A stretch of DNA of 64,000 nt from Solimicrobium silvestre (GTDB lineage: Bacteria; Pseudomonadota; Gammaproteobacteria; Burkholderiales; Burkholderiaceae_D). Both the position numbers and the translations under genes were made by a program. The notes beneath the pieces were generated by a model. It was not told where the DNA came from. It made no database searches and worked only from the letters and a program-made list of their open reading frames with translations. Location of the stretch: contig NZ_PUGF01000007.1 in NCBI RefSeq assembly GCF_002976435.1, positions 124,001 through 188,000 on the forward strand. Reading direction: 5' to 3'. Below are positions 1-64,000 of the stretch, one piece after another. How positions within the stretch are numbered: position 1 is the first letter of the stretch; every line of letters starts with the position of its first letter.

Positions 1-2
1 AA

Positions 3-881
3 ATGGCCATGCGCTCAATTGAAAACAGTCGAAAAGGCGGCCACTCGCTACGGCAGGAATATCGGTTGATGATGCGCAACGGCGAAACGTTATGGGTGCG
101 CGACGAAGCCAAGGCAGTGAGTGACGAAACGGGGCGCTATGTGTTCTTGCAAGGTATCTTGCTGGATATCACGCAAAGCAAATTGGCGGAACATGCATTG
201 CGGAAATCGCAAGAGGAACTGCGTCAACTTGCCGGCCATCTTGAACGCATCAAGGAAGAAGAGCGCAAACGCATTGCGCAGGAAATTCATGATGAATTGG
301 GCGGTCTGCTGGCAGGCATCAAGGCTTATGTTTCCGTTTATATTGAACGCGAAGCCCGCTCGGGCCGACCACCGGAGCCGCTGCTGGTTGATGCCGTGGC
401 ATTGGCAGATACAGGTTTCCAGGCAGTGCGTCGGGTAATTACCGATTTGAGGCCAAGCGTATTGGATCAGTTGGGGGTGTGGGCTGCGCTGGAATGGTAC
501 GCCAGCCAGATCGAGAAGCGGTCGAAACTGCAATGCACTTGCATCATTGAAGACGATGCTGCGGCGATTGAACCCGACTCCGAAACCAGCACCATGTTGT
601 TTCGCGTTGTGCAAGAAGCGCTGACCAATGTGGTGCGCCATGCTGAAGCAACAACGGTTTCTATCCACGTTGCGCTTGATGACGCAATGCTCGTGATCAG
701 CGTACAAGATAATGGCAATGGAATCGACTCTGCGCGTCAATTAACCCGCGAGTCATGGGGTATTACAGGGATGGGTGAGCGCGCGCGTTATTTTGGCGGT
801 GAAGTGACGATTACCGGAAAAATTGGTGAGGGAACATGTGTAAAATTGCATTTGCCGTTGGAGAAATTAAATAGTGAGTAA
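3..881 (+). CDS. NarX/DegS-type sensor histidine kinase, 5' end missing
   Basis: This is the C-terminal part of a two-component sensor kinase; the gene runs off the left edge, so the first visible ATG is probably internal. The first 60 or so residues are the end of a PAS/PAC fold (WVRDEAKAV, then LDITQSKLAE). A HisKA_3 dimerisation helix follows, with phospho-acceptor His96 in EIHDELGG, then an HATPase domain with N-box QEALTNVVRH (204-213) and G-boxes DNGNG (236-240) and GITGMGER (253-260). It overlaps the downstream response regulator by 8 bp, so the two are cognate partners and translationally coupled. The stimulus cannot be read from this fragment. The neighbourhood (Fnr, PHA synthase, cbb3 oxidase) suggests redox or oxygen status, which is inference. 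Confidence 0.9.
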   Translation: MAMRSIENSRKGGHSLRQEYRLMMRNGETLWVRDEAKAVSDETGRYVFLQGILLDITQSKLAEHALRKSQEELRQLAGHLERIKEEERKRIAQEIHDELGGLLAGIKAYVSVYIEREARSGRPPEPLLVDAVALADTGFQAVRRVITDLRPSVLDQLGVWAALEWYASQIEKRSKLQCTCIIEDDAAAIEPDSETSTMLFRVVQEALTNVVRHAEATTVSIHVALDDAMLVISVQDNGNGIDSARQLTRESWGITGMGERARYFGGEVTITGKIGEGTCVKLHLPLEKLNSE

Positions 882-1518
882 TAAAATCAAAGTGTTGCTG
901 GTAGATGACCATGCGATTGTACGCAATGGTGTGCGGCTGATGCTGGGCGAAGCAGACGACATTTCTGTGGAAGGCGAAGCCGGCGACGCACAGCAGGCGT
1001 TACAGTTGATCAGATCTCAGGAATTTGACGTTGCACTGGTGGATATCGCCATGCCGGACAAGAACGGGCTCGATCTGCTGAAACAACTCCGTGCAGAACA
1101 ACCGAAACTAGCGGTTTTAATTCTCAGCACCTATTCCGAAGAAATTTATGCAATGCGGGCATTTAAGCTAGGCGCTGCAGGTTACCTGACCAAAGACAGC
1201 CCGACCAGCGCATTGATTAATGCCGTGCGCAAAGCTGCTGCGGGCGGCAAGCATGTCAGCCCCGCGATGATGGAAAAATTGGTCAGTGCAATTGGTGCCG
1301 GTGGTGGTGTAGGCGAATCGCACGAAGCGCTTTCGAACCGCGAATTGGAAGTATTAAAATTGATAGCCTCCGGTGAAAGCCTGGTAAAAATCGCGGATAC
1401 CTTACATCTTAGCCCGCATACCGTTACCACTTATCGCGCACGCATAATGGAAAAAATGAACTTAAGCAACAATGCCGAATTAACGCGCTATGCAATTGAA
1501 AATGGCTTGCTGGCGTAG
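874..1518 (+). CDS. NarL/FixJ-family response regulator
   Basis: DNA-binding response regulator of 214 residues, starting at a GTG that overlaps the end of the sensor kinase gene. The receiver domain has the acidic pocket Asp11/Asp12, phospho-acceptor Asp57 (ALVDIAMPD), switch Ser85 and Lys107 (GYLTKDSP). A linker leads to a LuxR-type helix-turn-helix at about 150-210 (LSNRELEVLKLIASGES, then HTVTTYRARIMEKM). Phosphorylation by the preceding kinase would promote dimerisation and binding to an inverted repeat. A good candidate site is the GTAGGGG/CCCCTAC palindrome 130 bp downstream, before fnr. The family assignment is firm; the target is inferred. Confidence 0.95.
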   Translation: MSNKIKVLLVDDHAIVRNGVRLMLGEADDISVEGEAGDAQQALQLIRSQEFDVALVDIAMPDKNGLDLLKQLRAEQPKLAVLILSTYSEEIYAMRAFKLGAAGYLTKDSPTSALINAVRKAAAGGKHVSPAMMEKLVSAIGAGGGVGESHEALSNRELEVLKLIASGESLVKIADTLHLSPHTVTTYRARIMEKMNLSNNAELTRYAIENGLLA

Positions 1519-1648
1519 ATTTGGCGGTGAGTATTAAGAAAGTATCAAGAAAAGTAGTGTGAATAAATTAACCTCGAATTAGCACTAATAAACCCTACAA
1601 ACCTCGCAAATCTTAGACCCTCCCCTACAGACTCCAAAAATGATCACA

Positions 1649-1672
1649 TTTTGTAGGGGAACCCCTACAAAA
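1649..1672. promoter_or_regulatory. Perfect 11-bp-arm inverted repeat, candidate response-regulator operator
   Basis: The arms TTTTGTAGGGG (1649-1659) and CCCCTACAAAA (1662-1672) are perfect reverse complements separated by AA. Further half-sites lie upstream in the same gap: CCCTACA at 1593-1599 and CCCCTACA at 1622-1629. CCCTACA copies in the same orientation start at 1593, 1623 and 1663, that is 30 and 40 bp apart, so they would lie on one face of the helix. A possible -10 (TATTTA, 1682-1687) follows, which would place the palindrome over the -35 region of the fnr promoter. There is no T-run, so it is not a terminator. Binding by the adjacent NarL-type regulator is inference. Confidence 0.55.
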
Positions 1673-1810
1673 ACTGTCCGGTATTTAAGTACCCCATTCT
1701 CCAATAATCGCCTACTGCGTATCACGCCTTCTTCAACGATACTTCACCCACAGCGAACACCGTCACGCAGAACTTAAAATAATCACAACCAACTTTCAAG
1801 CGAGAACATC

Positions 1811-2584
1811 ATGTTACAAGGCTACCAGGTCGCGACCTCAACTTCCCAATGTATTGAGGCAATGCCACGTATATCGGAAAGACAAAGCCGCTGCTCCGGT
1901 TGCAGTCTGCGCGATCTCTGCGTGCCGACAGGTCTGGCTGAATCCGAAATGAGGCGAGTTGATCACATCATGTCGCGTCGGCGGATTGCACGTGGCGATG
2001 TGCTTTATCGAATGGGCGACAAATTCACCAATCTCTATGCAATACGTCTGGGCCACTTCAAAACCCATCAATTAAGCTCAGATGGCGTAGAGCAAATTAC
2101 CGGCTTCCAGATGGCTGGTGAATTACTGGGTATGGATGCAATTGGTACTGATCGGCACAATTGCTATGCCGTGGCGCTGGAAGACAGTGAAGTATGTGAA
2201 ATTCCATTTGACCGGCTAGAAGGCTTATTTGCCGAAATTCCTACTCTGTTGCGCCACTTCCACCGCACGATGAGTCAGGAAATAACACGTGACCAAACCA
2301 CCATGCTTTTGCTTGGCAATATGCACGCCGAACAACGTATCGCCTCCTTTCTGATCAACCTTTCTGCTCGTTATAAAATGCGTGGTTATTCCTCTACCAA
2401 TTTTCAATTGCGCATGTCACGCGAGGATATTGGTAAATACCTTGGCCTCACTATCGAAAGTGTCAGCCGCTTGCTTTCAAAATTCAAGAAAATGGAATGG
2501 ATCACCGTTGATAAGCGAGAAATTGGGATCAATGATTTAGCCCAATTAAAACAGCTGGCAATGCAGCCCGTGTCCAAGCATTAA
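1811..2584 (+). CDS. fnr: Fnr-type oxygen-sensing transcriptional regulator
   Basis: CRP/FNR-family regulator of 257 residues. The cluster ligands expected of oxygen-labile [4Fe-4S] FNR proteins are all visible: Cys28, Cys31 and Cys37 (CSGCSLRDLC) and central Cys129 (EVCEIPF). A cyclic-nucleotide-binding-like beta roll is followed by a helix-turn-helix whose recognition helix (LTIESVSRLL) carries the E-x2-S-R pattern that reads TTGAT half-sites. Under low oxygen it should dimerise and activate class II promoters. Perfect FNR boxes occur in this window before phaC, ccoN and hemN. No FNR box was seen before fnr itself, so control by the GTAGGGG element is more likely than autoregulation. Confidence 0.95.
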   Translation: MLQGYQVATSTSQCIEAMPRISERQSRCSGCSLRDLCVPTGLAESEMRRVDHIMSRRRIARGDVLYRMGDKFTNLYAIRLGHFKTHQLSSDGVEQITGFQMAGELLGMDAIGTDRHNCYAVALEDSEVCEIPFDRLEGLFAEIPTLLRHFHRTMSQEITRDQTTMLLLGNMHAEQRIASFLINLSARYKMRGYSSTNFQLRMSREDIGKYLGLTIESVSRLLSKFKKMEWITVDKREIGINDLAQLKQLAMQPVSKH

Positions 2585-2715
2585 TGTCTTAAAAGGCCTA
2601 GACTCATCAATCGGATTTTTGGTAAACGCTGAGGCAAAAACTTGGGCTTGCAATATCGGCTATAGCAATACAATATTGCCTATTCCCTCTTAACCAATTG
2701 CCCAGGAAATTCAAT

Positions 2716-4104
2716 ATGGATCGCATTGAAAATCGCACATTTGATGAAATAGAAGTAGGTGAAACCGCGCGACTTACCCGCACCTTGACCCACAAAGATA
2801 TCGAGCTTTTTGCAATTGTTTCCGGCGATGTTAACCCGGCGCATGTCGACGCCGAGTTCGCCCGCAGTGACATGTTTCACAAGGTGATCGCGCATGGAAT
2901 GTGGGGTGGCGCATTGATCTCCACTGTGCTTGGAACAGAACTACCCGGCCCTGGAACGATTTATCTCAATCAGACACTCAGTTTTCGCAATCCGGTGGCA
3001 TTGGGCGACACAGTAACGGTCGTCGTAACTGTTAGCGATAAAATTGAAAAGGGGCATCGCATTGCGCTTGATTGCTTAGTTACCAATCAACGCGGTGAAA
3101 CAGTCATTTCCGGCAAGGCAGAAGTTGTTGCCCCGACCGAAAAAGTATCACGCAAGCGCATCGTGCTACCCGAAGTCGAATTTCGTGAAAAGGGTCGCGG
3201 TTATCGACGCCTGATTGAGATGACGAGCGGCATGGTCCCATTACGCACGGCGGTGGTTCATCCGGTCGATACGAACTCGCTGGTCGGCGCAGTGGAAGCC
3301 GCACACGAAGGATTGATCGTACCGATACTAGTTGGCCCGGAGGCAAAGATTCGTGCCGCTGCAAAACTGGCCGCCATTGATCTTTCTGCTTTCGAGATTA
3401 TCGATGCTCTGCATAGCGACGATGCGGCAGCCAAGGCTGTCGCCTTGGCACGCAGCGGTAAAGTAGAAGCACTGATGAAAGGCGCTTTGCATACCGATGA
3501 ATTGCTGCATGCAGTAGTGGATCGTGAAACCGGCTTGCGCACTGAACGTCGAATGAGCCACGTTTTTGCCATCGATGCGCCTGGTTATCCGCGTCCTCTA
3601 TTCATTACCGACGCTGCCATCAACGTCTACCCCACCTTGGAAGATAAACGCGATATTGTCCAGAATGCGATTGATTTGGCACACGCGCTCGGCATTCCTC
3701 AGCCTAAAGTTGCCCTGCTCTCCGCCGTTGAAACAGTGACCCCGCTTATAAAATCGACGTTAGATGCTGCGGCCTTATGCAAAATGGCCGATCGCGGCCA
3801 AATTACCGGCGGCATCCTCGATGGCCCGCTGGCATTCGACAACGCGGTGTCAATCGAGGCAGCCAAGACCAAAGGCATTGTTTCTGCCGTCGCAGGCGTT
3901 GCGGATATTTTTGTTGTACCCGATCTTGAAGCAGGCAACATGCTGGCTAAACAACTCGAATACCTTGCGGATGCCGATGTCGCTGGTATTGCACTCGGGG
4001 CGCGCGTGCCGATTATCCTCACCAGCCGTGCCGACAAAACCTTGTCGCGCTTGGGCTCCTGTGCAATCGCTTTGTTGTTGGCGCGGCATAAAGAGAAGTG
4101 TTAA
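2716..4104 (+). CDS. Bifunctional enoyl-CoA hydratase (MaoC)/phosphate acetyl- or butyryltransferase
   Basis: Fusion protein of 462 residues. The N-terminal 140 or so residues are a MaoC hot-dog (R)-specific hydratase, with the signature Asp/His motif in IVSGDVNPAHVD. The C-terminal 300 residues are a phosphotransacetylase/phosphotransbutyrylase domain (from about MVPLRTAVVHPVD to the end). The fusion could link (R)-3-hydroxyacyl-CoA, the PHA precursor, to acyl-phosphate formation and substrate-level ATP under low oxygen; no acetate or butyrate kinase gene is visible here. I chose ATG 2716 because AGGAAAT lies 5 nt upstream; a TTG at 2698 would add six residues. A terminator follows at 4123-4148. 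Confidence 0.92.
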   Translation: MDRIENRTFDEIEVGETARLTRTLTHKDIELFAIVSGDVNPAHVDAEFARSDMFHKVIAHGMWGGALISTVLGTELPGPGTIYLNQTLSFRNPVALGDTVTVVVTVSDKIEKGHRIALDCLVTNQRGETVISGKAEVVAPTEKVSRKRIVLPEVEFREKGRGYRRLIEMTSGMVPLRTAVVHPVDTNSLVGAVEAAHEGLIVPILVGPEAKIRAAAKLAAIDLSAFEIIDALHSDDAAAKAVALARSGKVEALMKGALHTDELLHAVVDRETGLRTERRMSHVFAIDAPGYPRPLFITDAAINVYPTLEDKRDIVQNAIDLAHALGIPQPKVALLSAVETVTPLIKSTLDAAALCKMADRGQITGGILDGPLAFDNAVSIEAAKTKGIVSAVAGVADIFVVPDLEAGNMLAKQLEYLADADVAGIALGARVPIILTSRADKTLSRLGSCAIALLLARHKEKC

Positions 4105-4122
4105 AGAGAATTACAAGTAATG

Positions 4123-4148
4123 AATGCCGGTTCGTCCGGCATTTTTTT
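4123..4148 (+). terminator. Rho-independent terminator after the MaoC-Pta gene
   Basis: The stem AATGCCGG/CCGGCATT with loop TTCGT is followed directly by a run of seven T. It ends the plus-strand unit and separates it from the convergent ABC exporter operon that stops at 4192. Confidence 0.9.
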
Positions 4149-4191
4149 CGAATCAATGAATCAGTGAGTCAATATCTAGATAACGCTAAAT

Positions 4192-5334
4192 CTATCCCCT
4201 AAAGATATCAAACGGTTCAATTTTCAAGACTTTCCGCACTCCGAAATAGCTGGATATCCCCGCAATCAGCACGACCATTCCGAATGCCAATCCTAAATTC
4301 CAGAACGTGATCATCGCTGCGTAGTTCGGCACATTGGCACGGGCAATCGAAATGACCATCGTTACCAAACCAATACCCAAGCCGTAGCCGGTCAATGAGG
4401 TAAAGGTTGCCATGAACAAGATCATATAGACCAGCTCGCGCCCTTTTGCGCCTATCGCTTTCAAGGCGCCGAATTTGTCAATATTTTCCAGGATAAACGT
4501 GTAAAAGGTCTGGCCGGAAATCGATAGCCCAACGATAAAACTGATTACCGTCATCAACAGAATGTTGGTACCGATACCAGTTTGAAAAATATAGAAATCC
4601 GCGATGCGTTGGTTGAATTCATCTTTAGTCAGTGCGACATAACCGAGTTTGGCGACATTTTTCTTTATGGATGCAATTGCTGCATCGTTTTTTGCTTGAA
4701 CCAATACATAAGAGATAGTGAAACGCGTAGTCGGAATGTATTGGATCGCCCGATGGTAGGTTGTGTAAAGCGTCGGAACTCCATTGAGCCCATTCGCATT
4801 CACTTTTGCGATACCGGAGATCACACCACGATAATCATTAAGCTCAAAGGTCGTACCTATCTTGGGGTTTTCCAGCTTAGGGAACTCCGTGTCATCCACC
4901 ACAATAAATGAATTATCAGCGTAGATATCCAGAATATTGCCCTGTTCAAGTTCAGGGCGACCGAACAAGCTGTTATCGTCCAGCCCGATGACACTCACAG
5001 ATTGATTAGTGCCGTCGTTAAGCTTCAATTGCGCCCCGCCGATAAACAGTGGCACTGCGTAACTGACACCATCCATGCTGCGCACGGCATCCAATAAATA
5101 ATCGGGCAACGGGATCGACGAAGTAGGTATGTTGACGGCAGGATCGATAATCCAGATATTTGCGCCGATATTTGTGACCGTTGAATAAGCCCGATTCAAG
5201 ATACCGGCAAACATGGATGTCATCTGAACCATCAGGAACACGGCGAAGGTAATGCCGATCAATAACGCCGAAAATTTGGCTTTATCATTGACCAATAACT
5301 TGAAACCAATCCGAAGAATGCCTGAGTACTTCAT
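4192..5334 (-). CDS. ABC exporter permease, FtsX/MacB/DevC type
   Basis: Inner-membrane permease of 380 residues. It has one N-terminal membrane helix (about 22-45), a long periplasmic domain (about 50-255) and three C-terminal helices ending in the FtsX-like region, whose last residues are KVLKIEPFDIFRG. This is the MacB/DevC topology used by tripartite ABC exporters. I chose ATG 5334 because it forms a 4-bp ATGA overlap with the upstream outer-membrane gene; a longer reading frame back to 5376 would run into that gene. It is the last gene of a five-gene minus-strand operon. The exported substrate is unknown. Confidence 0.9.
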   Translation of the reverse strand: MKYSGILRIGFKLLVNDKAKFSALLIGITFAVFLMVQMTSMFAGILNRAYSTVTNIGANIWIIDPAVNIPTSSIPLPDYLLDAVRSMDGVSYAVPLFIGGAQLKLNDGTNQSVSVIGLDDNSLFGRPELEQGNILDIYADNSFIVVDDTEFPKLENPKIGTTFELNDYRGVISGIAKVNANGLNGVPTLYTTYHRAIQYIPTTRFTISYVLVQAKNDAAIASIKKNVAKLGYVALTKDEFNQRIADFYIFQTGIGTNILLMTVISFIVGLSISGQTFYTFILENIDKFGALKAIGAKGRELVYMILFMATFTSLTGYGLGIGLVTMVISIARANVPNYAAMITFWNLGLAFGMVVLIAGISSYFGVRKVLKIEPFDIFRG

Positions 5335-6842
5335 GGTGTCTTGCCTTCCTTGGCTGCCACTTGCGTATTCCACCAACCACCACCCAAGGCTACAAATAAG
5401 GCTACGGTATCTTGCTGCCTTTGCGCAACGGCTTGCAAATAAGCGATATTTGCTTGGTGAAATTGCACATCAGCAGTCAATACATCCAAGTAAGCAGACA
5501 GGCCGGATTTATAACCAATTTGCAGCAAATGGAACGCCTCTTCCGCAGCGTTCCTTGATTCAACTTGCGCTTGCAAGCTCTCCGCATCATGCTCCAGCGC
5601 TTTCAAGGAATCAGCCACCTGCTCAAATGCACCCAGCACAGTTTGCCGATATCCGGCCCTTGACTGATCATAGGCATCAAGTGCTGCCTTGCGCCCAAAC
5701 CATAAACTACCACCGCGAAACAGCGGAATCGAAATCGACGGGCCAACGCTCCAGAACTTGCCGTTTTCCGCCGAAAGATTTCCGAAACTGGAACCGGCCA
5801 CGCCAAAAGTTCCGTCCAGACTAAAGCTTGGAAACATCGCAGCGGTGGCAACGCCGATATTGGCACTGGCCGCATGCAGTTGCGCCTCTGCCTGCAAGAT
5901 ATCCGGCCGCTGCCTTACCAAGTCAGACGGCAAACTCACTGGTAATGCAAGCGGCAGTGAAAGCCCCTTCAGATCAATATCTGGCAGATTGGCCGTTGAA
6001 AACGAAACACCCTCTAAGGCGATCAACAAATGCTCAGCCTGGGAAAGCTTTTGTTTTAGCGGTGCCAAAGAACCCTGATTGGCGGCGATTAAACTACGCA
6101 TACTAAGCACGCTGGTGTATGCACCAGTACCGGCGTTCACTTGTGCTTCCGTTGCAGCAAGTTGCTCACCCTCCAGCGCAATCAATTCCTCGGTTGCGCG
6201 AATTTGGGCACTATATGCAGCACGTGCGATGCAGGCATTAACCACATTGGCTGACAACGTCACGTAAGCGGCCTTGTGGGCAAACAGTTGATAGTCGCGC
6301 TGCGCACTTAAGCCTTCCACCGCTCGGCGCTGTCCACCGAATACGTCCAGCACATAGCTGATGCTACCGCCAATACTCACGAAATTGAAAATCGAGCCTG
6401 GCGTTTGCAGACCTTGTTGTGTCGGCGCAGAACGCTCTCTGGCTGCATTTAGGCCTGCATCGATTTGTGGATAGAACACGCCATAACCGGCGCGCAAGTT
6501 ATCCTGGCTTTGACGTAAAGTTGCCTCGGACGCTTCCAGAGTCGGGTTGTGCGCGATGGCCAGTTGCACTACCGCATCCAATTGTTCGGATTTGAATAAG
6601 CGCCACCAATCAGCCGGGATCTGAGTGGCTGCGGAAAAATGCTGTGCCTGAGTGTCGGCTACCACTGTTTGCTCAGCTTGCGGCTCACTTGTATAACGCG
6701 ACTCGGTTGGTGACGCCGGAGGTACAAAATCAGGGCCGACAGCGCAAGCACTAAGCATTGTGGCAATCATACCGACAGACCAAAGTCGTATGGAACACAA
6801 CAATTTCACTTTGAAGGGATAGTGATCAGGCTGGCACATCAT
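5331..6842 (-). CDS. NodT/TolC-family outer-membrane efflux lipoprotein
   Basis: Outer-membrane factor of 503 residues with an N-terminal membrane segment and lipobox (MLSAC, then AVGPDFVPP), followed by the two OEP repeats of the TolC fold (for example QAEAQLHAASANIGVATAAMF). It would form the exit duct of the tripartite pump encoded with it. Its ATG overlaps the stop of the adaptor gene by 4 bp (two ATG codons in tandem) and its own stop overlaps the permease start by 4 bp, showing tight coupling. Finding an ABC exporter with its own dedicated channel in one operon is less usual than sharing TolC. Confidence 0.93.
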   Translation of the reverse strand: MMCQPDHYPFKVKLLCSIRLWSVGMIATMLSACAVGPDFVPPASPTESRYTSEPQAEQTVVADTQAQHFSAATQIPADWWRLFKSEQLDAVVQLAIAHNPTLEASEATLRQSQDNLRAGYGVFYPQIDAGLNAARERSAPTQQGLQTPGSIFNFVSIGGSISYVLDVFGGQRRAVEGLSAQRDYQLFAHKAAYVTLSANVVNACIARAAYSAQIRATEELIALEGEQLAATEAQVNAGTGAYTSVLSMRSLIAANQGSLAPLKQKLSQAEHLLIALEGVSFSTANLPDIDLKGLSLPLALPVSLPSDLVRQRPDILQAEAQLHAASANIGVATAAMFPSFSLDGTFGVAGSSFGNLSAENGKFWSVGPSISIPLFRGGSLWFGRKAALDAYDQSRAGYRQTVLGAFEQVADSLKALEHDAESLQAQVESRNAAEEAFHLLQIGYKSGLSAYLDVLTADVQFHQANIAYLQAVAQRQQDTVALFVALGGGWWNTQVAAKEGKTP

Positions 6843-7924
6843 TTTTGTCCAATATAGACATCCACTTGCTGCCCTGGATAAACCATCGTGAGGTCTTTTT
6901 TAGGGAAGCGGAAAATCACCGGCAGCACCCTTAGATCCACTTTCTCCTGACGCTGATTTGAAAGTTCGATCTTAGGAGATACATAAGGCTGCACTCTGAC
7001 GAACTCCAACGGCACTTTGATCTCAGTCCCTCGAATTGACATTTCTGCGCGGATATGTTCGGGTGCAGGTAGACGCGAAACCAAGATTTCGTCGATAAAA
7101 CATCGCACATCCAAATAATTCTGCGGCGTTCCCATTACTGCGAGCGGATCGTTACCTTGCGTATAGGAATCGTACACACCGAGCGACGACACATAACTAC
7201 CGACCGTTGCATTGAGTGCCATAACGACGCCATCCGTTTGGGCTTTGACCACATACTTCTGAAGCAGTGCATCGGCCGCCTGATAAGACTGCCTCAACGC
7301 TTCGACTTGTTTTTCCTGGTTTGCAATATCAAAACTCCATGCACCGGCCTTAATCAATTCATACTGATTTGTCGCAAGCGCTAACCCCGTGACTGCCTGT
7401 GCAACGGCATCTTTGGCCGTATCCACTACGTCTTTGCTAATCGATCGATGATCAAGATCAAAAGAAGCGCGGCGTTTGTCGTACTGATCGCGAACGGCGT
7501 TCAAATTTGCGTCAGCCTGATCAACCTGCGCCTTGGCAACGGCCAGCGTTTCCTTTCTCGGCTGAGCCTTTAATTCCTGCAACAACACCAGCGCTGCGGC
7601 AGATTGCAGTCGCAACTGCTCGGTCGTCGCTTTTTGCACTGAATCGTCAATCAGGAAAAGCGGCATATCGGCAACAACCTTTTGCCCTTCATGTGCCAGA
7701 ACCTTGATAATCGGGCCGGATACTTCGGGGTAAATATTGATGTTGACGCCCGCTTGCTGCTCGCTCTCAATCATGCCATTAGCATAAATCGCGGCATCAT
7801 AAGGGCTGCTGACTGGTTTAAATACCGGTGGTTGAGCATGCTTCTCTACTCCCAGGATGTAAGCGGTAACGAGCCCGGCTAACACCCCAAATATAGAGAG
7901 GGCAAAGATGATCTTGTTTCTCAT
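6839..7924 (-). CDS. HlyD/MacA-type periplasmic adaptor of the ABC exporter
   Basis: Membrane-fusion protein of 361 residues. It has one N-terminal membrane anchor (MRNKIIFALSIFGVLAG), a biotinyl-lipoyl-like domain (VSGPIIKVLAHEGQKV), a coiled-coil hairpin rich in Gln/Ala (about 110-205) and a beta-barrel region. It bridges the permease and the outer-membrane factor. I chose ATG 7924, which overlaps the ATPase stop (ATGA) and has AAGGGA 7 nt upstream; a longer frame to 7954 would lie inside the ATPase gene. The C-terminus (MVYPGQQVDVYIGQK) is typical of the family. Confidence 0.92.
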   Translation of the reverse strand: MRNKIIFALSIFGVLAGLVTAYILGVEKHAQPPVFKPVSSPYDAAIYANGMIESEQQAGVNINIYPEVSGPIIKVLAHEGQKVVADMPLFLIDDSVQKATTEQLRLQSAAALVLLQELKAQPRKETLAVAKAQVDQADANLNAVRDQYDKRRASFDLDHRSISKDVVDTAKDAVAQAVTGLALATNQYELIKAGAWSFDIANQEKQVEALRQSYQAADALLQKYVVKAQTDGVVMALNATVGSYVSSLGVYDSYTQGNDPLAVMGTPQNYLDVRCFIDEILVSRLPAPEHIRAEMSIRGTEIKVPLEFVRVQPYVSPKIELSNQRQEKVDLRVLPVIFRFPKKDLTMVYPGQQVDVYIGQK

Positions 7925-8676
7925 TCTGTTCCCTTGTCCAATCCTGTGATGCATCCGTCTTCCATATGGATGATGCGATCCGCAAACTCGTTAATTCTGG
8001 CATCGTGGGTGATGATTACAATGCAGCGGTTTTCATTCAGTATTTTCTCTTTAACGAAGGCGATGATCATTTTTCCGGTGTCGCCATCCAGCGAAGCCGT
8101 TGGTTCGTCAAGTATCAGTATTTGTGGGCCGCCGACAATGGCACGTGCGATGGCGACCCGTTGCTGTTCGCCGCCGGACAACTTTACCGGCAAGATTTCT
8201 GCGCGATTTTTCAGGCCGACAATCTCAAGATATTTTCTTGCCTCAGCAATCGATTCGTCCCAGTCGCGCTGCTTCAATATCAGAGGAATAGCGACATTCT
8301 CGGCACTGGTCAGGCGTGGAAACAAATGGTAATCCTGAAATACAAAGCCCATGGTATTGAGGCGAAATTCAGCCAACTGATCGTTATTCAACGTCCAGAT
8401 GTCAGTACCATTGACCGTCACCGTCCCAGCGTTGGGTCGCAAAATGCCGGAAACCATACTGAGCAATGTGGTCTTGCCACTACCGGAAGGGCCGACAATA
8501 AATAATATCTCGCCGAAATGGGCAACGAAGTTGACGCGATTAACCGCCGTCATTTTGGTATCGCCTTCGCCAAACCATTTTGTCACCTCATTGGCAACGA
8601 TCGCTTCTTTTTTGATTTTTGTACCCGTTGCATCATGCATATTTTTAATCACTGATTGTTCAGTTAATACAGTCAC
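7921..8676 (-). CDS. ABC exporter ATP-binding subunit (MacB/LolD/DevA type)
   Basis: Cytoplasmic ATPase of 251 residues with Walker A GPSGSGKTT, Q-loop (VFQDYHLFPRLT), signature LSGGEQQR, Walker B ILILDEPTASLDG and the H-loop in VIITHDARI. It powers the permease at 4192-5334. The reading frame begins at a GTG 3 nt after the stop of the universal stress gene and has no clear ribosome site, so translation may depend on coupling; an internal ATG at 8640 is an alternative. The first 30 or so residues are a non-family extension before the ABC fold begins at about IVANEVTKWF. Confidence 0.93.
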   Translation of the reverse strand: MTVLTEQSVIKNMHDATGTKIKKEAIVANEVTKWFGEGDTKMTAVNRVNFVAHFGEILFIVGPSGSGKTTLLSMVSGILRPNAGTVTVNGTDIWTLNNDQLAEFRLNTMGFVFQDYHLFPRLTSAENVAIPLILKQRDWDESIAEARKYLEIVGLKNRAEILPVKLSGGEQQRVAIARAIVGGPQILILDEPTASLDGDTGKMIIAFVKEKILNENRCIVIITHDARINEFADRIIHMEDGCITGLDKGTE

Positions 8677-8679
8677 TAT

Positions 8680-9117
8680 CTAGCGAAATACCAGCACCGG
8701 AATCTGGCAATGCGTTAATACTTTTTGTGTCTCACTTCCAAGCAAAATTCCTTTAATGCCTTTTCTGCCATGTGCTGCCATCGCAATCAAATCGCAATTT
8801 TTATCCTGCGCCGCCTGAATGATTGCCGCATAAGGAAAATCGCTGGTGAGATAGTACGTCTCACACTTCACGCCAAACTCTTTGGCGACTGCTTTAATGT
8901 CATCCAGATTACGGGTGGCATTCGCAATACATTGATTGGTAAATTGCTCCATCGCATCGAGCAGCACTTCGGCTTCGTAGGCATAAACGGAGTACTCCGG
9001 CATAGCCGTGAATCCGATAACTTCGGCATTGATTTCTTTCGCGAATTTGATGCAATCACGAACGACACGTTTTGAAATTTCCGAGCCATCTGTTGGAACA
9101 AGAATATGTTTAAACAT
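8680..9117 (-). CDS. Universal stress protein, UspA family
   Basis: Single Usp domain of 145 residues. It starts FKHILVPTDGSE and ends with the nucleotide-binding glycine loop AAHGRKGIKGILLGSETQKV and the strand QIPVLVF. These proteins bind ATP and support survival in growth arrest and low oxygen. It is the first gene of the operon encoding the ABC exporter and lies divergent to the PHA synthase gene. The shared 297-bp control region contains a near-consensus FNR box (9218-9231) and GTAGGGG/CCCTAC half-sites. Confidence 0.93.
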   Translation of the reverse strand: MFKHILVPTDGSEISKRVVRDCIKFAKEINAEVIGFTAMPEYSVYAYEAEVLLDAMEQFTNQCIANATRNLDDIKAVAKEFGVKCETYYLTSDFPYAAIIQAAQDKNCDLIAMAAHGRKGIKGILLGSETQKVLTHCQIPVLVFR

Positions 9118-9182
9118 GCTTTTCTCCTAAGGTAAGTAACGCTTCCATGCCACAGCTTTACGCTGTTTCGACACTTTTTAGT

Positions 9183-9217
9183 GTAGGGGAAAGCGAAATG
9201 CGAGTCATTAGCCCTAC
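9183..9217. promoter_or_regulatory. GTAGGGG/CCCTAC half-sites between usp and phaC
   Basis: GTAGGGG (9183-9189) and, in opposite orientation, CCCTAC (9212-9217) repeat the core of the palindrome found before fnr. The first overlaps a possible minus-strand -10 hexamer TACACT (complement of 9180-9185) for the usp operon. This is a second candidate target for the response regulator at 874-1518. The spacing between halves is wide here (22 bp), so they may act as separate monomer sites. Confidence 0.4.
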
Positions 9218-9231
9218 TTGATACAGGTCAA
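9218..9231. promoter_or_regulatory. Near-consensus FNR box, usp side
   Basis: TTGATACAGGTCAA matches TTGAT-N4-ATCAA with one change in the right half. It lies 100 bp upstream of the usp start codon. If TACACT at 9180-9185 is the -10 on the minus strand, the box is centred near -51.5, which is not a standard class II position. Assignment to Fnr rather than a Dnr-type paralogue is therefore tentative. Confidence 0.5.
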
Positions 9232-9342
9232 GAGTTGGAATAAAAAACACATTACTAACCCAAGCAAAATGAACAATGGTTATGAATGGGTATATCTTTA
9301 CGATGGGAGAAAGTCGTTGATTTAGTGATCTATTGCACTATA

Positions 9343-9356
9343 TTGATGTGGATCAA
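9343..9356 (+). promoter_or_regulatory. Perfect FNR box of the phaC promoter
   Basis: TTGATGTGGATCAA is a perfect FNR consensus. A -10-like TATTCT lies at 9378-9383, which puts the start of transcription near 9391 and the box centre at -41.5. This is the class II activation geometry. The phaC start codon follows at 9415. Confidence 0.8.
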
Positions 9357-9414
9357 CCGGATAAGCAGACCAGTTGCTATTCTTTAAGAATACCCTCTCA
9401 CAGGAGCTTCAGCC

Positions 9415-11223
9415 ATGGATGAACTGATTTTGGAAAAATCTGCACCGATCACGTTTAAATCATCACCAATCCGCATTCCAGATGTGCAGCACATCAACAC
9501 GTCTGAACCGGTGGATTCTGCCAACCAGCTTGACCTGATTACCAATGCATGGATCGGTCGCTTTACAGGCAATATTTCACCGGCGGCCCTTATCAATGCG
9601 TACAACGACTGGCTGACACATCTCCGGCTTTCGCCATCGAAGAAAGCCGAACTAACAAACAAAGCGTTGAAAAAATTCTGGCGCTGGACTACGTATGCAT
9701 GCGATCCGGCTCAGATGCTGCCGTCCTTCAATAACGAGTCGCAACACTGCATTACTCCCTTACCTCAGGATAAACGCTTCATCGATAAAGCTTGGGAGAA
9801 TTGGCCGTTTAACGTCATGACGCAAGGCTTCTTGCTGAATCAGCAGTGGTGGCATAACGCGACCACGAATGTCCGTGGGGTTTCCCAACATCATGAAGAT
9901 GTAGTGACCTTCACTACCCGGCAAATACTGGATATGTGGGCACCATCCAATTTTTTGTTGACCAATCCGGTTGTACTAAAACAAACCATGCGCGAAGGCG
10001 GCGCAAACTTGTTACGTGGCGCACAAAACGCTTTTGCTGACTGGCAGCGTAGTTCAGGCGCTGGGTCGGATTCGACAAGCGCCTTCAAGGTCGGTGAAAA
10101 TCTGGCCGTTACACCCGGCAAAGTCATCTATCGCAACCGGTTAATCGAGTTAATTCAATATTCCCCAAGCACCGAAAGCGTGCATGCCGTGCCGGTGCTG
10201 ATTGTGCCCGCATGGATTATGAAGTACTACATACTTGATTTATCCGCACAAAATTCTCTGGTTAACTATCTGGTCGAACAAGGCCATACCGTATTCATGA
10301 TTTCCTGGAAAAATCCAGATGCCAGCGACCGCGATTTATCCATGGATGATTATCATAATTTAGGGGTAATGGAAGCGATCGACACGGTCAGTCGTGTAAC
10401 AGGCGCGGAACAGATCAACTCTGTCGGTTATTGCTTGGGCGGTACTTTATTGTCAATCGCCGCCGCAGCGATGGCACGTGATGGTGATACGCGTTTAGCG
10501 AGCATTACCCTGTTCGCCGCGCAGGTGGACTTTACAGAACCCGGTGAAATGTCGCTTTTTATCGATGAGAGTCAAATCAGCTTTCTGGAAGCGGTCATGT
10601 GGGAACAGGGCTATCTGGATAGCACGCAAATGGCCGGAGCATTCCAGCTACTACGCTCGAACGATTTGATCTGGTCACACCGACTTAACCAATACTTGCT
10701 TGGAATGAAGGAAACGGAGAGCGATTTGATGGCATGGAATGCCGACGCGACACGTATGCCTTATCGCATGCATACGGAATATCTACGCCACCTGTTCTTG
10801 CACAATGATTTGGCCGAAGGTCGGTATCGCGTCAATAGTAAGGTTGTTAATCTGACCGACATTCATGTTCCAATTTTTGCCGTCGGAACAACGACCGATC
10901 ACGTCGCGCCATGGCATTCGGTGTTCAAAATTCAACGTTTAACTGAAGCGGAACTTACCTTTTTGCTTACGTCCGGTGGGCATAATGCCGGTGTGGTTTC
11001 ACCGCCAGGTCATCCACATCGAAGTTACCAGGTAGCGACCCGCGCACAGGGTGATGCCGTGGTAGATGCGGACACTTGGCAAACAACACTGCCCGTTCAT
11101 GAAGGATCTTGGTGGCCTACCTGGGAGGCCTGGCTTGCTTCGCGCTCCGGTCAGAGTATCAAACCACCAGCTATAAACAATCCGATCTGTGATGCTCCTG
11201 GGGTATATATAATGCAGAAATGA
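9415..11223 (+). CDS. phaC: Class I-like poly(3-hydroxyalkanoate) synthase
   Basis: Polyhydroxyalkanoate synthase of 602 residues. It has the PhaC N-terminal domain (about 60-230; for example the WWHNATTNVRGVSQHHE region), then an alpha/beta hydrolase core with lipase-like box GYCLGG and nucleophile Cys340, Asp495 (TTDHVAPW) and His523 (SGGHNAGVV). It polymerises (R)-3-hydroxyacyl-CoA into storage granules in the cytoplasm. ATG 9415 has CAGGAG 8 nt upstream. It sits directly behind a class II FNR promoter, so polymer synthesis is probably induced when oxygen falls, acting as an electron sink together with the MaoC-Pta fusion. No phaA, phaB or phasin gene is adjacent. That suggests an accessory paralogue rather than the main phaCAB locus, which is inference. 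Confidence 0.93.
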   Translation: MDELILEKSAPITFKSSPIRIPDVQHINTSEPVDSANQLDLITNAWIGRFTGNISPAALINAYNDWLTHLRLSPSKKAELTNKALKKFWRWTTYACDPAQMLPSFNNESQHCITPLPQDKRFIDKAWENWPFNVMTQGFLLNQQWWHNATTNVRGVSQHHEDVVTFTTRQILDMWAPSNFLLTNPVVLKQTMREGGANLLRGAQNAFADWQRSSGAGSDSTSAFKVGENLAVTPGKVIYRNRLIELIQYSPSTESVHAVPVLIVPAWIMKYYILDLSAQNSLVNYLVEQGHTVFMISWKNPDASDRDLSMDDYHNLGVMEAIDTVSRVTGAEQINSVGYCLGGTLLSIAAAAMARDGDTRLASITLFAAQVDFTEPGEMSLFIDESQISFLEAVMWEQGYLDSTQMAGAFQLLRSNDLIWSHRLNQYLLGMKETESDLMAWNADATRMPYRMHTEYLRHLFLHNDLAEGRYRVNSKVVNLTDIHVPIFAVGTTTDHVAPWHSVFKIQRLTEAELTFLLTSGGHNAGVVSPPGHPHRSYQVATRAQGDAVVDADTWQTTLPVHEGSWWPTWEAWLASRSGQSIKPPAINNPICDAPGVYIMQK

Positions 11224-11273
11224 TGTATTAAAAAACGATGTGATGTGCGTTTGTAACGCATAGGAGTACGCCA

Positions 11274-12395
11274 ATGTGGGCTGGAGAATTCATTAAAAAT
11301 GTGATGGGCACATTGGATTCCCGCAGCTTGCGTGAGCTCCCACCCCAGATCGAAGTTGAGGTTGAAAGCCGACATGAAGAAGAAATTTTTCATTTGCTTC
11401 CGCTTCTCGGGCCATTGTTTGGTTGCGGTATTTTGCTCTTTAGCGCGTGGGATTATTTGATAGATCCCGCACACGCGTGGTCAACTTTCCTGGTTCGTCT
11501 TCTTCTTGTTCTATTGGGATCCATCGCGTACGTACCGAACCGTTTGCAATGGTCTCCCGTTCAGCGTTGCGGCGTCATCTACGGCACCCACTCTTGCGCA
11601 ATCATTATTAGTGAATATTTGCTTAACAACGGCTTTCTGTATGGATTGACTGGCATTGCTGCCTGTATCTTTGTTGTATCGGTGATTACTTTGCGAGTTA
11701 GAACTTTTCTGCTGATCTTATCCGCACCAACGCTGCTATTTCTGATATTGAGCGCGATCCGGTTCCCGTTATTTGAATTCATCAACAGCGTGATGCTTTA
11801 CATTTTTTCCGTCGCTTGCGCGGGCATTGTCATGTTGGTTATTCGCTATTTCCGCCTGAAAGCCTTCTCGCTGGAAAAAAAATTACTGCATATCTCGCAC
11901 CATGACAGCCTAACCGGTGCATACAATCGCGGCTATCTGACCGAGTTGGCAGTTCGTGAGATTGCATTAGCAAAGCGTCATGGTCGCGCGCTTTGCGTTG
12001 CGATGATTGATATCGATCATTTCAAATCAGTCAACGACACTTACGGTCATGCTGTTGGCGATGAGACGATCAAATTACTTGTCAAAACGTGCGAACAGAA
12101 TCTGCGTGAGATCGATCATTTTGGACGAATCGGTGGAGAAGAATTTGTATGTATTCTGCCGGAAACCGCAGAGTCAGACGCCATGCTGTGCGCGGAGCGC
12201 CTGCGACGCAGTATTGAGGAAATGCGTATTAAAATTCCATCAGGATATCTTCAAGTTACTGCCAGTATCGGTGTCGCCGTCTTAATCCAACAGCCCGATT
12301 GGGATGCGCTGTTAAAAGATGCCGATACCGCCTTATATTCCGCCAAAAGAGATGGCAGAAACCGAGTCGTTCTCGCTACCACCTGCATTTCATAA
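11274..12395 (+). CDS. Membrane-bound diguanylate cyclase (GGDEF)
   Basis: Protein of 373 residues. About six hydrophobic helices (residues about 40-195) form an unclassified membrane sensor, followed by a GGDEF domain (about 205-370) with active-site GGEEF and the family motifs HDSLTGAYNRGYL and FKSVNDTYGHAVGD. The inhibitory I-site RxxD (REID) lies five residues before GGEEF, so product inhibition by c-di-GMP is expected. It starts 50 bp after phaC with AGGAG before the ATG, and may be read from the same FNR-controlled promoter. It is convergent with the cbb3 oxidase operon. Confidence 0.92.
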   Translation: MWAGEFIKNVMGTLDSRSLRELPPQIEVEVESRHEEEIFHLLPLLGPLFGCGILLFSAWDYLIDPAHAWSTFLVRLLLVLLGSIAYVPNRLQWSPVQRCGVIYGTHSCAIIISEYLLNNGFLYGLTGIAACIFVVSVITLRVRTFLLILSAPTLLFLILSAIRFPLFEFINSVMLYIFSVACAGIVMLVIRYFRLKAFSLEKKLLHISHHDSLTGAYNRGYLTELAVREIALAKRHGRALCVAMIDIDHFKSVNDTYGHAVGDETIKLLVKTCEQNLREIDHFGRIGGEEFVCILPETAESDAMLCAERLRRSIEEMRIKIPSGYLQVTASIGVAVLIQQPDWDALLKDADTALYSAKRDGRNRVVLATTCIS

Positions 12396-12421
12396 TGCGC
12401 TTTGCGGGGCATACGCCCTCC

Positions 12422-12970
12422 TCACTCGGCTGCCGGCAAATCAGCTTTAAGATCAATCGTGCGCTGTTGCGGCCACATCCACGTACCTGTTAAACGCCAA
12501 GTATGCTTTTCATCGCCAACACTCATTTCCCAGCGGCCCAGATCAAGTGCCGGTAATTCGGCCTCAAACTCGCCGCGCTGATCGGCTTGCGCTTCAAGTT
12601 GCCGGTCTTTTTCCGGCTGCGTAGCGTGTGACAATTGAATGATCACCTTCCCGGCTATCGGCTGGCCAAAACTCAACAGTCTGCCATGCAATTTTCCTTG
12701 CGCCGCATCGTAACTGGCATTCAGAGTCAAGCCGAGATTGGTCGCGGCTGCATCACGCCGCAGATCCTTATTGATCGCATTCCCCTGCTTATAATAGTCA
12801 TCAACTACCATCGCATCTTGCCGGGTAAAGGCGATCCAGCCGGTATAGGATGCAGCAATGACGACCAGAAACGGGCCCGCCATCAACAGCCAGGGCCAAA
12901 GATGCTTATACCAAGGCTTCAGACTATTTACGCGATCAATTAACGGTGTGGCAGGTGTGGTCATGCGCAT
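12422..12970 (-). CDS. ccoH: cbb3 oxidase assembly protein CcoH (FixH family)
   Basis: FixH-family protein of 182 residues. It has one membrane helix (about 28-48, WPWLLMAGPFLVVIAASY), then a periplasmic domain starting with the family pattern VVDDYYKQGNAINKD. CcoH is needed for stable assembly of the cbb3 cytochrome oxidase. ATG 12970 has GGAG upstream at good spacing; a second in-frame ATG two codons later is possible. It is the last gene of the ccoNOQPGH operon, 23 bp after ccoG. Confidence 0.9.
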   Translation of the reverse strand: MRMTTPATPLIDRVNSLKPWYKHLWPWLLMAGPFLVVIAASYTGWIAFTRQDAMVVDDYYKQGNAINKDLRRDAAATNLGLTLNASYDAAQGKLHGRLLSFGQPIAGKVIIQLSHATQPEKDRQLEAQADQRGEFEAELPALDLGRWEMSVGDEKHTWRLTGTWMWPQQRTIDLKADLPAAE

Positions 12971-12993
12971 AATGCTCTCCTTACATTTATCGG

Positions 12994-14394
12994 TTATCTC
13001 GGCACAAAAAATACTGCTCTTTCCTTCACGTGCAGATTGCTATCATCCACAGCCTTCAGTTCAAAGAAAATCTTATTCGACCCGGCCTTCCCCTCTCCGT
13101 AAGCGACGCGGACTCGAACCGGGACAGCGCGAGAAGCAGTCCCATCCAACTGCACTTCATCCGGCGTTGCCAACGTAATTGATGCAATGCCTGATACGCT
13201 CAATTTGAAACGGTGCGCAGTCTCGGCAGTATTCATGATTTGCAAGCGATACACATTTTCAATCATGCCGTCTTCAACTTCTCGTCCCAACGAGCCGCGA
13301 TCACGGATCACATCCAGCTTGAGCGGCACGCGCATGAACAACGTACTAAAGAAAACCACGATGATCACCACAAGCAAGCCGCTATATATCAACACACGCG
13401 GCCGCATTACGCGCTGCTGCATCTCCTTCAAGGTCAAGTGGTTATTGATGGCATGCTCGGTCGAATAGCGTATCAAACCGAGCGGTTCGTCAATCTTCGT
13501 CATGACCGAATTACATGCATCAATGCAGGCGGCACAACCAATGCACTCGTATTGCAATCCCTTACGGATATCAATGCCGGTAGGACAAACCTGCACGCAC
13601 ATTGAGCAATCAATGCATGCGCCCACTTCCTTACCGGCCTTGATATCCTTTTGGGGATAAGCACTACGCGGCTCGCCACGTTTTTGATCATAAGTAATGA
13701 TCAAGGTGTCTTTATCAAACATCGCACTTTGGAAGCGTGCGTACGGGCACATGTATTTGCAAACCTGCTCTCGCATCCAACCCGCATTGCCATAGGTTGC
13801 AAACGAATAAAACAAAACCCAAAACAATTCCCATGGGCCCAATGCGGCATTAACTACGGCATGCAACAGCGTATTTGCCGGCGTAAAGTAAGCAACAAAA
13901 GTGAAGCCGGTCCAGAGCGACAGCAAACCCCAAGAAAAATGTTTCGCCGTTTTTCGGGCAATTTTTTCGAGAGTCCACGGCTGTCTTGCAAGACGGATTT
14001 GCGCACTACGTGCACCTTCTATTTTGCGTTCTATCCATAGAAAAAGCTCTGTGTAGACCGTTTGCGGACACGCGAATCCGCACCAGACGCGCCCGGCCAC
14101 CGCTGTAAACAAAAACAGGCTATACGCGCAAATAATCAGCAAAACGGCAAGGTATATAAAATCTTGGGGCCACAATACAATGCCGAAAATATAGAATTTC
14201 CGCGTACCAAGATCGAACAACACAGCCTGCCGACCGTTCCACACCAGCCATGGCAATCCATAGAAAACCAATTGCGTTAGCCAGACACATAACCAGCGCA
14301 AACTGGCGTAGCGCCCTTTCGTCTCGCGAGGATAAATTTCCTCGCGAGCGCTATACATCTTAACTACGGAGACTTTAGGAGTAGCGTTATTCAT
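12994..14394 (-). CDS. ccoG: cbb3 oxidase accessory ferredoxin-like protein CcoG (FixG/RdxA)
   Basis: Membrane protein of 466 residues. It has several helices in the first half, a CxxxCP motif in the membrane region (CGFACPQTVYTE), two ferredoxin-type cluster motifs (CIDCSMCVQVCPTG and CIGCAACIDAC) and a C-terminal Ig-like domain. CcoG reduces Cu(II) to Cu(I) during delivery of copper to cbb3 oxidase. I chose ATG 14394 over the TTG at 14406; a short GGAA lies just upstream. It lies between ccoP and ccoH in the usual order. Confidence 0.95.
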   Translation of the reverse strand: MNNATPKVSVVKMYSAREEIYPRETKGRYASLRWLCVWLTQLVFYGLPWLVWNGRQAVLFDLGTRKFYIFGIVLWPQDFIYLAVLLIICAYSLFLFTAVAGRVWCGFACPQTVYTELFLWIERKIEGARSAQIRLARQPWTLEKIARKTAKHFSWGLLSLWTGFTFVAYFTPANTLLHAVVNAALGPWELFWVLFYSFATYGNAGWMREQVCKYMCPYARFQSAMFDKDTLIITYDQKRGEPRSAYPQKDIKAGKEVGACIDCSMCVQVCPTGIDIRKGLQYECIGCAACIDACNSVMTKIDEPLGLIRYSTEHAINNHLTLKEMQQRVMRPRVLIYSGLLVVIIVVFFSTLFMRVPLKLDVIRDRGSLGREVEDGMIENVYRLQIMNTAETAHRFKLSVSGIASITLATPDEVQLDGTASRAVPVRVRVAYGEGKAGSNKIFFELKAVDDSNLHVKERAVFFVPR

Positions 14395-14421
14395 TTCATT
14401 CCACAACTACATGTAAGGCAT

Positions 14422-15378
14422 TCATTTTTGCGGCAGGTCTTGATTCACATTCGACAAACTCCACACATACGCTGCCAATACATGCACTTTAGGCTCACCA
14501 AGAAAATCTTTAAACGGTGGCATGGTGCTGGAGCGCCCATGCTGAATGGTCTCCATAATGGTTTCCTTGCTGCCGCCAAACAGCCAGATCTTATCGGTCA
14601 GATTTGGCGCACCGATCATTTGATTGCCAGCGCCATCCGAGCCATGACAGCCCGCGCAATTGGCAAATTTTGGTTTCCCGAATGCCGCCTTGATTGGATC
14701 TGCAGTCGAACCGGACAAGCTCAACACATAGTGAGCCACGTTTTCCACATCTTTATCGGTTCCCACCGCAGCGCCCATCGGCGGCATTAAGCCATTGCGG
14801 CCATTCATGATCGTTGTCTTGATGGTTTCCGGATCTCCACCGAATAACCAATCATGGTCAGTCAAGTTCGGAAAACCTTTGCTACCGCGCGCGTCCGAAC
14901 CATGACATTGGGAACAATATGTCAGGAATAGTCGCTCACCCATCGCGTGCGCTTTTGGATCTGCGGCGACAGTTTTCAAGTCTTGTTTCAGGTACTTGTT
15001 AAACAGCGGGCCGTATTCGGCTTCTGCCTTGAGCAATTCTTCCTGATAAGCGCCACTTGATTTCCAGCCTAGCTTACCGGCGTAACTGCCAAGCCCGGGG
15101 TACAGGAAAAGATAGATAAGACCGAACACGATGGTTATGTAAAACAACCACATCCACCAGCGTGGCATCGGCGTATTCAGTTCGGTTAGATCCTCATCCC
15201 AGACGTGGCCTGTTGTGCCAACGCTAGCTTCGCCATTTAGTGAGGAGTCTGAGGCATCGCCTGCGCCGGTCACTTTTTGTGACGATTGCATCCAAAGCAG
15301 TAACGCGCAACCGGCGATGCCCAACAGAGCCAGAACTGTGATGTAAATATTCCAAAATCCGCTAGTAAAGTCAGACAT
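14422..15378 (-). CDS. ccoP: cbb3 cytochrome c oxidase diheme subunit III
   Basis: Protein of 318 residues with two N-terminal membrane segments (about 8-30 and 73-95) and two cytochrome c domains carrying CSQCH (Cys155, Cys158, His159) and CAGCH (Cys241, Cys244, His245). It passes electrons from soluble cytochrome c to CcoO/CcoN. Its start overlaps the end of ccoQ by 8 bp. Confidence 0.96.
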   Translation of the reverse strand: MSDFTSGFWNIYITVLALLGIAGCALLLWMQSSQKVTGAGDASDSSLNGEASVGTTGHVWDEDLTELNTPMPRWWMWLFYITIVFGLIYLFLYPGLGSYAGKLGWKSSGAYQEELLKAEAEYGPLFNKYLKQDLKTVAADPKAHAMGERLFLTYCSQCHGSDARGSKGFPNLTDHDWLFGGDPETIKTTIMNGRNGLMPPMGAAVGTDKDVENVAHYVLSLSGSTADPIKAAFGKPKFANCAGCHGSDGAGNQMIGAPNLTDKIWLFGGSKETIMETIQHGRSSTMPPFKDFLGEPKVHVLAAYVWSLSNVNQDLPQK

Positions 15379-15562
15379 GACGTTTCTCCACGTTCAACTC
15401 CTGTGCATCGTCAGCATCTTCGACGAAGGGCAGATTGGCGATGGCGTCGAAATCGCTGCTCCGCTTGTAGCCAAATATCCACCAGAGTATGCCGAGAAAG
15501 GTAATCAAACTCACTACCGTCATGACGACGCTGGCGTTATTAAAAATAAGGTCGATAGCCAT
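15371..15562 (-). CDS. ccoQ: cbb3 oxidase small subunit CcoQ
   Basis: Single-span membrane protein of 63 residues. One helix at about 10-30 (VVMTVVSLITFLGILWWIFGY) is followed by a short acidic cytoplasmic tail. CcoQ stabilises the cbb3 complex. It is recognised by size, topology and position between ccoO and ccoP: 2 bp after ccoO and overlapping ccoP by 8 bp. Confidence 0.92.
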   Translation of the reverse strand: MAIDLIFNNASVVMTVVSLITFLGILWWIFGYKRSSDFDAIANLPFVEDADDAQELNVEKRHV

Positions 15563-15564
15563 GA

Positions 15565-16179
15565 TTAATTCCTCGCTTTGATCAAAATGCCGAGCCCTTG
15601 CAAATACGCGATCAACGCATCCTGTTCCGTTTTATCAACCAAGGCGCTCGGAGCCTGCTTGATTTCTTCATCTGAATAAGGAACGCTCAAACGCTGCAGC
15701 GCACGCATTTTCGGTATGACTTCTTCCGGTATCAGTTTCGTCGTCGCCAGCCACGGGTAATTCGGCATGTTTGATTCCGGCACCATGTCGCGTGGATTAT
15801 TCAAGTGGATGCGATGCCACTCGTCGCTGTAGCGCCCGCCTACACGAGCCAGATCCGGCCCGGTACGCTTAGAGCCCCATTGAAACGGACGGTCATAAAC
15901 GAATTCACCCGCCACCGAATAATGTCCATAGCGCTCCGTCTCTGCGCGGAAGGGGCGAATCATTTGCGAATGACAGTTATAACAACCTTCGCGAATATAA
16001 ATGTCACGGCCAACCAGACTCAGCGGTGCGTAAGGCTTCAAGCCGGTGATCGGTTCAGTCGTGGACTTTTGAAAAAACAGCGGCACGATCTCAACCAACC
16101 CGCCGACGCTGATAACCAACACGACCAATCCGATCAACAACCAGGGATTTTTTTCTATCCATTCATGGGAAAATTTCAT
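15565..16179 (-). CDS. ccoO: cbb3 cytochrome c oxidase monoheme subunit II
   Basis: Protein of 204 residues with an N-terminal membrane anchor (about 12-35) and one heme c site CYNCH (Cys66, Cys69, His70) in the standard context [14 protein letters not shown]. The segment [13 protein letters not shown] supplies the distal Met ligand region. It is encoded 15 bp after ccoN. Confidence 0.97.
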
Positions 16180-16194
16180 AATTAGCTCCTTAAT

Positions 16195-17634
16195 TCAGGC
16201 ATGTGCCGATGTTGTTCCAGTGATCAGTGACGGAATACGCGCCTGAACTTCCTTGCTGTCACGCATGGTCATAAAGGTGTTGTAAGCCATGGTCAGCATG
16301 CCGCTTAAATAAAGCGCGCCGCCGCAAACCCGAATCACGTAATACGGATAGGTCGCTTTGACACCTTCGACAAAGGTATAAGTCAATGTACCGTCCGGAT
16401 TTACTGCTCGCCACATCAAGCCTTGCATCACACCGGCAATCCACATAGAAGAGATGTAGAGAACCACACCAATCGTCGCTACCCAAAAATGGATGTCAAT
16501 CAGACGCGTACTCCACATTTCTTTTTTGCCGACCACGCGAGGAATCAGGTAATAAATTGAACCCATCGTGATGAAACCAACCCAACCGAGCGCACCGGAA
16601 TGGACGTGTGCAATGCCCCAATCGGTGTAATGGGATAAGGAATTAACCGTTTTGATCGACATCATCGGGCCTTCAAACGTTGCCATACCGTAGAACGAGA
16701 GCGAGACAATCATGAACTTGAGAATCGGGTCGGAACGCAGTTTGTGCCATGCGCCGGAGAGTGTCATGATGCCGTTGATCATGCCGCCCCACGAAGGTGC
16801 CAGCAGAATCAGTGAAAACACCATGCCGAGCGATTGAGTCCAATCCGGCAACGCGGTGTAGTGCAAGTGATGCGGCCCCGCCCACATATAGGTAAATATC
16901 AGCGCCCAAAAATGCACGATGGATAAGCGATAGGAATACACAGGGCGCTCTGCCTGTTTAGGAATGAAGTAATACACCATACCCAGATAACCTGCGGTCA
17001 AAATAAAACCGACTGCGTTATGCCCATACCACCATTGAATCATCGCGTCTTGAACACCAGAGTAGGCGGAGTACGACTTCCACATTGAAGCCGGCATACT
17101 GGCTCCGTTGACCACATGCAGCAAAGTCACGGCGATGATATAGGCGGCGAAGAACCAGTTCGCCACATAGATGTGCTTGACCTTACGCTTGATCAAGGTG
17201 CCGAAGAACACCACCGCGTAAGCGATCCAGACGACCGCAATCAGGATGGTAATCGGCCATTCGAGCTCGGCATATTCTTTACCGCGCGTATACCCCATTG
17301 GCAGGGTAATTGCCGCAGCAATAATGACGAGTTGCCAGCCCCAAAACGTAAAGGCTGCCAGCTTGTCCGAATATAGTCGGACCTGACAGGTGCGCTGCAC
17401 GACATAGTAAGAAGTTGCGAACAGGCCGCAAATACCAAAGGCAAAAATGACCGCGTTGGTGTGCAAGGGTCGTAAGCGTCCGTATGTCAGCCACGGAATG
17501 TCGAAGTTCAGCGCTGGCCATGCTAACTGGGCCGCAATAATGACGCCAACCAGCATTCCGACCACGCCCCAAACGACTGTGGCAATCGTAAACTGCTTGA
17601 CGATTTTGTAATTGTAATTTAGTTCTTTATCCAC
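16195..17634 (-). CDS. ccoN: cbb3 cytochrome c oxidase catalytic subunit I
   Basis: Heme-copper oxidase subunit of 479 residues with about twelve membrane helices. Heme and CuB histidines are visible in [42 protein letters not shown] and [12 protein letters not shown]. It reduces oxygen to water at very low oxygen tension and pumps protons. I chose GTG 17634 with GGAGAA just upstream. A longer in-frame ATG at 17727 would place the FNR box (17698-17711) inside the coding region and add 31 residues that match nothing in the family. Confidence 0.96.
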
Positions 17635-17669
17635 AAATGTTCTCCCAGATTTCCAGCAACGATGCGGCG

Positions 17670-17711
17670 ATGTTAAGGCTCCGCACGTTTTTAATCCTTG
17701 ATTTGCATCAA
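17670..17711 (-). promoter_or_regulatory. FNR-dependent ccoN promoter
   Basis: A perfect FNR box TTGATTTGCATCAA (plus-strand reading) spans 17698-17711. On the minus strand a -10-like TAACAT (complement of 17670-17675) places the transcription start near 17663 and the box centre at -41.5. The 14-bp box is identical to the one before hemN. A second overlapping half, TTGATCAA (17713-17720), lies just beyond it. Confidence 0.82.
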
Positions 17712-17837
17712 GTTGATCAAAGTCCATTCAGTAAAATTGAAACTGGCAGAAAAAAAGCAGCGTGGGGAATAGTCGAAGCGTGTGCGCCCCTGATCTGTCG
17801 TAGTGAGCAGGACGAATTAACCAGATTTTTACTCGAC

Positions 17838-18011
17838 TTAATCCGGCGGAAGTTGTTCGGACTGGGCAGGTTTATCGTCATCATGCAAAATGCGCAAAGC
17901 CGGGCCGACCATGTCGTCAAATTGGCCACTGTCTGACATGCAGAAGAAAATACAGATCGCCACAAAGACAATCACGATGCTGAGGGGGATCAACAGATAA
18001 AGTGCTTCCAT
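17838..18011 (-). CDS. ccoS: cbb3 oxidase maturation protein CcoS
   Basis: Small membrane protein of 57 residues with one hydrophobic helix (YLLIPLSIVIVFVAICIFF), then the conserved GQFDDMVGPALRIL segment. CcoS is needed for insertion of the metal cofactors into the cbb3 oxidase. ATG 18011 lies 4 nt after the ccoI stop, with AAAGGTCGG upstream. A longer frame reaching 18089 would lie inside ccoI. Confidence 0.9.
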   Translation of the reverse strand: MEALYLLIPLSIVIVFVAICIFFCMSDSGQFDDMVGPALRILHDDDKPAQSEQLPPD

Positions 18012-18015
18012 GTAA

Positions 18016-20553
18016 TCACCGACCTTTCGGTGAGGTTGTCGGCGTAGGGTAATTGATGTGGCGCGGCAGCCGTTGCAGGCGTAATGCATTGAGAACCACG
18101 ACGACGGAACTGAGCGACATTCCGACTCCCGACATCCACGGATTCAACAAACCTAAAGCCGCAGCCGGTATCGCAATCAGGTTATACAATGTGGCCCAAA
18201 ACAGATTCTGCCGGATCACGGTTAAGGTTTTAGATGCGGTATCGTTCAAGACCGCCAGTGAAGTCAACTGCCCGGACAAAAGCACGCAGTCGGCATGGAT
18301 TTGCGCTAGCGCAGTCCCGCTGCCCATAGCAAAGGAAACGTCAGCCGCGCTTAATACTGCGGCATCGTTTATCCCATCACCCACCATGGCGACAATGCCC
18401 CCATCACGCTGCAAATTCTGCACATAGTTTAACTTTTGATCCGGCAGGTTCTGGCCTAAAGCGGTTGTTATTCCAAGCTCGTCAGCGACATGCTGAGTGA
18501 CCGATTGATGATCCCCGCTCAGTAAAATGACCGTCTTACCTTTATCCTGAAAATACCTGACAATCCAACTTGCGTCTGCCCGCAAACTATCGGCCAAATC
18601 GAATCGCGCCAGAAGTACGTTTTCTGTACCTAAATAAATTGAAACAAAGCCCGGTACGTTAGGAGGTGCGAAGTCACTGCCAGCCAATTCCTGGACAAAC
18701 GCCAAACTACCGATTCGATAGCGTTTGCCATCCATCAAGCCATCCAAACCTTGGCCAGCGATATGTCGGATATCTCCACAAAACAGATCCATGCCGCTGA
18801 TCGAATCATCTTCCGCCGCAGCCGTCACCAGCGCCTCACTTAACGGATGCTTGCTACTTGCCGCAAGCGATGCAGCAACACGCAGACACTGTTTTGACGG
18901 TATCGCTGCCAGCGCTTCTATGTGACTCAGCACTGGCTTGCCCACGGTCAGCGTACCGGTTTTATCAAAAATGATATGAGTAGCTTGGTTCAGCGTCTCT
19001 AATACATGCGGCTGCACAACCAGTATTCCCTGCCGCAGCAAACGGTTAGTCGCTGCAGCCAGAACAGTCGGTGTCGCCAATGACAAAGCACAGGGACAGG
19101 ACACAACCAATACCGCGATGGCTATCGGCCATGCGCGTGACGGATCAAGGAAATGCCAAACAATAAAAACGCTTACCGAGAATAACAACAACACCGCCAC
19201 AAACCATGCCGCTGCCCGGTCAGCCCACAACGCTATTTTTGGTTTCCCCTGCCCCGCCCGTTCAATCAAACTCATCAATACCGATAAGGTACTTTCGCCG
19301 GTAGATTGCGTAACTCGCAGCACCACTGGTTGCGTCACATTGACCGCGCCGCCCGGTACGTTGGCACCAATCGTCATGCGTTGAGCTCGGCTTTCTCCTG
19401 TCAGCATCGAAAGATCAAATGCGGTATCGCCTTCAAGAATGACGCCGTCGGCCGCGTTCGCCTCTCCTGGCTTGACCAGAATAACGTCGCCGCTGACCAG
19501 CTTACCGGCTGCAACCAGTTCAGTTTCACGAAACGCTGGGTAGCCCGCCATGCGCAAAGCGGATGCGGGTAATGCATGTTGCAAGTTATCCAGTGCAGAT
19601 GCAGCCTTACGGCGTGCGCCAAGTTCCAGATAGCGACTGCATAGCAGCAGGAAGATGAACATGGTTATCGAATCGAAGTAAACGTCGCCCTGACCTTTGA
19701 ATGTCGCCAGAACACTGCCGATAAAGGCTGCAGATATGCCAAGTGCTACGGGAACGTCCATGCCTAACATGTGGCTTTTCAAATTGATCCAGGCACCGAT
19801 GAAGAATGGTTGCGCCGCATAGCCGATTGCCGGCAAGGTCAACAACAAGCCGGCCCAGCGCATCAGGTTGGTCATGTCGGCATCCATAGTACCGTCGCTT
19901 GCCATATAGATCGGCAATGCATACATCATCACCTGCATCATCGATAGACCGGCGATGAACATGCGCCGAAACAATTTTTTCCTTGCCAGCTCTAATTGTT
20001 CACCATATCTGGCCGCATCGAACGGATAAGCAACATAGCCAATTTCGCGCAGCGTTCTCAAGATGTCGCTCGGCTTGCACACCGCCCGGTTCCAGCAAGC
20101 GCTGAGCCGCCCAGTGGCGACATTCATATCGGCACTTCGCATACCAGGCAAGCGCGCCATGCGACGTTCAATCAGCCAGACACAGGCAGCGCAACGAATG
20201 CCTTCAATTGAAAACGTCGCTTCACCGAATTCTTTCTGGCCGCCGAATTGCTCACTGTTTTCTTCGGAATCATATAAGGCGAGCTCTGGCGGAATTAGAG
20301 TTTGCTGATCAGCCGTTGCCGAATACCCTATTCTGGTTTGGTAATAATCGCCAAAGCCACTGTCGACTATGCTTTGTGCTACCGCCTGACAACCTGGGCA
20401 GCACATCGGACGCATGAGCCCTTTGATCTTGGCATTCCAATTGCCGCTTTCGGGGACCGGTAAGCCACAATGAAAGCAACACACCGCTCCCGACAATCCG
20501 TTCTGCGATTGCGCGAAATCATCTACTGCGGAAGTAGCGCCTACAGCGTTCAT
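18016..20553 (-). CDS. ccoI: Copper-exporting P1B-type ATPase for cbb3 oxidase (CcoI/FixI)
   Basis: P-type ATPase of 845 residues. The N-terminus has Cys-rich segments (CCFHCG at 25-30, MCCPGC at 50-55) and a heavy-metal domain with Cys121/Cys124 (IRCAACVW). The core has the metal-site CPC motif (486-488), phosphorylation Asp530 in DKTGTLT and the hinge VGDGINDAAVL. It supplies copper for assembly of CcoN. I chose ATG 20553, which overlaps the TauE-like gene by 4 bp and has a G-rich ribosome site; the open frame up to 20700 lies inside that gene. Confidence 0.95.
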   Translation of the reverse strand: MNAVGATSAVDDFAQSQNGLSGAVCCFHCGLPVPESGNWNAKIKGLMRPMCCPGCQAVAQSIVDSGFGDYYQTRIGYSATADQQTLIPPELALYDSEENSEQFGGQKEFGEATFSIEGIRCAACVWLIERRMARLPGMRSADMNVATGRLSACWNRAVCKPSDILRTLREIGYVAYPFDAARYGEQLELARKKLFRRMFIAGLSMMQVMMYALPIYMASDGTMDADMTNLMRWAGLLLTLPAIGYAAQPFFIGAWINLKSHMLGMDVPVALGISAAFIGSVLATFKGQGDVYFDSITMFIFLLLCSRYLELGARRKAASALDNLQHALPASALRMAGYPAFRETELVAAGKLVSGDVILVKPGEANAADGVILEGDTAFDLSMLTGESRAQRMTIGANVPGGAVNVTQPVVLRVTQSTGESTLSVLMSLIERAGQGKPKIALWADRAAAWFVAVLLLFSVSVFIVWHFLDPSRAWPIAIAVLVVSCPCALSLATPTVLAAATNRLLRQGILVVQPHVLETLNQATHIIFDKTGTLTVGKPVLSHIEALAAIPSKQCLRVAASLAASSKHPLSEALVTAAAEDDSISGMDLFCGDIRHIAGQGLDGLMDGKRYRIGSLAFVQELAGSDFAPPNVPGFVSIYLGTENVLLARFDLADSLRADASWIVRYFQDKGKTVILLSGDHQSVTQHVADELGITTALGQNLPDQKLNYVQNLQRDGGIVAMVGDGINDAAVLSAADVSFAMGSGTALAQIHADCVLLSGQLTSLAVLNDTASKTLTVIRQNLFWATLYNLIAIPAAALGLLNPWMSGVGMSLSSVVVVLNALRLQRLPRHINYPTPTTSPKGR

Positions 20554-21335
20554 CGCCCCCCCTCTGCAGCAATTGGCGTTACACAGAACGCATCCAGCCA
20601 ACTCATCGGCATACCATGTGCGGCACGGATTACGCCCAATAATCCAAAACTCAATACGATCAGCCCGCCTGCCACACGAACGGGAGTGCGCTGCATCCAC
20701 GTTTTTAATTTAGCGCCTAGCAAACCCATCGTCATCAATGTCGGCATCGTGCCCACGCCAAAAACCAGCATGACAGCTGCCCCGGATAACGCCGAGCCGC
20801 TCAACATCGCTGTGAGCAACATGCTATACACCATCCCGCAGGGTAACCAGCCCCACACCACTCCTGCTGCAAACAATTTTAATGGGCTATCAAACGGCAA
20901 TAATTTCTTCGTCAGCGGCTGTATGCGTCGCCATATGCCGCGACCGGCAAATTCCAGATATGCAAATCTCGGCAATAAGCCCATCAAATACAAACCCAAC
21001 GCCATCAGCATCAGGCTCACCAACCAATAGCCGCCCATTTGTATGCGGGTAAAACCAGCCAACATGCGGACACTTTGAGCGACACCTCCGGCAATTGCAC
21101 CGGCCACAGCATAACTACCAATGCGGCCAAGGTTATACGACATGGTTCTAACGAGGACATCAAGCACGCCAGCACCGACACGTCTGTCAGCAACAATCAT
21201 GACCGGCACCGGAATACGTAGCACAGATTTAGATACGACAGAAATAGCGCTCACAATCCCGCCGCACATGCCGACGCAATGCACACTACCGAGCAGGCCG
21301 ATCATAAAAACAGGAAGAAGGCTAAGGCCGTTCAT
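20550..21335 (-). CDS. TauE/SafE-like integral membrane protein linked to cbb3 maturation
   Basis: Polytopic protein of 261 residues with about six helices and the conserved motif HCVGMCGG near the N-terminus, and WGWLPCGMVYSML in the middle. It belongs to the sulfite exporter TauE/SafE, DsbD-like group often found between hemN and ccoI in proteobacteria. The role there is not settled; copper or thiol handling for oxidase assembly is plausible inference. It lies 12 bp after hemN and overlaps ccoI (ATGA). Confidence 0.85.
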   Translation of the reverse strand: MNGLSLLPVFMIGLLGSVHCVGMCGGIVSAISVVSKSVLRIPVPVMIVADRRVGAGVLDVLVRTMSYNLGRIGSYAVAGAIAGGVAQSVRMLAGFTRIQMGGYWLVSLMLMALGLYLMGLLPRFAYLEFAGRGIWRRIQPLTKKLLPFDSPLKLFAAGVVWGWLPCGMVYSMLLTAMLSGSALSGAAVMLVFGVGTMPTLMTMGLLGAKLKTWMQRTPVRVAGGLIVLSFGLLGVIRAAHGMPMSWLDAFCVTPIAAEGGR

Positions 21336-21347
21336 GGCGATGCAGGT

Positions 21348-22754
21348 TCAAATTGTTTTGGAATAGCGCAACGGCTGCTCTTGTTTAGTCGCCAAATAGC
21401 GATCAAACACCATGCAAATATTCCGGACCAGTAACCGCCCCTTTGGTGTGACGCTCAGCCATTCGTCGTCGATAGCAAGCAGGCCGTCATCAGCAAAGGT
21501 CTGCAATGCCGCCAGTTCCGACGTGAAATATGTCGCGAAGGTGATGGGATAAGCTGCTTCAATCGACGAGATCGATAACTCAAAATTACACATCAGCATT
21601 TGAATGATCACGCGTCGCAAAGCATCATCCATATTCAGTTTGATACCGCGTGCTATCGGCAATTCATTATTGTCGAGATGCTCGTAATAGGCGTCCAGCG
21701 TTTTAACGTTCTGACTATAAGTTGCTGCAACTGCGCTAATTGCCGATATTCCACACGACACCAAATCCGAATCTGCATGAGTCGAATAGCCCTGAAAATT
21801 GCGATGCAAACGCCCTTGCCGTTGTGCCACAGCCAAATCATCGGTTGGCAGCGCAAAATGATCCATGCCGATATACACATAGCCAGCATTGGTCAAATGC
21901 CGAATGCACAAAGCAAGCATGTCGAGTTTCGACTCCGCACTTGGCAGCTCACTGTCCAGAATACGCCGCTGCGGCTTAAACACATGTGGCAAATGCGCAT
22001 AATTGTAGATCGCAATACGATCCGGGCGCGCACTGACTACCTTAGCCAAGGTCTGCGCCATGCTCATGACATTTTGTTTGGGTAAGCCATAGATCAAATC
22101 GATGCTTATTGATCGAAAATTCGCATCGCGCGCCGCGTCAATAATGGCAAGAGTTTCACTTTCCGATTGGATTCGATTAACCGCTTTTTGTACTTCCGGG
22201 TCAAAATCCTGCACGCCCAGACTAATCCGGTTAAACCCTTGTCGGCGCAAACTGTGCACTCTCTCAGGGGTTACTGTACGTGGATCAACCTCAATCGAAT
22301 ATTCACCGACATCGTCAGGTGCAAATTGAAACCAGCGCCGCAGGTGCGCTAATAATTCCCCCATTTGGCTGTCTGAAAAATAGGTCGGCGTACCGCCGCC
22401 CAGATGCAATTGTTCAACCTGATTCATGCCGGCAAATAATTGCCCCTGCATCTCAATTTCGCGTTTCAGGTAGCTAAGATAAGTCGCCGCCTTTTCGTGA
22501 TTTTTAGTGACAATTTTGTTGCATGCGCAGTAATAACATACGGTGTCACAAAATGGAATATGCAGATAGAGCGACAAGGGATTACGACTACCACGGGTGC
22601 GCAAGGCAGCGGCGGCTTGCAGATAGTCGCGATAGCCGAAGCTGTCGACAAACCGGTCTGCGGTGGGATACGAGGTATATCGTGGGCCTGATTTATTCAA
22701 TTTTCGGATCAGTTGAGCATCGAACTCAACTCCCCGCGATTCAGAAACTTGCAT
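21348..22754 (-). CDS. hemN: Oxygen-independent coproporphyrinogen III dehydrogenase
   Basis: Radical SAM enzyme of 468 residues, close to the 457 of E. coli HemN. The cluster motif CxxxCxxC is Cys69, Cys73, Cys76 (FCDTVCYYC), within LYLHIPFCD. It converts coproporphyrinogen III to protoporphyrinogen IX without oxygen, supplying heme for the cbb3 oxidase. I chose ATG 22754 because GGAG lies 7 nt upstream; a GTG at 22778 would add eight residues. A class II FNR promoter lies upstream. It leads the hemN-tauE-ccoI-ccoS unit. Confidence 0.95.
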   Translation of the reverse strand: MQVSESRGVEFDAQLIRKLNKSGPRYTSYPTADRFVDSFGYRDYLQAAAALRTRGSRNPLSLYLHIPFCDTVCYYCACNKIVTKNHEKAATYLSYLKREIEMQGQLFAGMNQVEQLHLGGGTPTYFSDSQMGELLAHLRRWFQFAPDDVGEYSIEVDPRTVTPERVHSLRRQGFNRISLGVQDFDPEVQKAVNRIQSESETLAIIDAARDANFRSISIDLIYGLPKQNVMSMAQTLAKVVSARPDRIAIYNYAHLPHVFKPQRRILDSELPSAESKLDMLALCIRHLTNAGYVYIGMDHFALPTDDLAVAQRQGRLHRNFQGYSTHADSDLVSCGISAISAVAATYSQNVKTLDAYYEHLDNNELPIARGIKLNMDDALRRVIIQMLMCNFELSISSIEAAYPITFATYFTSELAALQTFADDGLLAIDDEWLSVTPKGRLLVRNICMVFDRYLATKQEQPLRYSKTI

Positions 22755-22810
22755 GATTTCGCTCCATCTGACGGCCACACCGGAAAATGGAGTTGACCTG
22801 ATAATGGCGA

Positions 22811-22852
22811 AGTGTATGGGTTCAGGTCATTAACTACCTTGATTTGCATCAA
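22811..22852 (-). promoter_or_regulatory. FNR-dependent hemN promoter
   Basis: A perfect FNR box TTGATTTGCATCAA (plus-strand reading) spans 22839-22852. The minus-strand -10 TACACT (complement of 22811-22816) gives a start near 22804 and a box centre at -41.5. The box and the two bases before it are identical to the ccoN promoter box. Confidence 0.85.
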
Positions 22853-22987
22853 ATACAAACGACAACATGTATCGCTCATGCCATCACGTTAATACGGGGA
22901 AGTAAGGCGCTTGAAACTACGGCAATTTAATAATCAGCAGACGGTAGGTGAATATCTGATGAAGAACGGCAGATCCAACTAATCGAA

Positions 22988-23254
22988 TTATTCGTAATGC
23001 GACCACATTCTTAAAATGCGGACTGTTCTCTCTTCTCGAAAAACCTCATAGACCAAACGATGTTGGATGTTGATACGTCTTGAATACGCATCTTTTAGAT
23101 CGCCAACTAATTTTTCATAAGGCGGGGGATTTTGGAATGGATCTATTTCCAGAATATTCAGTAGTGCCTGTGCCTTGTCCTTGAGACCAGCACCGGATAA
23201 TTTTTTAGCGTCTTTTAAAGCGTATTTGGAATAGGCTAAATTCCAGATTACCAT
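22988..23254 (-). CDS. yoeB: YoeB-family ribosome-dependent mRNA interferase toxin
   Basis: Toxin of 88 residues with the Txe/YoeB pattern: YSRRINIQHRLVYEV, then a C-terminal SHY. By comparison with E. coli YoeB, the likely catalytic residues are Glu47, Arg66, His86 and Tyr87, all present, so the toxin looks active. It cleaves mRNA at the ribosomal A site when free of antitoxin. Its start overlaps the antitoxin stop by 7 bp. Confidence 0.93.
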   Translation of the reverse strand: MVIWNLAYSKYALKDAKKLSGAGLKDKAQALLNILEIDPFQNPPPYEKLVGDLKDAYSRRINIQHRLVYEVFREERTVRILRMWSHYE

Positions 23255-23490
23255 TTGAGAGTCCTATTACTCTTACTTAACGGCTCAGCCATAGCGTCTT
23301 TAATAGACTCCCGCATACCAGGGACGGCCAAAAGAAATAGTGTCTCCTGAATAGCACTCCAATCTTCAGCGGAGATTAATACAGCCGATGAACGTTTTCC
23401 TTTAATAGTCACAGGCTCATGCGACTCTGCCGCCTGATCAATTAAACGGTAAAGACTGGCGCGTGCCTCACTTGCAGTTATTGTATCCAT
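23248..23490 (-). CDS. yefM: YefM/Phd-family antitoxin
   Basis: Antitoxin of 80 residues. The N-terminal DNA-binding Phd/YefM fold (MDTITASEARASLYRLIDQ, then EPVTIKGKRSSAVLIS) is followed by a toxin-binding tail. It neutralises YoeB and represses the operon. ATG 23490 has GGAG 7 nt upstream; a longer frame to 23604 would read through the operator. An operator with two TACGTA palindromes lies at 23516-23533. Confidence 0.93.
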   Translation of the reverse strand: MDTITASEARASLYRLIDQAAESHEPVTIKGKRSSAVLISAEDWSAIQETLFLLAVPGMRESIKDAMAEPLSKSNRTLKW

Positions 23491-23511
23491 TTTGCATCTC
23501 CTATTTTTCAA

Positions 23512-23540
23512 ATGGTACGTAAAAGCGTACGTATTGTCAA
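23512..23540 (-). promoter_or_regulatory. yefM-yoeB promoter with paired operator palindromes
   Basis: On the minus strand, -35 TTGACA (complement of 23535-23540) and -10 TACCAT (complement of 23512-23517) are 17 bp apart. Between and overlapping them are two identical palindromes TACGTA at 23516-23521 and 23528-23533, with centres 12 bp apart. E. coli YefM reads two TGTACA-type palindromes with the same 12-bp spacing, so this is very likely the autoregulatory operator. Confidence 0.75.
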
Positions 23541-23858
23541 TGCTAAGAAATGTGCTGCCATAGACGCTTTTATAGTGACTGGCCGATGCTGAACTGCCCC
23601 ACATTCAATCGACGCAACCCAAGTGCAGCTAACTGATTTCCATGCATTTAGGCGGATCAACGGAATCCCGGCTCTAGGTTCAAGTTAGCGTCGGCAACAA
23701 CGAATTTTTCTAAAAAGCGTTGACGCCAATCAACTCACTGTTATACTAAACTACATCACTACATTAATAATGATCATCATTGTTACATCAAATGCAATGA
23801 CAGTGGAATTGCGTGTAAAGAGTTCACTTAACCAATAAGATAGTTAGAGCCATATAAA

Positions 23859-24797
23859 ATGAAAACTAAAAACCTACCCATCCGCTCCGACAATTTATTC
23901 CGCACGCGCACAACTATTGTCGCCACATGCGCATTATTTATTGGAGCATTCGCAACGGCAGCATGGTCGAATCCATCCGCCTCAAATAGCGCAACGCAGC
24001 CACTCGACGCTACAGCACCGGTCCCGGCCATAACCACCAAAAGCATAAGCACCCTCTTCGAAGGAATCGTAGTCGAACCCGTTCATGGCGAAAATATAGA
24101 GCAGTTAAAGATCAACACGCCGCAATCGCATAGCGTTGTCGTGTTTGAGAACGGTGCGCGTGAAACGCTCGAAACTTGGGATAAAGTAATTGCCGACATT
24201 AGCAAAGATGCGACGGTCTTCGCTTACAACCGTCCCGGCTATGGTCGGAGCGAAACCACTTCCGCCCCGCGCGATGGCCGCACCATTGTGGAAGAACTCC
24301 GTCAGATCTTGCAGCAGCAAGGGCTGAAGCCACCTTACCTACTAGTCGGGCATTCGATGGGTGGCCTCTATATGCAACTGTTTGCGCGGATGTATCCGCA
24401 AGAAGTGCAAGGTGTAGTGTTAGTGGATTCCTTGTATCCAGGCATTATCAAAAAACCCGAGGACTTTCCGCTTTACACACGCATTGCCAAGTATCTATTC
24501 CTTAACAACACCCTTGCCCACGAAATAGACGAGATTCATCACACGGGTGAGATCATTCAGAGTCTGCCGTGGCGTGACGACATTCCCATGGTGCGGTTGT
24601 TTAATGTGCCCAAATCAGCCGGGGCAATTGGACTGGACTTTGGCGTAGTCAATGACGACCCGCAAACCATTGCGATGGTCAAGGCGCTCTACCCCAAAGC
24701 TCGCCAAGTCATCGTTGATTCCGACCATCGGATTCAGGCTGAAAATCCGGAGTTTGTCATTTCCGCGATCCGCGAGGTTATGGCGATAAAGCGGTAG
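23859..24797 (+). CDS. Secreted alpha/beta-hydrolase
   Basis: Hydrolase of 312 residues with an N-terminal export signal (TIVATCALFIGAFATAAWS). The fold shows the nucleophile elbow GHSMGG (Ser), an oxyanion region near VVVFENGARETLETW, and a late His in DSDHRIQ. The substrate is unknown; esterase or lactonase activity is possible. No strong ribosome site precedes the ATG. A hairpin with a T-run follows at 24807-24849 and may be its terminator. Confidence 0.85.
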   Translation: MKTKNLPIRSDNLFRTRTTIVATCALFIGAFATAAWSNPSASNSATQPLDATAPVPAITTKSISTLFEGIVVEPVHGENIEQLKINTPQSHSVVVFENGARETLETWDKVIADISKDATVFAYNRPGYGRSETTSAPRDGRTIVEELRQILQQQGLKPPYLLVGHSMGGLYMQLFARMYPQEVQGVVLVDSLYPGIIKKPEDFPLYTRIAKYLFLNNTLAHEIDEIHHTGEIIQSLPWRDDIPMVRLFNVPKSAGAIGLDFGVVNDDPQTIAMVKALYPKARQVIVDSDHRIQAENPEFVISAIREVMAIKR

Positions 24798-24806
24798 GAT
24801 AGTGTG

Positions 24807-24849
24807 AAGGCTTGCACGTAAAAATAACGGTTACCACAAGCCTTCTTTT
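24807..24849 (+). repeat. Repeated hairpin element, copy A (terminator-like)
   Basis: Stem AAGGCTTG (24807-24814) pairs with CAAGCCTT (24837-24844) around a 22-nt loop, followed by CTTTT. Bases 24809-24849 match 38146-38186 at 39 of 41 positions. Here it could end transcription of the hydrolase gene. The rest of the 24798-25184 gap holds no gene that I recognise. Confidence 0.7.
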
Positions 24850-25184
24850 AGGTATTTTTCATTTATAAACTATCTGTTTGCATATCCGCGTCAAGAAAGT
24901 TACTGATTTGCACCGCAAAAAAGCCACCAATTTGCATGCACCAAACCAGCAACCAACTTAAATGCTCAACGTCGTAAAAATAATCGATTGAGTCCTTATG
25001 CGCCTGTCATAAAAAGTAGAGTGCTACAGGCATCGTTGACAGCGTATTGTAATTATTCCCACTAATTCTTGGTCTGTTTTAACACTGCCTCCGCCGTTAT
25101 CTACCCAAAACAAAACCTCGCAGCATGGCTCTCCCTACTCGTGGAGAGCCATGCATCGCGAGGTCAACACTCTGTCCTACTTCT

Positions 25185-25661
25185 TTAGGTTGCCGAAGGT
25201 GAATGCTGGAGCGCGTGGCCGGTTTCGAGCAGCGTTTTGAGATTCGAAAGAACCTTCGGCCAGCCACCCGATATGCCCTCCAGCATCTGAGGATCACGCT
25301 CGAGGTCGTCATGCGTAACCATCAAACGAATAAGTCCGTCGCCATATGGCTCAATATCGAATGCAACACGCGAATGTTTTGACTCGTCCTCGGCTTCGTT
25401 CGGCCGGGCCCAAGTAATAACCAGCCGGCGCGGCGGGTTACTCTCTACGACCTTGCCGACGATGTCCGTCGTGCGTGCATCGTCGAGGCGCTGGTGCTCC
25501 CATCGGGAACCGGGCTGCCAGTCTGACACGTTCACACGGACGCAGCCTGCAACTGGATCCATCCAATATTTGCGTGTCACGTCGGTGTCGACCAGAGCCT
25601 GCCAGACTTTCTCCAGCGTTGTTGCGATGTAGGTTACATACACGAAATCAGGTTTTTTCAT
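25185..25661 (-). CDS. SRPBCC/AHSA1-domain protein
   Basis: START-like (Aha1/CalC) protein of 158 residues. The family pattern is visible: YVTYIATTLEKVWQALVDTD, then RKYWMDP, VVESNPPRRLVITW, and the C-terminal SGGWPKVLSNLKTLLETG. These proteins form a hydrophobic ligand cavity; the ligand here is unknown. The gene overlaps the ArsR regulator by 14 bp, a pairing common in bacteria, and has AGGGGAAG before its ATG. Confidence 0.9.
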   Translation of the reverse strand: MKKPDFVYVTYIATTLEKVWQALVDTDVTRKYWMDPVAGCVRVNVSDWQPGSRWEHQRLDDARTTDIVGKVVESNPPRRLVITWARPNEAEDESKHSRVAFDIEPYGDGLIRLMVTHDDLERDPQMLEGISGGWPKVLSNLKTLLETGHALQHSPSAT

Positions 25662-25977
25662 TGTCTTCCCCTTCCAGTTTCATTTTAAGATCCTGCAACG
25701 CGCCTAGGCGGCTATGCTCGAATTTTTCGATCCAACGCGCGTAAATCTCGTGCAACGGCACAGCATTCAGGTAGTGGAGCTTTTCTCGTCCTTGCCAAAT
25801 GATGGCGACGAGGTTTGCTTCCTCTAGCTGATGCAAGTGTTGCGTCACGGCTTGGCGTGTCATGTCCATGTGCTCACAGAGTGCAGTGAGCGTCTGGCCG
25901 CTTTCCTGATGCAGCAGGTCAAGCAAACGCCTGCGGCCTGGATCAGCCAACGCTTTAAATACTTTATCAATGTCCAA
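25648..25977 (-). CDS. ArsR-family transcriptional regulator
   Basis: Winged-helix regulator of 109 residues: MDIDKVFKALADPGRRRLLDLL, then recognition helix MTRQAVTQHLHQLEEANLV. No metal-binding Cys pair (CVC) is seen, so it belongs to the metal-independent group typically fused or paired with SRPBCC proteins. It sits between two SRPBCC genes on the same strand (7 bp after one, overlapping the other) and probably regulates this operon. Confidence 0.92.
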   Translation of the reverse strand: MDIDKVFKALADPGRRRLLDLLHQESGQTLTALCEHMDMTRQAVTQHLHQLEEANLVAIIWQGREKLHYLNAVPLHEIYARWIEKFEHSRLGALQDLKMKLEGEDNEKT

Positions 25978-25984
25978 ATGCTGT

Positions 25985-26440
25985 TTAGTTCCAGTTATCT
26001 ATCTTGACGTCATTAGGGCTGGGAGCACCTTTCCCGGTTTCCAACAGCGACTTCAGACTCATCAAAAAAATCGCCCACTTGGTACTGCAATGGTGCATGA
26101 ATTCCACCGGTTCCTTCCAGCCCAAATGTTTGAAGAGGACGATGCAATACTCGCCGTCTTGTTTGAGTTCAAAACTTATCTTTGTACCTACCCACTCTGG
26201 GGGCCCGTTCACCACTTGCCACAACACGCCCTCGGCAGGATGAAGCTCAAGCACCTTCATTTCAAAGCTGCCGATTTCTGAACCGCCGGCGCTGAAGCGG
26301 AATTGGAGCATTCCGCCGACTTTGCTTTCCCCTTGCGTGTTGTCCGTCCACCAGGCGGCAAGCCCTTCGCGCGTGCCCAATGCTTTATAGACCTCATTCA
26401 GGGACGCTTTAATTCCGACTCTATGCAAGATATCCATCAT
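25985..26440 (-). CDS. SRPBCC/AHSA1-domain protein
   Basis: Second START-like protein of this operon, 151 residues, with MDILHRVGIKASLNEVYKALGTREGLAAWWTD and the C-terminal WAIFLMSLKSLLETGKG. It is only distantly similar to the product at 25185-25661. GGAG lies 5 nt before the ATG. It is the first gene of the three-gene unit. Confidence 0.9.
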   Translation of the reverse strand: MMDILHRVGIKASLNEVYKALGTREGLAAWWTDNTQGESKVGGMLQFRFSAGGSEIGSFEMKVLELHPAEGVLWQVVNGPPEWVGTKISFELKQDGEYCIVLFKHLGWKEPVEFMHHCSTKWAIFLMSLKSLLETGKGAPSPNDVKIDNWN

Positions 26441-26749
26441 GATTTCTCCTTACGGGTTACTCAAAACGACTATGTACGTTGTCACGAAAAAACCTCCTCG
26501 CGCCAAACATCGCTTAGAAAGCATTTTCTGATACTTAGTATATGCAAGCATTTACTTGCATGTCAAGCGAAAAAAATGCCGCCTGACATCCGCCGCAATA
26601 GATGGACCGCATTGCCCTTCCATGTACACCTTGCCACTTTTTTAACACTAGTGAAATCTACAATAAAATTGAAAGTGGCTAGAGTATCATTCAGAATAAG
26701 TAGAATCGTGGGAATATTCAAATTTGTCTTTGACACCAATGGATAAAAA

Positions 26750-27259
26750 ATGACTGATGCAGATAACTTGATTGGTTTGCACATACGGCAGGCACAAATC
26801 ACTGAAGCAGATGATTTAACCCGGTTGGCGATGGAATCGAAAGCGCACTGGAATTACACCGCGGAGCAGCTTGCATTATGGCGAAGCGAACTAACTGTGC
26901 CGCATGAAGTAATTGCTGCAGGAAGAGCCTACGTGGGTGAGATTGATCACACCCTTGCTGCCATGATGGTACTCAGTCCGGCCGCAATGACATGGAAACT
27001 GAATTACTTCTTTGTTGGACCTGCGTGGATGAATCGGGGGATAGGCAAAACCATGTTTCAGTTTGCAATTGAAATGGCACGGAAACAGGGTGCGAGAGCA
27101 GTGTCGATTGATGCCGATCCCAATGCAGAGCCGTTTTACCTGTTATGCGGCGCAATACGGTCACATACCATTAACGCGCCCATCGCAGAAGACAGCAACC
27201 GAATACGACCCCAGATGTTATTTGCGATACCAACAAAAAAGGCAGGCTTGCCAGATTAA
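26750..27259 (+). CDS. GNAT-family N-acetyltransferase
   Basis: Protein of 169 residues with the GNAT fold: substrate strand AAMMVLSPAAMTWKLNYFFVGPAWMNRGIGKTMF contains the acetyl-CoA pyrophosphate loop (RGIGKTM), and motif B carries DADPNAEPFY. The substrate is unknown. No strong ribosome site is seen before the ATG. The C-terminus carries GAIRSHTINAPIAEDSNRIRP in place of the common G-F-Y ending. Confidence 0.88.
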   Translation: MTDADNLIGLHIRQAQITEADDLTRLAMESKAHWNYTAEQLALWRSELTVPHEVIAAGRAYVGEIDHTLAAMMVLSPAAMTWKLNYFFVGPAWMNRGIGKTMFQFAIEMARKQGARAVSIDADPNAEPFYLLCGAIRSHTINAPIAEDSNRIRPQMLFAIPTKKAGLPD

Positions 27260-27352
27260 TTCTTATCTCGATTGCCCGCTCTTTCTGATTCAAGTTCAAA
27301 AATTGTGACTTTGCAATGAGTCAAAAACTAGACAGACGATACGGTAGCCCCC

Positions 27353-28258
27353 TCACATCATTGGTGCCTGCCCTTCAAACAGCGGCACCATCGAGCGGGT
27401 TCCATCATAGACTGCATCGAATAATTTTTTGATGCGCGGTACGTTTCGCAGTTCGGCGCGCGTGAGTAACCAGAGGTCACTGCGCCATTCTTTAGGTGGC
27501 GGCATCAACCTGCAAAGCGACGGTTCCAGATCGCCCATATAGCACGAAAGAACACCTAGCCCTGCGCCATCTTTGATTACGTTTAATACGTTAACGTAAC
27601 TGCTGGTGCGTATCACCGTGGCATTATCCAAGCCTTGCGCCCGCAACCACTTTGATGAATCCAGATGAGCAAAGCTATCATCACCGGCAACCCAAGGAAA
27701 TGCATTCATATTTTTAATACTGACGTTGCGCATTTTTTTCGAATAGTAAACTGTCGATTCGATTCGACACACTCGGCGACCAACCAATGGCTCAGGTGGA
27801 CGGCCGCCCGCCCTAATCGCCACATCGGCCTCCCCTTTAATAAGGTCGAGCAGCGCGGACGACGTATTAATATGTAATTGCACTCCGGACGAGCGCTGGA
27901 AGGATGTGAGAATAGATGGCAAAATTTGATGCATTAACGTGTCAGTCGTAGTTACCCGAACCAACCCACCCGGCCATGCGTCACGGCTACTCAATCGACG
28001 CATAGCCGTTTGCACTTCCAAATCAAGATCGGCAATAACACGCATCAAATCGTCGCCCGCTTCAGTCAGTTTATAACCTGACCGTGTTTTGCTAAAAAGC
28101 TGCACGCCAATATCTCGCTCCAGTCTTTGCAATCGGCGAAACGCGGTTGCATGGCTGACTGACATAGATAGTGCGGCGGCGGTCAACGATCCACCACGCC
28201 CAACATGCAAAAAGAATCGAAGATCGTCCCAGGAAATATTTTCAATTGGTGTTTTCAT
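27353..28258 (-). CDS. LysR-family transcriptional regulator
   Basis: Regulator of 301 residues. The N-terminal winged helix reads WDDLRFFLHVGRGGSLTAAALSMSVSHATAFRRLQRLE, followed by a substrate-binding domain (from about residue 92). It belongs to the CrgA/AaeR-like subgroup with a short effector domain. It is divergent from the secreted protein gene at 28507; the 248-bp gap between them is the natural place for its operator. Confidence 0.93.
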   Translation of the reverse strand: MKTPIENISWDDLRFFLHVGRGGSLTAAALSMSVSHATAFRRLQRLERDIGVQLFSKTRSGYKLTEAGDDLMRVIADLDLEVQTAMRRLSSRDAWPGGLVRVTTTDTLMHQILPSILTSFQRSSGVQLHINTSSALLDLIKGEADVAIRAGGRPPEPLVGRRVCRIESTVYYSKKMRNVSIKNMNAFPWVAGDDSFAHLDSSKWLRAQGLDNATVIRTSSYVNVLNVIKDGAGLGVLSCYMGDLEPSLCRLMPPPKEWRSDLWLLTRAELRNVPRIKKLFDAVYDGTRSMVPLFEGQAPMM

Positions 28259-28506
28259 AGCTCTCTTTATATAAAGAAATCCAATGCAGGACGGTTAAGG
28301 GTCGATTCTTACCTGCGTTTTTGAAATCTACTTTTGCATAAATGGTGGAACGAAATCTACTTGGATTATCTATACTAATGTGCACTGCCGTCAATAATCT
28401 TTCCTTCATTTTGATTGCAAAGTCGAAGAAGACAAGATGAATTTACATAATCAGCGCCAGGGTTCGTCGCTCAGGCAATTCCACTATTGAATATTTGGAG
28501 AAACTA

Positions 28507-29079
28507 ATGAAACGGTGTCTATCCCTTATTACGCTAGCAATATGTACATTGACTGCGCCACATTTTGCGTCAGCACAATCTGCCCCTCTTCCTGCGGTTG
28601 TGAGTCAACTACCACCGCACGACGGCCAACATGATTTTGACTTTAATATCGGAACTTGGAAAGCAAATGTCAAACGTCTAAAGAATCCGCTTACAGGTTC
28701 GAGTACTTGGATCGAGTTGCAGGGCACAGTCACGGTTCGCAAAATATGGGGTGGGCGCGCTCAAATGGATGAGGTCGAGCTGGATGGACCGAATGGGCAT
28801 TTTCAAATGATGACCCTGTTTCTCTATAGCCCCGGATCTCATCAATGGAGCGAACGTTTTGCCAACAGCGGTGATGGGGATCTGAGCGTGCCGATGATTG
28901 GAGAATTTAAAAGCGGTCGTGGAGAATTTTATAGTCATGAACAATACAAAGACAGGTACATTCTCGCCAGACAAATCTGGTCGGATATTACAGCCGATTC
29001 CCACCGGCTGGAACAGTCATTTTCTAGCGACGGCGGCGTGACATGGGAACCCAATTATGTCGCAACTTTGACGCGCTAA
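28507..29079 (+). CDS. Secreted protein, DUF1579-like
   Basis: Protein of 190 residues with a signal peptide (MKRCLSLITLAICTLTAPHFASA). The mature part begins HDGQHDFDFNIGTWKANVKRL and has WGGRAQMDEVELDG, which resembles lipocalin-like DUF1579 proteins; this is recognition by pattern only. ATG 28507 has TTGGAG 6 nt upstream. It is divergent from the LysR regulator, a probable controller. Confidence 0.7.
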   Translation: MKRCLSLITLAICTLTAPHFASAQSAPLPAVVSQLPPHDGQHDFDFNIGTWKANVKRLKNPLTGSSTWIELQGTVTVRKIWGGRAQMDEVELDGPNGHFQMMTLFLYSPGSHQWSERFANSGDGDLSVPMIGEFKSGRGEFYSHEQYKDRYILARQIWSDITADSHRLEQSFSSDGGVTWEPNYVATLTR

Positions 29080-29128
29080 AAGCACTCGTGGCTGGTTGCT
29101 TTATGTGGCGGATTCAACCGGCTGAATG

Positions 29129-29821
29129 TTATTTTGCAGGTACAAACTCGTTCAAAAAAACGGGAATTTGTCGACCGGTAGAAATGAGATAGGCAACCAT
29201 CGGACTTACGACTTTTCTTACCGCAGGTTTAGATGTCATCCTGATGCGCCATTGAATTAATTTCGGTGTTTCTTCTGTCATTTCGGCGCCCATTCTGGCG
29301 CCAAATAACTGCGCCATATAAAAGGCAATATCGGCGTAAGAGTACGTGCCACCGAGGAAATCGCCCTTACCTAAAGCATCTTCCATTTCACGGTAAAAAC
29401 GAGCAGCACCAATTCGGGATGCAATCGCCACCGGATCATTAGGTGAATCTTGAAGCCCCATTAACCAAATAATATGCGGGAAGTACACTTCATCCGACTT
29501 GTGTTCAATTTGACGAGCGTGGGCGCGGGCAATAGGGTCGGCAGGCCACAGCGCCGGGCTTGGCTTCAAATCTTCTAAATATTCAAAGATTTGGGTGGAA
29601 TCGAATATCTCCAAATCTCCATCAATTAAAATTGGCACTTGCTGCTTCGGATTTACTCTGACAACATCAAGATGCTTCGGGCTGTAGCCATCCTTGTTAT
29701 TGAAGGGAACCATCACAAGCTCGAAATCTAACCCTTTTTCATAGGCAGCAATCTCCACTTTGGCCCCAAACATGCTCAATGGACCGGAATATAATCGCAT
29801 TTTTGACATATAAGTCTTCAT
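29129..29821 (-). CDS. Glutathione S-transferase family protein
   Basis: Protein of 230 residues with an N-terminal thioredoxin-like domain (MRLYSGPLSMFGAKVEIAAYEKGLDFELVMV; cis-Pro in KQQVPILIDGD; glutathione-gamma-Glu site FDSTQIFEYLE) and a helical C-terminal domain. The catalytic residue is probably Ser13 rather than Cys. ATG 29821 has GGAGAAC 5 nt upstream; a longer frame to 29875 is unlikely. Substrate unknown. Confidence 0.92.
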   Translation of the reverse strand: MKTYMSKMRLYSGPLSMFGAKVEIAAYEKGLDFELVMVPFNNKDGYSPKHLDVVRVNPKQQVPILIDGDLEIFDSTQIFEYLEDLKPSPALWPADPIARAHARQIEHKSDEVYFPHIIWLMGLQDSPNDPVAIASRIGAARFYREMEDALGKGDFLGGTYSYADIAFYMAQLFGARMGAEMTEETPKLIQWRIRMTSKPAVRKVVSPMVAYLISTGRQIPVFLNEFVPAK

Positions 29822-29881
29822 TGTAAGTTCTCCTCCACAAGCATATCGCCACGGGGCATCTCCCAGTGGCGACAATTCAAA

Positions 29882-31261
29882 TTAAAGTTGCAGCAATGAA
29901 ACCGCCACCGAAGTCATCGCTGTCACACCGGTTCGCAAAGTAAGTTCTGGAGTGGGTTCAAAATGACTGGTGTGAGGGCCGGGTAATGGCTTTCCTGCTT
30001 TTTGCGCAGCAGCGAATTTTGCCGGGTCCATTGCGCCCAGCCTGAACATGACAACGGGAATCTGACGATCAGGCAAACCGAAATTACCGAAATCTTCGCT
30101 GCCCATGATCGGAGGTTCAACAGAGACATTGCTTGCACCTAGTGCTATAGCCAATTCAGATTTCACCCGATTCGACAATGCGGGATCGTTAAAGAGTGCT
30201 GGGCCTGATTCCTCCTTGAGCACAGTGACAATAGGCTGGCGATCTTCAGGTACGCCGGCTGAAAGTGCTACACCCTGAGCTGTGCGCTTCACACCATCAA
30301 TAATAATCTTCATTGCCTTATCACTATAGGCGCGCGTAGTGAGTTCCATTTTGACTTCATCGGGGATGATGTTGCGCTTGGTACCGCCACGGATATCGCC
30401 GATGGTTACAACGGCAGGGTCGAGCGGATCTTGCTGACGGCTGACGATGGTTTGCAACTGCACGATAAATTCACCAGCCATCACAACAGGATCGATAGTC
30501 GCATGCGGTCTGGCACCGTGCCCGCCTACTCCGCGCATGGTAACGTCGATAGATGTCACAGCAGCAGCGGTATTACCGCTGCTGACCGAAACCGTTCCGG
30601 CGGCCAGGGTGTTGGTGTCATGCAGCATGATGACCATATCGGGTGTACCAAACCGTTCATAGAGATGATCGGCCAGCATGGCTTTGGCCCCATCCAGAGT
30701 TTCTTCAGATGGTTGGCCAATCAGCATCAAGGTTCCGTGCCAGCTTGATCGATTGGCAGCCAGTGCCCGTGCCGTGCCTATCATTGTGGTGACATGCACG
30801 TCATGGCCGCAAGCATGCATAACGCCGACTTCCTGACCTGCTGCGTTCGTGCTTTTGACATGACTGGCGTAACTGACTCCGGTTTCTTCGATGATCGGCA
30901 AAGCATCCATGTCGGCCCGCAGTAGCAGACGCGGGCCGGGACCGTTTTCCAATATGGCTACCACACCAAATGCCTGGCTACCGTCAGGATATTTTCCTAC
31001 CCGTTCAGTAACCTTGTAGCCAGCTTTGCGCAATTCGCTGGCCAGAATTTCAGAAGTTCTTTGTTCGTGATGCGACAGTTCGGGGTGGGAGTGGATGTCT
31101 TTATACGTGTTGACCAGTTCGGCAATGTCACTGTTGAGCTGGTGGTCCATAATTTGATTCAGTGGTGAAAATGCTTTGTCATCATCCCCATAGCTTGTAG
31201 ATAGAGTGATAGTCAGAACAATTGCTACGGCGAGATTGATACCAGATTTCAAGTGGTGCAT
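29882..31261 (-). CDS. Exported M20D-family amidohydrolase
   Basis: Metallo-amidohydrolase of 459 residues with a signal peptide (about 1-25). Metal-site motifs are visible: HACGHDVHVTTM, LIGQPSEETLDGA, MGSEDFGNFG and a late His in PHTSHFEPTPE. The family removes acyl groups from amino acids (hippurate/IAA-amino-acid hydrolase type), here probably in the periplasm. AGGAG lies before the ATG. The GST gene follows on the same strand after 60 bp. Confidence 0.92.
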   Translation of the reverse strand: MHHLKSGINLAVAIVLTITLSTSYGDDDKAFSPLNQIMDHQLNSDIAELVNTYKDIHSHPELSHHEQRTSEILASELRKAGYKVTERVGKYPDGSQAFGVVAILENGPGPRLLLRADMDALPIIEETGVSYASHVKSTNAAGQEVGVMHACGHDVHVTTMIGTARALAANRSSWHGTLMLIGQPSEETLDGAKAMLADHLYERFGTPDMVIMLHDTNTLAAGTVSVSSGNTAAAVTSIDVTMRGVGGHGARPHATIDPVVMAGEFIVQLQTIVSRQQDPLDPAVVTIGDIRGGTKRNIIPDEVKMELTTRAYSDKAMKIIIDGVKRTAQGVALSAGVPEDRQPIVTVLKEESGPALFNDPALSNRVKSELAIALGASNVSVEPPIMGSEDFGNFGLPDRQIPVVMFRLGAMDPAKFAAAQKAGKPLPGPHTSHFEPTPELTLRTGVTAMTSVAVSLLQL

Positions 31262-31381
31262 GGTAGCTCCTAAAAAAATGGGTGCGATTTTAATTTAAAC
31301 AGGAAATCAAACTACTTCACCACTATGGCCGGATGTGCTGCCAACGAATGGCGTCTAAGAACCTTGCGCTGAACAAGGCGA

Positions 31382-31960
31382 CTATCCGAATGGATTTACC
31401 CCTATCAGCCATACATGACCAAAATGAGCGAACAATACAAAAGCTATAAGCCCGATGCAGATTACCATCAAGTCTCGCCAAATTCCGATTACAGGATAAA
31501 TTACGCCAGAAAGCCGATCTCGACGACGCGAAACAGCAAAATTCGTGATTGACCAGATCAGAAAAGCTCCAAATAAAATGGTATCTGCAAGAGTTCCATT
31601 CGCCAGCAAATGTGCTGCTGCCCACACTTTTACGGCTAAAAGCATGGGGTGTCCAATAATTGCTTTTATTCGATTTCCAGGTACATAGGTTGCGACAAGA
31701 AGGAGAAATGAAATTAGCATAAGACCGGCTGTAAGATGCCGTGTCCATGTTGGAGGCACCCATAAAATAATTGGTGTTGATCGCGCCAGTCCAAATCCCC
31801 AGATGATCAGCCCGAAACCAATAATCGAAACGACGGAGTAGATTCCTTTCCATGGCATTGCACCAATACGCTCAATTTGCCTAGCGCGCCAACCATCAGC
31901 GAATAACCGGATTGAGTGAACTCCGAAAAAAAGAAATAATCCTGAAACTAGAATTAACAT
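31382..31960 (-). CDS. NnrU-family membrane protein
   Basis: Membrane protein of 192 residues with about six helices and the NnrU features: GVHSIRLFADGWRARQIERIGAMPWKGIYSVVSIIGF, and GHPMLLAVKVWAAAHLLANG. NnrU occurs with nitric-oxide-related denitrification genes but also alone; no other denitrification gene is visible here, so the function stays open. AAGGAC precedes the ATG. Confidence 0.9.
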   Translation of the reverse strand: MLILVSGLFLFFGVHSIRLFADGWRARQIERIGAMPWKGIYSVVSIIGFGLIIWGFGLARSTPIILWVPPTWTRHLTAGLMLISFLLLVATYVPGNRIKAIIGHPMLLAVKVWAAAHLLANGTLADTILFGAFLIWSITNFAVSRRRDRLSGVIYPVIGIWRDLMVICIGLIAFVLFAHFGHVWLIGVNPFG

Positions 31961-32147
31961 GATTTAGTCCTTAAAATTCTGAATAAAGAACGAACATTGA
32001 GTAAATTACTGTCTAGATAAAATATTGATTTTTCAATCGCTTGAAATTATTGGCGTGCCGAAAATGCCTGTCACCCACAACCGCGAACGGCTCCTAATCA
32101 ACGGGTTACTGCCAGATGGATTATTACTGCTATGAGTACTGAGTGCC

Positions 32148-32296
32148 GAGACTGTGTAAAAACAAAAAATTTCCAACTTTTTCTGAAAAATCATGGGTAG
32201 GGAGATCATTCCCTGCGTCGAAAAAATTGAATAGAGCGTGTTTTAAGAGGCCGATTTTTTCGAGTGTAAATTAATTTTGAGTTTTTACACAGTCTC
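32148..32296. mobile_element. MITE-like element, copy 1 (149 bp)
   Basis: Perfect 16-bp terminal inverted repeats GAGACTGTGTAAAAAC (32148-32163) and GTTTTTACACAGTCTC (32281-32296) enclose an A+T-rich core without an open reading frame. TGCC stands directly on each side (32144-32147, 32297-32300), consistent with a 4-bp target duplication. The stretch 32142-32300 is identical, base for base, to 36263-36421. It is a non-autonomous element; the parent transposase is not in this window. The rest of the 31961-32355 gap contains no recognisable gene. Confidence 0.85.
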
Positions 32297-32355
32297 TGCC
32301 CATAGTTGACATAGACTGCTCTACACTGCGGTCAGTCAAACTCAACTTTCCTAGC

Positions 32356-32916
32356 TCAAAGACTATTGTCTCTGCCTGAAAGCCAAGCGGAATAATTCAG
32401 CTTTGCCCGCTCCAAATTGGATTGCATCGAATAAAACAAATCTGCGCCGCCGTCATATGGGGAATATGCGGTTCCGAGTTTAGTGTTTGCGAACATGACT
32501 GGGCCGGTCAAATCATTGGCTTTGGCCAGAATTAAATCGTCGAATCTGGCCCTCTGCCACCTGACTGGGACTGAAAAAAATTGCCATTCATCATCGTCAT
32601 ACTCATAGGTCATTGCATATACTGGCAGTATCCCATTTAAGGGAGTATCAAGGTCATCTTGCCAAATTTTGTCTGAGCCAAATTGACCAAGGAACAAAAT
32701 ACAGTCGCTGTCTTCCCCGAGAATATCGGAGGCAACTGTATTGTGACGCCGAAGCAATTCCAGTCGTTCAGACTCAGATTCAGCATAACGTTTTGATTCA
32801 GGGAGGCTATGAATACGAAGCCAACGATCGGCATATGCATCACGGCACAAGAATCCCGCTGGTGCGGCATTCGGAAAATTCTTACTCCATTCGGCAGACG
32901 CTTTTGTTTGTTTCAA
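32356..32916 (-). CDS. Hypothetical protein, 186 aa
   Basis: Soluble protein without a signal peptide or membrane helix, which I do not recognise with confidence. Visible features are RWLRIHSLPESKRYAESESE near the N-terminus, an acidic middle and WQFFSVPVRWQRARFDDLILAKAND. The pattern resembles small immunity-like families (perhaps DUF3885-like), but this is weak. The start is uncertain: the frame opens with a TTG at 32916 with no clear ribosome site. It is the first gene to the right of MITE copy 1. Confidence 0.6.
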   Translation of the reverse strand: MKQTKASAEWSKNFPNAAPAGFLCRDAYADRWLRIHSLPESKRYAESESERLELLRRHNTVASDILGEDSDCILFLGQFGSDKIWQDDLDTPLNGILPVYAMTYEYDDDEWQFFSVPVRWQRARFDDLILAKANDLTGPVMFANTKLGTAYSPYDGGADLFYSMQSNLERAKLNYSAWLSGRDNSL

Positions 32917-33006
32917 TTGGTAATCACTTTATGATAGGTCGTTGAGCCAGATGACGGCAAGGTGCGGCAAGAAGTCCTTTTAGTTCAAAACTTTACTATT
33001 CACTAT

Positions 33007-33498
33007 TTATTCAATTATCTTCCCACTTAAAGGAAATAAGCCTGAAATAATATCTTGGTTAGAAAGTGTTGATCCCACCCATACAATTGCTTTTGAAGCT
33101 CCAGCACCCAACGCCAATTCTCGCATGACGCGAAATTCAATTTGAGTAAATCCACCTTCTGGATCAACTAAGGGATGAATAATAATTATTGGATTTGGTG
33201 CAAAGAAGTTCTTTATCTCCAATTTTTTGATGAATGATTTGATTAGATACTCAGCACAAGTAAAATCTGAAAAAAGTGATCTCGGATGTGTAAATGGATT
33301 TATAACTTCAGTGTCCGGTTGACCTCTTAGTTGATAAGCATCCTCACCTATTGAAACTACCATTTTATTCACAGGCAACTTTTTATTTATTGCGATCCAT
33401 GGCGTTTCAGAAATAAATTTTCCTGATTCGGGGCTAGTTACTGTAAGTTTTTGCGCCGAAATCTGAACATAAACTGTTTGTTTAAAAAAATTGGCCAT
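33007..33498 (-). CDS. Stand-alone MreB-like N-terminal half (actin fold)
   Basis: Protein of 163 residues that aligns with the first half of MreB. VSIGEDAYQLRGQPDTEVINP matches the MreB VGHDAKQMLGRTPGN region, DFTCAEYLIKSFIKKL matches DFFVTEKMLQHFIKQV, and RVMRELALGAGASKAIVW matches RAIRESAQGAGAREVFLI. MreB is about 347 residues, so domain II (subdomains IIA/IIB) is absent. The nucleotide-phosphate loop DLGTANT is replaced by QISAQKL, so ATP binding is probably lost. It could regulate or cap MreB filaments, or be a relic; the intact frame argues against simple decay. Confidence 0.75.
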   Translation of the reverse strand: MANFFKQTVYVQISAQKLTVTSPESGKFISETPWIAINKKLPVNKMVVSIGEDAYQLRGQPDTEVINPFTHPRSLFSDFTCAEYLIKSFIKKLEIKNFFAPNPIIIIHPLVDPEGGFTQIEFRVMRELALGAGASKAIVWVGSTLSNQDIISGLFPLSGKIIE

Positions 33499-33615
33499 AA
33501 CGAACTGATTATCCTTATTATTTGACCGTCGGATCCGTGCCGAAATTTAGTCGTTACTCGTCAGAACTATTCTGAAACCCCTTAAGGCGCTCTTTGAACT
33601 GTATTGAATCCATTT

Positions 33616-34014
33616 TCATTGTTCCGGATTGGTTCCCCATCCATCGAATTCGCAGTCATGCTCGAATCCCAATTCGCACATATCCTTAGTCCATTCCAGC
33701 ACAGAGCTGTCATTCATAGGGAATTTAGCTGTCCAACCGGTAATGATTTGAATATTTTTGTCCGACGCAGAAGGTCCATGATTAACTTGATAGCTTCTGT
33801 TAAGTAACGCAGTTGCGAGCGCGTCGGCCTTTGCAGAAGTATTTGTATAAAAAAAGAACTCCAACTTAAGCTCCTTCTCAGGAGTAACGTTGTATTTGCG
33901 AAGTTGCATAAGTGTTTGCGGTGTCATCGTCAGTTGACGATTGGTAATTTCCACAAACGATTCTCTAGGAACGAATTTTTTTGGTTCATTTGAGAAGAAT
34001 TTAAATATTCCCAT
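33616..34014 (-). CDS. RraB-domain (RNase E inhibitor-like) protein
   Basis: Protein of 132 residues. The C-terminal 85 residues fit the RraB fold: KLEFFFYTNTSAKADALATALLNRSYQV, then TGWTAKFPMNDSSVLEWTKDMCELGFEHDCEFDGWGT. RraB binds RNase E in gammaproteobacteria, but many short paralogues sit in variable loci and may act as immunity or regulatory proteins. AGGACATCA precedes the ATG. It lies among other small A+T-rich genes between the two MITE copies. Confidence 0.8.
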   Translation of the reverse strand: MGIFKFFSNEPKKFVPRESFVEITNRQLTMTPQTLMQLRKYNVTPEKELKLEFFFYTNTSAKADALATALLNRSYQVNHGPSASDKNIQIITGWTAKFPMNDSSVLEWTKDMCELGFEHDCEFDGWGTNPEQ

Positions 34015-34127
34015 TGATGTCCTTAAGTATTTTGGAGAAGAGATTCGATAGGCATGAACAACTTCAACTCATATTCTGTGCACGGAGCGGGAGTTCGAAG
34101 TTCTTGTATTGTTCTACTTCTGAAATT

Positions 34128-34406
34128 TCATTCGTGAAAGACCTGATAAATATGTCGTAACTCGAATGAAACAACATCGTCGCTTTTTAACTGATGCGCA
34201 TCGCTGTGTAACAGGTTGTTGTCGACAGTACCCTGCAGTCTATCACCTTTTACATCTGTCACTTTGACCCAAAACCGCTCTATATCATCAGCGCAAATCT
34301 TGACAAGTGATCCCACGCGCACTTCCGAGAGTTCGTCCGACGACGGCGCCTCGAATGTAGCTGGATACATCTTGTGCATCTGTTGTGCGTCACTAAAAAT
34401 TGCCAT
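34128..34406 (-). CDS. Small DUF2314-like protein
   Basis: Protein of 92 residues. RVGSLVKICADDIERFWVKVTDVKGDRLQGTVDNNLLH, and later HIYQV, fit the pattern of DUF2314-type domains (FWV.V..., G.VDN.L). No known function; relatives occur next to toxin-immunity loci. The ribosome site (AGGAA, 11 nt before the ATG) is distant. Confidence 0.65.
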   Translation of the reverse strand: MAIFSDAQQMHKMYPATFEAPSSDELSEVRVGSLVKICADDIERFWVKVTDVKGDRLQGTVDNNLLHSDAHQLKSDDVVSFELRHIYQVFHE

Positions 34407-34881
34407 AGTCCGAAGATTCCTAGCAGGTCTATTAGTCTATTATCGTTGTCGGAAAATTGGTGTCTCCCGCCACCGTCTGGAATGTGCCGACACCGAGCGG
34501 ATGCCGACATACGGCACTGTCTCCTGTCCTGCGCATTGCAGGCATACGCAGCTGGCAAACAATAAATTAAAAAAATCAAAATAGCAATTTTTCTGTTCTA
34601 TGGCAGCACAACCCAGATTGCAGTCGTTGAGGTGCTTCAGTGATTGCCAGGACGGTGCCCTGAAGAGACAGTCGAAGATCTACATCACTATCATTGAACC
34701 CATTCAATTATTCATTTTTTATTTTGGAGCTTTTCAACAAAATCTTCTGTAAACGGCCGGTCAAAGTCCTACAAACCAGTTATTCATTCTGTTCATGGGG
34801 GGTAAATGCGGCAGATTAAACCGTTCTGTGGGCGCCAATCATGTAAAACTAGTTGCGTTCCGCCTTATACATCCTATTGAA
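34407..34881. other. 475-bp intergenic stretch without a recognised gene
   Basis: I see no supported gene here. On the minus strand a 19-codon open stretch (34712-34768) reads DFDRPFTEDFVEKLQNKK before a stop. It looks like the tail of a lost gene but is too short to assign. Confidence 0.4.
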
Positions 34882-36204
34882 TTAATCTTCGTAAGAATAT
34901 CTAAACTCACCTTCTGGAAGCATTAATTTCGGAATTAATTTTCCAGCCTCCACAATTACGACGTCAACAGGCATTGCATCCAAAGGATCGTTTAAACGGT
35001 ATGCATAAATTAGTCTACGACCAATAACGGGTAATAAAGCATATGGAATATCATGCGGCGTAAGAGCTGCAAGTGAGCCCATCCAAATCGGGCGTTTAGT
35101 TACGTCATCGACTGCATAAATAGGATGAATTACCTGCATATCATATGCGTCAGAGAGCGTTGCTTTACCCCCAAATCTTAAATACATATTTTGCGGTGAA
35201 ATTAAAACTGAAGGTTTTTCAATCGTCAGGTTTTTCAAAACAGCATTATAAACGTCGAATTGAAATTGGTTATCAAAATGTTGATACATCTTTGTTTGAT
35301 CAATAGTTAAGGGATTAATGCCAGTCATTCTTATCAATTGCGCGGCCATCATCGATTTATCATTTTCTTCGACCGATTTTGGAAACTTACTGGCGTGTCC
35401 ATAGCCGACATAAATAAATATTTTTGCTTTGGGGTTTTGTTTGAAAACACGGTCAACCAAATTTGCAGCCTCACCCGTTTCACGATTTTTAAAATTTTTT
35501 TCTCCCGATAATTTAGGGTCGGGCCAGTGATCATAGCTGACAAATTTCCAACCTGATTTCACGGCGTCATTCAGAAAACTCGCATACATTGTTTCAGAAC
35601 TATAATAGCCAGTATCTTTAACGACATATCCATTGGCTAATGGGAATGGAGTTGATGAATCAAATGTTTCACAGGCAAGATATTCGTAGCCAATTTTTTT
35701 TAATTCCCGTGCCAACAACATTGCAAAAACCCGATGAACTGGAACGTGATGCGCTTCATTTAATATGACCACCTGTCTGGTTTTGGCTTCCCTAGTAATC
35801 GCACTAATAGCATCTTCAATTTTTGCGGCATTAATGTCGATAAGTACATCGCTTGTATCTCTTGGTTGGCTTTTGGAATTTAATTCTCTAGATTTACTGA
35901 GCCTATCAAAATTTTTTACTGCACCGACACTATCGCCCGCAAATGATTGCATGGTTGCAAGATGATCTAATGCCGCGTCAGTATGCCAAAATTTTTCGGT
36001 TGAATCATTTATGTCGGCATTTTCTTGCTTAGTTAGATTGTTCTCAGCTTCTTTTAAATCCTTTAGCCTTGTTATTTCTGGAAGTTGTTTCTCAAGTATT
36101 GGCGGAACAGTTACGGCCGCGAAAATCGGAGAAAATGCGAGATGCGTTAAAAGTAAAAAAATTGCAAACTGAGTAGCTGGCTGACTCGTATTTTTATTTT
36201 TCAC
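34882..36204 (-). CDS. Secreted ChaN/EreA-like protein
   Basis: Protein of 440 residues with an N-terminal signal (FAIFLLLTHLAFSPIFA). A helical region (about 35-125) is followed by a domain with VVILNEAHHVPVHRVFAMLLARELKKIGYEYLACETF and VGYGHASK, the Glu/His pattern of the ChaN/EreA/TIKI-like superfamily of heme-binding or hydrolase proteins. The biochemical role is unknown. It starts with GTG, with AGGAA 8 nt upstream. Codon use is A+T-rich relative to the cbb3 genes. It is the last gene before MITE copy 2. Confidence 0.7.
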   Translation of the reverse strand: MKNKNTSQPATQFAIFLLLTHLAFSPIFAAVTVPPILEKQLPEITRLKDLKEAENNLTKQENADINDSTEKFWHTDAALDHLATMQSFAGDSVGAVKNFDRLSKSRELNSKSQPRDTSDVLIDINAAKIEDAISAITREAKTRQVVILNEAHHVPVHRVFAMLLARELKKIGYEYLACETFDSSTPFPLANGYVVKDTGYYSSETMYASFLNDAVKSGWKFVSYDHWPDPKLSGEKNFKNRETGEAANLVDRVFKQNPKAKIFIYVGYGHASKFPKSVEENDKSMMAAQLIRMTGINPLTIDQTKMYQHFDNQFQFDVYNAVLKNLTIEKPSVLISPQNMYLRFGGKATLSDAYDMQVIHPIYAVDDVTKRPIWMGSLAALTPHDIPYALLPVIGRRLIYAYRLNDPLDAMPVDVVIVEAGKLIPKLMLPEGEFRYSYED

Positions 36205-36268
36205 GTTGAAATTTCCTGATTGGTTTTAAGATTTTCAGAATTTGTCGATGCACTGACTGCTTAGTGCC

Positions 36269-36417
36269 GAGACTGTGTAAAAACAAAAAATTTCCAACTT
36301 TTTCTGAAAAATCATGGGTAGGGAGATCATTCCCTGCGTCGAAAAAATTGAATAGAGCGTGTTTTAAGAGGCCGATTTTTTCGAGTGTAAATTAATTTTG
36401 AGTTTTTACACAGTCTC
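36269..36417. mobile_element. MITE-like element, copy 2 (149 bp)
   Basis: Identical and in the same orientation to copy 1 at 32148-32296, with the same 16-bp terminal inverted repeats and TGCC on both sides (36265-36268, 36418-36421). The two copies bracket 3.97 kb containing five minus-strand genes. The remainder of the 36205-36726 gap is A+T-rich and without a recognised gene. Confidence 0.85.
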
Positions 36418-36726
36418 TGCCAGGTGCAGTCACCCTAAAACCGGAACGACTCCTTACCTAACATTCCAGCCCTTCATCAAGCGAACACGGTAATTTAAAA
36501 ATTAATAAATAGCAACTTTATTATCTCTAAATTCCACATTACCCACAACTCTCTATCTGCAAATTAATATTGATACCTACCTATGTATTTAAATCAAGGG
36601 TGACATATTTGGAATGCGAATCACGGGCTTTTTTTCAAATGCCAAAGGGGTTTTTTTTGATGCAAATATGCATCTGTTGCCATAGCCGCTGGGGTTTCAA
36701 CCCAGCGTTTAAAAATAGCATTTGAG

Positions 36727-38079
36727 CTAAAAATATTCTGAGTGCTGAGTTGTCAATAAATCTTCATACTGACTCACTGCTTTCAAATTGGTGAATTCCG
36801 GGGCAATTTGACGACCAATATCCCAACATTGCCACGCGTGCGCAGTGTCAAATCGCATATAGAACAAATCACCCAAGTCCTTGTAGACACCAGCGATATA
36901 GGGATTAGTTTGAAGGACCTCTGCAAACAGCGCTTTGGCTGCATCTGAGTCGCCGAGTTTCAAGCGGTCATTGGCTTCAAATATCTTAAGTATATAGGCT
37001 TTATTGGGTGCATTTAAGCGAAGATTCACAAGAGTAGTAATCGCATCGGGCATCGCTTCCTTCGTACTCGCTCCGAGAGCGTGCGTTAAATTTTGAACTG
37101 AAGAGTCCAAACGTATTTTTGCCAATTGATCTGGTGTAAATGGAGGTATCTGTTGCCCGGTCGTTAAACTAAATTCAAATACCGCGAGCATTGCGTCCAA
37201 CAATTTCCCGTCTCGAATATCGCTGGCCTGCTGAGTCAGAATGCCATTTTTTGCGTGCTCCAACTTCGCAGCGGTTATGCCTCTATCTTGGCCGAGGATT
37301 TGATCCAATTTATCAGACGACTTGGCAGCCTGTCTCCTTGAAAAGGCACTCAGATCATAGGCAACATCATCAATTTGATGAGCCGAATTAACTACAATGG
37401 TGCATGTAGTAGTTCCCCAAAATTCATTGAATGTTAAAACTATTTTGTTTGGAATCACACCAGACGCAGCGAGTCTCTTTAAAATTTGCGGGTGTCCGCC
37501 AAGTTTGTATCGAAGAAAATTTACAAATCGGGAGGAATCCTCAGCACTAACTTTAACGCCAGCTTTACTCCACCGTGCCAGCTCTCGACCTTCTATCGAA
37601 AACTCTAAATCATCACCAACATCTTTTTCTTCAACATGCCTCTGTGTCTGTGATTGCACTGCAAACAAATGTTCGTTATCAATTGTGCGGTGCGTATCAA
37701 CATCGATTTTCGCCGCAGCTAACCTCTTATTGAGGTTTTCACGATTTTGAAATTCTAAATCCCGAAAACCGACAGTGTCGTAAATCGAATAATCCATGTA
37801 AGTCTTGGTGGCATCGTCAAGAGTAAACCGCCTGCGAGTTTTAAAATCAAATATCTTGATTTCATTGGCTGATCTCATGGACATGTATCCACTATCCAGC
37901 GTGACGTCCAATGATTCTTGGGTATCAGCTGGAGTTTTAGAGTCTGGTTTGTTTTTTATGTTCTGCGTTTTAATAGTGGCATTTAGATTAACTGCAGCAA
38001 TTGTGTTTTGACAAATTAGGCAACTGACGGCGCACAAAACGCCAACAAGCAAATTGGGTTTGAAAGAAAATAATTTCAT
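36727..38079 (-). CDS. Secreted protein of unknown function with a TPR-like C-terminus
   Basis: Protein of 450 residues with a signal peptide (LLVGVLCAVSCLICQNTIA). The N-terminal part has IKIFDFKTRRRFTLDDATKTYMDYS, resembling periplasmic beta-rich proteins that bind lipids or metals. The C-terminal 100 residues are helical with TPR-like repeats (SDAAKALFAEVLQTNPYIAGVYKDLGDLFYMRFD). I do not recognise a family. Its base composition and secretion match the gene at 34882, suggesting joint acquisition, but it lies outside the MITE pair. Confidence 0.65.
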   Translation of the reverse strand: MKLFSFKPNLLVGVLCAVSCLICQNTIAAVNLNATIKTQNIKNKPDSKTPADTQESLDVTLDSGYMSMRSANEIKIFDFKTRRRFTLDDATKTYMDYSIYDTVGFRDLEFQNRENLNKRLAAAKIDVDTHRTIDNEHLFAVQSQTQRHVEEKDVGDDLEFSIEGRELARWSKAGVKVSAEDSSRFVNFLRYKLGGHPQILKRLAASGVIPNKIVLTFNEFWGTTTCTIVVNSAHQIDDVAYDLSAFSRRQAAKSSDKLDQILGQDRGITAAKLEHAKNGILTQQASDIRDGKLLDAMLAVFEFSLTTGQQIPPFTPDQLAKIRLDSSVQNLTHALGASTKEAMPDAITTLVNLRLNAPNKAYILKIFEANDRLKLGDSDAAKALFAEVLQTNPYIAGVYKDLGDLFYMRFDTAHAWQCWDIGRQIAPEFTNLKAVSQYEDLLTTQHSEYF

Positions 38080-38145
38080 TTAATGATGAACCTTAAGTAG
38101 TTGGTGTTAGAAGTCTCAATGAAAATTTAATTACATAACAAATGG

Positions 38146-38186
38146 GGCTTGCACGTAAAAATAACGGCTACCATAAGCCTTCTTTT
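38146..38186 (+). repeat. Repeated hairpin element, copy B
   Basis: This sequence matches 24809-24849 at 39 of 41 positions, including the T-run. Here no plus-strand gene precedes it, so it does not serve as a terminator for a neighbour; one stem pair is lost (GGCTT/AAGCC remains). This supports a dispersed repeat rather than a local terminator. Confidence 0.65.
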
Positions 38187-38223
38187 CAGGATCCACTCGA
38201 TGAAAGGGCTGGGTATCACTTCG

Positions 38224-38604
38224 CTACGCAGGCCGCAGTTGTGTTCCCGCGCCGCGAGTGACGTGCAGCATGCGACTTGGCGCAATGACCTTTACCGTGT
38301 GCCAAATACCTCGGGGAACAACTACCGCACCGCTGCCGTTCAAGGTCACTTTGCGCAGTCCATCTTGTTGTTCAAGATGGACTTCCACCGAACCAGACAG
38401 CAGGTATACAAATTCATCGGCATTAGGGTGCATCTCCCAAGTCGGCCAATCAACTGAAAACTCGAATTCGGAAACGAGCCAGCCACTACCGTAGCGCTCC
38501 ATTTCGGCTTCAGGCATATTCCAAAATTCTTCGCCACCCGGGAGCTGGGTTGCGGCGCCGTTTTCCGCGAGGTGCACGTAGGTAAGTTGCGGATTCAGTG
38601 ACAT
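38224..38604 (-). CDS. Cupin-domain protein
   Basis: Single-cupin protein of 126 residues. The first motif reads WPTWEMHPNADEFVYLLSG (His/Glu metal ligands) and the second GSGAVVVPRGIWHTVKV. It is likely a small metal-binding cupin; substrate unknown. ATG 38604 has AGAGGT 7 nt upstream; a longer frame to 38631 is less likely. Confidence 0.85.
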   Translation of the reverse strand: MSLNPQLTYVHLAENGAATQLPGGEEFWNMPEAEMERYGSGWLVSEFEFSVDWPTWEMHPNADEFVYLLSGSVEVHLEQQDGLRKVTLNGSGAVVVPRGIWHTVKVIAPSRMLHVTRGAGTQLRPA

Positions 38605-38720
38605 AAGAGTACCTCTTGAGATAAGCCACAAATGTTCATATTTAAATGATTTCTAATCGCGAATATAACTGTTAGTCGTTACAACATTATATTTTTGACG
38701 AAGTTATAGAATTATTTGAC

Positions 38721-38754
38721 AGTTGTAAATGCCCTATTTAGGGCATTTACAACT
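38721..38754. repeat. Perfect inverted repeat with 15-bp arms
   Basis: AGTTGTAAATGCCCT (38721-38735) and its exact complement (38740-38754) are separated by four bases. Neither side has a T-run, so a classical terminator is unlikely. It lies between the LytTR regulator stop (38881) and the cupin start (38604), on the 3' side of the regulator. Confidence 0.7.
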
Positions 38755-38880
38755 GATGGTTTGATTTAGGTGCTAGTTGTCTCGCTCTTTTCGGAATTTG
38801 ATCGCAAATCGAGAGCGCAGCGAAAGCTTCATTGAGTGGAGAAATCCGCCAGGAATGAAAACGAGTACGACCGCCGTCGT

Positions 38881-39630
38881 TCATTTCAACTCGGTAAATT
38901 GATGACGGTAGGTGCGACTTAGCGTAAGGCGCGTGCCGTCCTGCATGACCACAACAAGATCTCCACCAGTCCACGGATGTAGTTCCTGCACAAAATCAAG
39001 ATTGACGATGCTCGAACGATGAATCCGCTTGAAGCACAGCGGATCAAGTCGGGCGAGGATTCCCGACATGGTTTGCCGGATTAAATGGCTTGTTCCGTCC
39101 AACTGTATTCGCACATAATTTTCTTCGGCGACTATCCATCGAATATGCTTGGTCTGCAACACCACCCAGCGTTCACCGCTTTTAACCAAAAAACGATCGG
39201 TCCTTGACCGTACCGTGTCCATGGTCTCCATCAATGATTTGAAACCGCCCTGATCGCGGCACAGTGCCTGAGGATGCTCCCGTACCCATTTCAAAGCCTG
39301 ACTAAATCGTTCGCGGTCAAACGGTTTAAGCAGATAATCCATGGCATGGAACTCGAAAGCCCTGAGGGCATGCGCATCATATGCAGTTACAAACAGCGTT
39401 GGTGGCATGCGCTCAACGCCGATTGCTTCTATGACCCCAAAGCCATCAAGCTCCGGCATCTGAATATCCAGAAATACCAGATCCGGGTGGAGCGATTCGA
39501 TCTGTGTCAGTGCCTCCAGCCCGTTGCCGGCTTCGCCCGCCACGTTAAAACCAGGTTCATCGGCAATCATTTGCCGGATGCGCTGGCGAGCCAGAGGTTC
39601 GTCGTCGACGATCAGTGCATTAATTGTCAC
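38881..39630 (-). CDS. LytTR-family response regulator
   Basis: Regulator of 249 residues. The receiver domain has Asp9/Asp10 and phospho-acceptor Asp55 (LVFLDIQMPELDG); the LytTR DNA-binding domain spans about 140-249 (IRWIVAEENYVRIQLDGTSHLIRQTM, then FKRIHRSSIVNLDFV). It starts with GTG, with GGAG upstream. It is encoded after its sensor kinase (39723-40802), with a tandem 13-bp repeat in the gap. Confidence 0.94.
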   Translation of the reverse strand: MTINALIVDDEPLARQRIRQMIADEPGFNVAGEAGNGLEALTQIESLHPDLVFLDIQMPELDGFGVIEAIGVERMPPTLFVTAYDAHALRAFEFHAMDYLLKPFDRERFSQALKWVREHPQALCRDQGGFKSLMETMDTVRSRTDRFLVKSGERWVVLQTKHIRWIVAEENYVRIQLDGTSHLIRQTMSGILARLDPLCFKRIHRSSIVNLDFVQELHPWTGGDLVVVMQDGTRLTLSRTYRHQFTELK

Positions 39631-39640
39631 GTTGATGTGC

Positions 39641-39671
39641 TCCGTCGTTGTGCTTCGTCGTTGTGCTTCGT
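39641..39671. repeat. 13-bp tandem repeat
   Basis: Two units of T(C/T)CGTCGTTGTGC (39641-39653 and 39654-39666) and part of a third lie in the 92-bp gap between the LytS-type kinase and its regulator, next to the regulator's ribosome site. Copy number could vary and alter spacing; this is inference. Confidence 0.6.
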
Positions 39672-39722
39672 TACGTTGACAGTGTGGATATTGTCGGTTG
39701 CATCCGATTTAGCTGTGCTGAG

Positions 39723-40802
39723 TTAGCCAGGCTGTGTTCGCCACGGAATACGCACCGTCACTTGCGCACCTCCACCGGGGAGATTTGTCATATCGAATGC
39801 GTGGCGATTTTGGTACATCAATTGCAACCGCGTAGCGGTATTTCGAGTGCCGATTCCACGTTTGGAATTGCCGTTAATACCGCACCCATTGTCAATGACA
39901 TCCAAAATCAGCCATTCATCGTCATGATGGGCACGTATCGTTATGGTGGCCGAACGTGCAAGGTTAGCCACTCCATGTTTAACAGCGTTTTCTACCAGCG
40001 GCTGCAACAGAAAGGCCGGCACCAGTGCGTCCATGCAATCGAATGGCACGTCTCTTTGTATAGTCAATCGATCCTGAAATCTGATCGCTTCAATACTTAA
40101 ATAGGTATCTGTAAATGCCATTTCTTGGCGCAGACTGATTTCATTGGCTGATCCTGAATCAAGGGTCATGCGCAGCAAGTCCGCCAGGCGCGTCAACATT
40201 TTATCCGCAGCCTCCTGATCACTGTGAATCAGAGCTGCAATGGAATTCAGCGTGTTGAACAGAAAATGCGGCTGGAGCTGCATTTGCAGCGCCCGATTTT
40301 GCGCGATAGCTAAACGGCTTTGAAGTTGCGCAGCCTCCAGTTCCTGTTTTCGGGAAAGCCCAAGAATGCGGGCTCCGTGATATGCGCCAAGGACGGCCCA
40401 CATTAACAGCAGATTGATATGGAAATACATCGAAAAAAAACCGTAATAGTTACTTAACGGATCCGCCAGCACCTTTTGTTGCATTTCCGGCGGCGAAAAC
40501 ACGATGACCAACAGCCAGACAAACCAAAGCGACACCATAGAAATGACAACGCTGCCTGTTAAATGAATGACCCAATTGCGACAATTAGTCCAATTCAGAC
40601 GCGCCAGCGGCCAGCGTCGCGCCATTGCCAGCACCACCAGACCTGCGCATCCCCATATCAGGTTCTGCAACAGGTTCATCGGGATCAATACATCAAAGAA
40701 ATGTTCCTTGGCGTGGCGCATAAAATCCATGGTCGCCATATAGACCGAGAACAGCGCCCAAATTCCCCAATAGAATAGCCAGAAACGCAGACGGGAATTC
40801 AT
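39723..40802 (-). CDS. LytS/YehU-type sensor histidine kinase
   Basis: Sensor kinase of 359 residues with four N-terminal membrane helices (about 8-140), then a His_kinase domain with phospho-acceptor His in LQPHFLFNTLNSIAALI and an HATPase domain (VENAVKHG; VIDNGCGINGNSKRGIGTRN). It pairs with the LytTR regulator downstream. The signal is unknown. It is divergent from the small secreted protein gene at 41311, a possible target. Confidence 0.93.
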   Translation of the reverse strand: MNSRLRFWLFYWGIWALFSVYMATMDFMRHAKEHFFDVLIPMNLLQNLIWGCAGLVVLAMARRWPLARLNWTNCRNWVIHLTGSVVISMVSLWFVWLLVIVFSPPEMQQKVLADPLSNYYGFFSMYFHINLLLMWAVLGAYHGARILGLSRKQELEAAQLQSRLAIAQNRALQMQLQPHFLFNTLNSIAALIHSDQEAADKMLTRLADLLRMTLDSGSANEISLRQEMAFTDTYLSIEAIRFQDRLTIQRDVPFDCMDALVPAFLLQPLVENAVKHGVANLARSATITIRAHHDDEWLILDVIDNGCGINGNSKRGIGTRNTATRLQLMYQNRHAFDMTNLPGGGAQVTVRIPWRTQPG

Positions 40803-41310
40803 AGCTTGCGCCTGAATACGATAACAATATTGAAATCAAATTTACCCATGGCACGGACTATTCGTTTTGTTATTAACGGAGTTTTGCTGAATATTGTTAG
40901 TTTCCTGCAACGTCGAAATCACTATATCAGAAAACTATTGGCCTTCAAGAACTCATGTGCCCAAGCGATACGCACTGGGACAAACCGTTAAAAAAAAGGC
41001 GTGAATGACAAAGCCAGTTCGACCGGCGCCTGTCTAGATGCCAAGTTAGCCTATTGTCCACGTTGATCAGGCAACTCAGATTAATAAACAATTTAACGCT
41101 ATTCGATTTTGCTTTTACCACCGCTTTTTTGCAGTTGATCATCGCAATTTGACGGCTCATCTCAAATCGATAGTGGACGATTTCAATTTTCTTTACGCTT
41201 CATCTACCGCCCCTCCATATCTGACTTTTGATTGCAAGCAACTCTGGAGAGTGGTTGGACCAATAATTCGTTGTCATCGGTCCTTTTGCCTGTCAATTTT
41301 TCTGGAGAAC
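40803..41310. other. 508-bp divergent intergenic region
   Basis: The region between the LytS-type kinase and the secreted protein gene holds no supported gene. It should contain both promoters. I could not identify convincing LytTR direct repeats. Confidence 0.4.
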
Positions 41311-41754
41311 ATGATGAAAAAATTAGTCTTGCTAGCGCTTGCCAGTGCAGCAACTTTTGTTTTGCCTGCTGTGGTCATGGCGCAAGAAGTGAAACCGCCG
41401 GAAGTCAATATTTCTGGCGTTCATCTAAACCACGAGGAGAACCAGATTGTCCAATACATGAGCGATGACGAATTCTATAAGTTCAAACAGACTTATGAAC
41501 TGTCAAACGGCAATACACTTTCGCTATTCAGCCGGTTCAACAACAAATACGCAAAACTCGGAGACGGTACCTGGCACCGCATCGTCGCTACCGGCCCTAA
41601 TTCGTTTGTGTCAAAAGACCATCAGTTGAAGATGGAAATCAATCTCCAGAATGACGATAAGGTCAGCGGTTATTTATTGATGCCTGCCGCATCTCCAGCG
41701 GTTGCGGGTAACGATGTAACCAGTGTCGCCTACGTGAAGGTAGTATTTCGCTGA
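41311..41754 (+). CDS. Small secreted protein of unknown function
   Basis: Protein of 147 residues with a clear signal peptide (MMKKLVLLALASAATFVLPAVVMAQ). The mature part has YMSDDEFYKFKQTYELSNGNTLSLFSRFNNKYAKLGDGTWHRI and ends in a beta-rich VAYVKVVFR. I do not recognise a family. GGAG lies upstream of two tandem ATG codons (41311 and 41314), either of which could be used. A strong terminator follows. Confidence 0.8.
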   Translation: MMKKLVLLALASAATFVLPAVVMAQEVKPPEVNISGVHLNHEENQIVQYMSDDEFYKFKQTYELSNGNTLSLFSRFNNKYAKLGDGTWHRIVATGPNSFVSKDHQLKMEINLQNDDKVSGYLLMPAASPAVAGNDVTSVAYVKVVFR

Positions 41755-41782
41755 ATGTGCCGCATCAAACCGATGTGGAAGA

Positions 41783-41814
41783 AAGGTGGGTAGGGCACTA
41801 TCCACCTTGTTTTT
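41783..41814 (+). terminator. Rho-independent terminator
   Basis: Stem AAGGTGGGTAG/CTATCCACCTT (one G-U pair) with a GGCA loop, then GTTTTT, ends the small secreted protein gene 29 bp after its stop. The remaining sequence to 42105 contains no recognised gene. Confidence 0.85.
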
Positions 41815-42105
41815 ATAAGGCGTTACCTGGATTTCGACAATTTTTGAACAAGAGGTAGGTTGAATATTTTGCTGTTTACGGATCGTTTGAGAGAGCATTC
41901 GATATTGAATAGCCTTCACAGATTTTAGCAGTTGCTTAATTGATCCTGAATATCTTGAGCAAGACCTTATAAATCCACCACGTTGCGTCCTCAGACAACT
42001 GAGCGTTTTCCGTGTTAACTTCCGGACTCCCGTCTGCGCGAGAGTGATGATTACTGAGGAGTGCAATTAATCAGGTAATTGATTCAAATACCGATTGAAC
42101 TTGCT

Positions 42106-43263
42106 TCAAGCAATTATCGGGCGCAGCCCAGTCAAAAAATACTCCAGCAACTCACGCACCGGTCGGATCGCGTTACCGAAAGGCAGGCTTTCCGATCCGC
42201 GAAAAAACAATCCTCGCTTGACGTCACCGTTAAGGGCAAACGCAAGTTGCGTATCAATGCAAAACTGGCCCGCCTTGCCAATGCCGTCGCGCAGACCACA
42301 TTGTTGCAAGCAGTCAAAGCCGACGGTGCATTGTTTTACACCCGCCTTCTTTTGCAACTTAGCTTCTTTCTCCAAATACCGGGCAAGCCATGGAGTGCGA
42401 ACCGCACGCGCCGGCAAACCGGCAACGCTCATGAAAGTTACGATATCTTCTGGGCGTGCCTCGGCCAACACCGTCTTGAAGTTGGGATGCGCATCGCCTT
42501 CCTGTGTTACCGCAAATGGCGTCCCTAATTGAATCGCGCTGGCGCCCAGCGCCATTAACTCGCCCATTTGTTCATGACTCGTGATTCCGCCAGCAACAAT
42601 TAAAGGTATCTTCTCTCGCTCAAGACCTAGTTCCTTGAGTAATTCAAAAGTCGACTCCAGTACTGCCTTAAAAGCAAAACGTGGATCACTCACATCTTCT
42701 AGCCGTGCCGCCCCAAGATGACCGGCAGCATAACGTGGGCTTTCAATCACAATGGCGTCTGGCAAACGATTTTTGCGCATCCATTTTTTCAACACCAGCG
42801 AGATCCCGCGCGCATCCGACAAGATTGGGATCAATGCGACATCGGGATAATTTGCCGTCAACTCCGGTAAATCGAGCGGCAATCCGGCTCCCACTACTAC
42901 GGCATCAGCCCCGCTCTCGCATGATTGACGGACATAGGCGGCATAATCTGCAACGGCACGCATGACGTTCACGGCGATCATCCCGTGCCCGTTAGCCAAT
43001 GTCTTCGCTGCGCGTATCTCCCGATCAAGTGCAGTCAAATTCACCGCATTGATCAACGCCTTATCGCGAGAGCGCTCCGTTTGCGCCATCAGATCAGGAT
43101 GATGACGACGCAAATCGACGCTGGAGATGGTGCCGACCGCGCCCAGGCGAGCGACACTGCCGGCAAGTCGATGCGCAGAGACACCGATCCCCATTCCACC
43201 CTGGACGATCGGCAATACTATTTTTTCTTTTATTTTCAAAAGTCGAAATGCAGTTTTTAACAA
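42106..43263 (-). CDS. Nitronate monooxygenase-like FMN enzyme
   Basis: TIM-barrel flavoprotein of 385 residues: LPIVQGGMGIGVSAHRLAG at the N-terminus, IVAGGITSHEQMGELMALGASAIQLGTPF for FMN phosphate binding, and a C-terminal Cys-containing extension (QCTVGFDCLQQCGLRDG). This longer group is related to nitronate monooxygenase/2-nitropropane dioxygenase and to FabK-type enoyl reductases, so the true reaction is uncertain. I chose TTG 43263 because AGGGAG lies 6 nt upstream; a TTG at 43281 would add six residues. Confidence 0.85.
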   Translation of the reverse strand: MLKTAFRLLKIKEKIVLPIVQGGMGIGVSAHRLAGSVARLGAVGTISSVDLRRHHPDLMAQTERSRDKALINAVNLTALDREIRAAKTLANGHGMIAVNVMRAVADYAAYVRQSCESGADAVVVGAGLPLDLPELTANYPDVALIPILSDARGISLVLKKWMRKNRLPDAIVIESPRYAAGHLGAARLEDVSDPRFAFKAVLESTFELLKELGLEREKIPLIVAGGITSHEQMGELMALGASAIQLGTPFAVTQEGDAHPNFKTVLAEARPEDIVTFMSVAGLPARAVRTPWLARYLEKEAKLQKKAGVKQCTVGFDCLQQCGLRDGIGKAGQFCIDTQLAFALNGDVKRGLFFRGSESLPFGNAIRPVRELLEYFLTGLRPIIA

Positions 43264-43359
43264 AATTATCTCCCTGTTCAATTCTGGCTAATTCTTAGTC
43301 ACCAAATACATTGTTGGTTCAAGCGAAGCGCAGCAAGTCCTGCACTTCATCCCATTGAG

Positions 43360-44280
43360 TCATTTTGCTGTGGATGGAATAACCCGCATCAACTCCAGCG
43401 CTTCGTCAACGGCTGCGGCAATCGGCTGACAAAGATTAATTTGGTTTGTGGCGTGTGCAATCGTGTTGCAACTGACAATACGGTCAACCCCGCATGCTTG
43501 CAGGGCAGCGAAAGCATTGCCAGCAAATAACGGATACACAGCAATGCACACCGGTGGCGCCATACCGGCGAGCTCAATTTGAAGCGTCGCGGCGATCATG
43601 GTGCGGGCGGTTGAAACAATATCGTCAATTAATACCGGTGTCATACCAACCCAAAACGACGCATCGGGAATAGATACTTCGACATTGCTATCACTACTGT
43701 GACGAGTTTTGTTTAAAACCACATAGGGACAGTCCGCCGCTTCTGCAATCTCGGCAATCCATTGTTCACTTTCGGCGTCCGGACCGAAGATAACCGGACG
43801 AATCACATTGCCGATGATCCATTTAGCTATTTCAGGTGCTGCAAATGCCACCTTTGTCGGCACCGTATAGAGTTCGGACAATTGGTGATAGCGATGCAAA
43901 TGCGGATCAACGGTAACCAGCCGGTCGCAGCAGCTCGAAATCAACCGGGCGAAATGCCGCGCAGTCTCGCCCTCACCTTCCTTAAAACGCGCATCCTGCC
44001 GCATATAAGGAAGATAAGGAATGACGATGCCAACGCTACGCGCTCCTAACTCACGCGCAACGCATGCCGCAAGATATAAGGGCATGATTTTCGATTCGGG
44101 ACGGTCGAGCAACTGTGCAAAAATCACGTCGCGCCCGACCACTGGCGTGACAAATCGGGGACAACACTCTTGATCTGGAAAATGATGTATCTGCAAATCA
44201 CCAATATCGCAGAAAAGGAACGGGTGCAATTGCGCACCAAATTCCTCACTTCCCGGTAGCGTAAAAAGAAGCGGCCTCAT
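43360..44280 (-). CDS. Ribose-phosphate pyrophosphokinase paralogue
   Basis: Protein of 306 residues with the PRPP synthetase two-domain phosphoribosyltransferase fold: PYLPYMRQDARFKEGE for ATP binding, LVTVDPHLHRYHQL, and the PRPP loop VLIDDIVSTARTM. It makes PRPP from ribose 5-phosphate and ATP. The sequence is divergent from the housekeeping enzyme; paralogues of this type are often associated with thymidine phosphorylase in proteobacteria. No such gene is seen next to it. Confidence 0.88.
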   Translation of the reverse strand: MRPLLFTLPGSEEFGAQLHPFLFCDIGDLQIHHFPDQECCPRFVTPVVGRDVIFAQLLDRPESKIMPLYLAACVARELGARSVGIVIPYLPYMRQDARFKEGEGETARHFARLISSCCDRLVTVDPHLHRYHQLSELYTVPTKVAFAAPEIAKWIIGNVIRPVIFGPDAESEQWIAEIAEAADCPYVVLNKTRHSSDSNVEVSIPDASFWVGMTPVLIDDIVSTARTMIAATLQIELAGMAPPVCIAVYPLFAGNAFAALQACGVDRIVSCNTIAHATNQINLCQPIAAAVDEALELMRVIPSTAK

Positions 44281-44537
44281 CCTACTTCCTGACGTAATAA
44301 GTGGGATCTATAGCGATTCATTTCCCAAACTCTGTATGGATCATTCATATATCTGGTGAGGCAGGCAAATTCAATACTGTACTTTGATCGCATTGCACTG
44401 GCGCTGACTTGCGATGGATCAAAATTTGCATGTTTTATGAAGAATCCCAGAATTGGAAAGGTAATTTGAGCGCTATATCGGCATGCTTACGTGCAAGTCA
44501 GGAATCGCCTCACGACGATTCCGAGCACGCGAAGAAG

Positions 44538-46109
44538 TTACTTGAAGGCCTTAACAAGTACATCCAATTGGGTTTGCAATGATTTGTCATGCCGCATTAT
44601 CGGTCGCACTTTACGATCGATTTCGAGCAACTGATAAACCGCCATTTGTGCCGCCCGCACCGAATATTCAACAGTAAAGACAACGTCATCGGCAATCTCA
44701 ACAAACTGACTGACGAAAGCAAGATTTTTCGATGCCGGTGGAACCGGCAAAGGGCGATCTGAAAGAAGACGCGGCATGAACATACTGGTTATGTAAGGCA
44801 TTCTGCAGGGTATGCAATTTGCTGATTCAACCGTAGCAAGATCGAATCGCAGATGACCGCATAGTTCTTTTAATATCTCTTCGCCGTTACACTCTGACAT
44901 CGGCTTGGCAACGTAATTGCCCACCCGGTCTGGAAACAAGGCATAACCCCAAAATACCTGAACATCAACGGGCTGATTTGCAAAATGCGGTTGATTAGCC
45001 AAGACAGTTGACATAAACCAATTTGAGTCTTTAAATGTCACCAAGCCACCGGTTCCTGGTTCATTGCCACTAAATTGAATCATCTTGTTAAAAAACGCCG
45101 GATTCTTCAAAGTGACGGTAAACGACTCCCAAACCGATTCGGCTATGCTGCTGTTAAATGCGCTTGGATTCCCGAAATCCGATCTACTTTTTGCCAGTTT
45201 CTCCCACAACGCCCAACTAGTACTATCGGCTTTAGTCAATTTCGCTGGCGCGTGCTGCATGGAACCAAGACTTGACGCATCGGTCATTGTGCCATTTTGA
45301 AAAAAGACCAGATCCTCGTCATTCACTTGAATCTGCTCTTGCTGACCATTTCTTAGACAATGGATCGCCGTCACCACAAACTGGTCGTCTTCTATTTTGT
45401 GATCGAGATCGGTCACCGTGCAACCCGTGACGAAACACACTCCGTGCTCTTCCAGCCAATGTTTCAACGGTAAAACCAGAGAGTCATATTGGTTGTAGAT
45501 GGTGCGTTTGACGCCGCCCAGCGTCTCAATCCGAGAGAACTCCAACATGAAGCGATGTAAATAACGCTTAAACTCAACTGCGCTGTGCCAAGGCTGAAAC
45601 GCAAAGGTCGTGGCCCACATGGCCCAAAATTCGGTGTTGAAAAATTCAGGTGAAAGCCAATCTGTAATGCAACTGGCACCCAAGGTATCTTCATCGGTAT
45701 TGGCCAGTTTCAATAGCTCCACACGATCCTGCATGGAAAACCCCATTGAACTGACCGGAACCTTCGCACGTCGACTGTCGACCAGTCGAGCCTTGGAGTT
45801 GGCTATGTGCTTCTCGTTAAAATCAACAGTTTCATCGAACACTGTTTTGTCTTTAAAGTTCAGCGACGGAATTGACTTGTATAAATCCCACGTGCATTCG
45901 TAATTATCGGTTGTGAACATACGACCGCCACGCAAAGAGTATCCCTGTTCGGGATTTCCGGCTCCATCCAGGCTACCACCCATGACAAGAGCTGCTTCCA
46001 AGATATGAATTTGTTCGCCCGCTACGTTTCCATCTCGAATCATGAATGCAGCGGTAGCAAGGGAGCCGATCCCCCCACCTAGTAAATAGGCTTTTGAAAT
46101 TTTTTTCAT
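44538..46109 (-). CDS. ohyA: Oleate hydratase
   Basis: FAD-dependent fatty-acid hydratase of 523 residues: dinucleotide site AYLLGGGIGSLATAAFMIRDG, then GGSLDGAGNPEQGYSLRGGRMF and the YECTWDLYKSIPSL region typical of the MCRA family. It adds water to the cis-9 double bond of unsaturated fatty acids, giving 10-hydroxy acids, often for detoxification. A near-FNR palindrome lies 150 bp upstream. The ribosome site is weak. Confidence 0.93.
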   Translation of the reverse strand: MKKISKAYLLGGGIGSLATAAFMIRDGNVAGEQIHILEAALVMGGSLDGAGNPEQGYSLRGGRMFTTDNYECTWDLYKSIPSLNFKDKTVFDETVDFNEKHIANSKARLVDSRRAKVPVSSMGFSMQDRVELLKLANTDEDTLGASCITDWLSPEFFNTEFWAMWATTFAFQPWHSAVEFKRYLHRFMLEFSRIETLGGVKRTIYNQYDSLVLPLKHWLEEHGVCFVTGCTVTDLDHKIEDDQFVVTAIHCLRNGQQEQIQVNDEDLVFFQNGTMTDASSLGSMQHAPAKLTKADSTSWALWEKLAKSRSDFGNPSAFNSSIAESVWESFTVTLKNPAFFNKMIQFSGNEPGTGGLVTFKDSNWFMSTVLANQPHFANQPVDVQVFWGYALFPDRVGNYVAKPMSECNGEEILKELCGHLRFDLATVESANCIPCRMPYITSMFMPRLLSDRPLPVPPASKNLAFVSQFVEIADDVVFTVEYSVRAAQMAVYQLLEIDRKVRPIMRHDKSLQTQLDVLVKAFK

Positions 46110-46259
46110 TGCTCGAACTTTAAAAAATTATTTAAAAAATAAATAGTCAACCAGACAGGTGGATTTATGCGGAAACCTGCGACAGTTTCACGTAACCATG
46201 TCGTTCATCTTGCCCGCTCGGGCAGTAATGAAGGTTCGCACAATTTTTCTAAAGTTAAA

Positions 46260-46273
46260 TTGACCTACATCAA
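46260..46273. promoter_or_regulatory. FNR/Dnr-like palindrome
   Basis: TTGACCTACATCAA fits TTGA-N6-TCAA, and the symmetry extends to AAATTGA/TCAATTT. It lies in the gap before oleate hydratase, 151 bp upstream of its start codon on the minus strand. No clear -10 at the expected distance was identified, so function is uncertain. Confidence 0.35.
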
Positions 46274-46359
46274 TTTACCGCTGACAAATGACCATTTTCG
46301 GTTCGGAATAATCGATAAAGCACCGGGTCATCAGGGAGATGGGTGTCAAACACCTGGCA

Positions 46360-48456
46360 CTACATTTTTTGCTCTGTTGCGGGGCCAGCAATCCGCTGAA
46401 GGACGACCGTGCCATTTTCTACTGCGCCTTGCAAATCGCCTTCAATTAACGCGTTAATTTGCTCTTTACTACCTTTGACGCTTGTAACGCCGATTGCCTG
46501 ATTACGTCCGTTGGTTTTTGCCATATATAAAGCCACATCAACCAGTTGCATCGCTTTTTCCCAACTCAGCGCCGTTTCGCCAATACCGGGCAGCGGCATT
46601 AAGATGTAACCGGCTGAAATCGTGACGGGTACAATGGCGTCGTCAACGTCATTCTGTTTAACCGGAGTACCTCCAACCACGGCAAGTTCGCGCTGAATAA
46701 TCTGCGAGACTTTTTCCGCCGGAACCCGGTATAAATAGATCAAAAATTCTTCACCGCCCCAGCGCATCAACATATCTTTTTCTCGCAGTATGTTTTGCAA
46801 TCTTTTACTCAGTTCGATGAGCACCACATCCCCGATGGGATGCCCATAGGTGTCGTTAACATATTTAAAATGGTCTATATCTAGCAAAACCAAGACATCA
46901 TGCAAGCCATTCATATCGGCAACGCGGCGTTCGGTTTTTTGATCGAAGGATTCCATGACATTTTGAAAAGCGCGCCGATTGAGCAAGCCAGTCAGCGGGT
47001 CACGGGTTGATTGATATTTGAGTTTAAGGTTAGCAGCGCGTAATCGCTGGTTGCTTCTGCGAACTTTTCTGTACAGTAAAAAAAGCCCGATGGCAGTTGC
47101 GGCGATGCCAATAATCGTCAAAATAGAAATAATTCTTTGCAGGTTTTTATTTTCAATCTCAACATGCTGCAGAGTGTTTTTTTGTTCTAATTTTTCGATT
47201 TCTTTTTGACGCTGGGTGAGGTCGTAATGCACCTTCATTTCTATAATCGTCCTGTCCCGTGCTGCTTGAAATAACCCGCTGGTTATCTGATCTTTTTCCC
47301 GCAAAATCTTCAGCGAATCTTGGTAAAGACCGACCTTTTCATAGGCTTTTGACAGATCGCTCAACATGCCTTCCAATACCGGCTTAGCGTTAGTTTTGCG
47401 GACAAAATCAACGCCGAGCTTAGCTTCAGCCACTCCCTTTGCCACCTGCCCCATGTACATACGACAAACACCAAGATTTAAGTGCGCAATACCTTCGGTG
47501 ATCGTTATGCCGTCTTTATGCGCGATATCCATCGATTGCTGGGAATATTGCACGCAAGCGGAGTAATTACCCTGATTCAATGAAGCATCAGCTAAATTAC
47601 CCAGGCTTTTCGCTTCAGCAGCACGGTTATCTACTTTGCGTGCGATAAACAAACTTTCCTGATAGGCTGCAATTGCCGATGTCCACTGCTCCAGATCGGC
47701 GTAAGCATAACCGTTATTGTTAGCGATACTCGCCACTAGCGCCGGTGCATCAAGACGCTGCGCTAAGACCCTGGCTTTAGCTAAATAGCTCAACGCCATG
47801 TCATCATCTTTGAGTGAAAGATACAGTCTGCCTACGCTGTTTAAGGTTTTAGCGCGGAGCAAATCAGATTGCCAGCTATTTTCCTTTATCGAATCCAGCG
47901 CATTGAGCGCACTTAACTGATGCTGCAATGCGGTCTGAAAATTGCCAATTAAAGAATAAAGTTCCCCGGCTCTGCTTTCAACTTGATTGATCAATAAATT
48001 ATCGTCACTCAACTTGACGCTAACAAAGGTTTGTTCGATCACTGCCAAGCCTTCACCATATTTACCCTCATCTTGCAATATTTTGGCTTGAAAATTCATT
48101 GCCATGATATTCGCGACTGGGTCGTCGAATTGATTGCCGATTTTCATCAAGCCAGCGATTAACGCCTTCGCCTGCTCTTTATTACCGGTGTCGATATAGA
48201 GCGGTATCTGCACCAATAATAGATTGCGGCGATCCGTCTGGATTGCATCGATTGGCAGCTGCTGTTGCAAGGTTTGAAGTTGTTTAATTGCTTGCTCTGG
48301 TTGAGATTCGCCTAATTTTTGAAGTCGGGTAATCTCTGTTTGTGTTGGGGTTGGCTTAGCGTAGGCGAGCACACTCAGCATGGCGCTGCAGCAGAATACA
48401 ATGGTGAGCATCCAATGTGGTAACAAATTGCGGATGTGAATGGCGATTATTAACAT
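46360..48456 (-). CDS. TPR-repeat diguanylate cyclase
   Basis: Protein of 698 residues. It has an N-terminal signal or membrane segment (MLTIVFCCSAMLSVLAYA), about eight TPR-like helical repeats (about 45-400, periplasmic), a coiled coil, one membrane helix (about 445-465, IISILTIIGIAATAIGLFLLY) and a C-terminal GGDEF domain with GGEEF and the I-site RxxD (REKD) five residues before it. It makes c-di-GMP in response to an unknown periplasmic signal. The ATG at 48456 has AGGAG unusually close; an ATG at 48409 is an alternative start. Confidence 0.92.
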   Translation of the reverse strand: MLIIAIHIRNLLPHWMLTIVFCCSAMLSVLAYAKPTPTQTEITRLQKLGESQPEQAIKQLQTLQQQLPIDAIQTDRRNLLLVQIPLYIDTGNKEQAKALIAGLMKIGNQFDDPVANIMAMNFQAKILQDEGKYGEGLAVIEQTFVSVKLSDDNLLINQVESRAGELYSLIGNFQTALQHQLSALNALDSIKENSWQSDLLRAKTLNSVGRLYLSLKDDDMALSYLAKARVLAQRLDAPALVASIANNNGYAYADLEQWTSAIAAYQESLFIARKVDNRAAEAKSLGNLADASLNQGNYSACVQYSQQSMDIAHKDGITITEGIAHLNLGVCRMYMGQVAKGVAEAKLGVDFVRKTNAKPVLEGMLSDLSKAYEKVGLYQDSLKILREKDQITSGLFQAARDRTIIEMKVHYDLTQRQKEIEKLEQKNTLQHVEIENKNLQRIISILTIIGIAATAIGLFLLYRKVRRSNQRLRAANLKLKYQSTRDPLTGLLNRRAFQNVMESFDQKTERRVADMNGLHDVLVLLDIDHFKYVNDTYGHPIGDVVLIELSKRLQNILREKDMLMRWGGEEFLIYLYRVPAEKVSQIIQRELAVVGGTPVKQNDVDDAIVPVTISAGYILMPLPGIGETALSWEKAMQLVDVALYMAKTNGRNQAIGVTSVKGSKEQINALIEGDLQGAVENGTVVLQRIAGPATEQKM

Positions 48457-49098
48457 TCTCCTAAGAGCTCATGAGCTAACTAACGGTTTGTATCAGTTGT
48501 ATAGGTAGGATAGGTAAAATAATATGAAACAACAACTCAACTTCGCTGCGCGGTCGACCATCTATGAATAAAAATCACTTCCTTTCATGCAAAAACAGCA
48601 TGAAAAATCAAAGCGCAATATACCTGCTATGAAGTCCATCTGATGGCCGGTAGTTAGCTTAGATAAATATTCCAACTTGAAAGACGTTTTAATTTAAAAA
48701 ATTAATTTCTTAAAGAGTTTGTTCACTACTTTATTTTATTTCTTGAAATCAACTTCTATATTGTTCTTATTGATTTCCACCTATTTACCCTTGTCACAAT
48801 CAAGACTGCATTTCACAGCAACAACATTTTTCCACATCCAATCTTCCCACTCAGTTCGTTACCGAACACAAAAAGATTACTTAATAAATAGAATGGGGAA
48901 GTAAAAATACCCCCCCACTCGCGAATAAATACCTGCGTCCATCGATAAAAATAGTTTCTGATATGTACGCTTCCGTACAGAAACTTTAACGTCAAATACC
49001 AATACTCAGCACAAGTGCGATTACGGACAGTGGCAACGCACGCACCGATCTGGGCTGGCCAATGACAACGATGAATTCAACATATTTAGAGGCATAAA
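48457..49098. other. 642-bp intergenic region
   Basis: This A+T-rich gap between the divergent TPR-GGDEF and ice-binding genes holds no supported gene. A short open stretch at 48719-48904 has no ribosome site or family resemblance. A run of seven C occurs near 48909. Confidence 0.4.
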
Positions 49099-51093
49099 AT
49101 GAAACGTAATAACAAAAATTCCAGAGCTTCGTCCTGGCTCATCGCATTAACACTGAGTGTCCTGGGTGTAGTAATAGCAGGATGTAGCGGTGGAAGCCAA
49201 TCTCCAATTCTCGGTATGAACGGTGCAAACGGTGCGGGCCAAACTTCGGCAGCGTCTCCGCCAACAGTCACTGCCGTCGCCCCAGTCAATAATGCTAGCG
49301 GCGTACCAGTCAACAACACCGTCATTACAAGTGCCTTCAGTGAGCCGATGGCTCCAATCACTGGTGCAGCAAGCTTTGTCGTGAGCTGTACTTCACCTTG
49401 CGTCAATCCAGTCGGCGCCGTCACTCTTGATGCGACCAACGAAATTGCCAGCTTCACACTTGCCAACGGTACTGCGCTTGCACCGGGCACTACCTACACA
49501 GCCACAGTGACTGGGGCCACAAGTATCGCCACCGGGCTCGCTTTAGCTAATCCCTATATTTGGACGTTTACTACAGGGGCAGCTCCAGCAGTGACGTTAC
49601 CCGGCGTTACGGTTACATTTCCTGCAACGTCAAATTCTGGTCCAACACCTGGTGTACCAATTAATACGGCAATAACTGCCGCATTCACCGAAGACATGGC
49701 ACCGGCTACGATCAATGCAAGCAGCTTTACGCTAACCTGCACATCACCATGCGCGGCTCCTACCGGCGTAGTGAGCTACTCAGTCGGTAGCAGGACTGCC
49801 GTTTTTGTGCCAAACGCAGCGCTCACGGTTGGCACTACTTATACCGCGACGATCACTACAGCCGCCACAGATTTGGCAGGCAATGCGTTGGGAGGTAATC
49901 AAGCACCAATCCCCGCTTCCAGCAACTATGTTTGGACATTTACCACCGCGACCACTCCCCCGGTTCCGGGTTCGAATGTCTCGGTACTATCTACCAACCC
50001 TGCCGCCAATGACACTAGTGTATGTACCAATGCGGCCATCAACGCGACCTTTAACGTACCCGCTAATTTGCACATGAATCCGACTACGGTTAATTCAGCA
50101 ACGTTTACAGTGACCGGACCGGCACCGGCTTTAGCACCAGTTCACGCGACATCAGTGGTACTAGATGCAGCCACTGGCAGCATCGCCACGTTTACCCCAA
50201 CAGCACTTACTGCCGGGGTGACCTATACGGCCACAATTCACGGCGGTGCTAGTGGAGTCAAGGATTTAGCTATCCCAGCGGACACTATGGCAGCTAATTT
50301 CACTTGGAATTTCACTGCAGTGAGTTGCTCAGCGCCAGCAACTATCCCCCTTGGATCAGCATCGACTTTTGGTAACTTTGGTGGCTCAGCCGGCATGACC
50401 AATCAAGGAATTTATACCGTCGTCAATGGCAACATCGGCACCACGGCAGTCTCCACTTCAGTAACTGGGTTTCATGATGCCGGGCCAAATTGTATTTACA
50501 CTCAAACACCACTGAATGTCGGTACCGTCAATGGCCTGATCTACACCGCGGCACCGCCACCAACCGTAGGTTGCCCTAGCGAAGGAACCGCAACAACCTT
50601 TGCGGTCGCCTCTGCGGCTCGTGCCGATGCGCTGACTGCATATAACGATCTGGTGGCCATGCCGGCAGGGCCTAACCCAGGTGCAGGAAACTTAGCCAAC
50701 CTGACACTTGCGCCTGGCGATTACACCGCGGCATCAGGTTCATTCATGATTCAAGGTGGAAACCTGACCCTCGACGCTCAAGGTAATGCTAATGCCACGT
50801 GGGTATTCCAAATGGCAACCACACTCACCGTGGGTGGTCCAGGCGCAGCAGCTCCGGCAAGCATTATTCTCGCCAACGGCGCACAAGCAAAGAACGTCTT
50901 TTGGCAAGTTGGTAGCGCCGCGACGATTAATGCAGGTGGCGGTGGAACCATGGTCGGAACGATTATTTCCCAAGATGGCGTATCAATTTCCACTGCGGGC
51001 AATGTAGCGATAGTGACCCTAAATGGCAGAGCATTGTCATTGGGTGCTTCAGTTACGCTAGTCAACACGGTCATTAACGTACCTGCTCCATAA
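49099..51093 (+). CDS. Ice-binding (DUF3494) lipoprotein with Ig-like repeats
   Basis: Protein of 664 residues with a lipobox (VIAGC, Cys29), then three Big_5/SbsA-like Ig domains (about 50-155, 160-285, 290-405), each containing the pattern AF-E-M-P and GTTYTATI, and a C-terminal DUF3494 beta-solenoid (about 410-664; LGSASTFGNFGGSAGMTNQG, then FAVASAARADALTAYNDL). DUF3494 proteins bind ice crystals and inhibit recrystallisation. The lipid anchor and Ig stalk suggest a surface ice adhesin. Good ribosome site (AGAGG). A stem-loop follows, then an OmpA-type gene. Confidence 0.9.
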   Translation: MKRNNKNSRASSWLIALTLSVLGVVIAGCSGGSQSPILGMNGANGAGQTSAASPPTVTAVAPVNNASGVPVNNTVITSAFSEPMAPITGAASFVVSCTSPCVNPVGAVTLDATNEIASFTLANGTALAPGTTYTATVTGATSIATGLALANPYIWTFTTGAAPAVTLPGVTVTFPATSNSGPTPGVPINTAITAAFTEDMAPATINASSFTLTCTSPCAAPTGVVSYSVGSRTAVFVPNAALTVGTTYTATITTAATDLAGNALGGNQAPIPASSNYVWTFTTATTPPVPGSNVSVLSTNPAANDTSVCTNAAINATFNVPANLHMNPTTVNSATFTVTGPAPALAPVHATSVVLDAATGSIATFTPTALTAGVTYTATIHGGASGVKDLAIPADTMAANFTWNFTAVSCSAPATIPLGSASTFGNFGGSAGMTNQGIYTVVNGNIGTTAVSTSVTGFHDAGPNCIYTQTPLNVGTVNGLIYTAAPPPTVGCPSEGTATTFAVASAARADALTAYNDLVAMPAGPNPGAGNLANLTLAPGDYTAASGSFMIQGGNLTLDAQGNANATWVFQMATTLTVGGPGAAAPASIILANGAQAKNVFWQVGSAATINAGGGGTMVGTIISQDGVSISTAGNVAIVTLNGRALSLGASVTLVNTVINVPAP

Positions 51094-51108
51094 GGTATGA
51101 AAACATGT

Positions 51109-51145
51109 CCACCTAGCTGTCCATTCATGATGAACAGCTAGGTGG
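51109..51145. repeat. Intergenic stem-loop
   Basis: CCACCTAGCTGT (51109-51120) pairs exactly with ACAGCTAGGTGG (51134-51145). There is no T-run. It lies between the ice-binding lipoprotein and the OmpA-family gene, and could protect the upstream mRNA end or attenuate read-through. Confidence 0.6.
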
Positions 51146-51209
51146 AATGACAAATAACGTCGAATTACCTGGCGACCACCGGGTTTTATTAATTATTCAG
51201 GAGCAGGAA

Positions 51210-52370
51210 ATGAAATGTACAAGAACCTTAAAAAATCTGAGCTTAATTGCTTTTTCCGCTATTGCCATACCCTATGCCGCCGCACAAGAAAATACCACAA
51301 CCCAAGATACTAGCGCATGGTATGGCGGCTTGAACGTTGGGCAATCCAGGGCAAAAATCGACGACGCAAGCATCACCAACAGATTATTAACAGAAGGAGC
51401 TAGTGCAATGTCCATCAACAATAATGATCGTGATACCGGTTTTAAAATCTTTGGTGGTTACCAATTCAACAAAAATTTTTCTATTGAAAGCGGTTATTTC
51501 GATCTGGGTAAATTTGGTTACTCAGCCACCACAACACCTCCTGGCACACTAAACGGCAGTATCACGCTAAGAGGGCTAAATATTGATGCGATCGGCTTTC
51601 TACCATTTACTGAAAATTTTTCCGGGTTCGGCCGACTCGGATTGAACTACTCGCAAGCAAAGGATTCTTTCAGCGGATCTGGTTTAGCTGCGGTCGCCAG
51701 TTCAGATCCTGGCAAGCATGATCTGAACTACAAAGTCGGTATGGGACTTCAGTATCGCCTGACTCAAGCTTTGGCGATGCGGGCAGAAGTCGAACGCTAC
51801 CGGGTTGATGATGCGATTGGAAATAAAGGTGACATTGATCTGTACTCAATTGGTCTGGTTTATCGATTCGGCGAAAAGACTCAAATGCATGCGGCTGTGT
51901 ATCGGCCTGCCGCTCCCGCGCCTATACCTGAACCTACGCCTGAAGTAGTGGTCGTGATTAATCAACCGCCTGCACCACCACCGCCAATAAAGGTAGTTTT
52001 TGCAGCAGATTCGATGTTCGATTTTAACCGGGCTGACATGCGATCTGACGGAAAACGGTTTCTCGATGAATTTTCTGCCAACCTAAAAAGTGCCAGCTTT
52101 GATCTAATTTCTGTAACAGGACATACCGACCGCATCGGCTCGCATGACTACAATATGAAACTATCAACTCGCCGTGCCGAAGCTGTCAAAAGTTATCTGG
52201 TAGAGGTTGCGGGAATTCCAAGCAACAAAATCGATGCCAAAGGTGTGGATGGAGTGGATCCGGTGACCAAACCGGAAGAATGCAAAGGCAATAAAGTAAC
52301 TAAAGCATTAATAGCATGCCTGCAGCCTGACAGACGCGTGGAAGTAGAAGTTACTGGAACGAAGAAGTAA
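51210..52370 (+). CDS. OmpA-family outer-membrane protein
   Basis: Protein of 386 residues with a signal peptide (LIAFSAIAIPYAAAQ), an eight-strand OmpA-type barrel (about 30-235, AWYGGLNVGQSRAKIDD and YKVGMGLQYRLTQALAMRAEVERYRVDD), a proline-rich linker (PAPIPEPTPEVVVVINQPP) and a C-terminal peptidoglycan-binding OmpA domain with GHTDRIGSHDYNMKLSTRRAEAVKSYL. ATG 51210 has AGGAGCAGGA just upstream; a longer frame to 51147 is unlikely. It may be co-expressed with the ice-binding protein. Confidence 0.92.
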   Translation: MKCTRTLKNLSLIAFSAIAIPYAAAQENTTTQDTSAWYGGLNVGQSRAKIDDASITNRLLTEGASAMSINNNDRDTGFKIFGGYQFNKNFSIESGYFDLGKFGYSATTTPPGTLNGSITLRGLNIDAIGFLPFTENFSGFGRLGLNYSQAKDSFSGSGLAAVASSDPGKHDLNYKVGMGLQYRLTQALAMRAEVERYRVDDAIGNKGDIDLYSIGLVYRFGEKTQMHAAVYRPAAPAPIPEPTPEVVVVINQPPAPPPPIKVVFAADSMFDFNRADMRSDGKRFLDEFSANLKSASFDLISVTGHTDRIGSHDYNMKLSTRRAEAVKSYLVEVAGIPSNKIDAKGVDGVDPVTKPEECKGNKVTKALIACLQPDRRVEVEVTGTKK

Positions 52371-52410
52371 CTCTTTCTATTCATTTTAAATGTGTCAAGC
52401 GGAATGAACA

Positions 52411-55400
52411 TTACTCGATCCGCTCGGCATCATTTTTATTAGCGTCACTTTTTACCCTAAAGCATGCCGCATATAAAGCCGGTAAAAAGAACATCGTCAG
52501 CACCGTTGCGACGATTAACCCTCCCATAATGGCGACCGCCATCGGCCCCCAAAACACTGAGCGTGACAAGGGAATCATCGCTAATACGGTAGCGGCAGCG
52601 GTCAATATGATTGGCCGAAAGCGCCGCACCGCAGATTCAACAATGGCGTTCCAAGGCGTCGCACCGGCGGCAATATTCTGCTCAATCTGGTCTATCAAAA
52701 TGACCGAATTGCGGATGATCATGCCGAACAGCGCAATTACGCCGAGTTGCGCTACAAACCCGAATGGTCGCTGAAGCAGCAACAGCGCAATTGCGGCACC
52801 CGCCACCCCTAACGGGCCGGTCAGAAACACCAACAACGCACGTGAGAAGCTTTTTAATTGCAGCATCAATAAAGTGAAAATAATGAAAATCACCAGCGGA
52901 ACATTGGCAATAATAGAATCCTGCGCCTTGCTACTGTCAGCAGCCGAGCCTTCTAAGTCGATCTTATAGCCGGCGGGTAGCGCCGCACGTAAATTGGTTA
53001 ATTTTGCTTCTATCTGGTCAGACACGGTCGGCCCCTGTATACCATCGGCAACATCCGACTGCACGGTAATCGCCCATTCCCGACCTTCGCGCCACACCAC
53101 GCCCGGTTCCCAGACAAAACGCACCTGAGCTAATTGGGAAAGCGGTATTGTTTCGCCAGTCGGCATTTGAATATTCGCATCGTTTAATGCAGTAATGGTG
53201 GCGCGCTCCTCCACTGGCTGCCGGATCACAATATCAATTAATTTATTATTTTCGCGATACTGCCCTATCGTCGTGCCACTCAAGATGGTATTTGCCGTGC
53301 GCATCACGGTTTGCGACCCTATTCCTAGTGCCAATAATTTGTCTTGATCAAGATTCAGGCGTAAGACCTTGATCGATTCATTCCAGTTATCATTCACGCC
53401 CACCGTGTTTGGATTAGCGCGCATGATTTCTTTGACCTGATCGGCAATTGACCGCACCTTAATCAACGAGTCACCACTGATCAGAAATTGAACCGGATAA
53501 GGTGCCGGCGGCCCATTCGGCAGGAATTTGACACGGCCACGCACTTCGGGGAAGTCGTTCTTAAAAGCAGCGACGATCTTCAACCGCAACGCTTCTCGAA
53601 ACGCCAGACTCTTCGGCAAAATGACCAATTGTGCGACATTACTTTGAGGAAAAATCTGATCTAGCGGCAGATAAAATCGTGGGCTTCCGGTGCCGACATA
53701 GCTGGTAACACTTTCCACACCATTCTGATGCAACACGAATTGTTCCATTTTTTTTGCCTGCACCTCAGTGGAGGTAAATGATGCACCCTCAGGCAGCCAC
53801 AATTCAACCATTAATTCCGGGCGACTTGAATCCGGAAAAAATTGTTGTTCAATAAAACCAAAGCCGAACAGGCCCAATGCAAAAGCTGCCAGCGTTAGTA
53901 AAATCGTAGCCTTTCGCCATTCCACACACCAGTTCACCATCCGGCGAATACGGCTGTAAAACGGTGTATCGAATAAGGTTTGATGAGAATCTGCACTCAC
54001 TGCCGGTTTGACCTTCAGCAGGATATAACCGATGTAAGGTGTAAATAATACCGCCACCAGCCAGGAAATAATCAGTGCCAGCGTATTCACCGAAAACATT
54101 GAAAAGGTATATTCGCCCGCCATTGATTTCGCCAACCCGATCGGTAAGAAACCAGCCGCAGTAATCAACGTACCGGTCAACATCGGCATGGCGGTTGAGG
54201 TATAGGCAAAAGTGGCGGCATCGAAGCGCGACATGCCCTCTTCCATTTTGCGCACCATCATTTCGACCGCGATAATTGCATCGTCAACCAGCAAACCAAG
54301 CGCAATGATTAGCGCTCCCAACGAAATCTTATGCAAGTCGATGTCAAAAATACGCATAAACAAAAAGGTTACCGCCAGCACTAACGGTATCGTCAACCCC
54401 ACTACCAAACCCGGCCTGACATCCAGTCGCCAGGGTTTAACATGTAAACCTAGCGCTAAAAAACTCACCGCAAGAACAATAGCAACCGCTTCGCTCAAGG
54501 AACGGAGGAATTCGCTGACGGAAGATTTCACCGCATTCGGCTGATCAACAATCCGCTGCAATTCGAGCCCATATGGTAATTTCGCCTTGATTACTTCAGC
54601 CGCATTTTGCAAATTTTTACCTAGCTCGATAATGTCAGCACCGTGCTCCATCGAAATGCCAAGTCCGATCACTTCGCGTCCGTTGTAGCGCATTTTGTCA
54701 TGTGGCGGATCAATGTAATCACGCTTGATGGTGGCAAAGTCACCTAAGCGAAAGGTTATTCCGTTGGCCCGCAACGGCAAGTTTTCCAAATCTTTACCGG
54801 ACTTTAATGCTCCGCTGACCCTTAACTGCAAATTATCGTACGGCGTCACCAATACGCCGGTCGACTCAATTACGTTTTGGGCGTTGAGCTGATTAACTAT
54901 CGCATCGAATGAAATACCTAGCCGCGCGAATTTTTTTTGGGAGAACTCTATATACAGTTTTTCGTCCTGAACACCGTACAACTCTACCTTGGAAACCGAC
55001 GGTATTTGCAGGAATTGCTGACGCACAAAGTCAGCGTAATCCTTCATCTCGGCATAGGTATATCCGTCGCCCGACAACGCGAAGATTGAGCCGAATGTGT
55101 CGCCAAACTCGTCATTAAAAAATGGGCCGATAACGCCCTTAGGAAACGTTCCACTAATGTCGCCAATCTTCTTACGCACCTGATACCAGGCTGCAATTGT
55201 TTCCGCTGGTGGTGTCGACTCGCGTAATTGCAGGGTAATCAGTGTTTCGCCCGGCTTGGAATAACTGCGGATTTTGTCGATATAGGGCGTTTCCTGCAAT
55301 TTTTTTTCAAGCTTATCGGTAACTTGCTCTGCCATCTGCAATGCCGTAGCGCCCGGCCAGTTGGCGCTGATTACCATGACCCGAAAAGTGAACGGCGGAT

Positions 55401-55521
55401 CTTCATCTTGACCAAGACGACTGTAGCTAAGAATGCCCCCTATCAATAACGCCGCAATCAAATACCGCGTCATAGGAATATTTTCAAGCGCCCAGCGGGA
55501 TAAATTTAAGCGGGATTTCAT
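52411..55521 (-). CDS. RND-family multidrug/metal efflux permease
   Basis: Inner-membrane transporter of 1036 residues with the AcrB/hydrophobe-amphiphile efflux fold: two groups of about six helices, large periplasmic loops, and the proton-relay motif region ALGLLVDDAIIAVEMM. It extrudes unknown compounds, coupled to proton entry. Its ATG overlaps the adaptor stop (ATGA). No outer-membrane channel gene is adjacent, so it probably uses a shared TolC. Confidence 0.95.
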   Translation of the reverse strand: MKSRLNLSRWALENIPMTRYLIAALLIGGILSYSRLGQDEDPPFTFRVMVISANWPGATALQMAEQVTDKLEKKLQETPYIDKIRSYSKPGETLITLQLRESTPPAETIAAWYQVRKKIGDISGTFPKGVIGPFFNDEFGDTFGSIFALSGDGYTYAEMKDYADFVRQQFLQIPSVSKVELYGVQDEKLYIEFSQKKFARLGISFDAIVNQLNAQNVIESTGVLVTPYDNLQLRVSGALKSGKDLENLPLRANGITFRLGDFATIKRDYIDPPHDKMRYNGREVIGLGISMEHGADIIELGKNLQNAAEVIKAKLPYGLELQRIVDQPNAVKSSVSEFLRSLSEAVAIVLAVSFLALGLHVKPWRLDVRPGLVVGLTIPLVLAVTFLFMRIFDIDLHKISLGALIIALGLLVDDAIIAVEMMVRKMEEGMSRFDAATFAYTSTAMPMLTGTLITAAGFLPIGLAKSMAGEYTFSMFSVNTLALIISWLVAVLFTPYIGYILLKVKPAVSADSHQTLFDTPFYSRIRRMVNWCVEWRKATILLTLAAFALGLFGFGFIEQQFFPDSSRPELMVELWLPEGASFTSTEVQAKKMEQFVLHQNGVESVTSYVGTGSPRFYLPLDQIFPQSNVAQLVILPKSLAFREALRLKIVAAFKNDFPEVRGRVKFLPNGPPAPYPVQFLISGDSLIKVRSIADQVKEIMRANPNTVGVNDNWNESIKVLRLNLDQDKLLALGIGSQTVMRTANTILSGTTIGQYRENNKLIDIVIRQPVEERATITALNDANIQMPTGETIPLSQLAQVRFVWEPGVVWREGREWAITVQSDVADGIQGPTVSDQIEAKLTNLRAALPAGYKIDLEGSAADSSKAQDSIIANVPLVIFIIFTLLMLQLKSFSRALLVFLTGPLGVAGAAIALLLLQRPFGFVAQLGVIALFGMIIRNSVILIDQIEQNIAAGATPWNAIVESAVRRFRPIILTAAATVLAMIPLSRSVFWGPMAVAIMGGLIVATVLTMFFLPALYAACFRVKSDANKNDAERIE

Positions 55522-56669
55522 TTGACGACGGCACCGGTACCGGCGGCCGCTGCAGCGGAGCTAGCATTAGTCACTGGTTCTTCGTCAAGCACCCGAACCC
55601 GCTGCCCTTGCTTCAAGGAATTCACTCCAGCCGTCACCACCATTTGCCCGTTGCTAACACCGCCCGTCAAAATAATATCGTTGCCGATGGGTGCGCCGAT
55701 TTCAACCCGGGTCAATTTTGTCAGGTTATTTTCCACCACCCACACGGCCGAACTTCCCTTGTCCTGAAACAAAGCTGTAAGCGGCACTTTGATTGATTGG
55801 TTCGCGCTCTTCGCGGAAAAAATAACATACGCCGTCATGCCCAGATGCACGTCAGCAGGAGCATCGATTAGCGAAACTTTAGTAATGAAGGTGCGCGTTG
55901 CGGGATCGGCAATGGGTGATATTTCACGAATTTTTCCGGCAATCAAATCCTTGGGGTGCGCCCAGATACGCACCTGAACGTCGCTCGTCGTGCGCAACGT
56001 ATCCACCTTATTCTCTGGAATGCCAATGACTACTTCTTTTTCGGCTAACTCAGCCACCCGTAAAATGTCTGCACCCGCCACAACCACCTGCCCTACTTCA
56101 GCATTAATATTGGTCACTACGCCGTCTGCGTTGGCGACCAGCGTCGTATAGTTGACCTGATTCGATTGGCTCTTATTGATAGCAACTGACTGTTCATATG
56201 CAGCTTCGGCTGATTTGAATGCGCCCTCTTTGCTATCCAACACGGCCTGGCTTACAAAATTCTTGTCACGCAAGTTCAGGTAGCGTTTTAATTCGGCGCT
56301 GGCCAGATCACGGTTGCTTTCACTCGCTGTCAGCGCGGCGACGGCTTGCGCTTGTGCCAATTTTTGATCTAGAGGATCTAATTGCATCAATATCTGGCCG
56401 CTTTTAACCAGACTACCAACCTCCACGGCACGCGACACAATTTTGCCGCCGACCCGAAATCCAAGCCGGGATTCAATACGCGCACGTACTTCACCGGCGA
56501 ATTCGGCATCGATCTCGGCATTAGTTGATGTTAATTTGATTACCCGTACTGGGCGGACTTCGTTGACATTGTCTATCGGCTTTGAGCAGCCGGAAACAAG
56601 TAATGTGATAGCAAAAAGGGCAAACCTTCCAAGGCGGCCATATCTCAAGGAAAGAATGAAATTGTTCAC
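55518..56669 (-). CDS. RND efflux periplasmic adaptor (lipoprotein)
   Basis: AcrA/MexA-type membrane-fusion protein of 383 residues with a lipobox (LVSGC at about 28), lipoyl domain (RLGFRVGGKIVSRAVEVGSLVKSGQ), helical hairpin and beta-barrel (ITGGVSNGQMVVTAGVNSLKQGQRV). It links the RND permease to an outer-membrane channel. A palindrome at 56728-56749 upstream may be the operator of an unlinked repressor. Confidence 0.94.
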   Translation of the reverse strand: MNNFILSLRYGRLGRFALFAITLLVSGCSKPIDNVNEVRPVRVIKLTSTNAEIDAEFAGEVRARIESRLGFRVGGKIVSRAVEVGSLVKSGQILMQLDPLDQKLAQAQAVAALTASESNRDLASAELKRYLNLRDKNFVSQAVLDSKEGAFKSAEAAYEQSVAINKSQSNQVNYTTLVANADGVVTNINAEVGQVVVAGADILRVAELAEKEVVIGIPENKVDTLRTTSDVQVRIWAHPKDLIAGKIREISPIADPATRTFITKVSLIDAPADVHLGMTAYVIFSAKSANQSIKVPLTALFQDKGSSAVWVVENNLTKLTRVEIGAPIGNDIILTGGVSNGQMVVTAGVNSLKQGQRVRVLDEEPVTNASSAAAAAGTGAVVK

Positions 56670-56727
56670 CTTTTGACCCTTTATGAGGTTGACCAGCTAA
56701 ACATGGAACTTGCCGTTGTGCCAGCAA

Positions 56728-56749
56728 CTAACAACGTAGGAGTTGTTAG
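56728..56749. promoter_or_regulatory. Candidate operator of the RND pump
   Basis: CTAACAAC (56728-56735) and GTTGTTAG (56742-56749) are perfect complements around a 6-bp spacer, 59-80 bp upstream of the adaptor start codon. The form resembles TetR-family operators; no such regulator is encoded next to the pump. The rest of the 56670-57031 gap has no recognised gene. Confidence 0.35.
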
Positions 56750-57031
56750 CCTTATTCAACATTATATTTAACTTTTAAGCCATTACTACCCATATTTCCA
56801 GACCAACTCGGGCAGATCAATTTCTGCATCGCAGAATGACAGAGTGGAAAGTGTCAGCTTTTTTTACGCCTTGAACAAAGTTACGTGTTTATTGCTTTGA
56901 AAAAATAAATTCTCGCGCACTAACATATTGTTTTAAAAGAATAAATTTATTCGAAATTGCTTGAAGGCATGTTAATTGCATTCTTATTTCTTAGGTTTTT
57001 TTACAAACGAAATCATAGGAGTTAAGTTCAA

Positions 57032-57805
57032 ATGAATATCAAAAATTTGGCTAAATTTTCTATCATCGGCTTAGCTCTTGTCGTTACGCAAATATCTGCT
57101 GTCAACGCCAATCCGCTCACCGCAAATATCACCTATTTCAGAATCAGTGATTCGGACCCGGATGCAAACAAGCTTTGCTGCACCGATGCGACCCCGGAGG
57201 TGACCAATAACTTGGGACCTGACGGCTTACCTATGCTACTTAGCACCTACACAGGTATCACTCCGCACGATACTAATGGCGCTGATGAACTAACTTATTG
57301 GAGCCCTAACTTTAATCCGAATGTCTCCCAAACCGGTACCGGAACAATCAATATCCCCTTTAACAACAGCGCCATGTACAACCCTAACGGCACTGGTTTT
57401 TATGATGGGAACGGGAATGGCTATTTATCCGCCGTTATTTCTGCAACATTAATTGCGCCTACCGCCGAAACGATCTCTTTTACAGTCGCATCAGATGACA
57501 ATGCCTTCGTTTTTCTTGATGGGCAGGTCGTCTGTAACAATGGCGGTGTTCACGGTGCGCAAACTGTAGGCTGCACATCAGGCACGATAGGTGCTGGTAA
57601 TCATTCACTTGAAGTGTTTTATGACGATTTGAACCAAACTGGCGCAGTGTTGGATTTCAACGTGATCACAGAGGGCATCACCACCACGCCAATCTCTTTT
57701 GACCCCGCTCCGGTTCCAGAGCCCGCTTCGCTGGCATTACTGGCTATTGGTCTTTTGAGTCTTTTCGGGGTTGGTGTTTCACGTAGAGTGAAGTGTCGGG
57801 TGTAA
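57032..57805 (+). CDS. PEP-CTERM sorted secreted protein
   Basis: Protein of 257 residues with a signal peptide (IIGLALVVTQISAVNA), a PA14/fibro-slime-like beta domain (about 85-215; SFTVASDDNAFVFLDGQVVCNNGG, then GAGNHSLEVFYDDLNQTG) and a C-terminal PEP-CTERM signal: VPEPASLALLAIGLLSLFGVGVSRR. Exosortase-type enzymes cleave this signal and release the protein to the surface or exopolysaccharide. AGGAG lies 10 nt before the ATG. It sits at the edge of an exopolysaccharide locus. Confidence 0.9.
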   Translation: MNIKNLAKFSIIGLALVVTQISAVNANPLTANITYFRISDSDPDANKLCCTDATPEVTNNLGPDGLPMLLSTYTGITPHDTNGADELTYWSPNFNPNVSQTGTGTINIPFNNSAMYNPNGTGFYDGNGNGYLSAVISATLIAPTAETISFTVASDDNAFVFLDGQVVCNNGGVHGAQTVGCTSGTIGAGNHSLEVFYDDLNQTGAVLDFNVITEGITTTPISFDPAPVPEPASLALLAIGLLSLFGVGVSRRVKCRV

Positions 57806-57825
57806 TTATTTACGTCAAGATTGCC

Positions 57826-57855
57826 AAAAGCCATCTATGCTCTAGATGGCTTTTT
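57826..57855. terminator. Bidirectional Rho-independent terminator
   Basis: AAAAGCCATCTA and TAGATGGCTTTT form a 12-bp stem with a 5-nt loop; T-runs exist on both strands. It lies between the convergent PEP-CTERM and manC genes and can serve both. Confidence 0.88.
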
Positions 57856-57872
57856 AGTAATTTAAAATAACC

Positions 57873-59318
57873 TCAACCAACCCTGCCGTAATTATCCTCA
57901 TAGCGCACGATATCGTCCTCACCCAAGTAACTGCCAGACTGCACCTCAATGATTTCAAGTGGAATTGAACCGGGGTTTGAGAGTCGATGCACCTCGCCAA
58001 GCGGGATATAGGTAGATTGATTTTCTGTCAGCAGAGTGACTTTATCGCCACAAGTAATTTCTGCAGTTCCTCTCACAACAACCCAGTGCTCTGCACGGTG
58101 ATGATGTTTTTGCAGGCTAATCTTGGCACCCGGTTTCACTTGAATCTGTTTTACTTTGAACCGCTCCCCTTCGACTATGCTGTCGTACCAACCCCAAGGG
58201 CGGTTAACTTTTCTGTGCGTGTTGTGTTCCAGCCTATTTTGCTTTTCTAGCGCATCTACTATTTTTTTAACCTGCTGGCTTTGAGCTCTATCGGCAACCA
58301 GCACGGCATCGGCCGTTTCCACAATCACCAAATTGTTAACACCCACTGCACTGACCAGCCGTTTTGATGAATAGATCAGGCTATTACTCGTATCTGAATG
58401 CAGCACATCGCCATGCACCACGTTGCCATTTGCGTCTTGCTCGCCCACCATCCACACAGCGCTCCATGCGCCGAGATCATTCCAGCCTGCGCTAAGCGGC
58501 ACCATATGGATGGCAACTTCGGAGCCAGGGCATTTTTCCATAACAGCGTAATCAATGGATGCGCTTGGAATCTGTTCAAACGCGGCTTTGCCAGGTCGAA
58601 TAAATGCAAAATCTTCCGATTTGCCAAGCCAGGCTTGTTGCGTTGCGGTTTCTATATCGGGCCGGAAATGTTTAATAGCGGCGAGCCAGGTGCTTGCTTT
58701 GAGGACAAAAATGCCGCTATTCCACGTATAGTCGCCACTTTCCAGAAATTGCTGTGCAGTTTTAAGATCGGGCTTTTCAGTAAATTGCGTCACTGTGTAT
58801 TCACCATTACGCCCCAATTCACCCTCGAAATTGATATAGCCGAAACCTGTTTCCGGCCTGTCGGGTGTAATGCCGAGAATTGCTATCGCACCTTCTGCGG
58901 CGATACGCACGCACTGCTGTAATGCTTTGATATACGCCCCATCATCCGTAATAGTTTGGTCTGCCGGAATGACGGCCAAAATCGGATCGCTCCCGTTAGC
59001 CATTGCATGCAGTGCGGCAAATGTTAGCGCTGGGGCGGTATTACGCCCTACCGGTTCGAGCAGCAACGTTGCTTTAATTGACTTCATCTCACGCAGTTGC
59101 TCAAGCGCTAAAAAGCGATGCTCTTCATTGGTCACCACCAAGGTGTCAGCAAGCAGAATATCAGTGCAGGCAATGCTATTGATGCGTGAAATGGCTTGTT
59201 GAAATAAACTGTTTGTACCGGATAACACCAAAAATTGTTTGGGGAAACCAGCGCGTGACAAAGGCCAAAGTCTAGTTCCTGAACCACCGCAAAGAATTAC
59301 TGGAGTGACTGTGTTCAT
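57873..59318 (-). CDS. manC: Mannose-1-phosphate guanylyltransferase/mannose-6-phosphate isomerase
   Basis: Bifunctional enzyme of 481 residues. The N-terminal nucleotidyltransferase has VILCGGSGTRLWPLSRAGFPKQF and FTEKPDLKTAQQFL; the C-terminal cupin-type isomerase has RPWGWYDSIVEGERFKVKQIQVKPGAKISLQKHHHRAEHWVVV. It makes GDP-mannose for exopolysaccharide. AAGGGG precedes the ATG. It lies 29 bp after the O-antigen ligase-like gene on the same strand. Confidence 0.95.
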   Translation of the reverse strand: MNTVTPVILCGGSGTRLWPLSRAGFPKQFLVLSGTNSLFQQAISRINSIACTDILLADTLVVTNEEHRFLALEQLREMKSIKATLLLEPVGRNTAPALTFAALHAMANGSDPILAVIPADQTITDDGAYIKALQQCVRIAAEGAIAILGITPDRPETGFGYINFEGELGRNGEYTVTQFTEKPDLKTAQQFLESGDYTWNSGIFVLKASTWLAAIKHFRPDIETATQQAWLGKSEDFAFIRPGKAAFEQIPSASIDYAVMEKCPGSEVAIHMVPLSAGWNDLGAWSAVWMVGEQDANGNVVHGDVLHSDTSNSLIYSSKRLVSAVGVNNLVIVETADAVLVADRAQSQQVKKIVDALEKQNRLEHNTHRKVNRPWGWYDSIVEGERFKVKQIQVKPGAKISLQKHHHRAEHWVVVRGTAEITCGDKVTLLTENQSTYIPLGEVHRLSNPGSIPLEIIEVQSGSYLGEDDIVRYEDNYGRVG

Positions 59319-59347
59319 TGCTGATTCCCCTTTGATATTGTTTTTTA

Positions 59348-61144
59348 CTATGACTCAATTTTTTCGCGCAAATGTATCAGCAGCACCAACAAATAAAACA
59401 CGATACTCATACGAGGAAAATCGAACAGACTATCCACCATCCCTACCGTCAAAAAACCAATCAGTGCCGAAGCCAGCAATGCCGCTGGAAAAGCCTTTTC
59501 ATCAGCGCGCCGCACCAGTATGACTGCGCTGTAAATCAATAACGCTGACATCAGTATTAAACCGAACCAACCCTGTTCAAAATAAAGTTGCAGAGCCAGG
59601 TTTTTGAAATGCCACGGTAGGTGGTTTTCAGTGGAGAAAAACCAGTTCTGCATGCCTTGTGCAAAATCGCCATTAGCGATCAACTCATCACCGTTCGGTG
59701 CGCGTAAAGAAACCGAGGCAATGTCGATAACGCTACCGTCATTAAAATTCACTAGCGACAATTTGCGCGGGGCGCGCGAATGCCAAGACTGATCTCGTAA
59801 TTGCTTGGTATCGATAGAAAGTGTAAATGTTTGCCAGTCAGTTGCGTCACCGGGCTTCACTACTTTCCACAGGCACTGCTCGGGATATAGCATCCATTTT
59901 TGACATAAGGGCAGATACAATTCCGCGTTCGGATCTTTACTACGCACGACTATTTTCAGGATGTAAAGCTTATCCGGCTGCACATCAACCACTTGCTCGA
60001 AATAGAGTGGATCTCCTCCAGTCAAGTGCAAATAATTGTGCTCATCTTCACGCATGAAACGGTACTCAGATATGTTGGCTGCCGGAACACGCTGAACATA
60101 CAATCCCGGCAGACGCCCCTGCCCCATGCCGAACAGTTTGACTGGCAACCCTTGATCCATAATGTCCAGAATCTGGTGCCAATGCGCTACGCGTAAATTC
60201 ATGTCACGTTGCATATTTCCGGCGCGCCAGTGCATAGGCGTATTAATTAAAGAAAACCATAAACCCACGCCAATGAGTAGCAGTACCAGCATGGTAATAA
60301 AAATATGCCGCATTCTTTGCATGACACTGCGATGTGGCAGCATTCCAGCCAGAAGTACGATGCTGGCTAAGATCAACGCTAAATAACCGCCACGGGCATA
60401 GGTGACTAGCATGGCATAACAGGCGATTAAAAAAATTAGCGAAGCGGATAACTTAAGCGCCCAATGTCGGCTGTGTATCCCCCACCACAAAACAAAAGGC
60501 ATGGCCGTTGCAAAATAGGCTTCAATGTAAGCACCGCCTGTATGCATGCCGGAAAACAAGCCGACCACGCGATAGCCGCTATGGAAATTCCACAAGCCAG
60601 TCATGCTAATACGCTCCCAAGCCACCGCAAGCCCAGCGCCTAATACGCCCAAACTCATGCCGAAAGCGATGCGGTAAAACGTCTTGTCAGCGTCGCGTTG
60701 CAAATCACCCGCTAGCAGCGGCAACAGCAGCAACGCAAACCCTAATCCCTTGCCAACCCTGAGCGCATTGTAGGGGCTGTAATAATTATTAAAAGAATTG
60801 CTGTCCAAAGCCGGAAATGGCCAAGCGCCCATTATCGTTGCGACAAGGCCCGCCAAACCAACCGCCCAAAATAGCGCAGTAGCGGTAGTGGTCATGCCGA
60901 AATAGGTATTTTTTAATTCGCCCAGCCCTCTACGGGCAAGTACCGTGATAACGGTAAGCAGCAGGAGCAAATCAAATTCATCAAAGAAAAATTGACCAGT
61001 CCACGGCGCAAAATCCAAGACGGGTAAGGCGGCCAATAAAATGGGCAGCCAAGTTTGTGGCCAGCGCCACAAAAACAGCACATAGCCCCCGTAAATCAAG
61101 AGAAGCCAAAGCGCGATTGGATGAATACTAAGACTTGATAACAT
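59348..61144 (-). CDS. O-antigen ligase/polymerase-like membrane protein
   Basis: Polytopic protein of 598 residues. About ten helices in the first 310 residues include the Wzy_C-type region (YARGGYLALILASIVLLAG). A large periplasmic domain (about 320-520) contains a carbohydrate-binding-like beta module (DPLYFEQVVDVQPDKLYILKIVV), followed by further helices. It probably polymerises or ligates exopolysaccharide units. I chose ATG 61144, preceded by TTGGTGA; a TTG at 61162 has no ribosome site. Confidence 0.85.
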   Translation of the reverse strand: MLSSLSIHPIALWLLLIYGGYVLFLWRWPQTWLPILLAALPVLDFAPWTGQFFFDEFDLLLLLTVITVLARRGLGELKNTYFGMTTTATALFWAVGLAGLVATIMGAWPFPALDSNSFNNYYSPYNALRVGKGLGFALLLLPLLAGDLQRDADKTFYRIAFGMSLGVLGAGLAVAWERISMTGLWNFHSGYRVVGLFSGMHTGGAYIEAYFATAMPFVLWWGIHSRHWALKLSASLIFLIACYAMLVTYARGGYLALILASIVLLAGMLPHRSVMQRMRHIFITMLVLLLIGVGLWFSLINTPMHWRAGNMQRDMNLRVAHWHQILDIMDQGLPVKLFGMGQGRLPGLYVQRVPAANISEYRFMREDEHNYLHLTGGDPLYFEQVVDVQPDKLYILKIVVRSKDPNAELYLPLCQKWMLYPEQCLWKVVKPGDATDWQTFTLSIDTKQLRDQSWHSRAPRKLSLVNFNDGSVIDIASVSLRAPNGDELIANGDFAQGMQNWFFSTENHLPWHFKNLALQLYFEQGWFGLILMSALLIYSAVILVRRADEKAFPAALLASALIGFLTVGMVDSLFDFPRMSIVFYLLVLLIHLREKIES

Positions 61145-61345
61145 GTCACCAAAATTAGGCAAATACTATGTTAATTATCAGGAGGAGATGGTTACCCAGT
61201 TCTTCATATTATGTTGCGTATTGAAATTATTCTATGCGAAATGCTAACAGAAGCGACTCAAATTTGCTAAGCTGACTTCATCAAGTTGTACAAATAAGCG
61301 TAGCAGAGATACAGAAACAAAGAACAATTTTAATGATTGTGCTCA

Positions 61346-62152
61346 ATGAATCTCACCAACTCTACCCCCCGTATTTCCCTCGCACGGCGCGCTAAATTAC
61401 TGGTGCTATATTGCCTTTTTTTAACTCTTGCCAAGCCTCTTTACGCCAGCGACTTTAGTGACGTGATCAAGGCGATTAAGCCATCGGTGGTCGCCATAGG
61501 CTCTGTACAAAAAACCCGCAGCCCAGCCATTAGCTTTAAAGGAACAGGATTTGCGGTAGGCGACGGGCTGACTATTATTACCAATGCCCATGTGATCAAT
61601 ACGCCTTTAAATGCTGCTGAACAGGAAACGCTAGGAGTGTTAATCGAGCGGAAAGGCGATACGCCGGAATTCCGGACGGCGGTAATTACGGCCGTTGATG
61701 AAGAGCATGACCTGGCCCGATTAACCATCGGCGGAACTCCGCTACCAGCACTAACTTTAGGAGATATTAGCCAAGTCGACGAAGGCCAGTCGATCGCCTT
61801 TACCGGATTTCCTCTGGGTATAGTCCTTGGATTTCAGCACGTAACCCATCAAGGAATCATTTCTGCTCTCACGCCAATTGTCAGGCCAGCTCTGACTGCA
61901 CTGCAACTGAATCCCAAAATGGCAGCGCAATTACGCCGCACTCCTTTTATCGTCCTCCAACTGGATGCAACCGCTTACCCGGGCAACAGTGGCAGCCCAC
62001 TCTTTGACCCACAAAACGGCAAAGTACTCGGTGTCATCAACATGGTTTTTGTTAAAGGATTAAAAGAAGCGGCCATTACAAATCCGAGCGGTATCAGCTA
62101 TGCGATTCCAGTTAATTATGTCAGCGACATTCTTAAATTAAAAGTTCCGTGA
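61346..62152 (+). CDS. Trypsin-like serine protease (HtrA/DegP protease domain)
   Basis: Protease of 268 residues with an N-terminal export segment (LLVLYCLFLTLAKPLYA). The catalytic triad is visible: His in ITNAHVIN, Asp in EEHDLARLTIGG and Ser in YPGNSGSPLFD. There is no PDZ domain. It probably acts in the periplasm. ATG 61346 is taken as the start; a TTG at 61337 is possible and neither has a good ribosome site. Confidence 0.9.
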   Translation: MNLTNSTPRISLARRAKLLVLYCLFLTLAKPLYASDFSDVIKAIKPSVVAIGSVQKTRSPAISFKGTGFAVGDGLTIITNAHVINTPLNAAEQETLGVLIERKGDTPEFRTAVITAVDEEHDLARLTIGGTPLPALTLGDISQVDEGQSIAFTGFPLGIVLGFQHVTHQGIISALTPIVRPALTALQLNPKMAAQLRRTPFIVLQLDATAYPGNSGSPLFDPQNGKVLGVINMVFVKGLKEAAITNPSGISYAIPVNYVSDILKLKVP

Positions 62153-62547
62153 TTTTTGAAGGCTGGATTTTGTCAGTGTTTTTTCAAAAATAAACGATGA
62201 ACTGAGCACTAATTCCGACAATTTAGGCCAATTCCATATACCCCCCTGTTTTTTTATAATATTTAACGTATCGAATGGGTTTCCCATCGATTAAAAATAC
62301 GCTTTTCGATAGTTTATTATTAACCCAATACAAGGTTTAGCCTCTACAGTTAAAAGTTAATTTTTATACTACGGTATATTGAGATAAAAACATCAAAATA
62401 ACTCATGCTTTAAGGCAATTTTAAGTACAAAATACCACGATTTAACGCTCACCTTTCCCCCGTTGCCCTGAGTAACTATTCCCAGATTGTGGATTTTTAA
62501 TGCATCTGATATATTCATTCGACCTCACCGCAAAAGTAGACATTCAA
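62153..62547. other. 395-bp intergenic region before the polysaccharide genes
   Basis: This A+T-rich region with a run of six C near 62238 and several A/T tracts probably carries the promoter of the downstream polysaccharide genes. I see no supported gene or clear operator. An ATG at 62500 could extend the next gene by 16 residues. Confidence 0.4.
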
Positions 62548-63831
62548 ATGAATACAACAGTTGGCGTAGTAGGGCTTGGCTATGTAGGACTCCCGTTGGC
62601 TGTCGAGTTCGGGAAAAAAATTAAGACGGTCGGCTTCGATCTTTCCGAAAAAAAAGTGTCAAACTTTCACAAGTTTATTGACGCTAACGGAGAGTTATCT
62701 ATTGAAGAGATGCGTGCTGCTGAGTATTTAACCACCAGCACCGATCCAAGCACCTTGTCCTGCGCCGACTTCATCGTCATTGCGGTGCCAACACCAGTCG
62801 ACTTTGCCCATAACCCTGACTTCACACCACTGCGCGGTGCCAGCGAAACAGTCGGCAGAAATATGAAACGCGGCGCGATTGTCGTCTACGAATCCACCGT
62901 TTATCCCGGCGCCACCGAAGAGATCTGTATTCCCATCCTGGAGCGCTTTTCCGGCATGAAATGGAAGCAAGACTTCCATGTCGGCTTCTCTCCAGAACGC
63001 ATCAATCCCGGCGACAAAGAACATGCCTTACCCAACATCATCAAAGTAGTTTCCGGCGACGATGCAGACACGCTGGACAAAATTGCGACGCTCTATGAAA
63101 CCATCATCAAAGCAGGTGTTTATCGCGCCTCCAACATCAAGGTAGCCGAAGCGGCCAAGGTAATTGAGAACACCCAGCGCGATTTAAATATTGCCCTAAT
63201 GAATGAGTTGTCGATTATTTTCGACATGATCGGTATTGATACGCTTGAAGTCTTACAGGCCGCCGGTACCAAATGGAATTTCCTCAATTTCAGACCGGGC
63301 TTAGTTGGCGGCCACTGCATCGGCGTTGATCCCTATTACCTGACCCATAAAGCCGACATGCTTGGCTACCATCCGCAAGTGATACTGGCTGGCAGGCGCA
63401 TTAACGATGGCATGGCCAAGTTTATTGCCGAGAAAGTGGTCAAAGAAATTATTAAGGCTAACCACCACGTTAAAGGTTGCATCGTTAATGTTATGGGGCT
63501 GACTTTCAAAGAAAATTGTCCAGACTTACGCAACTCCAAAGTCGCCGACATGATTTACGAATTACAAACCTATGGCGTGGAAGTACATGTGCATGACCCA
63601 ATCGCCGATGCCGGGGAAGCCCAGCATGAATATGGATTAAAGCTGGACAGCTGGGCGGAATTACCCAAAGCCACCGTCACTATCGCCGCTGTCTCACACC
63701 ACGAATTGCTGCAACGTCCTTTATCTGATTACCAATCCAAGTCTCTTCCCAACGCCTGCTTCGTCGACATCAAGTCACAATATGATCGCTCCGCATTGAC
63801 TGCGGCAGGTTTTACTATCTGGCGTCTCTAA
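62548..63831 (+). CDS. tviB: UDP-N-acetylglucosamine 6-dehydrogenase, TviB/WbpA type
   Basis: Nucleotide-sugar dehydrogenase of 427 residues. The NAD site [18 protein letters not shown] lies at the N-terminus, the catalytic Cys in [19 protein letters not shown], and the C-terminal UDP-binding domain has [16 protein letters not shown]. It oxidises a UDP-N-acetylhexosamine to the uronic acid for capsule or exopolysaccharide. I chose ATG 62548 because the NAD fold starts directly after it, matching the family length of about 425. The epimerase gene follows 34 bp later. Confidence 0.92.
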
Positions 63832-63865
63832 TTTTTGCTACCGGCGAACGAATTTAAGGCTGACT

Positions 63866-64000
63866 ATGACTACTTATCATGAAGTCCAACAAAAACTGAA
63901 GCAGCAACAATCGTGTTGGCTGATTACTGGCGTGGCAGGCTTCATTGGTTCCAACTTATTGGAAACACTGTTAAAGCTAAATCAAAAAGTAGTCGGACTG
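63866..64000 (+). CDS. NAD-dependent nucleotide-sugar epimerase, 3' end missing
   Basis: The first 45 codons are visible, opening with [17 protein letters not shown] and then the Rossmann signature [19 protein letters not shown]. This is the start of an SDR-type UDP-sugar epimerase; after a TviB-type dehydrogenase it is most likely a TviC/WbpP-type C4 epimerase. The gene runs off the window. Confidence 0.85.

Follow-up and report, generated by a model that had tools for sequence, protein, structure and literature searches.

Integrons and CALINs carry same-strand arrays of small accessory genes with a recurring oriented site between them. The attC site of these systems is marked by the box pair RYYYAAC...GTTRRRY, and the IS1111-attC elements are transposable elements specialised on cassette-junction sites. 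ISPse1, an IS1182-family element of Paracoccus, is reported with 16/16 inverted repeats and a direct repeat of 4 bp (PMC3281130), and the ISMac2-related MITEs of Methanosarcina are listed as one of 160 bp with a 4-bp direct repeat and a second of 169 bp with a direct repeat of 0 (PMC3852290). For IS1272, two reports describe deletion of the target stem-loop, without target duplication and without sequence specificity (PMC5678879, PMC4923244).

In this study, we followed up two small elements that bracket five genes in the window, the whole 64,000-nt stretch of Solimicrobium silvestre DNA that was analysed. We consider it probable, at about 0.8, that they are MITEs moved by an IS1182-family transposase and inserted singly in junction sites of a cassette-like array.

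The 149-bp elements and their IS1182-type ends

The stretches 32142-32300 and 36263-36421 of the window are identical over 159 bp and in direct orientation, as the preliminary description had stated. Each holds a 149-bp element on the plus strand (copy 1, 32148-32296; copy 2, 36269-36417) with perfect terminal inverted repeats (GAGACTGTGTAAAAAC, 16/16 match) and TGCC on either side (32144-32147 and 32297-32300 for copy 1; 36265-36268 and 36418-36421 for copy 2; all plus strand). Scored with a matrix trained on element flanks, of which both are themselves training sites, the left-hand repeats reach 9.7 (copy 1) and 16.0 (copy 2), and the latter scores 17.0 with a matrix trained on Sapientia sites. 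The end sequence occurs four times exactly in the window and once with three mismatches, when 0.40 hits with up to three mismatches are expected by chance. The MITE-like nature ascribed to the elements is borne out by their length of less than about 300 bp, their lack of a transposase gene and their multiple copies.

A search of the host genome with the 149-bp element revealed nine copies and one end remnant. Eight of the copies are near full length, and those at C18:94683 and C33:39312 match the window pair at 149/149 positions, giving four identical copies in all. The recent insertion that had been read from the identity of the window pair is supported, though the same 149/149 identity is found in copies elsewhere in the genome. 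TGCC flanks both ends of all eight near-full-length copies in a fixed orientation, in agreement with the target preference that had been suggested, and it also flanks, again in fixed orientation, 14/14 IS1182-type ends examined in the genome (two from the complete copy on C9 and 12 at contig ends). The exceptions to this rule are an end-like match at C15:74180 without TGCC, a degraded copy on C6 with TGCC at one end only and in the opposite orientation, and one Sapientia end with an extra C between the end and TGCC. A search of plasmids gave no match to the MITE.

The genome encodes an IS1182 transposase (NF033551, 4e-109), and the ends of its IS1182-family elements, also flanked by TGCC, are nearly those of the MITE; the IS ends compared share 14-15/16 positions with it. 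An IS1182-type remnant at C16:67179-67510 carries the exact MITE end (16/16) and has 85% identity over 332 bp to an IS1182 element of Sapientia. Relatives of the Sapientia element at 60-80% are present on 136 plasmid records, where the annotation, among the matches listed, is IS1182 or transposase. Because TGCC flanks both the eight MITEs and the 14 IS1182 ends, and the ends are nearly alike, the window elements are, judged by their sequence, IS1182-family MITEs with the fixed 4-bp target TGCC. The interior of the MITE matches no IS sequence compared, so we infer its parent from the ends alone. In the one complete readable IS of the genome, on C9, the transposase is spread across two reading frames, so any present-day source of transposase in this genome is hypothetical. 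The preliminary description had likened the ends to those of IS256, a family that makes 8-9-bp target repeats. A derivation from IS256 is practically untenable, as the PF00872 profile matches nothing in the genome, the target repeat here is the 4-bp TGCC, and the IS1182 elements with like ends and flanks are at hand.

The site around TGCC

The target extends beyond TGCC as an imperfect dyad, roughly TGnCnGC-WnnG-TGCC-SnnW-GCnGnCA. Position -10 is G in 25/28 left flanks and in 17/17 of the genus set, position +10 is C in 14/16 right flanks, and 51/110 positions are complementary in register 0 compared with 21-34/110 at shifts of 1-4. The flank-trained matrix gives a score of at least 8 to 39 of 10,260 TGCC sites, 12 of which are flagged as element-occupied and are training sites, and to four of 11,672 control tetramers. 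Only three of these 39 sites lie inside ORFs, versus 1,321 of 1,500 random TGCC. Around the 40 sites that score at least 6 and lie outside ORFs (nine of the 49 were omitted as inside ORFs), 60 of 74 neighbouring ORFs are on the expected strand. Unoccupied sites are mostly intergenic, with a tendency to follow the direction of the genes. The 8-9 kb read around the C45 integrase and around two Xer-like recombinases (C3 and C6, named by eye from gene context) contained no junction site.

A simple hairpin was considered as the target and rejected, although the consensus is symmetric all the same. A flank paired slightly better with its own partner than with a swapped one in fixed register (p 0.11), and the free-register palindrome test gave 4.8 for own against 4.37 for swapped pairs (p 0.17). 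The left and right halves of 22 native Sapientia sites showed no covariation (55.2% of cells paired vs 58.5% when shuffled). Across each window MITE 7/10 positions pair, compared with 5/10 each for the cross-pairings of the outer flanks and of the inner flanks, and 5/90 swapped flank pairs reach 7. Since covariation is absent and own pairs barely beat swapped ones, the sites are no more than putative hairpins and the pairing across the window MITEs is weak evidence for single insertion. A loose palindrome search was discarded as too unspecific (617.5 pairs vs 116.5 in the control with two mismatches; 9 vs 1 with one mismatch). Five array loci had no Rfam match at gathering thresholds, nor did 31.5-37.0 kb of the window at an E value of 0.1. 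No published description of the site was found among titles and the openings of abstracts, a search that covered few subscription journals.

The island, its flanks and related arrays

Five ORFs, all on the minus strand, lie between the MITE copies: a DUF3885 gene (32356-32916; PF13021, 9.1e-34), an MreB-like or YjaA-like gene (33007-33498; PF06723, 3.1e-9; NF041448, 3.2e-12, under its cut-off), an RraB-family gene (33616-34014; PF06877, 1.8e-9), and two genes without family, of 92 aa (34128-34406) and 440 aa (34882-36204), the latter with a 53% paralogue at C12:43382-44659. Unoccupied sites on the plus strand are found among them. A junction-like site with the core TGCG (32949-32980; 15.6 with the Sapientia-trained matrix) lies upstream of the DUF3885 gene, and a junction site at 34471-34502 (16.2 flank-trained, 22.9 Sapientia-trained) lies upstream of the 92-aa gene. 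The plus-strand R repeat (34485-34659), a dispersed unit of 175 bp that runs from TGCC to TGCC, has a second junction-like site at its other end (34642-34673, plus strand; 10.2 flank-trained, 11.1 Sapientia-trained). Full-length copies of this repeat occur in C27, C18, C48 and C53, with IS1182 ends sitting at its TGCC in C48 and C53, and a match of 91% over 155 bp is present in G002. The island resembles a short junction-site array whose two outer junctions hold the MITEs.

The outer flanks recur on contig C12. The left one (RepL, 32098-32147, plus strand) has an 89% repeat at C12:46486-46538, at a junction free of any element, and the right one (RepR, 36426-36519, plus strand) has a 90% repeat at C12:47986-48079, at a second junction beside a different MITE-like element. 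The two junctions are about 1.45 kb apart with one different gene between them, and the locus is a paralogue, not an allele. At the empty RepL site the junction TGCC is preceded, at a distance of 7 bp, by a second TGCC, so this site is not a clean single-TGCC comparison. The 450-aa gene to the right of the island was compared with the 422-aa gene of C12 as a possible paralogue and rejected. The genome is grouped in the genus of Sapientia aquatica; among the four congeners compared, in which the locus is not conserved, no allele was found that is empty or lacks one or both MITEs. NnrU is present in one of the four (G003) in a different context, and the kinase gene at 39723 has a close match only in G013, of another genus, at 59%.

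The preliminary description raised the possibility that the two MITEs bound a composite transposon or a duplicated unit. On this view the five genes have travelled, or could travel, en bloc under a transposase that uses the outer ends. Recombination between the copies, which had also been suggested, might in principle delete the island. The copies are indeed identical and direct, with cognate ends and TGCC outside, the 440-aa gene is missing from 4/4 congeners, and composites with IS1272, of the IS1182 family, are documented in staphylococci (TnSha1/2; PMC4923244). However, because four copies are identical and TGCC is family-wide, neither feature speaks for a composite unit, and TGCC as a private mark of unit duplication is ruled out. 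The A+T richness that had been attributed to the island is real but not limited to it: the low-G+C zone runs beyond the right MITE, with 0.39-0.42 per 1-kb window from 36.0 to 38.0 kb, a span that is mostly beyond the island, and the gene just outside (36727-38079) is equally missing from 4/4 congeners. Moreover, each outer flank has a junction of its own in C12, the island itself contains junction sites, and in the 897 kb examined of the 5.24 Mb the block did not recur, the matches there being confined to single genes and repeats. We consider movement of the five genes as one unit very unlikely.

An array of the same kind was found in Sapientia, where the flank-trained matrix identified 30 sites on one strand of a 76-kb sequence and none on the other. 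Twenty-nine of them fall within 26.3-51.0 kb (24.6 kb), near-regularly and at about one site per gene, with a median spacing of 595 bp; the sites are about 30 bp, with a stop codon upstream at a median of 38.5 bp.

Origin of the arrays and relation to known systems

Our favoured account runs as follows. A transposase of the IS1182 family would move the 149-bp MITEs in trans, and each MITE probably entered its junction site singly, an insertion that would duplicate the central TGCC of the near-dyad site. Such sites appear to part single genes in the same-strand, cassette-like arrays of the genus, and the array genes may be, or may once have been, exchangeable units. Because each MITE occupies a junction site, the pair marks an unusual gene-array site and is no proof of a five-gene transposon.

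What the arrays themselves are is a separate question. The junction sites could be dispersed intergenic repeats, for example of a 3′-end or terminator-like kind, that IS1182 favours within ordinary accessory regions lacking cassette mobility. This is a serious possibility, if somewhat short of an even chance. The sites are mainly intergenic, hairpins and terminators are known targets of IS1272 (PMC4923244, PMC5678879), and by DNA comparison the Sapientia array and the sample of the present genome have no gene in common, sharing only IS, junction and repeat sequence. Furthermore, the sole recombinase-like ORF noticed in the 76 kb of Sapientia (1.7-2.8 kb; judged by eye on its first residues) is separated from the array by about 24 kb. 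Against it stand the single-strand regularity of the Sapientia array (30/30 hits), the lack of covariation in support of a hairpin, and the DUF3885 unit, which is flanked by two sites at two genomic places, its 78% copy in C33 lying between two junction sites there. It is unlikely that the arrays are instead an aberrant or decayed, CALIN-like integron with divergent attC sites. At C27:56.8-56.9 kb the remnant of an integron-integrase N-terminus (NF011946, 3.5e-8) adjoins one site, with a GTTAGAC box near, and the families represented among the array genes include SUKH, GNAT, Tdi1-like and glyoxalase, reminiscent of cassette contents. Searched by regular expression rather than by covariance model, however, the attC box pair was found at 0/22 Sapientia junctions, with GTTRRRY alone at 5/22, and this does not support the junctions as attC. 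The whole Sapientia array has four box pairs on each strand; among our own loci, L156 has one, L155, L058 and L059 have none, and window positions 32001-36800 have one per strand. The shortness of the sites and the absence from the genome of any integron-integrase match at cut-off (best TIGR02249, 80 bits vs 265) also argue against an integron, an integrase being required for a complete integron only.

More tentatively, and rather doubtfully at present, the arrays may represent a non-integron cassette system in the Oxalobacteraceae, in which the dyad site of about 30 bp (TGnCnGC...GGCA...GCnGnCA) would be the recombination site of some recombinase and the IS1182 elements and MITEs its specialised parasites. 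The island would then be a short cassette run acquired and exchanged via its junctions and not via the MITEs. If the array genes are exchangeable, they would form a gene-cassette platform outside integrons, and the elements, which lead to an oriented site that recurs between individual accessory genes, would offer a handle for finding such a platform in other proteobacteria.

As in ISPse1 and the 160-bp ISMac2-related MITE, the direct repeat here is of 4 bp, and ISPse1 also has 16/16 inverted repeats (PMC3281130, PMC3852290); the present elements differ in that the repeat is always TGCC (8/8 near-full-length copies), in fixed orientation, and the insertions fall in a gene-junction site that recurs. 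IS1272 and TnSha1/TnSha2, as described in PMC5678879 and PMC4923244, likewise belong to the IS1182 family and prefer dyad-symmetric targets. Unlike IS1272, the present elements have a flanking TGCC repeat and a target sequence consensus, and an IS1182-family element that enters a defined junction sequence at its TGCC would depart from the structure-only, duplication-free targeting described for IS1272. The arrays resemble integrons and CALINs in being one-strand arrays of small genes with a recurring oriented site, but have TGCC at the centre of a site of about 30 bp that lacks attC box pairs, and of an integron-integrase gene only a remnant was seen. Like the IS1111-attC elements, the elements described here seem specialised on junction sites; in contrast to them, they are of the IS1182 type, with terminal inverted repeats and a 4-bp repeat, and occupy sites without attC box pairs.

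The MITE copies and a probable IS1182-family partner

As the preliminary description had stated, MITE1 (32148-32296) and MITE2 (36269-36417) were identical 149-bp elements in direct orientation, each with 16/16 matching terminal inverted repeats (TIRs) and TGCC on each side, and they enclosed five minus-strand ORFs. The 16-bp end sequence occurred in the window far above chance expectation. When the element was searched against the assembly from which the window comes, 13 rows resulted. Three were opposite-strand TIR matches of elements already counted; the others comprise eight near-full-length copies (four identical, three at 98.7% and one at 88.6%), a single end remnant and a degraded copy at 82%. 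The identity of the window pair is therefore not private, being shared by four genomic copies. Reading the flanks demonstrated that in all eight near-full-length copies TGCC immediately abuts both the left and the right end, in one orientation, while the degraded copy on contig C6 had it at one end only, in reverse orientation. Because all eight carry TGCC at both ends, the motif is nothing special to the two window copies. Of the two explanations previously offered for the shared TGCC, target preference agrees with these copies and with the IS ends described below, and no sign of duplication of the unit emerged.

A pattern search for the element end gave 39 matches at up to two mismatches, two-mismatch matches without a neighbouring IS being left out. 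Near-identical ends were found on C9 and at the contig ends of C12, C16, C18, C27, C31, C35, C37, C48 and C53, places at which the assembly apparently stops in a collapsed repeat. The complete IS copy on C9 (stretch L057, 896-2597) encodes an IS1182-family transposase (NF033551, 4e-109), whose gene lies in two frames in this copy. TGCC/GGCA stood beside 14 of the 14 IS ends examined in the host genome (two of C9 and 12 at contig ends). A separate, single end-like match on C15 had no TGCC. The same ends are carried by NZ_SMYL01000003.1 of Sapientia aquatica SA-152, a same-genus genome with two such IS elements, each having an open 476-aa transposase frame, as well as one more end in which an additional C follows TGCC. 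The ends had been likened to those of IS256, a comparison that we abandon: the assembly yielded no match to an IS256-type transposase domain, and the IS1182-family copy has near-identical ends and TGCC flanks. A full IS with near-identical ends, sought as a partner, was found in the C9 copy; the exact MITE end sits on a 332-bp remnant (C16:67179-67510), which shares 85% identity with the second Sapientia element. Comparison with four IS sequences gave no match to the MITE interior. End-like matches preceded by TGCC were also found in other proteobacteria, including Paracoccus, Pseudorhodobacter, Rhodoferax, Pseudomonas guineae and Sphingomonas (12 stretches; the pattern itself required TGCC). 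The P. guineae stretch L083 contains a 159-bp MITE-like unit (3155-3313) whose near-identical ends are of IS1182 type; outside them lie TGCC on one side and GGCC on the other.

The junction site as target

Flanks were aligned on TGCC against a background of 10,257 TGCC sites, with the degraded C6 copy excluded. The 28 left flanks, comprising 17 of the genus set (one from Sapientia) and 11 from the 12-stretch cross-proteobacteria search (one again from Sapientia), gave the consensus G-10 (25/28), C-8 (22/28), G-6 (23/28) and G-1 (22/28), and the right flanks gave C+10 (14/16) and A+11 (12/16). The half-sites are approximate mirror images, being complementary in the symmetric register at 51 of 110 positions versus 21-34 at other registers, as counted over 11 two-sided sites, one of which is the different MITE-like element of C12. 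Since own flank pairs were only slightly better complementary than swapped pairs (p 0.11) and no covariation between halves was found in 22 native Sapientia sites, we read the site as two inverted half-sites rather than a proven hairpin.

Unoccupied sites were also found. In an 897-kb sample of the host genome, a flank-trained matrix scored at least 8 at 39 of 10,260 TGCC sites (12 flagged element-occupied) versus 4 of 11,672 control tetramers. Only three of the 39 lay inside ORFs versus 1,321 of 1,500 random TGCC, and they clustered at gene junctions of C18, C27, C33, C48 and the window island. By crude ORF calls, and with sites within one array not independent, 60 of 74 ORFs neighbouring the 40 extra-ORF sites (of 49 scoring at least 6) had the expected strand, as did both neighbours at 22 of 34 sites. 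On 76 kb of Sapientia, a nearly training-independent test (one training element comes from there), the same matrix found 30 sites scoring at least 6, including three element-occupied sites and one overlapping pair; all were on one strand, and a 24.6-kb stretch of small genes contained 29 of them. Another matrix, for which 22 of these sites served as training set, also found 30 there, at a median gap of 595 bp; the median distance of the Sapientia sites was 38.5 bp to the stop codon before them and 93 bp to the next start. With this second matrix at threshold 12, the reversed-sequence control gave 4 matches versus 29 in Sapientia and 17 versus 61 in the host sample; therefore, single matches outside arrays are not all real. 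In the island, the second matrix found sites at 32963, 34485, 34656 and 36265, each on the strand that minus-strand genes would predict, while the MITE1 site was found by the first matrix only and is one of its training sites.

The Sapientia array (its C33, 26.3-51.0 kb; L162, L163) spans about 24.6 kb of small accessory genes with roughly 29 oriented sites. Two IS1182 elements break it up, as does, judging by eye, a further transposase region near 29.8-31.3 kb. On host C27 (56757-57029; L155, 2758-3030), an integron integrase remnant with 34 matched N-terminal residues (NF011946, 3.5e-8) ends just before a junction site; beyond that site come an attI-like box (GTTAGAC) and a pair of small genes, one of them SUKH, a layout as in an integron. 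Two other repeats were seen in the window. One, of about 175 bp (34485-34659), extends from one TGCC to another and lacks obvious terminal inverted repeats. The host sample contains four further full-length copies of it, a 154-bp copy and three shorter pieces, and a congener (G002) has a relative (91% over 155 bp). The other is a 41-bp direct repeat (24809-24849 and 38146-38186; 95% identical, 13.3 kb apart).

The site, the ends and the orientation are direct observations. On the basis of IS copies that share these flanks and of native sites with one central TGCC, we infer that an IS1182-family transposase would bind the 16-bp MITE ends and insert the MITE at the TGCC inside the junction site, which would set its orientation, leaving TGCC on either side as a target duplication. 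In one native single-TGCC example, Sapientia C33:41202, the right half shares 86% identity over 84 bp with the flank of the C9 IS.

The island and the arrays as possible mobile units

The preliminary description had also proposed that the MITE-bounded island could move as a composite transposon or that the unit might have been duplicated. We found no positive support for either, and among four congeners no empty allele of this locus turned up that would test the composite reading directly. A paralogous locus on C12 repeats both outer flanks, that of MITE1 on the left (89%, 53 bp) and that of MITE2 on the right (90%, 94 bp), in unchanged order and about 1.45 kb apart, with a DUF4265 gene between them. 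The left junction there has no element, only the junction TGCC plus a second TGCC 7 bp upstream; the right one (L157, 9757-9974) holds a 218-bp MITE-like element with different inverted ends, GATTTTGTTGAAAAACTC, between TGCCs, the sole copy in the host sample. The left flank had no other match in that sample at E 1e-3, and the right flank has weaker relatives. As these flanks bound another gene at two separate junctions, each MITE is explicable as filling one junction. Sequence identity and TGCC are common to other genomic copies, the gene right of MITE2 is missing from the congeners just as the tested island gene is, and the low-G+C zone extends rightward beyond MITE2. For a second DUF3885 gene on host C33 (78% over 608 bp), the block edges are 24 and 66 bp away from a site; the distances in the window are 36 bp (to the 32963 site) and 23 bp (to the right TGCC of MITE1). 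Pairing across each window MITE reached 7 of 10 positions, outer and inner cross-pairings 5 of 10 each, and 5 of 90 swapped flank pairs reached 7; because the native sites lack covariation, this hints just weakly that each MITE may have inserted singly.

That the arrays are a new kind of mobile cassette system is a bolder proposal, which we consider rather unlikely. Consistent with it are the roughly one-to-one ratio of oriented sites to genes, the small accessory genes themselves, which include members of the SUKH, GNAT, DUF3885 and DUF4265 families, Pfam matches for four of nine Sapientia array proteins scanned (Tdi1-like, ankyrin, glyoxalase and SseB) and the integrase remnant adjoining one site. 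However, no attC box pairs were found at the junctions, no recombinase was recognised beside the arrays, and DNA comparison of the host and Sapientia arrays revealed no gene in common.

Comparison with known elements

In the open-licence literature searched, no title or abstract opening describes such a junction site. According to two articles (PMC5678879, PMC4923244), IS1272 and TnSha1 of the IS1182 family target stem-loops, which they delete wholly or partly, and make no target duplication, whereas TGCC lies on both sides of each near-full-length copy here. Among the Methanosarcina IS1182-related MITEs, PMC3852290 lists one with a 4-bp direct repeat and another with none. ISPse1 is given in PMC3281130 with 16/16 inverted repeats and a 4-bp direct repeat, as in the window MITEs.
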